From: Candidatus Omnitrophota bacterium
Lineage (GTDB): Bacteria > Omnitrophota > Gorgyraeia > Zapsychrales > Fredricksoniimonadaceae
NCBI GenBank assembly: GCA_030650275.1
Contig: JAUSEK010000005.1
Location: 1 to 39,306 of the forward strand
Length of the DNA: 39,306 nucleotides
Direction: 5' to 3'
Shown here: piece by piece, positions 1 to 39,306 of the stretch
How the letters are laid out: every line of letters starts with the position of its first letter
How positions within the stretch are numbered: position 1 is the stretch's first letter
Notes under the pieces: model-generated
Databases searched by the model: none
Told to the model about the DNA's origin: nothing
The model's input: only the letters and a program-made list of their open reading frames with translations
Position numbers and translations under genes: made by a program

Positions 1-1
1 T

Positions 2-583
2 TTGGTGCAAAAACGCGGGACCTTGATGGAAGAGGCCGCGAAAGAAACCAAAGGCGCCATGGCCGCGGTCATCGGTTTTGATAAGGATCAACTGGCCGCC
101 ATTTGCCGCCAAACCGGGGCAGAGGTGGCTAATTTTAATTCCAAAGAACAGATCGTCATCACCGGCCATGCCGATAAGGTGGAAGCCGCCATTGAAGCCA
201 TTAAGGCCGCCGGCGGGCAGAAGGTGATCCCTTTGACCGTCAGCGGTGCGTTCCATTCTTCTTTGATGGCAGGCGCGGCCGAAAAATTCAAGGCCGTCCT
301 TGCCCACGCGGCTATTCACCCGACAGGTATCAAGGTGGTCAGCAATGTCAATGGCCGGCCCGGGGAAAGCGCAGAGGAAATCCGCGCCAATTTAGTCCAA
401 CAGATCACGGCGTCCGTGCAATGGGTGGCGTCCGTGGAATATATCATCAGCCAGGGCGTGACGCATTTTATTGAAATAGGCCCCGGCAAGGTCCTCAAAG
501 GACTGGTCCGCCGTATCAATTCCGATGCCGTTGTCCATAACATCGAAAAGCCCGCGGATATCGACTATGCCCATTTCCTCTAA
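2..583 (+). CDS. fabD: Malonyl-CoA:ACP transacylase, C-terminal part (cut by window start)
   Basis: This is the C-terminal two thirds of malonyl-CoA:ACP transacylase, which loads malonate onto acyl carrier protein to start type II fatty-acid synthesis in the cytoplasm. The frame is open from the first bases, so the gene starts upstream of the window and the nucleophile GxSxG motif is not visible. Family landmarks that are visible: the ferredoxin-like subdomain ending in QIVITGH, the catalytic-His segment SGAFHSSLM, a SNVNG segment, and the C-terminal IEIGPGKVL block. The stop codon overlaps the start of gatC by 17 nt. An unrelated fatty-acid gene heading a gatCAB run suggests co-transcription. 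Only the missing N-terminus prevents a full call. Confidence 0.93.
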   Translation: MVQKRGTLMEEAAKETKGAMAAVIGFDKDQLAAICRQTGAEVANFNSKEQIVITGHADKVEAAIEAIKAAGGQKVIPLTVSGAFHSSLMAGAAEKFKAVLAHAAIHPTGIKVVSNVNGRPGESAEEIRANLVQQITASVQWVASVEYIISQGVTHFIEIGPGKVLKGLVRRINSDAVVHNIEKPADIDYAHFL

Positions 584-854
584 AGACGTTCAATACATCG
601 CTGCTTTGGCCAGGATCCATATTCCTCCGGAGAAACTGGACCTGTTTTGCGCTGAATTGGGTGGCATCCTCAAATACGTTGAACAATTGCAAAAATTGAA
701 CCTGGATGATGTCAAACCCACCAGCCATGCCGTGCCTTTGACCGACGCGCTTCGGGAAGATATTGTCCGGCCGTCCCTAGACCATCAAGAAGCGCTCAAG
801 ATGAGCGTTGAGCAAAAGGACGGCTGTTTCAAAGTGCCCCTTGTCATCGAATGA
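567..854 (+). CDS. gatC: Asp/Glu-tRNA amidotransferase subunit C
   Basis: GatC is the small structural subunit of the GatCAB amidotransferase, which converts Glu-tRNA(Gln) and/or Asp-tRNA(Asn) to the amidated forms. It has the normal length of 95 residues. The product begins [17 protein letters not shown], the usual N-terminal helix of the family, which is why ATG 567 is chosen over in-frame codons further up. The C-terminal part has the typical [10 protein letters not shown] segment that wraps around GatA. It overlaps fabD upstream and gatA downstream (ATGA), so the subunits are probably translationally coupled. Its presence implies that this organism makes Gln-tRNA or Asn-tRNA indirectly. 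Confidence 0.96.
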
Positions 855-2278
855 GCCCGCATTGTTTGACCGCCCACGCGCTTCTGGACCTGTTCAAATC
901 CTCCAAGGTCACCCCTCAAGAGGTTTTTGAGGATGTCTCCGCCCGTGTTAAATTGGTGGATGCTAAAATCCACGCGTATATCCATCCGGCGCAAAAACCC
1001 TCCTTTGCCGCAGGTGCTTTTCCCATTCCCATCGGCATCAAGGACAATTTGTGCACCATCGGGGAAGAGATCACCTGCGGTTCCAGGATCCTGAAAGGTT
1101 TTCGTCCGCCCTATGATGCCGCGGTCGTTGAGAAGATCAAACGTTCCGGCGGTTTGATCGTCGGCGTTGCCAACATGGATGAATTTGCGTTCGGTTCTTC
1201 AACAGAATCATCCTGTTATGGTCCGACGTTCAATCCCTGGGACCTAAGCCGGGTGCCGGGCGGCTCCAGCGGCGGGTCCGCGGCCTGTGTGGCGGCCGAC
1301 GAGGCCGTGTGGGCTTTGGGGTCGGATACCGGCGGTTCCATACGCCAGCCCGCTTCTTTTTGCGGCATCGTGGGCATGAAGCCCACCTATGGCCGCGTGT
1401 CGCGTTATGGACTGATCGCTTTTGCTTCCAGTTTGGACCAGATAGGGCCTTTGACCAAGGATGTCACGGATTGCGCGCTGTTGATGAACATCATTGCCGG
1501 TTATGACGAGCGCGATTCTACCTCGGTCAATGTGCCAGCGCCCGACTACACCAAGGCCCTTATCAAAGATATTAAGGGCATGACCATTGCTATTCCTAAA
1601 GAGGCATTTGTGGAAGGACTTGACCCCGAAGTACGCAAGGCAGTTGAGGACGCTGTCGCGCTTTTGCGGAAACTGGGGGCAAAGATCAAAGAGGTGTCTT
1701 TGCCGCATACGCCCTATGCCGTGGCGGCCTATTACATCGTGGCCACGGCCGAGGCGAGTTCCAACCTGGCCCGTTTTGACGGGGTGCGTTACGGCTTAAG
1801 GGTTTCGCCCAAAAAAGTCCGCAAGAACGCTTTGATCGACATGATCGAGGAGACCCGCAGTCAGGGCTTCGGCAACGAGGCCAAACGCCGCATCATGCTG
1901 GGCACCTACGCGCTTTCGTCGGGATATTACGATGCTTATTATTTGCGCGGGCAAAAGGTACGCACCTTGATCAAAGGGGATTTTGACGCGGTGTTCCAGG
2001 ATTGTGACGCTGTGCTCACCCCCACATCGCCGACAACGGCTTTTAAGATAGGAGAGAAGACAAGCGACCCGCTGTCCATGTACCTGTCCGACATTTATAC
2101 CATTCCGGCGAATTTGGCCGGGGTCCCGGCCCTGTCCGTGCCTTGCGGATTTTCCAAACAAGGACTGCCGATCGGTTTGCAATTGACCGCCAAGGCCTTC
2201 GCCGAAGAAACATTGCTGCGCATCGCTTATACGTATGAACAGAATACCGAGTGGCATTTAACGAAACCAGCAATATAA
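851..2278 (+). CDS. gatA: Asp/Glu-tRNA amidotransferase subunit A (amidase)
   Basis: GatA is the glutaminase subunit that releases ammonia from Gln for transfer to the misacylated tRNA. The 475-residue length is normal. The amidase-signature catalytic set is visible: the Lys in IGIKDNL, and the Gly/Ser-rich GGSSGGSAA followed by [12 protein letters not shown], which supply the cis-Ser and nucleophile Ser. The [20 protein letters not shown] block is typical of GatA rather than other amidases. Its start overlaps the gatC stop by 4 nt. Its TAA stop lies at the foot of a perfect 20-bp inverted repeat that fills the gap before gatB. Confidence 0.98.
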
Positions 2279-2331
2279 GGTAGCACCTGCCTTCTCCTGA
2301 GAAGGCATCCCGAGAAGGCAGGTGCTACCTT
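2277..2331. repeat. Perfect 20-bp inverted repeat between gatA and gatB
   Basis: The arms AAGGTAGCACCTGCCTTCTC (2277-2296) and GAGAAGGCAGGTGCTACCTT (2312-2331) are exact reverse complements around a 15-nt loop. The loop carries a second copy of GAGAAGGC (2299-2306), so the left arm's GCCTTCTC (2289-2296) can pair with either copy. The element fills almost the whole gatA-gatB gap and includes the gatA stop codon. It has no T-run, so it is not a classical terminator. It could be a small mobile palindrome (REP/MITE type) or an RNA processing or attenuation hairpin within the gat operon. Confidence 0.85.
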
Positions 2332-2338
2332 CTGGCAT

Positions 2339-3767
<1,429 letters not shown>

Positions 3768-3775
<8 letters not shown>

Positions 3776-5090
3776 AAAACGTTTCGCGGCAGGGTTGGTC
3801 ATAGTTTTTTTATTTTCCGCCGCGACTTTGACATTATCCGCCGTCCAGGGTAAGGAAGACCTTTATTCCAAGGTTGAATTGTTCAGTTATGCTTTGACCA
3901 CGATCCAGTCCGAATATGTGGACGAAAAAACTCCCAAGGACCTCATTTACGGTTCTTTGAAAGGAATGCTTTCTTCGCTTGACCCACACAGCCAGTTCCT
4001 GGACCCGCAGGATTATAAAGACCTGAAAACCGAGACGCAGGGAAAATTCGGCGGTCTGGGCATTGAGATCACCATCAAGGACAGTTTGCTGACCATCATC
4101 ACACCCATTGATGATACGCCGGCGTGGCGGGTGGGATTAAAACCGGGGGACCGCATCGTCAAGATTGAAAAAGACCTGACCCGCGACATGACCCTCGATG
4201 ACGCGGTCAAGAAATTGCGCGGGGACCCCGGCACCGACGTGCATATCACCATCCTGCGCGAGAGCGAAAGCCTCATTAAGGATTTTACCATCACCCGCGA
4301 GATCATCCATGTGCAGGACATCAAGGATCCCCATGTGATCGAGGGCGGTATCGGGTATATCCGTTTGACCGAATTCCGGGAGGACTCCCACAAGGAATTC
4401 AGGGAAGCCATTAAGAAATTAAAAGGCGAGGGCGCCGACAGTTTGATCATTGATCTGCGCAATGATCCCGGCGGGCTTTTGAACGTCGCGATCAAGATCT
4501 CCGAGGAGTTTTTGCCGGCGGGACAAACCATCGTGTCCACCAAAGGGCGCCACGCGTCCCAGGACTCCATTGCCAAGTCCGGTAATGTCCATGGCGAATT
4601 CTTGGACTGGCCCATGGTTGTCCTCATCAATGAAGGCAGCGCTTCGGCCAGCGAGATCTTTGCAGGTGCAATGAAAGACAATAAGCGCGCGGTCATCGTG
4701 GGGGCAAAGTCGTTCGGCAAGGGGTCTGTGCAGTCGGTGATCCCGCTTCCCGACGGTTCCGGCCTGCGGCTGACCACGGCCAAGTATTTTACGCCTTCCG
4801 GCATATGCATCCATGGCATGGGCATCACTCCGGATGTGGTTGTTGAGCGTGTTTATCCGAAAGAGGAAAAAGACGACGATAAGGACAAGAAGAAGGAAAA
4901 TGGCAGGGACGACCTGGACAAGATATTCTCTGACGTCCAGAAGAAAGACGCCAAGGATGCCGCTGACAGCGTCCGGAAATCCAAAGAAGCGGATCAGAAA
5001 AAGAAAGACGATGCCGACAATCAGTTGCAAAGCGCTCTCAACGTCATGAAAGGCCTCAAGGTGTATCGCGGATTTACCGCCGATCATTGA
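3768..5090 (+). CDS. ctpA: C-terminal processing peptidase, S41 family
   Basis: This is a periplasmic or exported S41 serine protease that trims C-termini of envelope proteins. An N-terminal hydrophobic segment (residues about 6-25) acts as signal or anchor. A PDZ domain follows (GGLGIEITIKD ... GLKPGDRIVKIE, about residues 85-165). The protease core shows LRNDPGGLL, then the nucleophile Ser region NEGSASASEIFAGA (residues 288-301) and the Lys general-base region GAKSFGKGSVQ. The last 75 residues are an unusually charged Lys/Asp-rich tail, probably extended or coiled. The start overlaps gatB by 8 nt, and the stop shares one base with the next ATG. Confidence 0.95.
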
Positions 5091-5980
5091 TGGTTCGACC
5101 ACGAAAAAACCCCTCCGGCGGCAAGAACAAAAATGATCTGAAGACAACGGTCATCATTGTTCTTTTTTGTCTGGCCGCGGCACAGGCCTTTTTATTTTTC
5201 CATGCCAGGAAGCAAGGCGCTCCCGGGGCGATCAAGGCCGCGGCTGGCCAAGCCAAAATGGTCTCCGCCAAAGGCGGATCCGCCTCCGGCGGAAAGGCCG
5301 TGCCAGGATCAGCGGGCAAGATCGCTTTTATCATTGACGATTGGGGCTATGCCATGCACAATTGCAAATTCCTTAAAGAGATCACGGCGCCCCTGGCCGT
5401 GGCGGTGCTCCCCAATTTGAGGTATACGGACGACATCATGAAATGTGCCGACGTTTACGGCAAGGACATCATGCTCCATTTGCCTTTGGAGCCGTATGCC
5501 AACGGCGACCATTATCCTGACAATTATCTGATCACAACGGCCATGAAGCCCTCCAAGGTCATTGCGATGGTGGACGGGACGCTGGCCAAAATGCCTTTGG
5601 TGCAGGGGGTCAACAATCACATGGGTTCCAAGGCCACGGAGGACAGGGAGCTCATGAAGATCATTTTTAAACGCCTTAAGAAAAGGGGTTTGTTCTTTGT
5701 GGACAGCATGACAGCGCATCATTCCATCTGCGGCGAACTGGCACGGGAGATGGGCATGCCGTTCGCTTCGCGCGACGTGTTCTTGGACAATATTAACACC
5801 AGAGAAGCGATCAAGAAACAGATCATGGAGCTTGCCAAAAGGGCGCGCAAAAAGGGTTATGCCGTTGCCATCGGTCATGACCGTGCATTGACCATGCAGG
5901 TCCTCAAAGAAGAGATCCGGACCCTGGAAGACCAGGGCTTTGAGATCGTGCGCGTCAAAACCCTCCTGAAAAATCAATAA
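5090..5980 (+). CDS. Divergent polysaccharide deacetylase (YibQ-like)
   Basis: This is an envelope protein of the divergent polysaccharide deacetylase family (YibQ, formerly DUF610), often found next to CtpA-type proteases as here. One transmembrane anchor (LKTTVIIVLFCLAAAQAFLF) sits near residues 15-35, then a low-complexity Gly/Ala/Lys linker, then the NodB-like fold. Family signatures visible are KIAFIIDDWGY (Asp pair), LHLPLEP, NNHMGSKAT, LFFVDSMT and AIGHDRALTM. ATG 5090 overlaps the ctpA stop by one base and is preferred to the TTG one codon earlier. The linker is partly encoded by a tandem pair of 15-nt perfect hairpins (5264-5293). Enzyme activity is not certain for this family. Confidence 0.9.
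   Translation: MVRPRKNPSGGKNKNDLKTTVIIVLFCLAAAQAFLFFHARKQGAPGAIKAAAGQAKMVSAKGGSASGGKAVPGSAGKIAFIIDDWGYAMHNCKFLKEITAPLAVAVLPNLRYTDDIMKCADVYGKDIMLHLPLEPYANGDHYPDNYLITTAMKPSKVIAMVDGTLAKMPLVQGVNNHMGSKATEDRELMKIIFKRLKKRGLFFVDSMTAHHSICGELAREMGMPFASRDVFLDNINTREAIKKQIMELAKRARKKGYAVAIGHDRALTMQVLKEEIRTLEDQGFEIVRVKTLLKNQ
5264..5293. repeat. Tandem pair of 15-nt hairpins inside a coding region
   Basis: Two adjacent 15-nt units have identical arms TCCGCC/GGCGGA and differ only in the 3-nt loop (AAA at 5264-5278, TCC at 5279-5293). The junction forms a further palindrome. They lie in frame in the linker of the deacetylase and encode Gly/Ser-rich residues (SAKGGSASGGKA). This looks like a small palindromic repeat that has inserted where the protein tolerates it, between the membrane anchor and the catalytic domain. 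Confidence 0.75.
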
Positions 5981-5988
5981 AATTGACT

Positions 5989-6954
5989 ATGCATATTTTA
6001 GGCATTGAAACATCCTGCGACGAAACCGCGGCCGCCGTGGTCGTTAACGGACGTGACGTGCTCTCCAGCGTCGTTGCCACCAGTTTGCCGGACCACCGCC
6101 GTTTCGGCGGCATCATTCCCGAGATCGCGTCCCGCCGCCAGATCGAATGGATACAACCCGTCGTGGGCAGTGCTTTGTCCAAAGCCGGGGTGACCCTCAA
6201 AGACCTTGACGCCATTGCTGTGACGAAGTCCCCCGGACTGATCGGTTCATTGCTTGTCGGGTTGTCATTCGCCCGTGCTTTGGGCCACGCTTGCGGTAAA
6301 CCCGTCATTGAGGTTGACCACATCCATGCGCACGCTTATTCCGGTTTTTTGAATTTTTCCTCCCCCGACAGACCGTCACTGCCCGCCGTTGCCTTGGTTG
6401 TTTCCGGCGGACACTCCAGCATTTTTTATATTAAAGATCCCGCGCATTTTCAATTATTGGGCCAGACACGCGACGATGCGGCCGGCGAGGCCTTTGACAA
6501 GGTGGCGCGCATTCTGGAATTGGGTTATCCGGGCGGTCCGGCCATTGACCGTTTGGCGCAAAAGGCCGGCAGTTCGGATATCCGTTTCCCCCAGGCGCCT
6601 TTAAAAGGCACGTTTGATTTTTCGTTCAGCGGGGTCAAGACCGCGGTTTTGTATTACACGCGTGATCACCGCGCTTTGCCGCATTTTTCTTCGGCCAAGG
6701 TCGCTTATGCTTTTCAGGAAAGCGTTGTTGGAGTGCTGGCGGAAAAGGCGTTTGAGGCCTGCCGTGTCAAAAAAGTCAGGCATTTGCTCATCGGAGGCGG
6801 GGTGGCGGCCAATTCCGCTTTGCGCCGGCGTTTGAAGGACATGTCCGTCCGGTCCGGTATTGCCGTGCATATTCCGCCCATACCTTTGTGTTTAGACAAT
6901 GCCGCCATGATCGCCGGACTGGCCTATCATCTGAAACCAAAGGTTGGACGTTGA
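5989..6954 (+). CDS. tsaD: tRNA N6-threonylcarbamoyladenosine transferase TsaD
   Basis: TsaD (Kae1/YgjD) transfers the threonylcarbamoyl group to A37 of ANN-decoding tRNAs, with TsaB, TsaE and TsaC. The 321 residues match the family. Motifs visible: the N-terminal ASKHA phosphate-1 loop ILGIETSCDETAAAVV, the metal-binding HIHAHAYSGF (HxxxH), VSGGHSSIFY, the DDAAGEAFDKVAR block, and the late LLIGGGVAANSALR and CLDNAAMIAGLA segments. ATG 5989 gives the canonical N-terminus; a TTG two codons earlier is less likely. The gene follows the deacetylase after a short gap. Confidence 0.97.
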   Translation: MHILGIETSCDETAAAVVVNGRDVLSSVVATSLPDHRRFGGIIPEIASRRQIEWIQPVVGSALSKAGVTLKDLDAIAVTKSPGLIGSLLVGLSFARALGHACGKPVIEVDHIHAHAYSGFLNFSSPDRPSLPAVALVVSGGHSSIFYIKDPAHFQLLGQTRDDAAGEAFDKVARILELGYPGGPAIDRLAQKAGSSDIRFPQAPLKGTFDFSFSGVKTAVLYYTRDHRALPHFSSAKVAYAFQESVVGVLAEKAFEACRVKKVRHLLIGGGVAANSALRRRLKDMSVRSGIAVHIPPIPLCLDNAAMIAGLAYHLKPKVGR

Positions 6955-6982
6955 CAGTGTTTATAGAAAGCGTATATTGTTA

Positions 6983-7040
6983 GTAGGGGCGATCCTTGTG
7001 ATCGCCCGCATATGGGGCGAATACAAGATTCGCCCGTACA
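6983..7040. repeat. Palindromic mini-element (MITE-like double hairpin)
   Basis: This is a compact element between tsaD and the bactofilin gene. Hairpin 1 is GGGCGATC-CTTGT-GATCGCCC (6987-7007) and hairpin 2 is GGGCGAAT-ACAAG-ATTCGCCC (7015-7035). The ends GTAGGGGCGA and ATTCGCCCGTAC are imperfect terminal inverted repeats, so the whole unit is a larger palindrome with the layout of a miniature inverted-repeat element. The right end lies 16 nt before the start codon of the downstream gene, so the element forms part of that gene's 5' leader. No transposase is present nearby. Confidence 0.8.
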
Positions 7041-7056
7041 CAAGGGGGGTAATTCT

Positions 7057-7575
7057 ATGGCCTTTAACCGCCGCGATACCAAAGAAGTTGTGCAGGAAAA
7101 GATCATTGAGATCAACGCGCAGATGAAAGGGGAAATGGTTTTTTCTGAACCGGTGAATTTGAAGATCAACGGCCGTTTTTCCGGCCATCTGGATACCAAG
7201 GGCACGCTGACCATCGGTGCCAGCGCCCAGGTGGATGCCAATATTACCGGTGAGAACATTGTGGTCGCGGGCAGGGTCAAGGGCAATGTGCTGGCCAGGA
7301 AAATGCTGGTGCTGATGCCCACGTCGGTATTGACCGGGGACATTGCGACACCGAAGCTGAACATCGTTGAGGGCGCCGTATTCCAGGGCCGCTGCCAGAT
7401 GCTGGAAGATTTTTTGAACGCCGATGACCTGGCCCAGTATCTGGAAATAGAGGTTCCCGTCCTCCTGGAATTAGCGCAAGGCGGTAAGATCCCCGCGTTC
7501 AAAGAGGGGGATGTTTGGAAATTTGAGCGGGCCAAGATCGACCAGTGGGCCGTGACAACCAGGGTCAAAGCATGA
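7057..7575 (+). CDS. Bactofilin with C-terminal helix-turn-helix domain
   Basis: The product is 172 residues. Residues about 30-115 form the bactofilin right-handed beta-helix, seen as regular hydrophobic turns (LKINGRFSGHLDTKGTLTIG, ASAQVDANITGENIVVAGRVKGNV). Bactofilins polymerise into filaments that scaffold cell-envelope machinery. Residues about 125-168 (LNADDLAQYLEIEVPVLLELAQGGKIPAFKEG and onward, WKFERAKIDQW) match an excisionase/MerR-type helix-turn-helix, so this is a cytoskeletin-HTH fusion. The start ATG 7057 has the purine-rich site AAGGGGGG just upstream; an in-frame ATG at 7012 lies inside the mobile hairpin and is rejected. The stop overlaps the next gene (ATGA), which encodes another HTH protein with a membrane helix. 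Confidence 0.85.
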   Translation: MAFNRRDTKEVVQEKIIEINAQMKGEMVFSEPVNLKINGRFSGHLDTKGTLTIGASAQVDANITGENIVVAGRVKGNVLARKMLVLMPTSVLTGDIATPKLNIVEGAVFQGRCQMLEDFLNADDLAQYLEIEVPVLLELAQGGKIPAFKEGDVWKFERAKIDQWAVTTRVKA

Positions 7576-7874
7576 GCAGTCAATACATCACGGTCCGGGA
7601 GTCCGCCCAGGCCTTGGGTGTTTCCGAGAAAAAGATCACGGACCTCATTGAGGCCGGCCATTTGCAGGCCTACCGCATCGCCGACCAGTTCCTGCGTTTA
7701 AAAAGGAGCGAGGTGATGCAGGTTGGCGTCAGCGGTCAGGTCGCGCGCGAGAAGGCGAGCCACGAATACACCGCGGGCGAACGCGTCCGTGATTTCTTTT
7801 ATTTCAACGATTTTTACCTCTTCGCGGGCGTGGTCATCGCCGTACTTTTGTACATCATTTTCTTCACGTCTTAG
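7572..7874 (+). CDS. Helix-turn-helix protein with C-terminal membrane helix
   Basis: A 100-residue protein. Residues 5-50 (YITVRESAQALGVSEKKITDLIEAGHLQAYRIADQFLRLKRSEV) are an excisionase-type HTH_17 domain. The C-terminal 20 residues (YLFAGVVIAVLLYIIFF) form one transmembrane helix. It is translationally coupled to the bactofilin-HTH gene (4-nt overlap). A DNA-binding-type domain tethered to the membrane beside a polymerising bactofilin suggests a membrane-linked scaffold, or a role in positioning DNA. That is inference; the HTH may instead serve protein contacts. Confidence 0.8.
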   Translation: MSSQYITVRESAQALGVSEKKITDLIEAGHLQAYRIADQFLRLKRSEVMQVGVSGQVAREKASHEYTAGERVRDFFYFNDFYLFAGVVIAVLLYIIFFTS

Positions 7875-7888
7875 CCCCTACAAAACGC

Positions 7889-7917
7889 TTGCTAATCCTT
7901 ATTTTCTCGTCTAAAAT
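7889..7917 (+). promoter_or_regulatory. Sigma70-type promoter of tRNA-Met
   Basis: TTGCTA (7889-7894), a 17-bp spacer and TAAAAT (7912-7917) precede the tRNA 5' end by 25 nt. This arrangement is good for a housekeeping promoter. It probably also drives the glycosyltransferase gene that begins 9 nt after the tRNA. Confidence 0.55.
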
Positions 7918-7942
7918 TAACTTTCTTTAAAATTTAATTTCC

Positions 7943-8019
7943 GGCGGGGTAGCTCAGCCTGATAGAGCAATCGGTTCATACCCGATCGGTCGGTGGTTTA
8001 AATCCACTCCCCGCCACCA
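7943..8019 (+). tRNA. tRNA-Met (anticodon CAT)
   Basis: Cloverleaf: acceptor GGCGGGG/CCCCGCC, D stem GCTC/GAGC, anticodon stem ATCGG/CCGAT with loop TTCATAC (anticodon CAT), T arm GGTGG/CCACT (near-perfect) and encoded CCA at 8017-8019. The G1-C72 pair and the absence of three G-C pairs in the anticodon stem argue against an initiator tRNA. It could be elongator Met or the lysidine-modified Ile(CAU) species. Confidence 0.95.
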
Positions 8020-8028
8020 TTTCTTCCC

Positions 8029-9663
8029 ATGAAACACATCTGGATATTATCAGCCCTGTGCGGGTTTTTGTACCTTGCCGGCAATTCTTCTGTGCCGCTG
8101 ACAGATCCCGACGAAGTTTTTTATTCGCTGACCGCCCGGGAAATGTCGGCCAAAGGCGACGCACTGACCCCGTACATTTTCAACCAGCCCCAGTTCGAAA
8201 AACCAATTTTTATTTATTGGCTGTTGAACAGCGCCTGCGCATTGCTCGGCCCGACGCCTTTTTCCGCCCGTTTTTTTCCCGCTGTCTTTGCGTGGTTGGG
8301 CGTCTTGGGGCTTTACTTTCTGGCCCGTCTTGGTTTCAAGGATGAGTCCAGGGCTTTCTGGTCCGCCGTGGCCCTGGCCACCGCCGGATTTTATTTTGCC
8401 CTGGCCAAGACCGTGTTCACGGACATGGTCTTTTCGGTCTTTATTTTGTATTCTTTATTGTTTTTTTATTACGCTTTTGACCGGCCCGGCCGCAAAGGGC
8501 AAGGCATTCTCGGATTTTATTTTTTTGCCGCGCTGGCAGTCCTGACCAAAGGGCCGCTGGGGTTCCTGATCCCCGCACTGGCCGTCATTTTATTTTTGAT
8601 GTATCGCGGCCAACTCCATTGGCTGCGTGACCGGCGCGTCATGACCGGTTTCTTATTGGGCCTGGCGGTCGCTTTGCCGTGGTACGTTTTTATGTTCACC
8701 CAATACGGCAACGCTTTTATTCATGAGTTTTTTACCAATGACCATTGGCGCCGCCTCATCGAGGCCGAGCATAAGGGCAATGACCGCTGGTTTTTTTATC
8801 CAACGACCATCCTGTGGGGCATGTTCCCATGGACATTGTTTGTCGCGGCCGGTTTTGCCGGGACCTACCGGCGGTTAAAAGACCATCCCGGGGTCTTTGA
8901 CCATTTCCTTTTGAGCTGGTTTTTGGTGGTCTTTGTCATTTTTCAATGCGCCCATTCCAAATTGTCCAGTTACATCCTGCCTGTTTTTCCGGTTTTGGCT
9001 TTGCTGGCCGGGGACGTGATCGGCAGATGCGCTGCCGCGGGCAGGCAGAAGGGGGTCCGCGTGATGCTGCTGGTCACGGCAGCTTCGTTTGTGCTCTTAG
9101 GCATGGCCTTTCTCGTGCTCAGGCATTTGTATCAATCCTATGTGCCGTCGCCTTTGCCCGGGTATTTCCTGTCCGCCCTTTTTATCACGTGGGGAGGATG
9201 CATCGTGACCCTGGTCTTAAAAGAAAAGCTCAAAGAGGCATTGTCGGTGCTGGCCCTCATGGGCGTGCCTTTTTTGATCGCTCTTTTCCTGTTGCGCCAC
9301 GACCTTGAGCCCTATGTGTCTTCCTACGGCGCCGCGCAATATCTGCCGCGCCAGGAGATCTTTAAAACCACGATCCTCTCCAGCAAGCCCTACGCCCGCG
9401 GCCTGCGTTTTTACACCGGACAGGACATCGCTGTCATGGATATTAACGGCAGAAATTATTTCAGCCCGCATCCCATTCCCATTTTGAATACTTTGGATAA
9501 GCTGAAGGAATTCCTGCGGGAACAAAAACGAACATACGCGGTTTTGAAGAAAGGCGCGTATAATACGGTGTCCACGCTGGATCCGGCCCGTTTTAAGGTC
9601 ACGCTTTTGGGCCGATACGGTTTGGAATATGTCCTGACGGTGGAATACCTTGGGAATTCATAG
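8029..9663 (+). CDS. ArnT-like membrane glycosyltransferase (GT39/GT83 family)
   Basis: A 544-residue polytopic inner-membrane protein of the PMT/ArnT superfamily, which uses polyprenyl-phosphate-linked sugars to modify lipid A, glycans or proteins on the periplasmic face. The first periplasmic loop carries the acidic catalytic signature VPLTDPDEVFYSLTAREM. It is followed by KPIFIYWLL, about ten or more hydrophobic helices, the ALAVLTKGPLGFLIP segment typical of ArnT-like proteins, and a soluble C-terminal domain. The ATG lies only 9 nt after the tRNA-Met CCA, with no Shine-Dalgarno sequence visible. The gene therefore seems to depend on processing of a tRNA-mRNA transcript or on a leaderless start. 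The sugar donor and acceptor cannot be told. Confidence 0.88.
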   Translation: MKHIWILSALCGFLYLAGNSSVPLTDPDEVFYSLTAREMSAKGDALTPYIFNQPQFEKPIFIYWLLNSACALLGPTPFSARFFPAVFAWLGVLGLYFLARLGFKDESRAFWSAVALATAGFYFALAKTVFTDMVFSVFILYSLLFFYYAFDRPGRKGQGILGFYFFAALAVLTKGPLGFLIPALAVILFLMYRGQLHWLRDRRVMTGFLLGLAVALPWYVFMFTQYGNAFIHEFFTNDHWRRLIEAEHKGNDRWFFYPTTILWGMFPWTLFVAAGFAGTYRRLKDHPGVFDHFLLSWFLVVFVIFQCAHSKLSSYILPVFPVLALLAGDVIGRCAAAGRQKGVRVMLLVTAASFVLLGMAFLVLRHLYQSYVPSPLPGYFLSALFITWGGCIVTLVLKEKLKEALSVLALMGVPFLIALFLLRHDLEPYVSSYGAAQYLPRQEIFKTTILSSKPYARGLRFYTGQDIAVMDINGRNYFSPHPIPILNTLDKLKEFLREQKRTYAVLKKGAYNTVSTLDPARFKVTLLGRYGLEYVLTVEYLGNS

Positions 9664-9669
9664 AGGACC

Positions 9670-10197
9670 ATGTTAAATTTATTTTTATTTTTGGTTCTTA
9701 CATTCACCCCTTTTGCGGTTTGGGGCCGACCTGTTGATGACCTGATCAATTTTTCCAAGAAACAGGAAGAAGGTCTCATTGTTAAAGTGGTCAATACGGA
9801 CCTGGTGGTTTTAGAGAACGGCCATCGGCTGAAACTGATCGGCATTGAATCCGCCGGTTTGCCTCCCAGAAAATACGTTCAGTTCGATAAAAATGGCATT
9901 CCCATTGAAGAAAAAGAGGAGGCGACCATTCCTTTGGAAGAGCAGGCCTTGACCTATGCCCAGGAGATCATGGAGGGCAAGAAGGTCAAGATCGAATATG
10001 ATGTTGAATCCATCGATCCCGCGGGGCATCGCTTCGCGTATGTTCATTTATCCAACGGCCGCATGGCCAACACGGAACTTTTGCGCCAGGGGTTCGTCTA
10101 TTTGAAGATCCGTCCACCCAATATCAAGCATGCCGCCGAACTGCGCGCGGCCTATCAAGAGGCCAAACGCGAACAGCGCGGTTTCTTAGGCGATTAA
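9670..10197 (+). CDS. SNase-like exported protein, catalytic residues altered
   Basis: A 175-residue product with an N-terminal signal peptide (MLNLFLFLVLTFTPFAVWG) and a staphylococcal-nuclease-like OB fold: EGLIVKVVNTDLVVLENGHRLKLIGIES, then the helix PLEEQALTYAQEIMEGKKVKIEYD, then HRFAYVHLSNGRMANTELLRQGFVY. Aligned by eye with staphylococcal nuclease, Asp21 and Arg87 seem kept, but Arg35 is Lys, Asp40 is Glu and Glu43 is Gly. Nuclease activity is therefore doubtful and a binding role is possible. It sits 6 nt after the ArnT-like gene and 6 nt before tilS. Confidence 0.8.
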   Translation: MLNLFLFLVLTFTPFAVWGRPVDDLINFSKKQEEGLIVKVVNTDLVVLENGHRLKLIGIESAGLPPRKYVQFDKNGIPIEEKEEATIPLEEQALTYAQEIMEGKKVKIEYDVESIDPAGHRFAYVHLSNGRMANTELLRQGFVYLKIRPPNIKHAAELRAAYQEAKREQRGFLGD

Positions 10198-10203
10198 CTG
10201 TCC

Positions 10204-11181
10204 ATGGACCTGACTTCCAGAGTCCTTTTTGATATCCGCAACGATCATTTGGTCAAACCGGGAAGTTTGCTTGTCCTGGGCGTTTCAGGCGGCGCGGATT
10301 CCGTGTTTTTGGCCCATTGCCTTCACCGGCTGCGCCACGAGCTGTCCGTGCGTCTGCACATCGCGCATTTTAACCATCAATTGCGCAGGAGTTCTGACAG
10401 GGACCAGAAATTCGTCGAGGACCTCGCCCGGCGTTTGAATGTTCCCATCACCGTGGCAAACCGCGGGGGACATCCCGGTCTTTCTAAATTGTCAGAGGAT
10501 GCGGCCCGGCGCAAGCGTTTTGCGTTCTTCGCGAAAGTGGCTGCGGCCACCGGGGCGCAAGCCGTGGTCCTGGCTCATACCGAAAACGATCTGGCGGAAA
10601 CTGTTTTGATGCGTTTATTGAGGGGGACGGGTCTTTACGGCTTGCGGGGGATCCTGGCTGAACGCCGTATGGGGGGCATCACCCTGATCCGTCCGCTCAT
10701 CAGGGTCACGCGTTCCTCCATTGAGAGTTATTTGCGGAAACATAAATTAGAGCATTGCACGGACGAGACCAATGCCCGTCCGGTCTATCTGCGCAACAAG
10801 GTCCGGCTGGAATTGATCCCGTATTTGTCACGGCTGAATCCCAAGATCCATTCGGTTTTAGTGGATATGGCCCATACGGCGTTGGACGACTATGATTACC
10901 TTGAGTCCCAGGCCAGACAACGTTTAAAAGAAAGTGTTGTCAGTTCGCCCCAAAGAGTTAAAATAAGGACTAAAAATTTTACGGCGTCGCATCCGTCCCT
11001 GCGCCGTCTTATGCTGCGTCTGGCCTTTGAACGCCTGACAGGGGACACCCGCCAGTTGACGTGCGCGCATGTTTTGGCTGTTGAGGACATGGTCAAGGGC
11101 GGCCCATGCGGGGCCGAGGTCCATTGGCCAAGGTCCGTTGTTGTGATGAAGACCCGGAATTTTATAGAGATCCATTTATGA
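10204..11181 (+). CDS. tilS: tRNA(Ile)-lysidine synthetase TilS
   Basis: TilS converts C34 of tRNA-Ile(CAU) to lysidine, using ATP and lysine, so that the tRNA reads AUA. The PP-loop ATPase motif is visible as VSGGADSVFLAH (residues 27-38), followed by HFNHQLRRSSDRDQKFVEDLA, EDAARRKRFAFF, VLAHTENDLAETVLMRLLRGTGLYGL and IRPLIRVTRSSIESYL. With 325 residues it is the short form, lacking most of the C-terminal TilS_C domain found in E. coli and resembling the compact Aquifex-type enzymes. The stop overlaps the next start (ATGA). It heads a tilS/ftsH/folP order known from many bacteria, interrupted here by one gene. Confidence 0.94.
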   Translation: MDLTSRVLFDIRNDHLVKPGSLLVLGVSGGADSVFLAHCLHRLRHELSVRLHIAHFNHQLRRSSDRDQKFVEDLARRLNVPITVANRGGHPGLSKLSEDAARRKRFAFFAKVAAATGAQAVVLAHTENDLAETVLMRLLRGTGLYGLRGILAERRMGGITLIRPLIRVTRSSIESYLRKHKLEHCTDETNARPVYLRNKVRLELIPYLSRLNPKIHSVLVDMAHTALDDYDYLESQARQRLKESVVSSPQRVKIRTKNFTASHPSLRRLMLRLAFERLTGDTRQLTCAHVLAVEDMVKGGPCGAEVHWPRSVVVMKTRNFIEIHL

Positions 11182-12380
11182 ACAGGACCTTTGCGCTGAT
11201 ATTATTTTTTGGGTTATTTGTCTGCGCGGCCTATGCCCAGCAAAGCGCGCCTGCCGATGATGGTCCGGTCAAAGAATTTTTTGATAACGGCGCGCCCAAG
11301 TCGGAAAAGACCTTTCGCAACGGCCAACTCAACGGGCCATTGCGTGAGTATTATCCCAATGGCAATCTGGTCAACGTGGGCACCTACAAGGACGGGCAGA
11401 TCAACGGTGTTTTTAAGTCCTATTACGAGGACGGGGCCGTGTTCCTGGAAAAAAATTTTGCCAAGGGCCAATTGCAGGGGACAGCCAAGGAGTATTATCC
11501 CAACGAGGTCCTCAAGAGTTGGGAGAATTACCAGAACGATGTCCTCAATGGCCTCAATCAGTATTTTTATCCCAACGGCAATTTGAAATTGGTCATGAAT
11601 TTCAAGAACGGAAAACTCAAGGGCCTGACCCGCGAGTACAATGAGGACGGGTCGCTGAAAAACGAGATCAATTACGAGGATGACCATGTTGACGGCGTTT
11701 CCAAGGAATACGGTCCCAACGGCGCTTTGTACGCGGTATGGGCTTATAAGATAGACCAGAAGGACGGCGTCTCCCGCACGTTCTATCCCAATGGGCAGCC
11801 GGAATGGGAGATGAGCTTCAAGGACGGCAATATTGACGGGACCAATAAGAAATTCGCTAAAGACGGCAAGCTTTTGATCGAGGCGCCTTACAAGAACAAC
11901 CAGTTTGACGGCATCGTCAAGGAGTATCATCCGACGGGCAAGCTCAAAAGTGAATGCCGATATGTTGACGGGAAAAAAGACGGGCTATGCCGTGAATTCC
12001 ACGATAACGGCAATCTATGGGTTGAGTGGAATTACAGGAATAATTTGAAGGAAGGCCCAGCCAAGGAATATTCACAGGAAGGCCTGTTGTGGATGATGGT
12101 CAATTTTCAGAACGATCAAAAGACCGGGGCCATGAAAGAATTTTATGAGAATGGTTCCGTCAAACAGGAATGGGTGATGGAAAACGGCAAGGAGAACGGC
12201 CCCAGCCGTTCGTATTATAATACCGGGGAATTGATGACCGAATCCACCTACAGGGACGGCCGGCTCAACGGCGTCGTGAATTTGTATAAAAAAGACGGCG
12301 ATCTTGCTTATATTGACACCTACCAGGCCGGCATTAAAGAAGGCCGCCAGGTCGTCAGCGACCGACAGGAGAAGAAATAA
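11178..12380 (+). CDS. Exported YwqK/MORN-type repeat protein
   Basis: A 400-residue exported protein with signal peptide MNRTFALILFFGLFVCAAYA, followed by about 15 tandem units of roughly 23 residues. The core is an aromatic pair, then x-N/D-G, then a beta hairpin (EYYPNGNL, YYEDGAV, EYNEDGSL, FYPNGQP, EYHPTGKL, EFHDNGNL, EFYENGSV, SYYNTGEL). These are the YwqK-family or MORN_2 repeats, which fold as stacked beta hairpins. Start ATG 11178 gives a clean signal peptide; upstream in-frame codons lie inside tilS. It is inserted between tilS and ftsH and abuts ftsH with no gap. Its function is unknown; binding of envelope or membrane partners is likely. Confidence 0.85.
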   Translation: MNRTFALILFFGLFVCAAYAQQSAPADDGPVKEFFDNGAPKSEKTFRNGQLNGPLREYYPNGNLVNVGTYKDGQINGVFKSYYEDGAVFLEKNFAKGQLQGTAKEYYPNEVLKSWENYQNDVLNGLNQYFYPNGNLKLVMNFKNGKLKGLTREYNEDGSLKNEINYEDDHVDGVSKEYGPNGALYAVWAYKIDQKDGVSRTFYPNGQPEWEMSFKDGNIDGTNKKFAKDGKLLIEAPYKNNQFDGIVKEYHPTGKLKSECRYVDGKKDGLCREFHDNGNLWVEWNYRNNLKEGPAKEYSQEGLLWMMVNFQNDQKTGAMKEFYENGSVKQEWVMENGKENGPSRSYYNTGELMTESTYRDGRLNGVVNLYKKDGDLAYIDTYQAGIKEGRQVVSDRQEKK

Positions 12381-14282
12381 ATGGCTCAATTGAATTCGAA
12401 CGCGTCCAGGAAACCGCCGCGGCCCGGCCGCAGCCGTCCGCCCAACGGTAATTTTATGATCTGGGTCTTTTTGGGCATGGTCATGGTGATGTTCATGATC
12501 CAGCGGGAAGGCAAATACTCTTTGAAGACCAAGGAGTTCACTTACAGCGAGTTTTATACGCTTCTCAAGGACAATGCCCAAAATCCCCAGATCAAGAAAG
12601 TGCAATTGACCGAAGGGCTGGAAAATACGGTCAAGGGGCTTTTGGCCGACGGTACGGAATTTCGGGCCAATATTCCGCAAAAGGATGATGACCTGGTCAA
12701 ATTGATGCGCGACAATATCCCGGAAGTATCGGTGGTACCGCCGGAACTGTTCTGGAGCCAGTTGTTTTTCCAGCTGATCCCTTTTTTGGGGATCTTTCTT
12801 TTGATCTGGTTCGTGTCTTACCGCGGCAGCCAGATGGGCAATAAAATCTGGGCCTTTGGCAAGTCGCGCGCCCAGGTCGCCGGTACAGGCAAGATCACGT
12901 TCAATGACGTTGCCGGCGTGGACGAGGCCAAGGAAGAATTGCAGGAGGTCATTGAATTCTTAAAAGAGCCCAAAAGGTTTGAGCGTTTGGGAGGCAAGAT
13001 CCCCAAAGGCGTTTTGCTCATCGGCCCTCCGGGGACCGGCAAGACGCTGTTGGCCAAGGCCGTGGCCGGCGAGGCCGGGGTGCCGTTTTATTCGTTGAGC
13101 GGTTCGGATTTCGTGGAAATGTTCGTGGGGGTTGGTGCTTCACGCGTACGCGATCTGTTCGAACAGGGCCGCAAGGCCTCGAAGGTATCAGGGAAAGGGG
13201 CCATTATTTTCATTGATGAGATCGACGCGGTGGGCCGCCAGCGTTTTGCAGGCATCGGCGGCGGCAATGACGAACGCGAACAGACCCTGAACGCGTTATT
13301 GGTTGAAATGGACGGGTTTAATTCCGTCAGCGGGCTTATCTTGATCGCGGCCACGAACCGTCCGGACACCCTGGACCCAGCGCTGATGCGTCCCGGACGT
13401 TTTGACCGCCAGATCGTTGTCGGATTGCCGGATATCAACGGCCGTGAAGGTATTTTGAAAGTCCATACGAAAAACATCAAGTTGTCCGAAGACGTAAATT
13501 TGCGGCGTATCGCCCAGCAAACCGTATATTTTTCCGGAGCGGACCTGGCTAACGTGTGTAATGAAGCCGCGCTGTTGGCGGCCCGGCACAATAAGGAGAA
13601 GGTCGGCATGGAAGAAATGCTGGCCGCGGTCGAGCGCGTGACCATGGGCCCCGAGAAGAAAAGCCGTGCTGTTTCCAAGAAAGAAAAAGAAATGACCGCT
13701 TATCACGAGGCAGGCCACGCCTTATTGTCGCTGTTGGTCGAGGAAGTGGACACCTTCACCAAGGTGTCCATCATCCCGCGCGGCATGGCCGGCGGTTACA
13801 CCCTGACGCCCCCCACAGAGGACAAGCATTACATGTCCAAAAAAGAACTTCAAGGCATTATGGTGGTGCTTTTGGGCGGCATGGTGGGTGAAGAGATACA
13901 CATGAATGATACCACGACCGGTGTACAGAACGATCTGCAGAAAGTCAGTGGGATCGCCCGCAGCATGGTGTGCGCATACGGGATGAGCGAAAAACTTGAT
14001 AAACTTGCTTTCGGCAACCATCACCAGCAGATCTTTTTGGGCCGCGACCTTTTTGAAGAACGCAATTATAGTGAGGACACCGCCAGGAAGATCGATGAGG
14101 AAGTCCACGCCCTGGTGCACGGGTCCTATGACCGCGCCAAGGCCCTGCTTTTGCAGTACCGCGATAAACTGGACCTTTTGGCAGGACGTTTGATCGAAAA
14201 AGAAGTGCTGGATATTGAAGAGGCCCGGGTATTGCTGAACATCCCCGAGCATAAATCGGATTTTCACGCGAACCCCGCTTGA
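12381..14282 (+). CDS. ftsH: ATP-dependent zinc metalloprotease FtsH
   Basis: FtsH is the membrane-bound AAA+ protease that degrades misfolded membrane proteins and regulatory factors. It has 633 residues. Two N-terminal helices ([15 protein letters not shown] and [19 protein letters not shown]) flank a periplasmic domain. The AAA module has Walker A GPPGTGKT (about 215-222), Walker [10 protein letters not shown], and the second region of homology [20 protein letters not shown]. The peptidase domain has zinc site HEAGH (442-446) and the later Asp in a DNDLQKVS-like segment (QNDLQKVS). The start directly follows the stop of the repeat protein, and its stop overlaps the folP start. Confidence 0.98.
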
Positions 14283-15145
14283 TGGTCCGGCACGCCCGCA
14301 CACGACACATCCTTGAGGCCCGCGACACCCGTTTGCTTTTAGGCGAACGGACCATGATCATGGGCATCATGAATCTGACCCCTGATTCTTTCAGCCGCGA
14401 CGGCCGTCTGGCTGTCAGCCGCGACCCGTTGACCCACGTCCGTTTCGCCCAAAAACTTGTCCGCGACGGCGCCGACATTCTGGATATCGGCGGAGAAAGC
14501 ACCCGTCCGGGTGCCTGCAAGATCTCTATCCGGGAAGAATTACAGCGTATTTTACCGACCCTGCGTCTTTTGGTTAAAAAGATCAAGGTGCCGGTTTCTG
14601 TGGACACCTATAAGCCCCAAGTGGCGATCGCGGCTTTGGACGAAGGGGCCTGCATCATTAATAATATCATGGGCGTTAAGCCCGATGTCCGGCTTTTAAA
14701 GGCCGTGCGCGATCGTGGGGCCGCCATCGTTCTCATGCATATGCGCGCAACTCCGTTGACCATGCAGAAAAACCCGGTTTATCGCGACGTAGTGGGCGAT
14801 ATCCTGACCGGACTGCGTCACGCGGTGGAAAAATGTTTGGAAATCGGCATAAAAAAGAATAGAATCATCATTGACCCCGGTTTCGGGTTCGGCAAGACGG
14901 TCCAGCACAATTTGGAGATCCTGCGCCGGCTTAGAAGTTTTGAAGTTTTGTGTTATCCCGTCCTTGCCGGCACGTCCCGTAAGTCCTTTATAGGCCGTGT
15001 CCTGGGGCAGGAGCGCTCTGATCAACGCATGATCGGCAGTATTGCAACGGCCTGTGCCGCTGTCCTCAACGGTGCCCACATCGTGCGTGTCCACGACGTG
15101 GCAGCCACGCGTCAGGCCGTTGTCATGGCCGACGCTATTTTATAA
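14282..15145 (+). CDS. folP: Dihydropteroate synthase
   Basis: DHPS condenses p-aminobenzoate with dihydropterin pyrophosphate in folate synthesis. The 287-residue TIM barrel shows the pterin-site signatures MGIMNLTPDSFSRDG and DILDIGGESTRPGA. Downstream are PVSVDTYKPQVA, IINNIMG, VLMHMRATP, IIDPGFGFGKTVQHN and LAGTSRKSFIGRVL. ATG 14282 overlaps the ftsH TGA by one base; a TTG one codon earlier is possible. A 10-20-residue N-terminal extension precedes the barrel, as is common. It is followed by cdaA after a few bases. Confidence 0.96.
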   Translation: MVRHARTRHILEARDTRLLLGERTMIMGIMNLTPDSFSRDGRLAVSRDPLTHVRFAQKLVRDGADILDIGGESTRPGACKISIREELQRILPTLRLLVKKIKVPVSVDTYKPQVAIAALDEGACIINNIMGVKPDVRLLKAVRDRGAAIVLMHMRATPLTMQKNPVYRDVVGDILTGLRHAVEKCLEIGIKKNRIIIDPGFGFGKTVQHNLEILRRLRSFEVLCYPVLAGTSRKSFIGRVLGQERSDQRMIGSIATACAAVLNGAHIVRVHDVAATRQAVVMADAIL

Positions 15146-15151
15146 AATGAT

Positions 15152-15931
15152 ATGGATCTGTCCACCTGGTCAATAGTTGAGATCATTAAAACCACGATCG
15201 AGGTCCTCATCCTCTGGATCGTGTATTACCGCGTTTTGATCTTTTTTGAGGGGACCCGCGCTTTTCAGGTGCTCAAAGGCATCAGTTATCTGATCCTGGC
15301 GCTTTTGCTTTCTCAAGTCCTCCATCTTGAAGTCATCAACTGGCTTTTACGTCATTTTTTTTCCATATGGATCATTGTCATCGTCGTCATTTTTCAGAAT
15401 GAACTGCGTTCGGGCCTGGCCCGTTTGGGGCAGCAGCATTTATTCAATGTTTCTTTGGGGGAAGTTGAGATCGGGGCCCTCATCCATGAGATCGCGGAAG
15501 CGGTGTATAAACTTTCCAAAAATAAGACAGGATGCCTGATCGTTTTTGAACGGAAAATGAAATTGAACGTGTATATTGAAAGCGGCGTCATCCTGGATTG
15601 TAAAATGTCCGCGCCGCTGCTGCAAAGCATTTTCATGACGTCTTCGCCCGTCCACGACGGAGGGGTGGTGGTGCGCGGCGAACGGATCGCGGCGTGCGCC
15701 TGCCTGTTCCCTTTGTCCAGCAATCCTTCGGTCCATAAGACCGTGGGGACACGCCACCGGGCCGCTTTGGGGCTGACCGAACAAAGTGATGCCGTTGTGG
15801 TTCTGGCCTCGGAAGAGACGGGGGACGTGGCTGTCGCTTTTGAAGGCCGGTTCATCGCGGTCAGCAACCAGGAACATTTTTGCGATCTCCTCAAAGAATT
15901 GATATATCCTCCTAAAAAGGGAAAAAAATGA
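15152..15931 (+). CDS. cdaA: Diadenylate cyclase CdaA
   Basis: CdaA makes cyclic di-AMP from two ATP at the membrane. The product has 259 residues: three N-terminal transmembrane helices (about residues 8-80), a coiled linker, then the DAC domain. The RHR motif is intact in GTRHRAALG (201-203). The DGA motif reads HDGG (169-171), a Gly for Ala change next to the catalytic Asp. It is followed by a 31-codon gene resembling the N-terminal helix of the regulator CdaR (YbbR), matching the usual cdaA-cdaR order. Cyclic di-AMP normally governs potassium, turgor and cell-wall homeostasis. Confidence 0.93.
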   Translation: MDLSTWSIVEIIKTTIEVLILWIVYYRVLIFFEGTRAFQVLKGISYLILALLLSQVLHLEVINWLLRHFFSIWIIVIVVIFQNELRSGLARLGQQHLFNVSLGEVEIGALIHEIAEAVYKLSKNKTGCLIVFERKMKLNVYIESGVILDCKMSAPLLQSIFMTSSPVHDGGVVVRGERIAACACLFPLSSNPSVHKTVGTRHRAALGLTEQSDAVVVLASEETGDVAVAFEGRFIAVSNQEHFCDLLKELIYPPKKGKK

Positions 15932-16023
15932 AGCGCTGGATCTCCTCCAATTTCATGCTCAAATTGATCGCTTTGGCCCTGGCGGTGATCACCTGGCTGT
16001 ATGTCAAAGGGCTTAAGGGTTAG
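15928..16023 (+). CDS. Minimal CdaR/YbbR-like membrane peptide
   Basis: A 31-residue ORF starting in an ATGA overlap with cdaA and ending immediately before the pdxJ ATG. The sequence MKRWISSNFMLKLIALALAV and the following ITWLYVKGLKG matches the N-terminal membrane helix typical of YbbR/CdaR proteins (xNNxxLKLLSLxLAxxLWxYV). The YbbR repeats that should follow are absent. The tight junctions on both sides argue that it is a real, reduced gene and not random sequence. It may keep only the helix that contacts CdaA. Translation is not proven. Confidence 0.7.
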   Translation: MKRWISSNFMLKLIALALAVITWLYVKGLKG

Positions 16024-16746
16024 ATGGTGAAATTGGGCGTTAACATCGACCACATCGCCACGGTACGCCAGGCCCGCCAGGAACATGAGCCGGACCCTCT
16101 GGCCGCGGCGCGGATCTGTTTAAAAGCCGGGGCCGACAGCATTGTCGCGCATTTGCGCGAAGACCGCCGCCATATCCAGGATAATGACATTGTTCTTTTG
16201 CGCAAAGCGGTCAGGACGCGGTTCAATCTGGAAATGTCGCTGGCCCCTTCCATTGTAGATTTTGCCTGCGCTGTCAAACCCGACCAAAGCACCATCGTGC
16301 CTGAACGCCGTCAGGAACTCACCACCGAAGGCGGCCTTGACGTGGCAGGGCATTTATTCAAGGTCCAAAAAGGATGCCGGCGTTTGATGGACCGCGGGAT
16401 CTTGGTCAGTATGTTCATCGGCCCTGACAAGAAACAAATTGAGGCCGTTGCTGCGATCGGCGTGCCGATGGTTGAATTTCATACCGGCGCTTACGCCAGG
16501 GCATTCGCGGCCGGACGCGCTAAAAACCATTTGGTCAAATTGCGCTCGGCATGCGCCTATGCCCGTCAATTAGGGCTGATGATTAATGCCGGGCACGGGC
16601 TCAATTACGATAACGTTTGCCCTGTCGCGGCCATCGAGGGGATGGAGGAATTGAACATCGGGCATTCCATCGTCAGCCGCGCGGTGTTCACGGGCCTGGA
16701 GCAGGCGGTCAAAGACATGGTGAAGATTGTCAGGGAGGGGGGATGA
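16024..16746 (+). CDS. pdxJ: Pyridoxine 5'-phosphate synthase PdxJ
   Basis: PdxJ closes the ring of pyridoxine 5'-phosphate from deoxyxylulose phosphate and aminoacetone phosphate, in the DXP-dependent vitamin B6 pathway. It has 240 residues and a TIM barrel. Signatures: the start VKLGVNIDHIATVRQARQ, HLREDRRHIQDND, NLEMSLAP, VSMFIGPD, VEFHTGAYA, INAGHGLNYDNV and ELNIGHSIVSRA. Start ATG 16024 is immediately after the preceding TAG. The stop overlaps the acpS ATG by 3 nt; the pdxJ-acpS order is well known in proteobacteria. Confidence 0.97.
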   Translation: MVKLGVNIDHIATVRQARQEHEPDPLAAARICLKAGADSIVAHLREDRRHIQDNDIVLLRKAVRTRFNLEMSLAPSIVDFACAVKPDQSTIVPERRQELTTEGGLDVAGHLFKVQKGCRRLMDRGILVSMFIGPDKKQIEAVAAIGVPMVEFHTGAYARAFAAGRAKNHLVKLRSACAYARQLGLMINAGHGLNYDNVCPVAAIEGMEELNIGHSIVSRAVFTGLEQAVKDMVKIVREGG

Positions 16747-17090
16747 TCCTCGGCACCGGTATAGACGTCATTGAAATTCACCGCATCCAGGCGGCGGTTG
16801 AACGCTGGGGAGAGGCGTTCCTGAATTACGTCTTTACTCCGGTGGAGATCGATCATGCCAGGAAGTATAAATTCCCTTATCCGCATTATGCCGGCCGTTT
16901 TGCCGCCAAAGAGGCGATCTTTAAAGCCATCGGCATTCCTAAATTCACCTGGCATGATATCAGCATCACCAATGACTCCGATGGAAAACCTGTCTGCGTC
17001 CATCGCGACCCTGATTTTAAACTCCACATCCTTCTTTCCATTTCTCATTGCAGGGACTATGCGGTTGCCAGCGCCATTGTCACGTCGTAA
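16743..17090 (+). CDS. acpS: Holo-[acyl-carrier-protein] synthase AcpS
   Basis: AcpS moves 4'-phosphopantetheine from CoA to apo-ACP. The 115-residue length fits. The N-terminal ILGTGIDVIEIHRIQ contains the metal-binding Asp, and FAAKEAIFKAIG carries the Glu/Lys site; LSISHCRDYAVASAIV closes the fold. ATG 16743 overlaps the pdxJ stop and is the only start giving the canonical N-terminus. Its 3' end overlaps nnrD by 32 nt. It supplies the activating enzyme for the fatty-acid pathway to which fabD at the window start belongs. Confidence 0.95.
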   Translation: MILGTGIDVIEIHRIQAAVERWGEAFLNYVFTPVEIDHARKYKFPYPHYAGRFAAKEAIFKAIGIPKFTWHDISITNDSDGKPVCVHRDPDFKLHILLSISHCRDYAVASAIVTS

Positions 17091-17901
17091 CCCACAGGTT
17101 TGTAAGAATGATTTTGGCCATGTTTTGGTCGTGGCCGGCTCACCGTCCATGTTGGGCGCCGCTGCTTTAACAGGTTTGGCGGCCATGCGCTGCGGGGCAG
17201 GCCTTGTGACCGTAGTTGTTCCTCAAAGTTTGAATTTGACCCTCCAGAAGAAAATATCTCCCGTCATCATGACATTGGGCCTTCCGCAGACCAGAGAACA
17301 GACGTTCGCGGCCAGGGCCTTAGCGTCCTTAAAGAAAATTTGGGATAAATTTGACGCCATTGCCATCGGGCCGGGGATAGGGCAAAATAAAAACACACAA
17401 AAATTTATACGGGACTTTATTGCCGTTTGCCCCAAGCCGATGGTCATTGACGCGGATGCTTTGAATGCCTTGGCCCACGATTTACGTCCTCTGCAAAAGA
17501 ATACCGCGCCTAAAATTTTGACTCCGCATTCGGGGGAAATGGCCAGGTTGACCGGAAGATCCGTCAAGGCCGTTGAGTCGGACCGTAAAGCCATTGCTTT
17601 AAATTTTGCCCGGCAGAATCATTGCGTGGTTTTGTTGAAAGGTCATCGCACCGTTGTGGCATCGCCGGATGGAAAAGTTTACGTCAATCGGACGGGCAAT
17701 GCGGGCATGGCCACGGCCGGAAGCGGTGATGTTTTGACCGGCATGATCGCGGCTTTATTGGGACAGGGGATGGGGCCGTTTGAAGCGGCCAAAGCCGGGA
17801 CCTATCTGCACGGGAAAGCCGGGGATCTTGCCGCCAAAGCCAGGACAAAAGCCGGCATGATCGCCAGCGACATCATTGAATTGATCCCAAAAGCCGTTTA
17901 A
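17059..17901 (+). CDS. nnrD: ADP-dependent NAD(P)H-hydrate dehydratase
   Basis: NnrD repairs hydrated NAD(P)H, using ADP. ATG 17059 gives a 280-residue product beginning MRLPAPLSRRNPQVCKNDFG followed by HVLVVAGS, which matches the family start (R-x-P-x-x-H/C-K-x-x-x-G-H-V-L-V-x-x-G-S). Further signatures: GAAALTGLAAMRCGAGLVTV, AIAIGPGIGQN, VIDADALNAL, LTPHSGEMARLTG, VVLLKGHRTVV and the nucleotide site GNAGMATAGSGDVLTGMI. The partner epimerase domain NnrE is not fused. The long in-frame extension upstream lies inside acpS and is rejected. It overlaps acpS by 32 nt. Confidence 0.93.
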   Translation: MRLPAPLSRRNPQVCKNDFGHVLVVAGSPSMLGAAALTGLAAMRCGAGLVTVVVPQSLNLTLQKKISPVIMTLGLPQTREQTFAARALASLKKIWDKFDAIAIGPGIGQNKNTQKFIRDFIAVCPKPMVIDADALNALAHDLRPLQKNTAPKILTPHSGEMARLTGRSVKAVESDRKAIALNFARQNHCVVLLKGHRTVVASPDGKVYVNRTGNAGMATAGSGDVLTGMIAALLGQGMGPFEAAKAGTYLHGKAGDLAAKARTKAGMIASDIIELIPKAV

Positions 17902-17913
17902 GGAAATGCAAAA

Positions 17914-19125
17914 ATGATATTGTCCAGGACAAGCCGTATTTTTTTGGGTTTGTGCATCGCCGGCGCGGTCATTTTCTTATGTTCGCATCCGTTAAAGGCG
18001 AACCAGTTCTCCCCCCAGTCGGATGAGGGCTATTATTTCCATTATGCCAAGACCGTTGAGGAAAAAGGCCTTCGCGGTTTTCAAGAATTATTGTCCTGGT
18101 TTTCTCAAAGCCAGCAGGCGCGTTTGCATCCGCCGCCATCCCGCATCGGTTTTGTCCTGACCGGAGCACTTTTGTTTCATATATTCGGCCCAAGTTATTT
18201 TATCTTAGGGGTTTTTTCCGCGGTATGCTTCATACTTTTCTTGGCGGTGGTTTTTTATTTTATTCGTAAATATTTTGATCTAGATACCGCTTTGTTGACA
18301 ATTCTATTACTATCAAGCTCTCCTTTGTTACTGGGGATGGCTAGGCGGGCGTTGATTGATAGTGCTTTAAATTTATTGTGGGTGCTGACCGTATGGCTGT
18401 TTCTAGAATTTCTTATTAAACGAAAGATTTTTCAATATACGCTTTTTTTATTGTCTTTTATTTTAGCTGTCCTTTTTAAAGAAGGATCCCTGATTCTATT
18501 ACCTTTTTTTGTATTAGTGATGGCGTTTGCTCACCACATAGGGATAGAGAAAGTTTCATGCAGGTATATTTTTTTAACTCTTGTGGGTGGAATATTGCTT
18601 CCGGCGGCCTTGTATGTGCTTGTGCTGGGAGGGATGGATATATTTATTCAAGCTTTGAGGTGCTTGTGGGATATTCAAAAGCACATCTTACAGTTTAATC
18701 CGTATGTTGTTAAATATTGCACAGGACCGTGGTTTCGGTATTTGCTGGATTTCATGCTGTTAAATCCTATTGTCACTCTTTTATTTATCGGGTATTCATT
18801 CCGGGTTGTTTTGACACCCCTGGATGCCAAGAAAACATACTTACTGACTTATTTCCTGGTCACATATGCGGCATTGACCTTTATACAAAATAACAAGAAT
18901 ATTCGCTATGCCATGAGCCTGGAAATGGTCATGGGTCTGTTTGCTGTTTTTATGCTTTATGAGATTTTTGGCAGAAGAATAAGGGGAACTACTTACGTGG
19001 CTGTTGCAGCGGTCATTATTTATTTTGTCAATTTTATAAGTTTTATTAATATTTTCGAGATCCATGGGGTGTTAGACCCCATTACCCGCCATCTTTTAGG
19101 TGTAAGGAATTTTATTCCTTTATAA
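17914..19125 (+). CDS. GT39-family-like membrane glycosyltransferase
   Basis: A 403-residue polytopic membrane protein with about ten hydrophobic helices. The first periplasmic loop FSPQSDEGYYFHYAKTV matches the acidic DE signature of dolichyl/polyprenyl-phosphate glycosyltransferases (PMT_2). HPPPSRIGFVLTGALLFHIFG resembles the second loop of that family. The first third has the host-like GC-rich composition; from about 18,240 the DNA becomes clearly more AT-rich. It ends convergently with pfk, overlapping its stop by 6 nt. Donor and acceptor are unknown. Confidence 0.8.
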   Translation: MILSRTSRIFLGLCIAGAVIFLCSHPLKANQFSPQSDEGYYFHYAKTVEEKGLRGFQELLSWFSQSQQARLHPPPSRIGFVLTGALLFHIFGPSYFILGVFSAVCFILFLAVVFYFIRKYFDLDTALLTILLLSSSPLLLGMARRALIDSALNLLWVLTVWLFLEFLIKRKIFQYTLFLLSFILAVLFKEGSLILLPFFVLVMAFAHHIGIEKVSCRYIFLTLVGGILLPAALYVLVLGGMDIFIQALRCLWDIQKHILQFNPYVVKYCTGPWFRYLLDFMLLNPIVTLLFIGYSFRVVLTPLDAKKTYLLTYFLVTYAALTFIQNNKNIRYAMSLEMVMGLFAVFMLYEIFGRRIRGTTYVAVAAVIIYFVNFISFINIFEIHGVLDPITRHLLGVRNFIPL

Positions 19126-20325
19126 ATGCCGTTCAACGGCGCCGGTGATCTTTTGGGTCGTTGTTTTGAAGGCAGGAGGGACGCGGCCGAAGCAAATGCC
19201 CATGGCCTCGTAAAGGGCCGCCTGGTCGGTATTCACAAAGCGCTGTTCAATGGCTTTTTTGGTGTCCATGTAACGGATCTTGCCGTCGGTGATCCCGGCC
19301 ACGGTCACACCGCTGATCCCCTGGTTGAGCAGGATAAACGCCCCGGCCCCGATCTCTTTTCCGAAATTCACGTCATACGCCGAGGAATGCCCGCAGCGCA
19401 CCAGATGTCCGGGCACGACCGTGCGCACTTCCGGGATCTCATTAACCCCTTTAATGAACATGCCGGTCTTTTGCATGAGCCCGGCGATGGACTTGTCGGC
19501 CTTGAGGCGTTTGGTCAATTGCTGGGAAACATAACTGCCCGCGCCCGCCAGGTATTTGTGCCCGAAGGCGTCCACCGGCATGTGTTCATCCACAATTGCG
19601 GCGCCATCAGCATTCTTGATCCCTTCGGCCACGACGATCAGATACATACCGGCACGCGTGTCGCTGGCCATGATGCGGTCAAAATAACGTTTCTTCATGT
19701 GTTGGTAGAGCACGTCAAGATCCACCGGGATCTCCGGGATGATGATGGCATCCGCGTCCGCCGCCACACCGCCGCGAAACGCCGTATGCCCCGCGTAACG
19801 GCCGAAGACCTCCAAAGCGAGGATGCGGTTATGGGTGCGGGCCGTGGTCTTGAGGTCTTCCAGGAAGGCCGCGATGCGGTTGATGGTGGAATCCGCGCCC
19901 ACGGAATAGGTCTGCAGGTCCAGGTCCATGGTTTTGGGCGCGTGCACACATGAAATGCCGTGCTCGGTCAGGTCTACCAGAACGCCGCCCGAATCATCCC
20001 CGCCGCTGATGATCAGCCCGTCGAGTTTGAATTTCGCCATGCCTTTTTTGATGCGCTGGTATTTGTCCGGGTCTTCGATCTTTTTGACCTTGACGCGGGA
20101 ATGCCCGGCTTCGGAACCGGCCAGGTTCGCGTCAATGGCGTCAATGCGTTCTTCGGTCAATTCCGTGATCGTGTCAAAATCCACGAGATTATAAAGCCCG
20201 GCGTAGCCATGGGGGATGATGAAGCATGAAGCGCCCATGGAACGGGCCATGGATGCCGCGCCTTTGATGACGCCGTTGAGGCCCCCGCAGTCGCCGCCGG
20301 ATGTGATGATGCCTATGCGTTTCAT
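19120..20325 (-). CDS. pfp: 6-phosphofructokinase, pyrophosphate-type by active-site residues
   Basis: This is a glycolytic phosphofructokinase (401 residues). The phosphate-donor loop reads ISGGDDSGG with Asp at 111, where ATP enzymes have Gly (E. coli 104). The next loop reads PKTMDLD with Lys131 where ATP enzymes have Gly (E. coli 124). Both changes are the accepted marks of PPi-dependent enzymes, which are reversible and save ATP. The catalytic Asp pair is kept (134 and 136), but the intervening Asn/Gly is Leu. Other motifs are MKRIGIITSGGDCGGLN, EVFGRYAGHTAF and IPEIPVDLD. A clear AGGAG site precedes the start. It lies downstream of three tRNAs on the same strand. Confidence 0.93.
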   Translation of the reverse strand: MKRIGIITSGGDCGGLNGVIKGAASMARSMGASCFIIPHGYAGLYNLVDFDTITELTEERIDAIDANLAGSEAGHSRVKVKKIEDPDKYQRIKKGMAKFKLDGLIISGGDDSGGVLVDLTEHGISCVHAPKTMDLDLQTYSVGADSTINRIAAFLEDLKTTARTHNRILALEVFGRYAGHTAFRGGVAADADAIIIPEIPVDLDVLYQHMKKRYFDRIMASDTRAGMYLIVVAEGIKNADGAAIVDEHMPVDAFGHKYLAGAGSYVSQQLTKRLKADKSIAGLMQKTGMFIKGVNEIPEVRTVVPGHLVRCGHSSAYDVNFGKEIGAGAFILLNQGISGVTVAGITDGKIRYMDTKKAIEQRFVNTDQAALYEAMGICFGRVPPAFKTTTQKITGAVERHL

Positions 20326-20346
20326 ATCAAAACTCCTGTCTTATGA

Positions 20347-20420
20347 TGGAGCGGGCGGAGAGAATCGAACCCTCGCTACCAGCTTGGAAGGCTGGAGTTC
20401 TACCACTGAACTACGCCCGC
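20347..20420 (-). tRNA. tRNA-Gly (anticodon TCC)
   Basis: On the minus strand: acceptor GCGGGCG/CGCCCGC, D arm, anticodon stem CCAGC/GCTGG with loop CTTCCAA (anticodon TCC), T loop TTCGATT, and encoded CCA. It is the last of three tandem tRNAs (Thr-Tyr-Gly, the order often found upstream of tuf) and lies about 20 nt before the phosphofructokinase gene. Confidence 0.96.
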
Positions 20421-20443
20421 GTCGCCCAACCTGGTAAAATAAA

Positions 20444-20526
20444 TGGGCAGTGAAGGATTCGAACCTCCGAAGCGCAAGCGCAGCAGATTTACAGTCTGCT
20501 CCCGTTGACCACTTGGGTAACTGCCC
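20444..20526 (-). tRNA. tRNA-Tyr (anticodon GTA)
   Basis: On the minus strand: acceptor GGGCAGT/ACTGCCC, anticodon stem GCAGA/TCTGC with loop CTGTAAA (anticodon GTA), a long class-II variable arm and a standard T arm (GGTTCGAATCC). CCA is not encoded. It is the middle gene of the Thr-Tyr-Gly cluster. Confidence 0.96.
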
Positions 20527-20551
20527 AAAATACGATCCTTTACAAAGGAAG

Positions 20552-20624
20552 AGCTGGCGAGAGGCTTCGAACCCCCGACCTGCTGATTACAAATCAGCTG
20601 CTCTACCAACTGAGCTACGCCAGC
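20552..20624 (-). tRNA. tRNA-Thr (anticodon TGT)
   Basis: On the minus strand: acceptor GCTGGCG/CGCCAGC, D arm GCTC/GAGC, anticodon stem GCTGA/TCAGC with loop TTTGTAA (anticodon TGT), and T arm GGGGGTTCGAAGCCTC. CCA is not encoded. It is the first gene of the tRNA cluster. Confidence 0.96.
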
Positions 20625-20645
20625 AAGGACGAGCAAAAGTGATGT

Positions 20646-20675
20646 AATATAGCACAATTTGCTTTTGCCTGTAAA
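20646..20675 (-). promoter_or_regulatory. Promoter of the tRNA-Thr-Tyr-Gly cluster
   Basis: On the minus strand, TTTACA (20670-20675), an 18-bp spacer and TATATT (20646-20651) lie 21 nt upstream of the tRNA-Thr 5' end. It is divergent from the glycosyltransferase gene on the plus strand. Confidence 0.5.
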
Positions 20676-20718
20676 GGTTGATTATTTAATAAATCCTATA
20701 CGGAATCGTGTTCATGGG

Positions 20719-20724
20719 TATAAT
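20719..20724 (+). promoter_or_regulatory. -10 element, probably giving a leaderless mRNA
   Basis: A perfect TATAAT sits 7 nt before GTG 20732, the start codon that best fits the downstream glycosyltransferase. A transcription start at the usual distance would fall on or next to the GTG. No good -35 box and no ribosome binding site are visible. Confidence 0.45.
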
Positions 20725-20731
20725 ATGCGTC

Positions 20732-21436
20732 GTGAAAGTCACCTTGCTTATCCCAACTCTCAACGAAGCCCAAGGCATGCGCACCGTCATGCCCAGGGTC
20801 AAACGCGAGTGGGTGGACCAGATCCTTGTGGTGGATGGCAAATCTAAGGACGGGACCGCGGACATTGCCCGCCAAATGGGCTATGATGTGGTCATTCAGC
20901 AAAGTCCCGGCATACGCGGGGCTTATATGGACGCCTTGGCCGCGGTCAAAGGCGATGTTATTTTGACCTTCAGCCCGGACGGCAATTCCATCCCCGAACT
21001 CATCCCGGCGTGCGTCGCCAGGATGAAAGAGGGTTATGACATGGTCATCGTTTCCCGGTATGCCCAGGGAGCCAAAAGTTATGATGATGATGTCATCACC
21101 GCTTTCGGCAACCGTCTTTTTACCGGGACCATCAATTTTTTACACGGCGCCAAATACACCGACGCCATGGTCATTTACCGCGCTTACCGCAAAAAACTCA
21201 TTCATGACCTGGACCTGGACAAGGACTCCAGTTTTTCTTTTGAAGAGAATTTATTTTGCACAAAGATCAGCTGGGAACCGTTATTGTCCATCCGCGCCGC
21301 AAAGCGCAGATTGCAGGTCATTGACATCCCCGGGGACGAGCCGGCCCGCGAGGGGGGCGAACGCAAACTGCAGGTCCTCAAATGGGGCGCCGCCTATATG
21401 TTTGAGATCTGGCGCGAACTTTTTATCTGGAGATGA
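20732..21436 (+). CDS. GT2-family glycosyltransferase
   Basis: A soluble family-2 glycosyltransferase of about 234 residues, close to the dolichyl/polyprenyl-phosphate-mannose-synthase-like group. It has the start KVTLLIPTLNEAQGM, the nucleotide-binding VDGKSKDGTADIA, GIRGAYMDALAAVKGDVILT, the metal-binding DGN (in FSPDGNSIPEL) and the later VSRY. Such enzymes make the polyprenyl-linked sugars used by ArnT/GT39 proteins, two of which are in this window. GTG 20732 gives the typical family N-terminus; in-frame starts at 20708 (GTG) and 20714 (ATG) overlap or precede the -10 box. The stop overlaps the gpsA start. Confidence 0.85.
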   Translation: MKVTLLIPTLNEAQGMRTVMPRVKREWVDQILVVDGKSKDGTADIARQMGYDVVIQQSPGIRGAYMDALAAVKGDVILTFSPDGNSIPELIPACVARMKEGYDMVIVSRYAQGAKSYDDDVITAFGNRLFTGTINFLHGAKYTDAMVIYRAYRKKLIHDLDLDKDSSFSFEENLFCTKISWEPLLSIRAAKRRLQVIDIPGDEPAREGGERKLQVLKWGAAYMFEIWRELFIWR

Positions 21437-22431
21437 CGGTCATGCGCACCATCAGCATCATCGGTGACGGCGGCTGGGGCACGACGCTGGCCATTTATTT
21501 GGCCCAAAAAAAGCATCCTGTTTTTTTATGGGGGGCTTTTCCCGACTACGTGTCCCTGGTGGCCAGGACCCGCGAAAATAAGAAATTCCTGCCCGGCCAT
21601 AAAATTCCCCGCTCTGTTGTCCTGACCGCGGACATGCGGGAGGCCGTTTCCAAAGCGGACCTGATCGTTTTGGCCTGCCCGTCGGAATATCTGGCGCGCA
21701 CGCTCAAGAAGGTCAAGACCTGTTCCTATCAGGGCAAGACATTTTTGAGCGTTATCAAGGGCATTGATCCGGATTCGTTCAGGCGCATGTCCGAGATGAT
21801 CCAGGATGAATTGGGGCCCGTCGGGCTGGCAGTGCTTTCAGGACCGACCATTGCTTCAGAACTGGCGGATGGGGTGGCCACGACCGCGGTGGTTGCCAGT
21901 TCCAATAAGCGCCTTGCCCTGGACATACAAGCCATTTTCAATTCTCCGGTTTTTCGTATTTACACGAACACCGATGTGGCCGGCGTTGAGGTCGGGGGGA
22001 GCCTTAAAAATGTGATCGCCTTGGCTTGCGGGATCTGCGATGGCTTAAAGCTCGGCACCAACGCCAAGGCCGCCATTTTGACCCGAGGTTTGGCCGAGAT
22101 CACCCGTTTGGGGATCATGATGGGCGGGCGCAAGGAAACTTTTTATGGATTAACAGGCGTGGGAGACCTTATTACCACGTGTTTTAGTCCAAAGAGCCGC
22201 AACCGGACGGTCGGTCAGCAATTGGGAGAGGGCAAAAGCATCCGTGCCGTTTTAAAGGGAATGAACGCGGTGGCTGAAGGCGTCGTGACTGCCAAAGCCG
22301 TCTACCGTTTGAGCAAGGCCAAAAATATCCCAATGCCCATCGTGACAGAGGTTTATAAAATTATCGCCATGAATAAAAACCCCCGCAAAGCCATGGCTGA
22401 TCTCATGGGCCGCCGCCCTAAGCCCGAATAG
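21433..22431 (+). CDS. gpsA: Glycerol-3-phosphate dehydrogenase [NAD(P)+]
   Basis: GpsA reduces dihydroxyacetone phosphate to sn-glycerol-3-phosphate for phospholipids. The length of 332 residues is normal. The Rossmann motif reads GDGGWGTTLA (usually GxGxWGTALA). Further landmarks are VLACPSEYL, VIKGID, LSGPTIASELADG, GVEVGGSLKNVIALACGI (catalytic Lys region), TRGLAEITRLG, FYGLTGVGDLITTC and SRNRTVGQQLGEG. ATG 21433 overlaps the preceding stop; ATG 21442 is an alternative. It is the last chromosomal gene before the tRNA junction. Confidence 0.96.
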   Translation: MTVMRTISIIGDGGWGTTLAIYLAQKKHPVFLWGAFPDYVSLVARTRENKKFLPGHKIPRSVVLTADMREAVSKADLIVLACPSEYLARTLKKVKTCSYQGKTFLSVIKGIDPDSFRRMSEMIQDELGPVGLAVLSGPTIASELADGVATTAVVASSNKRLALDIQAIFNSPVFRIYTNTDVAGVEVGGSLKNVIALACGICDGLKLGTNAKAAILTRGLAEITRLGIMMGGRKETFYGLTGVGDLITTCFSPKSRNRTVGQQLGEGKSIRAVLKGMNAVAEGVVTAKAVYRLSKAKNIPMPIVTEVYKIIAMNKNPRKAMADLMGRRPKPE

Positions 22432-22452
22432 ACCCCTGTTTTCCAAATTTTC

Positions 22453-22481
22453 TTTCCACCATGGTCATTATTATGTATAAT
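22453..22481 (+). promoter_or_regulatory. Promoter of the interrupted tRNA-Pro
   Basis: TTTCCA (22453-22458), a 17-bp spacer and a perfect TATAAT (22476-22481) lie 22 nt before the tRNA 5' end. Transcription would now run through the truncated tRNA into the mobile element, as far as the terminator-like hairpin at 22592-22616. Confidence 0.5.
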
Positions 22482-22503
22482 AACCGACCAATTGATTTTG
22501 GAT

Positions 22504-22543
22504 CGGGACGTAGCGCAGTTGGCTAGCGCACTTGAATGGGGTT
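22504..22543 (+). pseudogene. 5' half of tRNA-Pro (GGG), interrupted at the mobile-element junction
   Basis: The sequence follows a bacterial tRNA-Pro exactly up to the anticodon: acceptor strand CGGGACG, TA, D arm GCGC-AGTTGGCTA-GCGC, A26, anticodon stem CTTGA, loop ATGGGGT (anticodon GGG at 22538-22540). The partner strand should read TCAAG, but after one T it becomes GCCTTTGAG, and no T arm or acceptor 3' strand follows. The tRNA is thus broken at about position 39, where element-type DNA begins. This is a probable left attachment site. The 3' half, or a restored tRNA, is expected at the other end of the element beyond the window. Confidence 0.7.
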
Positions 22544-22591
22544 GCCTTTGAGCCACTTTCAGAACAATATCAAATTGTATTAAATATCATT

Positions 22592-22616
22592 ATCTCCGTC
22601 GAGAACGGAGATTTTC
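22592..22616 (+). terminator. Terminator-like hairpin inside the left end of the element
   Basis: A perfect 8-bp stem, ATCTCCGT (22592-22599) and ACGGAGAT (22605-22612), with loop CGAGA, is followed by a short T-rich tail. It may stop read-through from the tRNA-Pro promoter into the element. The rest of 22544-22700 is AT-rich, with no gene that I can support. Confidence 0.5.
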
Positions 22617-22721
22617 TGTTTTACTGTGCTTTAACTGTTTTTAATCAATTCTACGCAAATATCGACACTTTTTGGACACCAAAAATCATTAAAATTTTGC
22701 CAACATTAAGGAGAGGATCGA

Positions 22722-23132
22722 ATGGTTAAAAATTTTATAAATAGCATAGTCCAAAGGCAGTTTAATCAAGCGAGCATGGCCCTTTTATGGGTAGAATCAT
22801 TCATATTTTCAGCCATTTATGGGGCAATGTTTCATTCATGGCCGGTGTTTGGCATCCTCTTTTTAGGTTTGGCCGCGCTTATGAGCAGGTCCACAACTGT
22901 GGTTTATGCGATTTTTGTTCTAAGTTTTCTATGGAGTTTTGTCTTTGCCAGTATTGGTTATGGCATTGGCGGAGCGGCCGGGGCGGTGATATTGGGAGGG
23001 ATAGTTTTCCTCAATGGAGTAAAGCTTCATTTCCGCGATCTAAAATCTTCCTGGGATGATGCGGGTTTTGCTGGGTATGCCAATGCTGAGTGGAGGCAAA
23101 ATTGGCATGGCGGACAGCAGAATTTAAATTAA
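22722..23132 (+). CDS. Small membrane protein of unknown function
   Basis: A 136-residue protein that I do not recognise. Hydrophobic stretches cover about residues 19-105 (MALLWVESFIFSAIYGAMF, VFGILFLGLAALM, VVYAIFVLSFLWSFVFASIGYGIGGAAGAVILGGIVFL), giving three or four membrane helices with short loops. The last 30 residues are polar and Trp/Asn/Gly-rich. A good AAGGAG site (AAGGAGAGG) precedes ATG 22722. It is the first gene inside the mobile element, facing right, and stands alone. Confidence 0.6.
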   Translation: MVKNFINSIVQRQFNQASMALLWVESFIFSAIYGAMFHSWPVFGILFLGLAALMSRSTTVVYAIFVLSFLWSFVFASIGYGIGGAAGAVILGGIVFLNGVKLHFRDLKSSWDDAGFAGYANAEWRQNWHGGQQNLN

Positions 23133-23197
23133 TAATGATTTAGATTGAAGATAAAAAAAGAACGTGGGGCAGGTCACATTTGCGAGAGAGCAGGCTA

Positions 23198-24490
23198 TCA
23201 AAACAGCCCAAGTTTGGAATAAATACCACCAAGTCGCTTAATATCCATACCACTTATATTGAAATTACAAGACTTTGAATAAACTCCTACCTTAGTAGGT
23301 ATGTCAAAGAAATTTGAATCTTGGGCTAAAAGGGAGGTATCTTTCATTGAAACCTGATGAAAGAATTCAATTGCTGGATTCACCAATCGAGTAAAAGGAT
23401 TCTGGTACGCAACCTCTCTCTTTGCGTAAAAGACAACCGCATCAATGTTGCTGTAAGAATTCCCAACGGCTTTCACGTTCTTATCAAACTCAGTGCGATT
23501 GAAATGGTTGTCTTGGTAAAACACGACGCCAAATTCGCCTTCTTTGTTTTGTAATTGCTTATTAGCATGGCTAAGAGGGCCCTTGATATAATCCGGCGTT
23601 TCCTTTTGAAGCCGTTCTAGGCCAACACCTATAATTATAGGATTGTAGTGGTCATATTGAGGAGGAGCGAGCATCAAGGGGCTCGAAGAAATGGGGCGGG
23701 TCTTCAAAGAGAACGAATACTTCGTATTAACCTCTTGGACCAAGCTTTTGGGTATCCCAGAATCGAGATCGCAAAGCTTCTGTAATTTTACGACATAATT
23801 GCCATTACAAATTTCAATCTCAGAACGAGCATTTTTAATTCCTTCTAAAATCTCATGGCATGATTTTAGTAAATCATCCGCGCGGGGAGTTATTTTTGGA
23901 TGCACTAATACCGCATAGTTAAGATTTTCTTTCTCTAACAAGGGAATTATTTTTATAGGAAACGCCGCAAGTGTAGTGTGAAGGGCTGTGCGCTCATCAT
24001 CTCTTCCTAATCTAAACTTGCATTCAGCAGAGACCTTCTTGCCATCCATAGTTTCAATCAACAAATCGAAAGCCTTATCTTTAGCTGTCCTGTCAGTATC
24101 CCGAAATATAATTTTATGACCGGAGATCCGATAAGCCGCTGCAATAAAGACTTCCTGTCTAGCCGTAGGGTATCTATTCTTAAACTCTTGAATAAAATTA
24201 GGAGGCAAATCTTTTGCTAGCGCATACAGGTCATTTGAAAGGTAGAGGAGCTGAGTAAAATCCTCTGTATGGGGAATTGCTCGAATCTTGCCTTTTATTA
24301 GATCAATAACGGGTTTTTCGACACCCCAGATATTCTGTACAACCGGATGGGTACGAATCATCACAAGGGTGGATTGGGCTGGTGGCAATTGACCCGGCTT
24401 ACCGCCAGTGGAGTGCATTTTTTCAAGGCTTTTTAAGACCCAAGCCTCACCAAAGTAATCGATCAGAAAAGAAATAGGGTTTTGGTTCAT
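23198..24490 (-). CDS. Hypothetical protein with a PD-(D/E)XK-like core
   Basis: A 430-residue soluble protein of unknown family. Residues 105-160 show a pattern typical of PD-(D/E)XK nuclease folds: a helix with Glu113 (ARQEVFIAAAY), a strand after GHKIIFRD, then AFDLLIE with Asp142, and VSAECKF with Glu156-x-Lys158. The C-terminal half is alpha/beta and contains a stretch about unknown ligands (NYAVLVHPKI, IIIGVGLERL, DAVVFYAKREV). It is the only minus-strand gene in the mobile part. No Shine-Dalgarno site is visible before ATG 24490, and a weak TTGCTT-17-TAGCAT promoter may start it. A cargo or defence nuclease is plausible but unproven. Confidence 0.6.
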   Translation of the reverse strand: MNQNPISFLIDYFGEAWVLKSLEKMHSTGGKPGQLPPAQSTLVMIRTHPVVQNIWGVEKPVIDLIKGKIRAIPHTEDFTQLLYLSNDLYALAKDLPPNFIQEFKNRYPTARQEVFIAAAYRISGHKIIFRDTDRTAKDKAFDLLIETMDGKKVSAECKFRLGRDDERTALHTTLAAFPIKIIPLLEKENLNYAVLVHPKITPRADDLLKSCHEILEGIKNARSEIEICNGNYVVKLQKLCDLDSGIPKSLVQEVNTKYSFSLKTRPISSSPLMLAPPQYDHYNPIIIGVGLERLQKETPDYIKGPLSHANKQLQNKEGEFGVVFYQDNHFNRTEFDKNVKAVGNSYSNIDAVVFYAKREVAYQNPFTRLVNPAIEFFHQVSMKDTSLLAQDSNFFDIPTKVGVYSKSCNFNISGMDIKRLGGIYSKLGLF

Positions 24491-24663
24491 GTATAGATGC
24501 TAGCAAACAGCCTGTCACAAAGCAATAAATTGGATGTGCTAACGGCAATCGTGATTAAAAGTATGAAGTTGGAGAGCAGATCACTGGTTGATTTCTTCGC
24601 ATCAATCCATCACAGATTAATCGCTCAAGAGTTTTAGTTGTAGGATTTTTTATTTTATAATCC

Positions 24664-24728
24664 TGAACAAAATCAGAACAAAAACAGAACAGAATCGGAA
24701 CAAACGTGTTCCAGTTTTGTTCTGTTTT
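24664..24728. repeat. Six helically phased GAACA boxes (iteron-like array)
   Basis: Four direct copies of an 11-bp unit (consensus nGAACAAAATC) put GAACA at 24665, 24676, 24687 and 24698. Two inverted copies (TGTTC) start at 24707 and 24718. The repeat interval is exactly 11 bp within each set, so all boxes of one orientation face one side of the helix. The two sets also make a hairpin, AAAACAGAACA (24681-24691) with TGTTCTGTTTT (24718-24728), around GGAAC/GTTCC. This layout is typical of iterons or a cooperative operator. Confidence 0.75.
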
Positions 24729-24735
24729 TCTTTCC

Positions 24736-24866
24736 TAACTCTCCCATTCGCAAGAGGTTTTTGGGCAAAAGCGGCCCAAAACCGTTCAAGACCCCACACA
24801 CTCTACCATAAGTTTTTATGAGTGAGTGGGGTCTTGAACTACCAATTGAGAATGGGAGAGAGTTAA
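24736..24866. repeat. Nested inverted repeats with two inner hairpins
   Basis: The outer arms are TAACTCTCCCATTC (24736-24749) and GAATGGGAGAGAGTTA (24851-24866), with 2 nt inserted in the right arm. Inside is hairpin A, GGTTTTTGGGC (24756-24766) with GCCCAAAACC (24774-24783), and hairpin B, a perfect 14-bp stem GTTCAAGACCCCAC (24784-24797) with GTGGGGTCTTGAAC (24826-24839), which extends by CACTC/GAGTG after one mismatch. A three-way-junction RNA or single-stranded DNA structure would result. Confidence 0.75.
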
Positions 24867-25005
24867 TATTTATATAGGAGGGGGTAGTGGTGTAGTTGTG
24901 TGTGGTGGTAGGGTGATATGGGTTTTATGAGTTTATGGGTTGTGTAGTTGTGTTGGTTGTATTAGGGTTTTTTGAATTGTTTGGTTGTTTGGGTTGTTTG
25001 GTTGA
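24844..25005 (+). other. C-free G/T-rich tract
   Basis: For 162 consecutive nt the plus strand has no C (the minus strand has no G), in a region whose surroundings use all four bases. The tract is rich in GGT, GTT and GGG runs (for example GGAGGGGGTAGTGGTG) and ends at the C of position 25006. Such asymmetry can give G-quadruplexes or R-loops, or mark a site kept single-stranded during replication or transfer. Confidence 0.85.
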
Positions 25006-25126
25006 CGTAGATCTTTTTGCCAGACGTTTTAATCGAATTCACAGGTGATTTATCTCTGGTGCGATGGGGTTTTGCTTCGCATTGGTCAAAAGAATAAAGC
25101 CGCCGTTTTCGTACGTTCCCGCCACA

Positions 25127-25269
25127 TCCTTTCGATTCTTTTTCTTTGATTATGTCATACGTGTCAAGGACTACGCCCCGCAAGAAACAGCGGGGCTTGC
25201 AAGTGCTCCGCTGCGGCTCCGCATCCTTGACACGCATGACTTTATAGTAATCAAAAACAATCGAAAGGA
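25127..25269 (+). promoter_or_regulatory. Long interrupted palindrome, leader copy A
   Basis: The outer arms are TCCTTTCGATT (25127-25137) and AATCGAAAGGA (25259-25269), exact. The middle arms are GTCATACGTGTCAAGGA (25154-25170) and TCCTTGACACGCATGAC (25224-25240), 16 of 17 matching. The inner hairpin is GCCCCGC/GCGGGGC (25175-25196), followed by CTTGCAAG and a second GC-rich hairpin. The AAAGGA at the right end is the ribosome binding site of the gene at 25278, so the folded form would hide it. The right arm contains TTGACA (25227-25232) with TATAGT only 10 nt further on. Confidence 0.75.
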
Positions 25270-25277
25270 AGCCCGCC

Positions 25278-25757
25278 ATGCATATCACAGCCAATGCACA
25301 AATGACCAAATTGAGCACCGAAGAACTCGAGAAATACCTTGATTCAAGGTATGAGGCAGAGGCTCACCAGGCGGAATTGGACGCTTTGGAAACGGAATAT
25401 GCCCAAAGAGTCAGCGAAGACGATCTGAACATGACCGAAGATGAGCCCAACATGTCGGAGGAAATAGGTCCCAATGGAGGGAACCTTGAGCTGGGCTTAA
25501 TTGAAATGTACCGCAGATATTTACAGCCGCAAGGTCAGCGCGATGGGCTCATGGATAATGAAGACATTATTGGAAATATAAGGGCAAATTTAAAAGACGC
25601 CGGGTTTAAGTCCGGCGGATTGAAGAAGGTATCGGACAAGGAAGCCTTGGCCGCCGCGAAAGACCTTTATGAACACAGGAAAGATCTAATAAGCAGATAT
25701 AAGTCCAAGAACAAGCTTTCAAACATACCAGGCAATCTTCGGGGGATCCTTAGATGA
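25278..25757 (+). CDS. Acidic hypothetical protein in the leading region
   Basis: A 159-residue soluble protein that I do not recognise. Residues 8-60 are strongly acidic and helical (TEELEKYLDSRYEAEAHQAE, then EDDLNMTEDEPNMSEE). The C-terminal part is basic (EHRKDLISRYKSKNKLSNIP). The charge pattern resembles some DNA-mimic or single-strand-handling accessory proteins, but there is no family match to claim. ATG 25278 has AAAGGA 9 nt upstream, inside the right arm of palindrome A. It shares its leader type with the genes at 26065 and 26696 (ardA), so it is probably expressed together with the antirestriction gene. Confidence 0.6.
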   Translation: MHITANAQMTKLSTEELEKYLDSRYEAEAHQAELDALETEYAQRVSEDDLNMTEDEPNMSEEIGPNGGNLELGLIEMYRRYLQPQGQRDGLMDNEDIIGNIRANLKDAGFKSGGLKKVSDKEALAAAKDLYEHRKDLISRYKSKNKLSNIPGNLRGILR

Positions 25758-26064
25758 TACAGCCGTTGGATGCTTCCCACCGGCTGGTCCTGGGGTTTCT
25801 GGCTGGCTGATTTGAAATAAATAAAGGCCTTTGTGGAATGGCTCACATCTCCTTTTTGTTGTAAAAACCTGCCCTGTAACAGATTCACCCTTTGCTTGCT
25901 CGCCTCCATTTTATCCAAAAAATTATTGTATCAAGGGCTTCGCAAGGGCCGCTGGGGTGCCTGCGGCCCCCTTGACACAAAAAGTTTTTTGGATGTTCGG
26001 CTCACCAAAGCAGCAAAGGGCGAAACTGTTAAGGTCAAACAACCAGCAAAAAGGAGATGAGGAA
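25758..26064 (+). other. Intergenic leader region before the DUF6573-like gene
   Basis: This 307-nt gap holds a weak CAGCCG/CGGCTG dyad after the preceding stop, an AT-rich stretch and palindrome copy B (25913-25994). After that comes a 70-nt spacer ending in AAGGAG. No additional gene is supported. The frame is open through part of the gap, but the only convincing start is at 26065. Confidence 0.5.
25913..25994 (+). promoter_or_regulatory. Long interrupted palindrome, leader copy B
   Basis: The outer arms ATCCAAAAAA (25913-25922) and TTTTTTGGAT (25985-25994) are exact. The inner arms are TCAAGGG (25931-25937) and CCCTTGA (25969-25975), followed by GGGCCGC (25946-25952) and GCGGCCC (25963-25969). 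The CAAGG/CCTTGACAC core and GCAAG segment are shared with copies A and C, but the outer arms differ. It is therefore the same architecture with compensating sequence change, and the start codon lies 70 nt downstream. Confidence 0.7.
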
Positions 26065-26463
26065 ATGAGCCCAACCCAAAAGATTAGTTCAAATCAGCCA
26101 AACAGCCAGGAGGAGTTTTATGGACAGCCGGTGTTCGAGTACACCAGCGATCAGGCGGTCGTAGATGGGATTCTGTTCGATATGACCCAGCTGAATCCCG
26201 CTTGGAAGAAAGGACTGTTCAATTATGTGACAGTCAATCTTTTGAATCGCGGGTACATGTACCAGGATAAGATCAGTATTCCCAACCTGCTTGACCTATT
26301 GAACCAGGCCAATCAGATTGTCCGCAGGGAAACCAAGGGTTTCGCGGTATTTGACTCCTTCTTTGATGGTTCCGTAGAGCTGCCCAATGGGGACCAGCAG
26401 AAGATTTTCATCTGTTGGAATGAAGCTGGGAAATTCACGATCATGCTGCCGGAAGATTATTAG
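26065..26463 (+). CDS. DUF6573-like mobile-element protein
   Basis: A 132-residue protein. Residues 20-60 (GQPVFEYTSDQAVVDGILFD and onward) resemble the start of the DUF6573 family found on plasmids and ICEs (v-y-x-Y-T-r-x-x-A-i-x-D-G-v-L-x-D-v-T). The rest (FNYVTVNLLNRGYM, NGDQQKIFICWNEAGKFTIM) is consistent with a small alpha/beta fold. Its biochemical role is unknown. ATG 26065 is preceded by a strong AAGGAG site. It lies between two palindromic leaders in the presumed leading region and ends in a good terminator. Confidence 0.6.
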   Translation: MSPTQKISSNQPNSQEEFYGQPVFEYTSDQAVVDGILFDMTQLNPAWKKGLFNYVTVNLLNRGYMYQDKISIPNLLDLLNQANQIVRRETKGFAVFDSFFDGSVELPNGDQQKIFICWNEAGKFTIMLPEDY

Positions 26464-26477
26464 TCCGCATCACCATT

Positions 26478-26506
26478 GCCCGCTGGCGACAGCGGGCATT
26501 TTTTTT
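26478..26506 (+). terminator. Rho-independent terminator after the DUF6573-like gene
   Basis: A 7-bp GC-rich stem, GCCCGCT (26478-26484) and AGCGGGC (26491-26497), with a 6-nt loop, is followed by A and eight T residues. It separates this gene from palindrome C, so ardA must have its own promoter downstream. Confidence 0.85.
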
Positions 26507-26550
26507 GGTCGTTCCTTTTAAAAGCACCGGTTACGTGCGCTTCCGCCATT

Positions 26551-26686
26551 CTTTCGATTTAGGTCTTTTGATTGTGTCATACGTGTCAAGGACGACACCC
26601 CACGAAAAGCAGTGGGGCTTGCAAGTGCTCCGCTGCGACTCCGCATCCTTGACACGTATGCCTTTTACAATCAAAAAAATCGAAAG
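26551..26686 (+). promoter_or_regulatory. Long interrupted palindrome, leader copy C (before ardA)
   Basis: Nested arms, outside in: CTTTCGATT (26551-26559) with AATCGAAAG (26678-26686); TTTTGATTGT (26566-26575) with ACAATCAAAA (26667-26676); GTCATACGTGTCAAGGA (26576-26592) with TCCTTGACACGTATGCC (26646-26662, 16 of 17). The centre is GC-rich, with CCCCAC/GTGGGG and CTTGCAAG. The sequence is nearly the same as copy A over most of its length. The AAAGGGG ribosome binding site of ardA overlaps the right arm. Because a terminator lies just upstream, a promoter must lie within or very near this element. TTGACA and TACAAT are present, but only 11 nt apart. Confidence 0.75.
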
Positions 26687-26695
26687 GGGCGCGTC

Positions 26696-27214
26696 ATGCA
26701 AAACACACAAACAACACCAAGGATCTATGTTGCCTGTTTAGCCGCTTACAATAACGGCATTTTACACGGGCAATGGATTGAGGCCAATCAGGAGGCGGGG
26801 GATATCCAAGCTGAAATTCAGGATATGCTGGCCCAAAGCCCTATGCCTAAGGCAGAGGAGTGGGCTATTCATGATTATGAGGGTTTCTGCGGCTTACGGT
26901 TATCTGAATATGAAGACATGGCCAAGGTTGCGGCAATGGCTGTTTTGATCGAAGAACATGGGGAGGCCTGGGCCCGGTATGCCGATCATGTAGGGATGGA
27001 TGATGCCACTGGGGATGGGTTTAAAGAAGCGTATCATGGCCAATGGGATTCGGAAGAGGATTTTGCCGAACACTTGGCCGAGGAAACGATGGAAATCCCC
27101 GAACGTCTGCAATATTACATTGATTATAAGAAACTGGCCCGTGATCTGTTCATTGATGAGTATTTTTCAGCGGAAAGGGAGGGCTGTAAAGTTTACGTCT
27201 TCAGCCGGCATTAA
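26696..27214 (+). CDS. ardA: Antirestriction protein ArdA
   Basis: ArdA is an acidic DNA-mimic protein that blocks type I restriction-modification enzymes when conjugative DNA enters a new cell. The product has 172 residues. The family N-terminus RIYVACLAAYNNGILHGQWI is clear, followed by EWAIHDYEGFCGL (the antirestriction-type acidic segment), EHGEAWARYADHVG, FKEAYHGQWDSEEDFAEHLA and YIDYKKLARDLFIDEYF near the C-terminus. The protein is strongly acidic overall. ATG 26696 follows AAAGGGG. The frame is open upstream through the palindrome, but that segment is the DNA repeat, not protein. It marks this region as the leading region of a conjugative element. Confidence 0.93.
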   Translation: MQNTQTTPRIYVACLAAYNNGILHGQWIEANQEAGDIQAEIQDMLAQSPMPKAEEWAIHDYEGFCGLRLSEYEDMAKVAAMAVLIEEHGEAWARYADHVGMDDATGDGFKEAYHGQWDSEEDFAEHLAEETMEIPERLQYYIDYKKLARDLFIDEYFSAEREGCKVYVFSRH

Positions 27215-27389
27215 GCCGGACGACCTGGGCATGTCGTTAAACCGTCTACCTATTGAAGAAATCGGGAGGTGTTTTTAAAGTGATTTTAGGTTATAATAAC
27301 GGGGTTATTTTGAGTCTATAGAAATATTTATGTTCGGTAGGGGAATTGAGGTAGATCCAAACCTAAATTGATTTAAAGAAAGTTAAAGA

Positions 27390-28487
27390 ATGACACATAG
27401 CTTCGAACTCATTAATAATTTTGTAACAATTTCTCAACAACGAATTAATTTGTTTTGGGATATTGTAAATGGAGGGAAAGATGGCTTTAAGAATGAACTA
27501 ACGCTTATGTTGCTGGTTAATTTATCAATGCTTCCTTTGTTAATTGGATTTGTAATTATTTTTAATAGAATAAAATTTCACCACTCATATTTTATAGGCA
27601 TGGAAAGATTATCAAATTTATTACCAAACATTTTTGCAGTAACCTTGAATATTTCTTTATGGCTTTCGTATTTCTTACTATCAGTTGCCATTATGATCTC
27701 TTGTTTTAAATTACTTAGTCATAATTCAGATACCCTAAATAACAAAAATAGAGCGGAATTAGTAAAAAATTTTACACCTTCTGAGACTGTTATATTTTCA
27801 TCCCTTAAAGTCGCGGCTGAATTAGATAAGTATGCTAAAGCCAAAGTGCCATCAGATTTTGGTTTAGGTGGTGATATAGATTGGATTGAAGGATGTTTCT
27901 ATAAAATCTTGTCTGGAAAACGACCAACTGGTTCCTACAGGGGGCCTAACATAGAATCTAATAGCTTCTTTGCTGACTTAAAAGACGAAAAAGATATTAG
28001 CGACCGATTAGAATTAAGCGCTTGGTACTCTACAGAAGAGATTCATGATGAAGAAATTTTCCAAAAATTATTTAAATTAAGAGATTATATTTCTAATTAC
28101 TACCTTTGGCATGATTATTCCCTTGGAGCAGAGGTTTATAAATCGCTTGCTCAAACTTTTTTAGCCGCTCACCTTAAAGAAAAAGCTTATTTCAAAGAAA
28201 ATTTAGACTACACAGTCGAATTATATGAGAAATATAGCAAAACTAAAAGCCCCCTTAAAGGGCTTCCTCTTTTTGCATTTCGTTTCACCCCCAAAGTAAT
28301 ACTTGTCATCTCGATTTTAAGTTCCTTAATCATTATTTCTATTCTAGTTTTCTTGCTGCCCCAATGGATCGTTTTATTGTCGGAAAGAAAGTTAAATTTA
28401 TATTGGAAAATAAATGATGTTAAGGAAATTACTCAAATTTTTTTGGCTATAGTGGGGATATTATTTGCAATTATATGGAGAAAATAG
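27390..28487 (+). CDS. Membrane protein of unknown function upstream of the restriction-like module
   Basis: A 365-residue protein not recognised as a known family. Two N-terminal helices (TLMLLVNLSMLPLLIGFVII and about residues 75-110, LLPNIFAVTLNISLWLSYFL) and two C-terminal helices (VILVISILSSLIIISILVFL and ITQIFLAIVGILFAIIW) flank a soluble helical middle of about 170 residues. A TATAAT at 27292-27297 may start transcription. It opens the AT-rich cargo and lies 37 nt before the PLD-helicase gene on the same strand, so co-transcription is likely. It may be a membrane effector or regulator of that system, or an unrelated passenger. Confidence 0.6.
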   Translation: MTHSFELINNFVTISQQRINLFWDIVNGGKDGFKNELTLMLLVNLSMLPLLIGFVIIFNRIKFHHSYFIGMERLSNLLPNIFAVTLNISLWLSYFLLSVAIMISCFKLLSHNSDTLNNKNRAELVKNFTPSETVIFSSLKVAAELDKYAKAKVPSDFGLGGDIDWIEGCFYKILSGKRPTGSYRGPNIESNSFFADLKDEKDISDRLELSAWYSTEEIHDEEIFQKLFKLRDYISNYYLWHDYSLGAEVYKSLAQTFLAAHLKEKAYFKENLDYTVELYEKYSKTKSPLKGLPLFAFRFTPKVILVISILSSLIIISILVFLLPQWIVLLSERKLNLYWKINDVKEITQIFLAIVGILFAIIWRK

Positions 28488-28524
28488 TTTGTGCTGCTAG
28501 TATCAGAAAGAGGAAGATAAATTT

Positions 28525-31500
28525 ATGCCTATAATCGACAACAATTCACAGACAATGCATACAGCACTCATCAACGCGCTTACAGGTGCTGAAAAGGTTG
28601 ATATAGAAGTAGCTTTTTTTTACTTCTCAGGGTGGAGGCTTCTCGCAAGCCACTTAAAGAACAAGAAAATTAGAATACTTGTTGGAAAATATATTGATCC
28701 AGAAGCTGTACCTGAACTTCTATCTAAAATCAAACAAGAGGGTTCAGATGTTGATCTTGAACCATTTCAACCAAGGAAAACAATTTCTTCTCGTGTTGCT
28801 AAAAAGCAAACCTATGTAAGAAGTTTTACAAGGTTGAGTAATGAATCAGCATTGCTAGATGATAGTGATGACCAGGATGCTTACAAAATTCTGGAGGATA
28901 AGATTGCTGATGGATCTTTGGAAATTAAACTGACGGACAGGCAAGAGCACGGCAAAATGTACATTATTCATAACAAGCTTGAATCCAGCCAAAATGGCGA
29001 TTACCCCGGAACTGTTTTTATGGGATCAAGCAATTTCACTTTTCAAGGATTGCTTAATCAAGGGGAACTAAACGAGCGTTACGGTGACAAAGAACACTAT
29101 GTAATGTATTTGAATAAATTTGAAAGCCTTTGGATTGATAGCAAGAATATCGACATAGCCACACTAGAAAATAAGGACGATCTTTTAAAGCAATTTAAAG
29201 ATGAATTGTGGATTCACGCAACGCCCAGTCCCTATGCGGTCTATATCCGCGTACTTCATGAGCTATTTGGGAAGGAGAACCCTGAAAGTGCAAAAACTCC
29301 AAGTCAAATCACAAAGGATAAGTATTTCGATTTAGAATATCAAATTGACGCAATTAAGTCAGTATTAGACAAACTTGAAAAATACGATGGGGTGATTTTG
29401 GCTGATGTTGTTGGTCTTGGAAAAAGTATTATTGCCTCAGCTGCGGCATACAATAGTGGATTAAAAGCTATTATTATTGCGCCACCACACTTACGAGAAC
29501 AATGGGAAGATTATCAAGAAGAATTCCGACTCCCTGGCGCTAGAGTTTTTAGTTCTGGGGCTGTAGATGATATCTATAAGAAATACAACAATAATAATGC
29601 GCCACTTTTGATTATTGTAGATGAAGCGCATCGCTATAGAAATGAAGATACTGATGATTATCGCATGCTTCATCATATTTGTAATAGTCATCCGGACAAC
29701 AAAGTCGTACTTCTTACTGCTACGCCTTTCAACAATGATCCCAAAGATGTCTTTGCATTAATTAAACTTTTCCAAATTCCAGGACAATCTACCATCCGCT
29801 CAGTAGACAATTTGAGTCTGCGCTTTAGAGAGCTTATTCAGAGATATAAAAAACTTAATCGTGATAGAAGAAGCGGAAAGGCAGATCAAACACATATAGA
29901 TAAAGAGGCGGATGAAATTTCTCTTGAACTAAGAAGGTTAATTGAGAATGTAATTATTCGTAGATCCAGGTTAGATTTGAGGACAATAACAAGATACAAA
30001 GAAGACCTTGAAAAACAAAACATAGACTTTGCTGAGGTTAAGGGCCCGAAACTTTTAACATACGATCTTGGAAATCTTTCGGATCTATATTTTGATACCT
30101 TGTTCAAAATCACGAAGACAGAAGAAGAGGGCGGGGGTTTTATAGGTGCCCGTTACAAGCCCGCAGAATATATTCTAGACAGAGAAGAATTCTTGAAAGT
30201 TTATGGCAAATATTTGGATGAGACAGATCTCAAAACTGCACAAACTAACTTGGCTAAATTCATGAAGAGATTATTAGTGATGCGGTTTGAAAGTTCAAAG
30301 GAAGCTTTTCGCTCAACCCTCGGAAATATGATTGCTTCTACCAAAATGGTTGAAGACTGGTGGAATAAATTGGGCAAGGTGCCAATTATGAAGAAGGGAC
30401 AAATCCCTGACCCGGATACAATCCTTTCTACTTCTGATGACGATGTTGACGAGGAGGTAAATCAGCAGATTGCTGAAACAGAACTTCAAAAACTCAAAGA
30501 CTCAAAAGGATTGATAGCTGTAGATAAGTCACTCATTGATCCGAAATTTATTGATGATGTCACAAAAGATAGAAAATTACTTACGCAAATACAGGAAGAT
30601 TGGTTTGGGCCCAATACAGTGTTGATTAAGGATTTGGATCCCAAGCTTGATAAAGTTAAGGAGCATATTGACTCACTTTTATTGGAAAAACCAGACAGAA
30701 AAATAGTAGTTTTCTCATCGTATGCGGATACCATTAATTATTTATTTAAAGAGCTTTCAAAGCGGGGCTTAAAACGTGTTCTTAAATATACCGCAGCCGA
30801 TGCAAGTAAAGCTATGAAAAAGACAGTTCGCGCCAACTTTGATGCTGGCCTAAATGAAACAGAACAAGAAAATGATTATGATGTGCTTGTCACCACAGAT
30901 GCATTAAGTGAAGGTTATAACTTACATCGAGCTGGAGTCGTAATTAATTATGACATTCCGTATAACCCGACCCGCGTGATCCAAAGAATTGGTCGTATAA
31001 ATCGTATCAATAAAAAAGTATTTGATAATCTGTATATTTATAACTTCTTTCCGACAGACATAGGAGAATCAGAAATAAGGATCCATCAAATTTCAACTCT
31101 TAAAATGCGCTTGATTAATTCGGTTGTGGGCAGTGATACTCAAACACTCACTGATGACGAAAAACTACAAAGTTTCTTTATAGACGAATATCAAAAAGCT
31201 GAAGGTAAAAACGAAGCACTTTCTTGGGACGCAGTACACCACGAGGCTTATGATCAAGCCAGAAAAGATAAGGTAGCTTTTGAGGAAGCCCTCAAGATTA
31301 AACCAAGAAGTCGTGTTATTAGAGATGGACAAAAAGTACCCGCGATTGTGGCGTTCGGGAAAAAGGGAGAGCATGCAGTCTTTGTTTTGAAAGAGTCAGA
31401 GATTCCGTTTATTGTGGCGGCAGAGATGGCGTTGAAGTATTTTAAAGCCACTAAAGATGATAAAGGTAAGGAAGCAGACAAGCAATATGATGAGGTATTT

Positions 31501-31836
31501 AAGTTGGTCCGGGATATTTTGTTTGAAAAGCATCCGCTACCTTCTATTAGTGGTAGACGAGCAGAATCTTTAAGGATAATAAAAGTAATAGAAGAAGGTT
31601 GCCCAAAAGCCAAAGACTATTGTCATGATCTAGCACAAATAATTAAGAAGTATGATGGTATTAATGAAGGCGATCTGAAATCAATCGCTCAGCTTACAGT
31701 TACAAATTTTGAGAAATCTTTTGCAGAATTGAAGGGAATAGTTCCGCAGCACCAAATAGATTCTATTAACGAACGAGCCTCACGGCTCGAAGGTGAGTAC
31801 GAGACCATTGTGCTTAGTGAAGATATTAGATTATGA
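28525..31836 (+). CDS. PLD-nuclease/SNF2-type helicase fusion
   Basis: A 1103-residue protein. Residues about 1-210 form a phospholipase-D-like domain with HGKMYIIHNK (His142-x-Lys144) and GSSNFTFQG (167-175), the single HKD motif of PLD nucleases. A superfamily-2, SNF2-like helicase follows: Gln273 region, Walker A VVGLGKS (295-301), DEAH (366-369), TAT (398-400), a long insert, then RecA2 with KIVVFSSYADT, TDALSEGYNLH and the arginine-finger motif QRIGRINR near residue 820. A helical C-terminal region of about 250 residues ends the protein. The stop overlaps the methyltransferase start, so the two are coupled. As a pair they look like a restriction or DISARM/BREX-related defence module, with the PLD domain as the probable nuclease. 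Confidence 0.85.
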   Translation: MPIIDNNSQTMHTALINALTGAEKVDIEVAFFYFSGWRLLASHLKNKKIRILVGKYIDPEAVPELLSKIKQEGSDVDLEPFQPRKTISSRVAKKQTYVRSFTRLSNESALLDDSDDQDAYKILEDKIADGSLEIKLTDRQEHGKMYIIHNKLESSQNGDYPGTVFMGSSNFTFQGLLNQGELNERYGDKEHYVMYLNKFESLWIDSKNIDIATLENKDDLLKQFKDELWIHATPSPYAVYIRVLHELFGKENPESAKTPSQITKDKYFDLEYQIDAIKSVLDKLEKYDGVILADVVGLGKSIIASAAAYNSGLKAIIIAPPHLREQWEDYQEEFRLPGARVFSSGAVDDIYKKYNNNNAPLLIIVDEAHRYRNEDTDDYRMLHHICNSHPDNKVVLLTATPFNNDPKDVFALIKLFQIPGQSTIRSVDNLSLRFRELIQRYKKLNRDRRSGKADQTHIDKEADEISLELRRLIENVIIRRSRLDLRTITRYKEDLEKQNIDFAEVKGPKLLTYDLGNLSDLYFDTLFKITKTEEEGGGFIGARYKPAEYILDREEFLKVYGKYLDETDLKTAQTNLAKFMKRLLVMRFESSKEAFRSTLGNMIASTKMVEDWWNKLGKVPIMKKGQIPDPDTILSTSDDDVDEEVNQQIAETELQKLKDSKGLIAVDKSLIDPKFIDDVTKDRKLLTQIQEDWFGPNTVLIKDLDPKLDKVKEHIDSLLLEKPDRKIVVFSSYADTINYLFKELSKRGLKRVLKYTAADASKAMKKTVRANFDAGLNETEQENDYDVLVTTDALSEGYNLHRAGVVINYDIPYNPTRVIQRIGRINRINKKVFDNLYIYNFFPTDIGESEIRIHQISTLKMRLINSVVGSDTQTLTDDEKLQSFFIDEYQKAEGKNEALSWDAVHHEAYDQARKDKVAFEEALKIKPRSRVIRDGQKVPAIVAFGKKGEHAVFVLKESEIPFIVAAEMALKYFKATKDDKGKEADKQYDEVFKLVRDILFEKHPLPSISGRRAESLRIIKVIEEGCPKAKDYCHDLAQIIKKYDGINEGDLKSIAQLTVTNFEKSFAELKGIVPQHQIDSINERASRLEGEYETIVLSEDIRL

Positions 31837-34800
31837 ATCTGGAACGAAAATATAACAGGGATGATTTTCTAGCATTTTTAAAGTCTTTTATTCCAGAATT
31901 TACAAAAGATGTTAGGCGCGTTGGCACTAGCGGATTACAAGTAACAAAAGAAACATTTTATCTTGGGGAAAGTGCAAAGTTCAATCTGTCTATATTTGAG
32001 TTAATCCATTCGTCATCTGCTGATGCTCGCGTAGCTTTGGCTATGGACGGCTTCAAGGTAATGAAGAGTAGCGCTACATACCGGGCACTAGTGATCTATC
32101 GAGCCGATAAGGGAGAAGATTGGCGGTTGTCTTTAATGACAGCCACTCCCGGTGTTAATGCAGAAGGAAAAGTAGAGCAAGTCCTCTCAAATCCACGCAG
32201 ATTTTCTTTTTTTTTGGGTCCCAACGCTCAAATTAATACGCCGTATCAATTTCTTATTGAACAAGGCCAGGTAAAAGATTTCGATGATTTAAAAAGCCGC
32301 TTTTCAATCGAGGTGGTAAATAAGAACTTCTATACGCAAATCGCGGTTCTTTTTACTCAATTGGCTGGGGGGAAACGTATAATTGGCCGAAAGTCAATTG
32401 ATGCTGGTAGGGGTCTTTTGAACTTGCCCTCTACTGTCGATGATACTTTGGATAAAGAATTTACGGTTCGGCTCATTGGTCGACTTGTATTTTGTTGGTT
32501 TCTAAAGAAAAAACGGTCGGACAAAAATATCGCTCTTTTGCCAGAAGAGCTTCTTTCAGTGAAAGCAGTCTCAAGAAATAGAGATTATTACCATGGTATT
32601 TTGGAACCCTTGTTTTTTGAGGTGCTTAATACTTCTGTGGTGAATCGTGAAAAGAAATATCAAGGATCGCTTTGGTCGCAAATACCTTTTTTAAATGGTG
32701 GTCTTTTTACTCCACATCATCATGATTTTTATGAGCTGGGACCTCTGCGGATTTCAAAGTATATAAATACGCTTAAGGTTCCCGATCATTGGATAAAAGA
32801 GTTATTCGAAATTCTTGAAACATATAACTTTACTATTGATGAGAACACATCCATTGATGTTGAGCTTTCCATCGAGCCTGAAATGCTTGGCCGTATCTTT
32901 GAAAATTTACTTGCTGAAATCAATCCTGAAACTGGAGAGACTGCGCGTAAGGCGACCGGCAGCTTCTATACCCCAAGGCCGATTGTGGAGCATATGGTCG
33001 ATGAAAGTTTAAATCAATACCTACTCACAAAGACTAAGTTAGATGAGAGTAAGATTAAAAGTCTTCTAAGTTATGAAAGTTTTGAAGTAAAACTTACCGA
33101 ATCAGAGAAAGAATCTGTTCTCGGGGCTCTTGACGTTGTTAAGGTTATTGATCCTGCCTGCGGAAGTGGCGCTTTCCCAATGGGGATACTTCAAAAGATA
33201 CTACTCATTCTCCAGAAACTAGATCCGGAATCTGAATGGTGGCTTGAAAGAAAGCTTTCTCAAATCGAGAGCAAATTACTCAGACAAGAACTTGGGAGAA
33301 AATTGAAATCCCAAAATGTTAATTATGTTCATAAACTTGGGATTATTCAAAGTTCGATTTATGGTGTGGATATCCAGCCGATTGCTGTTGAGATTTCAAA
33401 GTTGAGGTTTTTTCTGTCGCTTATAGTGGATGAAAAAGTAAGTGATACGAAAGAAAATCGTGGTGTTGAGCCATTGCCAAATCTTGAATTTAAATTTATG
33501 TGTACCAATAGTTTAATAGGTTTGCCAAAAAAGGAAAAGAATTCAGATGAGCTTTTTGAAGCGGAGGATACTCAATCTATCAGTGAGCTTAAAGACCTCC
33601 GGGATGAATATCTGCGAAGTTACGGGGTTGAGAAAGAAAAAATACAAATAAAATTTTTAAAAACACAAAGAAAAATGGCAGAATTTTATTGGCAAAGTAT
33701 ATTAAGGCCACAAATCGATCTTTGGGGGAATCAAAAGGAAATTAAGAAGCAGGATGTACCTGAATTTACACGCATGTTGAGTAATTGGGACCCGTTTTCA
33801 GATAAACCGGCCGGCTGGTTTGATCCAGAATGGATGTTTGGGATAAAAGATGGGTTTGATATTGTGATCGGGAATCCACCGTATGGTATTTTGAATAAGA
33901 AACAAAATAAGACCGAAAGTATTATTGTTTCGGAAGAAGAATTAGAGTTCTTTAAGAATAGTAGTTATTATGAGCCTGCTTCAGGAGGAATGATAAATAT
34001 TTTTAGGCTTTTTATACTAAGAAGTATTTATCTTCTTTCAAAGAACGGGATATTTTCAGAAATATTTCCGTTAGCATTTATTGGTGACTTAAGCATTGGA
34101 AGATTAAGAAAATACATTCTAGACCATTACGAAATTCTTTCTATTGAAGCATTTCCCGAAAGAGATAATTCAAATAAAAGAGTTTTTGAGGCGGTAAAAA
34201 TGTCAGTTTGTATTTTGAATTTACGAAATTCAAAAACAAAATCAGATGCCCCATTCTTTATTAGAATTAATACGGATAGATATATAGATGAAAAAGCGGA
34301 GAAGAATTATTTAACAAAGAAAATCGTAGATTTGATTGATAAAGAAAACACTACTTTCCCTTTGACAACTTTAAAAGAGACAAATCTTTTAGTAAAAATA
34401 TTTTCTAATAGCATTCGTTTTTCACAGATAGGTAAATGTAATACCGGAGAAGTAGATATGACATTTTGTAAAGACTGTTTTTCGAATAATCCAAATAATG
34501 CCAGGCTTTTAAAAGGCGCAATAATTGATAGGTACCAACTACGAACAAAAATGAGCCAAGGAGAGATAGTATTTATTGATGAGAAAAAGTTATTTGCTTT
34601 GAAAAGGAACTTATCAAATGACTTTAAAGTTCAAGAACGAATAGTTTTGCAAGGTATAACTGGAGTTAATGAATCATCCAGACTAAAAATGATGATAATT
34701 AAGGATGCCTATTGTGCCAATTCTCTGAATTATTTAACACTAAACAAAGATTTAGATAAAAAATATCTGCTCGGCATATTTAATAGCAAACTGCTTAATT

Positions 34801-35222
34801 TTGTTTTCTCTAAGTTCAGCACAAATAGCAATGTTAACGGGTATGAAATCGATAATGCTCCAGTAATTATTGATGATGCCTTCATTGAACCAATTAGCAA
34901 ATTGGTGAGTTTTATTATATTAAATAATCATGTAGGGATTCATAGTTTAGGGGGAGCATCATTCTTTTTTGAACGACTTATAGATGCTATGGTTTATGAA
35001 CTTTATCTCTCAGACGAAATCAAAGCTGCTAATTGCGAAATTCTGCAGTATCTTGGTAATCTGCAAGAGCTGAAAGACGACTGGAGTGATGGGGAGAAGC
35101 TCGCAGCTATTGAGAAAGTGTATAAAAAATTCTTCGATTTGCTGCACCCGGTAAGTGCTGCCATGGCAAAAATGCAAGGAATTCCGGAGGTGAGAATTAT
35201 TGAGGGGAGAGGTAAGGATTAA
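31833..35222 (+). CDS. Eco57I/type IIG-like adenine DNA methyltransferase
   Basis: A 1129-residue N6-adenine methyltransferase. The SAM motif I is VIDPACGSGAFPMGIL (Asp at 440), preceded by the entry motif ATGSFYTPRPIVEHMV (about 371-386). The catalytic motif IV is IVIGNPPYGIL (Asn681-Pro-Pro-Tyr). The N-terminal 350 residues are a domain found in large Eco57I/PglX-like enzymes (FFLGPNAQINTPYQFLIEQG), in which I see no nuclease motif. The C-terminal 400 residues fit a target-recognition region with coiled spacers. ATG 31833 overlaps the helicase stop by 4 nt. It would mark self DNA while the PLD-helicase attacks unmarked DNA. Confidence 0.88.
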   Translation: MNLERKYNRDDFLAFLKSFIPEFTKDVRRVGTSGLQVTKETFYLGESAKFNLSIFELIHSSSADARVALAMDGFKVMKSSATYRALVIYRADKGEDWRLSLMTATPGVNAEGKVEQVLSNPRRFSFFLGPNAQINTPYQFLIEQGQVKDFDDLKSRFSIEVVNKNFYTQIAVLFTQLAGGKRIIGRKSIDAGRGLLNLPSTVDDTLDKEFTVRLIGRLVFCWFLKKKRSDKNIALLPEELLSVKAVSRNRDYYHGILEPLFFEVLNTSVVNREKKYQGSLWSQIPFLNGGLFTPHHHDFYELGPLRISKYINTLKVPDHWIKELFEILETYNFTIDENTSIDVELSIEPEMLGRIFENLLAEINPETGETARKATGSFYTPRPIVEHMVDESLNQYLLTKTKLDESKIKSLLSYESFEVKLTESEKESVLGALDVVKVIDPACGSGAFPMGILQKILLILQKLDPESEWWLERKLSQIESKLLRQELGRKLKSQNVNYVHKLGIIQSSIYGVDIQPIAVEISKLRFFLSLIVDEKVSDTKENRGVEPLPNLEFKFMCTNSLIGLPKKEKNSDELFEAEDTQSISELKDLRDEYLRSYGVEKEKIQIKFLKTQRKMAEFYWQSILRPQIDLWGNQKEIKKQDVPEFTRMLSNWDPFSDKPAGWFDPEWMFGIKDGFDIVIGNPPYGILNKKQNKTESIIVSEEELEFFKNSSYYEPASGGMINIFRLFILRSIYLLSKNGIFSEIFPLAFIGDLSIGRLRKYILDHYEILSIEAFPERDNSNKRVFEAVKMSVCILNLRNSKTKSDAPFFIRINTDRYIDEKAEKNYLTKKIVDLIDKENTTFPLTTLKETNLLVKIFSNSIRFSQIGKCNTGEVDMTFCKDCFSNNPNNARLLKGAIIDRYQLRTKMSQGEIVFIDEKKLFALKRNLSNDFKVQERIVLQGITGVNESSRLKMMIIKDAYCANSLNYLTLNKDLDKKYLLGIFNSKLLNFVFSKFSTNSNVNGYEIDNAPVIIDDAFIEPISKLVSFIILNNHVGIHSLGGASFFFERLIDAMVYELYLSDEIKAANCEILQYLGNLQELKDDWSDGEKLAAIEKVYKKFFDLLHPVSAAMAKMQGIPEVRIIEGRGKD

Positions 35223-35283
35223 TGCTTATTAAGCACTTTGAAATTAAAAATTCCAAAATTCTAAATAGGGATCTTTATTTTGC

Positions 35284-35320
35284 TATAATTCTTTTAAAAG
35301 GATTTAACTTTATTAAGGAG
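35284..35320 (+). promoter_or_regulatory. Extended -10 promoter and RBS of the ImmA/IrrE-toxin operon
   Basis: TGC directly followed by TATAAT (35281-35289) is an extended -10 element, which does not need a good -35 box (none is seen). AAGGAG (35315-35320) stands 4 nt before ATG 35325. The pair can therefore be expressed independently of the methyltransferase. Confidence 0.5.
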
Positions 35321-35324
35321 AACA

Positions 35325-36512
35325 ATGCCAAAAGTTAACCCAAATATACTTCGTTGGGCGCGTGAAAAGGCAAGGTTGACTTTGGAGGAGGCTGCCGAAA
35401 AGCTTGGCCTTCCTGACATAAAGAATATGTCTGCGTCTGATCGTTTGGTTGCATTAGAAAAGGGTAAGGATGAGCCTACTCGATCATTGCTTGTAAAAAT
35501 GACAAAGCAATACCGTCGGCCTTTATTAACCTTTTATATGTCGACTCCTCCAAGACAAGGCGAGCGTGGCCAAGATTTTCGTACGCTTACAGATAATTAT
35601 GCAATTGAAAAAGATGTAATACTGGATACTTTGATCCGGGATATTTACGCACGACAAAGCATGCTCTGCGTTGTATTAAAAGATGAGGAAGATGCCAAAC
35701 CCCTGCCGTTTATTGATTCTACGAAACTGTCGGATGGAATAAGTGTCGTATTAAAATCTATCCAGCAAACAATTCCATTTGATTTAGATGTCTTTTATAA
35801 CAAACCATCACCTGAAAATGCATTTGCTTATTTACGATCAACAGTTGAGAAGACAGGTGTATTTGTTTTGCTTATCAGCAATCTTGGAAGCCATCACACT
35901 TCAATTGAAGTAGAAATGTTTAGAGGATTTGCTCTGGCAGATAACATTGCTCCTTTCGTAATCATTAATGATCAAGACTCGAAGACTGCTTGGTCTTTTA
36001 CACTTCTTCATGAATTAGCTCATCTTTGGCTGGGACAGACCGGCATAAGCGGGCTATCTTCTAATAAAACAATTGAAAAATTTTGTAATGACGTAGCAAG
36101 TGAATTTCTACTTCCTACGGAGAAGCTTCGACTCATTAACATAAATAGCGCCATGGAATCTGAAGAAATTAAAACTTCTATTAGTGAATTTGCAAGATCA
36201 CATAACCTAAGCGGCTCTATGGTCGCCTATAAACTTTTTCGTACAGGTTTAATTTCAGAAAGTCTTTGGCATCAACTCAGCCATTCTTATCGAGAACTGT
36301 GGTATCACGCCATGTTAAAGCAGCGCACAAAAGCACGCGAATCAGAGGGAGGAGGGCCTTCTTACTATATGGTACGTCGACATCGCATTGGAGTTCATTT
36401 GATTACTCTGGTCCAACGTATGATGGCAGCGGGTTCTTTAACTACTTCTAAGGCTGCTAAGGTGCTTGGAATCAAACCTCAAAACATACAAACTCTCATA
36501 AATAGTCATTGA
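35325..36512 (+). CDS. XRE-family HTH / ImmA-IrrE metallopeptidase (antitoxin-type)
   Basis: A 395-residue protein. Residues 8-60 (LRWAREKARLTLEEAAEKLG) are a Cro/C1-type HTH. The central domain has the zinc-peptidase motif LLHELAHLWLG (HExxH), with the third ligand likely in the EKFCNDVASEFLLP helix, placing it in the ImmA/IrrE (COG2856) group. The C-terminal helices (SLTTSKAAKVLGIKPQNI) look like a second HTH. Such proteins act as antitoxin-regulators next to DUF4411 PIN-like toxins, as here, or as proteases that remove repressors. The toxin gene follows after 28 nt. Confidence 0.85.
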   Translation: MPKVNPNILRWAREKARLTLEEAAEKLGLPDIKNMSASDRLVALEKGKDEPTRSLLVKMTKQYRRPLLTFYMSTPPRQGERGQDFRTLTDNYAIEKDVILDTLIRDIYARQSMLCVVLKDEEDAKPLPFIDSTKLSDGISVVLKSIQQTIPFDLDVFYNKPSPENAFAYLRSTVEKTGVFVLLISNLGSHHTSIEVEMFRGFALADNIAPFVIINDQDSKTAWSFTLLHELAHLWLGQTGISGLSSNKTIEKFCNDVASEFLLPTEKLRLININSAMESEEIKTSISEFARSHNLSGSMVAYKLFRTGLISESLWHQLSHSYRELWYHAMLKQRTKARESEGGGPSYYMVRRHRIGVHLITLVQRMMAAGSLTTSKAAKVLGIKPQNIQTLINSH

Positions 36513-36540
36513 TCCCTGCGTTCAATGTGTAGGAGATTTC

Positions 36541-37050
36541 TTGCTTTATTTACTTGATGCTAATGTTCTTATAGACGCAGATCGGGACTATTACCCAATA
36601 GAGAGCGTTCCCGAATTCTGGGAATGGCTTATCTATATGGGGAAAAAAGGGGAGGTCAAAATACCGCTTGAAGTATACGAAGAAATAAAGGAAGGTAATA
36701 AAGAAGATGCTCTGACAATTTGGGTTAAAACTGCCTCAACAGAAGATGCCTTACTTCTCACCGAACAAGTAGATGCAATTTTAGTTTCTCGCATAACAGA
36801 TGAAGGATACGCGCCAGATTTAACTGATAATGAAGTTGAAGCTATTGGCCGGGACCCATTCCTAATTGCTTATGCTATGGCAAAAATAAAGGAACGGTGC
36901 GTGGTTACAACAGAGGTGTCCAGACCGAGACGTTTACGTGAAAATCGTCATCTTCCTGATGTGTGTGGTGGCTTTGGTGTTTGTTGTTGTAACACATTTA
37001 AATTTATTAAAGATTCGAACTTTACGACCAATTGGAAGACTAATCCATAA
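36541..37050 (+). CDS. DUF4411 PIN-like toxin
   Basis: A 169-residue product beginning (M/L)LYLLDANVLIDADRDYYPI, then VPEFWEWL, then the GEVKIPLEVYEEIKEGN strand-helix. The later acidic motif is GRDPFLIAYAMAK, then CVVTTEV and the C-terminal LPDVCGGFGVCC. This is the DUF4411 family, a PIN-fold ribonuclease relative paired with XRE-ImmA/IrrE proteins. The start is TTG, chosen because GGAG ends 5 nt before it and the family N-terminus fits exactly. It is the last gene of the AT-rich cargo. A VapC-like RNase toxin role is inferred from the fold and the neighbour. Confidence 0.82.
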   Translation: MLYLLDANVLIDADRDYYPIESVPEFWEWLIYMGKKGEVKIPLEVYEEIKEGNKEDALTIWVKTASTEDALLLTEQVDAILVSRITDEGYAPDLTDNEVEAIGRDPFLIAYAMAKIKERCVVTTEVSRPRRLRENRHLPDVCGGFGVCCCNTFKFIKDSNFTTNWKTNP

Positions 37051-37140
37051 AGAAGTGATTTGATTAATTTTGTAACATACAATAAGGTCATGAAGCCTGG
37101 ATACTGACAGAGATTCAATTTGAAATTTAGTATTTCGTAA

Positions 37141-37162
37141 AAGTCAATATTTAGATTGACTT
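37141..37162. promoter_or_regulatory. Operator-like inverted repeat upstream of the transfer genes
   Basis: AAGTCAAT (37141-37148) and ATTGACTT (37155-37162) are exact 8-bp inverted arms with a 6-bp spacer, 17 nt before the -35 box of the transfer-gene promoter. The size and place suit a dimeric regulator that controls transfer. Confidence 0.5.
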
Positions 37163-37179
37163 ATCATCAAAAATAATTG

Positions 37180-37207
37180 TTGACAAGAATTTTGATTCTG
37201 GTAATAT
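37180..37207 (+). promoter_or_regulatory. Promoter of the conjugation-gene cluster
   Basis: A perfect TTGACA (37180-37185), a 16-bp spacer and TAATAT (37202-37207) lie 175 nt upstream of the first transfer-region gene. The remainder of the 331-nt gap 37051-37381 is AT-rich up to this promoter, then of more normal composition. It holds no confident gene. Confidence 0.6.
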
Positions 37208-37381
37208 CATCCTCAGAAATTGATAACCATCAATTTCCCATCGTTCCCCGCGGTGGAAGTAAAAAGTAGTTCAAACCCCCGGTAGTCCGTTCTTCCATAG
37301 TTTCTTAACGCTTGGTCAATTTCTTTTCCCAAATGAAGAGGTTGAACTTGCAAGATGCGTTTTTTGTGAAGGAGGCCGCGC

Positions 37382-38158
37382 GTGCGTGCCATTCCGCCAA
37401 AAATCCAAATCTTGAAGTTCGTATGGGAACAGGGGATTGTCACCGTTGACGATGTAACCCGCCATTTATTCCAGCCCGATAAGTTCCGTGCTGTTCGTAT
37501 CGCCCTGCATAAGCTCGGAGTCGCGCACATTAAATACCCTGGCATTAAGCACGGTATTTGGTTTATTGACAAGCCCGAATTGTACGACCTTTTAAGCTGT
37601 TATTTCCCTGATATACCCTCATTTGAAGCCCGCCTTGTCCCTGTTATTCAATTCCTGCATTATTTGGAAATCAATCGTATCCGCACAGCAATACAAAACT
37701 CCGGCCAGATCATCATTGATGAATGGTGGTCCGAGAACCATATCCGTGCCTTGGATCCTGCCTGGCGCAGCAGAGCAGGCAATTCAATAATACCTGACGC
37801 CATCTTTTGGCGAAAACGCCCGGATGGGACCCGCCAGCAATTCTTTCTTGAGTACGAACGTACTTTAAAGAATAGGGAACGCTACACAGATATTTTTTGT
37901 TACTACGCCAAGCGGGAGGGGGTACAAAACCGCAATGTTATTTATATTTGCCAAACGCCTTACATCAGACAGGCACTCGTATCTATTGAAGCGCGGCTGG
38001 CCAAGGTGGGCAAGCTGGAAGGGACAGGTCTGTATTTCCAATTTGTTACTTTGGAGAGTTTCTATAAAACCTACGGCGATCAACCTACAAATAAGGAGAT
38101 ATTACCATGCGCACCGTCAAACAATGGTTCAAGGCCCCTGGCTGTAAATGTTTCTTGA
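37382..38158 (+). CDS. Replication-relaxation family protein
   Basis: A 258-residue protein resembling the replication-relaxation family (PF13814), associated with conjugative plasmids and ICEs. The N-terminal winged-helix part (PPKIQILKFVWEQGIVTVDD and onward, FRAVRIALHKLG) is followed by a region with IPDAIFWRK and FLEYERTLKNRERYTDIFCYY, where the conserved E-x-x-R/K-x-x-x-x-R-Y pattern sits. GTG 37382 is preceded by GGAGG, 6 nt away. Its last 52 nt overlap the pilin gene in another frame. It probably regulates plasmid or ICE DNA handling; the exact biochemical role is unknown. Confidence 0.72.
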   Translation: MRAIPPKIQILKFVWEQGIVTVDDVTRHLFQPDKFRAVRIALHKLGVAHIKYPGIKHGIWFIDKPELYDLLSCYFPDIPSFEARLVPVIQFLHYLEINRIRTAIQNSGQIIIDEWWSENHIRALDPAWRSRAGNSIIPDAIFWRKRPDGTRQQFFLEYERTLKNRERYTDIFCYYAKREGVQNRNVIYICQTPYIRQALVSIEARLAKVGKLEGTGLYFQFVTLESFYKTYGDQPTNKEILPCAPSNNGSRPLAVNVS

Positions 38159-38403
38159 TGTTTGTATTTTTTGTATTTTTGATGTGCCAACCGGCTTTTG
38201 CCGATCTGGTCAGCGGCATGGATGAATTACAAAGCAAGGTCAAAAGCATATGCCAGCCGCTGGCGATCATCTTCCTTATTATAGCGGGCTGGCAAAAGGC
38301 AATGGGGAACAGCCAGTTATTCGTGGCCGCCTTGATCGGCACGGTCATTATGTTTGCTTCACCCCAGATCGTTGATTTTGTCAGCGCATCATTCGGGAGA
38401 TAG
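38107..38403 (+). CDS. VirB2/TrbC-like conjugative pilin
   Basis: A 98-residue product with a long signal peptide (CFLMFVFFVFLMCQPAFA, cut before DLVSG), a short polar stretch and two hydrophobic helices (PLAIIFLIIAGWQKAM and LFVAALIGTVIMFASPQIVDF). This is the plan of VirB2/TrbC pilins of type IV secretion systems. The AAGGAG site precedes ATG 38107. It is followed after 3 nt by the VirB3-VirB4-like gene, the standard order of a conjugation operon. Confidence 0.85.
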   Translation: MRTVKQWFKAPGCKCFLMFVFFVFLMCQPAFADLVSGMDELQSKVKSICQPLAIIFLIIAGWQKAMGNSQLFVAALIGTVIMFASPQIVDFVSASFGR

Positions 38404-38406
38404 TTT

Positions 38407-39306
38407 ATGCGTCTTTACTCGGAAAAGTGTTTAAGGAATCTTCAGGACAGGATGATCGTCTTTGGCTTTGAAGGGTGGGATATCTTTATGGTTTTGGGGG
38501 CCGCTCTGATCCTGCAGATCGTCAAGGTTAACAGCCTTGTCATTTGGGGCATTTGCGGGGTCATGAGCGGTTTCCTTATTTTGGTCAAAAGGGGCAAGCC
38601 GGCCAATGCAAGCGAGCATTACATGGACTGGTTCTTTAAGGACAAGCGGTTTACCGCCTTCCCGCAGGCCTTTGCCCACAATATCCGTGGCCGTGAGCTA
38701 GATTTGAGGCTCAACGGCCTGCAGGAGATCCTGCCTTATAGCCATTTTGAGGACGGTTTTCTGGTTTTTAAGGATGATTCCCTGTCTGTCGGGTATGCCA
38801 TCACCTGTCCCAGCCTTGACAATCTGTCCTCGGATGAACTGATCGGCTATTCTCAAAAAATTGAAACCTTTCTTAACGGTTTAAGCGATAGAGCGACCTA
38901 CCAGGTGTTCTTCACCCTGGATAGCGATTATCACAAGGAGATTGACGAGCATAAGGTAATCAAAACCAATCATCCTTTGATCAAGACCATGCACGCTCAA
39001 CGTATTGAACGCTTTGAGGCGTTAACCAAAGAAAGACTTTTTAGACGCCGACAGTGTTATTTGTTGGTTAATTTCGCGCAAGTCCACCTGGGCGGGAGGC
39101 CCAGACCGTTTAATTTCTTTGGCAGTATAAAGAAATTAACCGCCGCCCAGGTGGATGAAACGAAAAAGGATTTCCGGCTGGTGCTTAATAATATAGAGGA
39201 AGGCATAAACGGCGCGGGGTTAGGGTGTAAGCCGATGGATGACTACGGGCTTATGTGCTTAATGTACAAATACCTTAACCCCGACCGTTTAAAAGAAGGC
39301 ATTGAA
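38407..39306 (+). CDS. VirB3-VirB4-like T4SS ATPase, N-terminal part (cut by window end)
   Basis: The frame is open from ATG 38407 to the window end (300 codons). Residues 10-65 have a VirB3-like membrane hairpin (IFMVLGAALILQIV and LVIWGICGVMSGFLILV). The following region (LPYSHFEDGFLVFKDDSLSV, then GYAITCP, YSQKIETFLNGLSDRATYQV, RLFRRRQCYLLVNF) matches the N-terminal domain of VirB4/TraC ATPases. The Walker motifs would lie beyond the window. A fused VirB3-VirB4 powers pilus assembly and substrate export. It confirms that the region is conjugative. Confidence 0.82.
   Translation, partial: MRLYSEKCLRNLQDRMIVFGFEGWDIFMVLGAALILQIVKVNSLVIWGICGVMSGFLILVKRGKPANASEHYMDWFFKDKRFTAFPQAFAHNIRGRELDLRLNGLQEILPYSHFEDGFLVFKDDSLSVGYAITCPSLDNLSSDELIGYSQKIETFLNGLSDRATYQVFFTLDSDYHKEIDEHKVIKTNHPLIKTMHAQRIERFEALTKERLFRRRQCYLLVNFAQVHLGGRPRPFNFFGSIKKLTAAQVDETKKDFRLVLNNIEEGINGAGLGCKPMDDYGLMCLMYKYLNPDRLKEGIE

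Follow-up and report, generated by a model that had tools for sequence, protein, structure and literature searches.

Palindromic leaders of ardA and other genes in Omnitrophota conjugative elements as candidate promoters of single-stranded DNA

Why do three small genes of a Candidatus Omnitrophota genome, ardA among them, each start directly behind a long imperfect palindrome? The window analysed here (39,306 nucleotides) is the first part of a 115,879-base contig. The original prediction read its three palindromes as candidate early-transfer promoters, which would act on the incoming single strand. From sequence analysis we suggest that they are probably a variant of the Frpo type, unrelated to it in sequence, that is, promoters that exist in single-stranded DNA only.

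Three palindromes in a conjugative element

Palindrome A (25127–25269, plus strand) consists of an outer arm predicted to mask the Shine-Dalgarno (SD) site, an AT stem, a bulge, the CATACGTGTCAAGG/CCTTGACACGCATG stem and inner hairpins. Palindrome C (26550–26687, plus strand) is its direct repeat with 85% identity over 119 nt (blastn gives 85% over nearly the full length), in agreement with the near-identity of the two noted before. The parts that all three copies were expected to share, namely the CAAGG/CCTTGAC(AC) arms, the GCAAG segment and the inner hairpin, are present. Palindrome B (25846–26059, plus strand) keeps the expected architecture but not the expected extent: 25913–25994 is its core, and nested arms pair around it at 25846–25861/26044–26059, with weaker ones out to 25799/26105. 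The outer arm of B also pairs with the SD site.

The places of the palindromes are confirmed by folding, with energies far outside those of shuffled sequences. As single-stranded DNA, A folds with −39.0 kcal/mol (z −8.5), the core of B with −25.8 kcal/mol (z −6.8) and C with −38.8 kcal/mol (z −8.9), and 0 of 200 dinucleotide shuffles are as good in each case. The extended 321-nt stretch of B reaches −78.9 (z −10.5). In a 150-nt scan all three copies are within the top six folds of the whole window, where a three-way junction (24736–24865) ranks first.

One small gene lies directly behind each copy, as predicted. The gene behind A (25278–25757, plus strand) encodes 159 aa with no assigned function and has a 53% homologue in the distant Omnitrophota genome G082, likewise behind a long palindrome. 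That leader is a different nested palindrome (z −6.5), which is missed by both of our covariance models. The gene behind B (26065–26463, plus strand; 132 aa) has no assigned function either, and no homologue of it was found in 16 related genomes. Behind C lies ardA (26696–27214, plus strand), which encodes an anti-restriction protein (PF07275, E 2.5e-41).

The tRNA-Pro repeat, the tyrosine recombinase and the type IV secretion operon place the palindromes in a complete integrative conjugative element (ICE) of ~27.7 kb, inserted in tRNA-Pro. Its left attachment site (22504–22543, plus strand) is the 40-nt 5′ part of tRNA-Pro(GGG), and the second copy of this sequence is contained in the intact tRNA-Pro(GGG) at contig position 50198–50274, adjoined by the recombinase gene (contig 49008–50207). 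The type IV secretion genes start in the window with VirB2/TrbC and VirB4 (38107–39306, plus strand), and the operon runs on to contig position 47585, encoding VirB2, VirB4, TraE, CagX/VirB9-like, TrbI and TraD/TraG proteins. VirB2 is preceded by a protein that resembles MobC-family replication-relaxation proteins (37382–38158, plus strand), a candidate relaxase that matches NF041423 at 2.7e-9, below the curated cut-off; the same gene order is kept in relatives. No HUH relaxase (PF03432) was found in any of the 8 genomes searched for it. The cargo includes an ImmA/IrrE–DUF4411 pair and, at 28525–35222, a PLD-helicase with a type IIG-like methylase, a candidate defence cargo that is close to DISARM class 1 without being equal to it.

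Relatives across the phylum and covariation of the arms

Searching Omnitrophota genomes with covariance models and for ardA gave 14 copies in total: 8 before ardA, 1 before radC and 1 with spoVG. Blastn with copy C against 384 genomes of the phylum returned four more palindromes and chance matches; the short matches L012, L013 and L015–L019 were rejected, as the palindrome is absent there. When ardA was sought with PF07275 in the 384 genomes, the palindrome stood directly upstream in 6/6 cases, and two further ardA genes have it at the same place, in G237 (cut by the contig end) and at locus L039. Two covariance models added a copy before a small gene in G135 and three copies in one element of G159, of which one precedes ardA, one precedes radC and the third has spoVG 60 nt downstream. 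The contig of G159 also carries genes for a relaxase C-terminal domain, VirD4, an S26 peptidase, a NikA-like protein, ArdA, Fic, RadC, a ParB-like protein and SpoVG. The gene of the third G159 copy is displaced and that of the G127 copy is broken.

The covariance models match in 8 of the 384 genomes, and on inspection every match proved to be a palindrome in mobile-element surroundings. The number of candidates scored per genome was limited and the filters were strict, so absence elsewhere is no proof. A de novo scan of the left arms of related ICEs gave strong sense matches only at the known palindromes and at one other place, in G245, and no antisense matches, and the stretches examined of G311, G289, G298 and G114 contain no copy. 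Without exception the 14 copies belong to conjugative-type elements or to what remains of such elements, with no scattered ones, as the reading of early-transfer promoters implies. The expectation that matches lie upstream of ardA, ssb or psiB-like genes in one orientation holds for ardA and extends to radC, spoVG and small genes; neither ssb nor psiB was seen behind the copies.

The copies fall into two arm families, CATACGTGTCAAGG and CCACCTAGTCAAGGG, with one common layout. When 13 arms are aligned, both partners have changed in 11 of the 37 pairs, a number that 0 of 500 shuffles reach, and sliding the arm partners by one to three columns abolishes the signal. In the first family alone both-side changes occur in 9 of 48 pairs. 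We note that the 14 copies are not independent, as they comprise the two main families plus B and G135b. These compensatory changes support the earlier view that the fold is the selected trait. On these changes and the confinement of the matches to mobile elements, we reject scattered repeats or chance palindromes as the reading. Origin from phages was rejected as well: two arm patterns searched against viral contigs gave 0 matches and 4 chance matches without a stem.

In other phyla the same architecture before ardA is not enriched, with 9 sense against 11 antisense cases among 71 loci. The ardA leaders fold better in cellular genomes than in phages, whose ardA genes have no such hairpins. 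Outside Omnitrophota, many ardA genes (alphaproteobacterial L045, L068, L069, L094 and others) have other long hairpin leaders that pair with the SD site, for example with CCTTCCG/CGGAAGG arms.

The proposed promoter signal and the ribosome site

All 14 copies have an extended −10 element, TGN[TC]ANAAT, in the complement of the 5′ arm, and 13 of them agree in its position. In the window it is found on the minus strand as TGACATAAT at 25149–25157 (A), TGATACAAT at 25925–25933 (B) and TGACACAAT at 26571–26579 (C). The 3′ arm has it in 0/14 copies and carries a longer T-rich segment instead. As long as the DNA is double-stranded, the element is directed away from the gene; it comes to lie opposite the gene's template arm only when the lower strand is folded. 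The upstream neighbour of nearly all copies is a co-directional gene or none, hence there is nothing for a leftward double-strand promoter to drive. TTGAC, a perfect −35 core, is present in all 14 palindromes, 6–7 nt from the −10 hexamer rather than 16–17, about one helical turn too near; the count along the template arm gives roughly 13–17. A strand test by G.U against A.C pairs (5 vs 7) is uninformative. The double-strand promoter of the ICE before mobC reads TTGACA-16-TAATAT with TGG or TGA upstream, which indicates that a −10 of such type is used in the lineage.

Each of the 14 copies has a purine-rich, SD-like stretch at or within the outer arm; in the third G159 copy it serves no gene. 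By prediction, with an assumed start site, the mean accessibility of the SD site is ~0.16 in read-through RNA and ~0.56 in RNA begun inside the 3′ arm. The site is predicted to be more exposed in the latter RNA in 13 of 14 copies, the exception being G127, where the gene is broken and the change goes in the opposite direction. The outer arm would thus hide the SD site of read-through RNA.

Hence, we suggest the following course of events. In the course of conjugative transfer or afterwards, the ICE would have its lower (minus) strand single-stranded, and the palindrome would fold. The complement of the 5′ arm would then serve as the non-template strand, with the extended −10 opposite a non-complementary, longer template arm, so that the stem would offer a ready-made bulge at the −10. 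We infer that the RNA polymerase of the host recognizes this structure, initiates at the −10 and exits the stem into ardA or another entry gene, presumably in the recipient and prior to second-strand synthesis. A newly arrived element could thus arm itself at once. In double-stranded DNA the same −10 would be oriented away from the gene, and read-through RNA, carrying both arms, would fold over the SD site, thus keeping the gene silent in the resident element. The early-transfer promoter that was originally predicted stands in part: confinement to elements, orientation, covariation and the strand-specific −10 speak for it, while the lack of ssb and psiB, the abnormal −35 spacing and, in the window ICE, the side on which the candidate oriT lies do not.

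Polarity, alternatives and known systems

The three-way-junction stem (24736–24865, plus strand) is directly followed by a C-poor tract (24844–25012, plus strand), 169 nt with at most one C. The same junction lies directly before mobC in G135, G158, G289, G195 and G298 and ~1 kb off in G114; in G082 it is partial and 1.2 kb from mobC. With the C-poor tract after it in several relatives, the recurring junction is a candidate oriT or single-strand origin of this MobC-type ICE family of Omnitrophota. A junction with a CTCAACCA-like apical loop and a C-poor tract is conserved at 24736–25012 of the window, L039:7394–7686 and L031:10975–11262, as well as ahead of mobC in G135, G158, G289, G195, G298 and G114. 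We also observe that a small membrane-like protein, phrog_15014 (22722–23132), has a homologue at the matching place ahead of the junction in L039.

Palindromes and mobC have the same orientation on the same contig in 6/6 ICEs. In G135, G158 and G195 the order is palindrome, gene, cargo, junction, mobC, whereas in the window ICE, G269 and L039 it is junction, palindrome, ardA, cargo, mobC. The predicted location in the leading region thus agrees with the first three, where the candidate oriT is on the same side as in F, but not with the other three, where it is on the opposite side. In the latter three the candidate oriT adjoins the palindromes on their left, and the palindromes would be the last to enter if the minus strand were transferred. 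Transfer of the plus strand, with the junction as oriT, would provide no template for the genes behind the palindromes. The strand-specific −10 speaks for the minus strand as the transferred one.

Could the palindromes instead be single-strand origins (sso/ssi), at which hairpin-started RNA mainly primes the second strand and gene expression is a by-product or absent? The −10 evidence fits this equally, the palindromes are near the candidate oriT in the window ICE and two relatives, where primers of the complementary strand would be useful, and Frpo of the F type does both (PMC4595007). We nevertheless consider it unlikely that this is their main role, since there is one copy per gene, always just before the start codon and with the SD site in the arm, and three copies in one element exceed the need of an origin. 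Moreover, the palindromes match no Rfam family, and the known sso motif CS-6, TAGCGW, occurs in 2 of 14 copies only. Like the RNA polymerase-primed sso of rolling-circle plasmids and ICEBs1, they would be strand-specific folds of single-stranded DNA near a transfer origin with promoter-like elements; unlike these, they are multi-copy and each is tied to a gene start. As single-strand promoters, they may additionally prime the second strand.

The pairing of the outer arm with the SD site in all copies, for which B and the G082 leader use sequences of their own, would equally be expected of RNA leaders, in which the structure of the mRNA hides the site and a signal or partner is needed to open it. 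This reading leaves the extended −10 of 14/14 copies, restricted to the antisense strand, unexplained; by eye there is no convincing rightward double-strand promoter in or before the palindromes, and the lack of an Rfam match also counts against it, which makes it quite unlikely. A control site in double-stranded DNA, either a leftward −10 making antisense RNA or a palindromic operator, with the genes off in the resident element, is in our view very improbable. In such DNA the −10 would be valid as a promoter to the left, and a leftward gene does lie upstream of the second G159 copy. However, leftward RNA would mostly cross unrelated co-directional genes, and an operator needs no covarying stems that span 40–100 nt.

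The single-strand promoter is best compared with Frpo (ssi) of F and ColIb-P9, where a long imperfect palindrome likewise precedes entry genes (ssb, psiB and anti-restriction genes). In the anti-restriction leaders of F and ColIb the complement of the 5′ arm, with CCCTTGCAT...CTAAGATGG, also has a −10-like element, TAAGAT, near a CCCTTGC apex and opposite a mismatched template arm; the mismatch at the −10 is 3 nt long, and the other arm is bulged. The F and ColIb genes point toward oriT and the relaxase, as in G135, G158 and G195, while the oriT of the window ICE is probably on the opposite side of the palindromes. A ParB-like gene lies between ssb and psiB in F and ColIb, and the G159 contig encodes a ParB-like protein too. 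The Omnitrophota palindromes are smaller (80–215 nt vs ~220–330 nt) and differ in the extended −10 with TTGAC only 6–7 nt away, in the SD site inside the outer arm and in belonging to MobC-type ICEs. As anticipated, blastn gives no convincing sequence match to the leading regions of F and ColIb. The virion RNA polymerase of phage N4 also uses DNA-hairpin promoters, which are short and served by the phage's own polymerase; the hairpins described here are long and have a −10 of the sigma-70 type. In the main published leading-region survey (PMC11541004), the search covered known Frpo/ssi sequences plus candidates from four islands. Among open-access papers we found none on such elements in Omnitrophota.

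The chances are about even that the palindromes form an independently evolved second class of single-strand promoters, namely double-lock extended −10 hairpins before anti-restriction and other entry genes in conjugative elements throughout an entire uncultured phylum, with arm swaps that keep the fold. The double lock, part of this evenly balanced reading, would be the wrong-way promoter in double-stranded DNA together with the hidden ribosome site in read-through RNA. If so, expression from single-stranded DNA triggered by entry would be a general strategy of conjugative elements, arisen outside Proteobacteria with its own promoter architecture, and the strand-specific −10 would give a sequence rule for finding such promoters in elements without F-like sequence. 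It becomes testable whether a bubbled extended −10 suffices for transcription of single-stranded DNA and how the donor keeps the genes silent.

Several minor features lie around mobC. Its promoter is flanked by two small inverted repeats at 37140–37240, AAGTCAAT/ATTGACTT and GAAATTGAT/ATCAATTTC, which could be an operator or relaxase sites. The 8-nt palindrome CTTGCAAG lies within the inner loop of both A (25196) and C (26618) and recurs at 37347, just ahead of mobC; the 116-kb contig has only four copies in total, and the palindrome is found just ahead of mobC in G269 as well. Three relatives (L219:10345–12488, L245 and L243) have, before the junction and mobC, a gene pair that is absent from the window ICE, encoding a protein of ~285–318 aa and one of ~415 aa with PAS domains and a region-4-like HTH, possibly an element-borne regulator.
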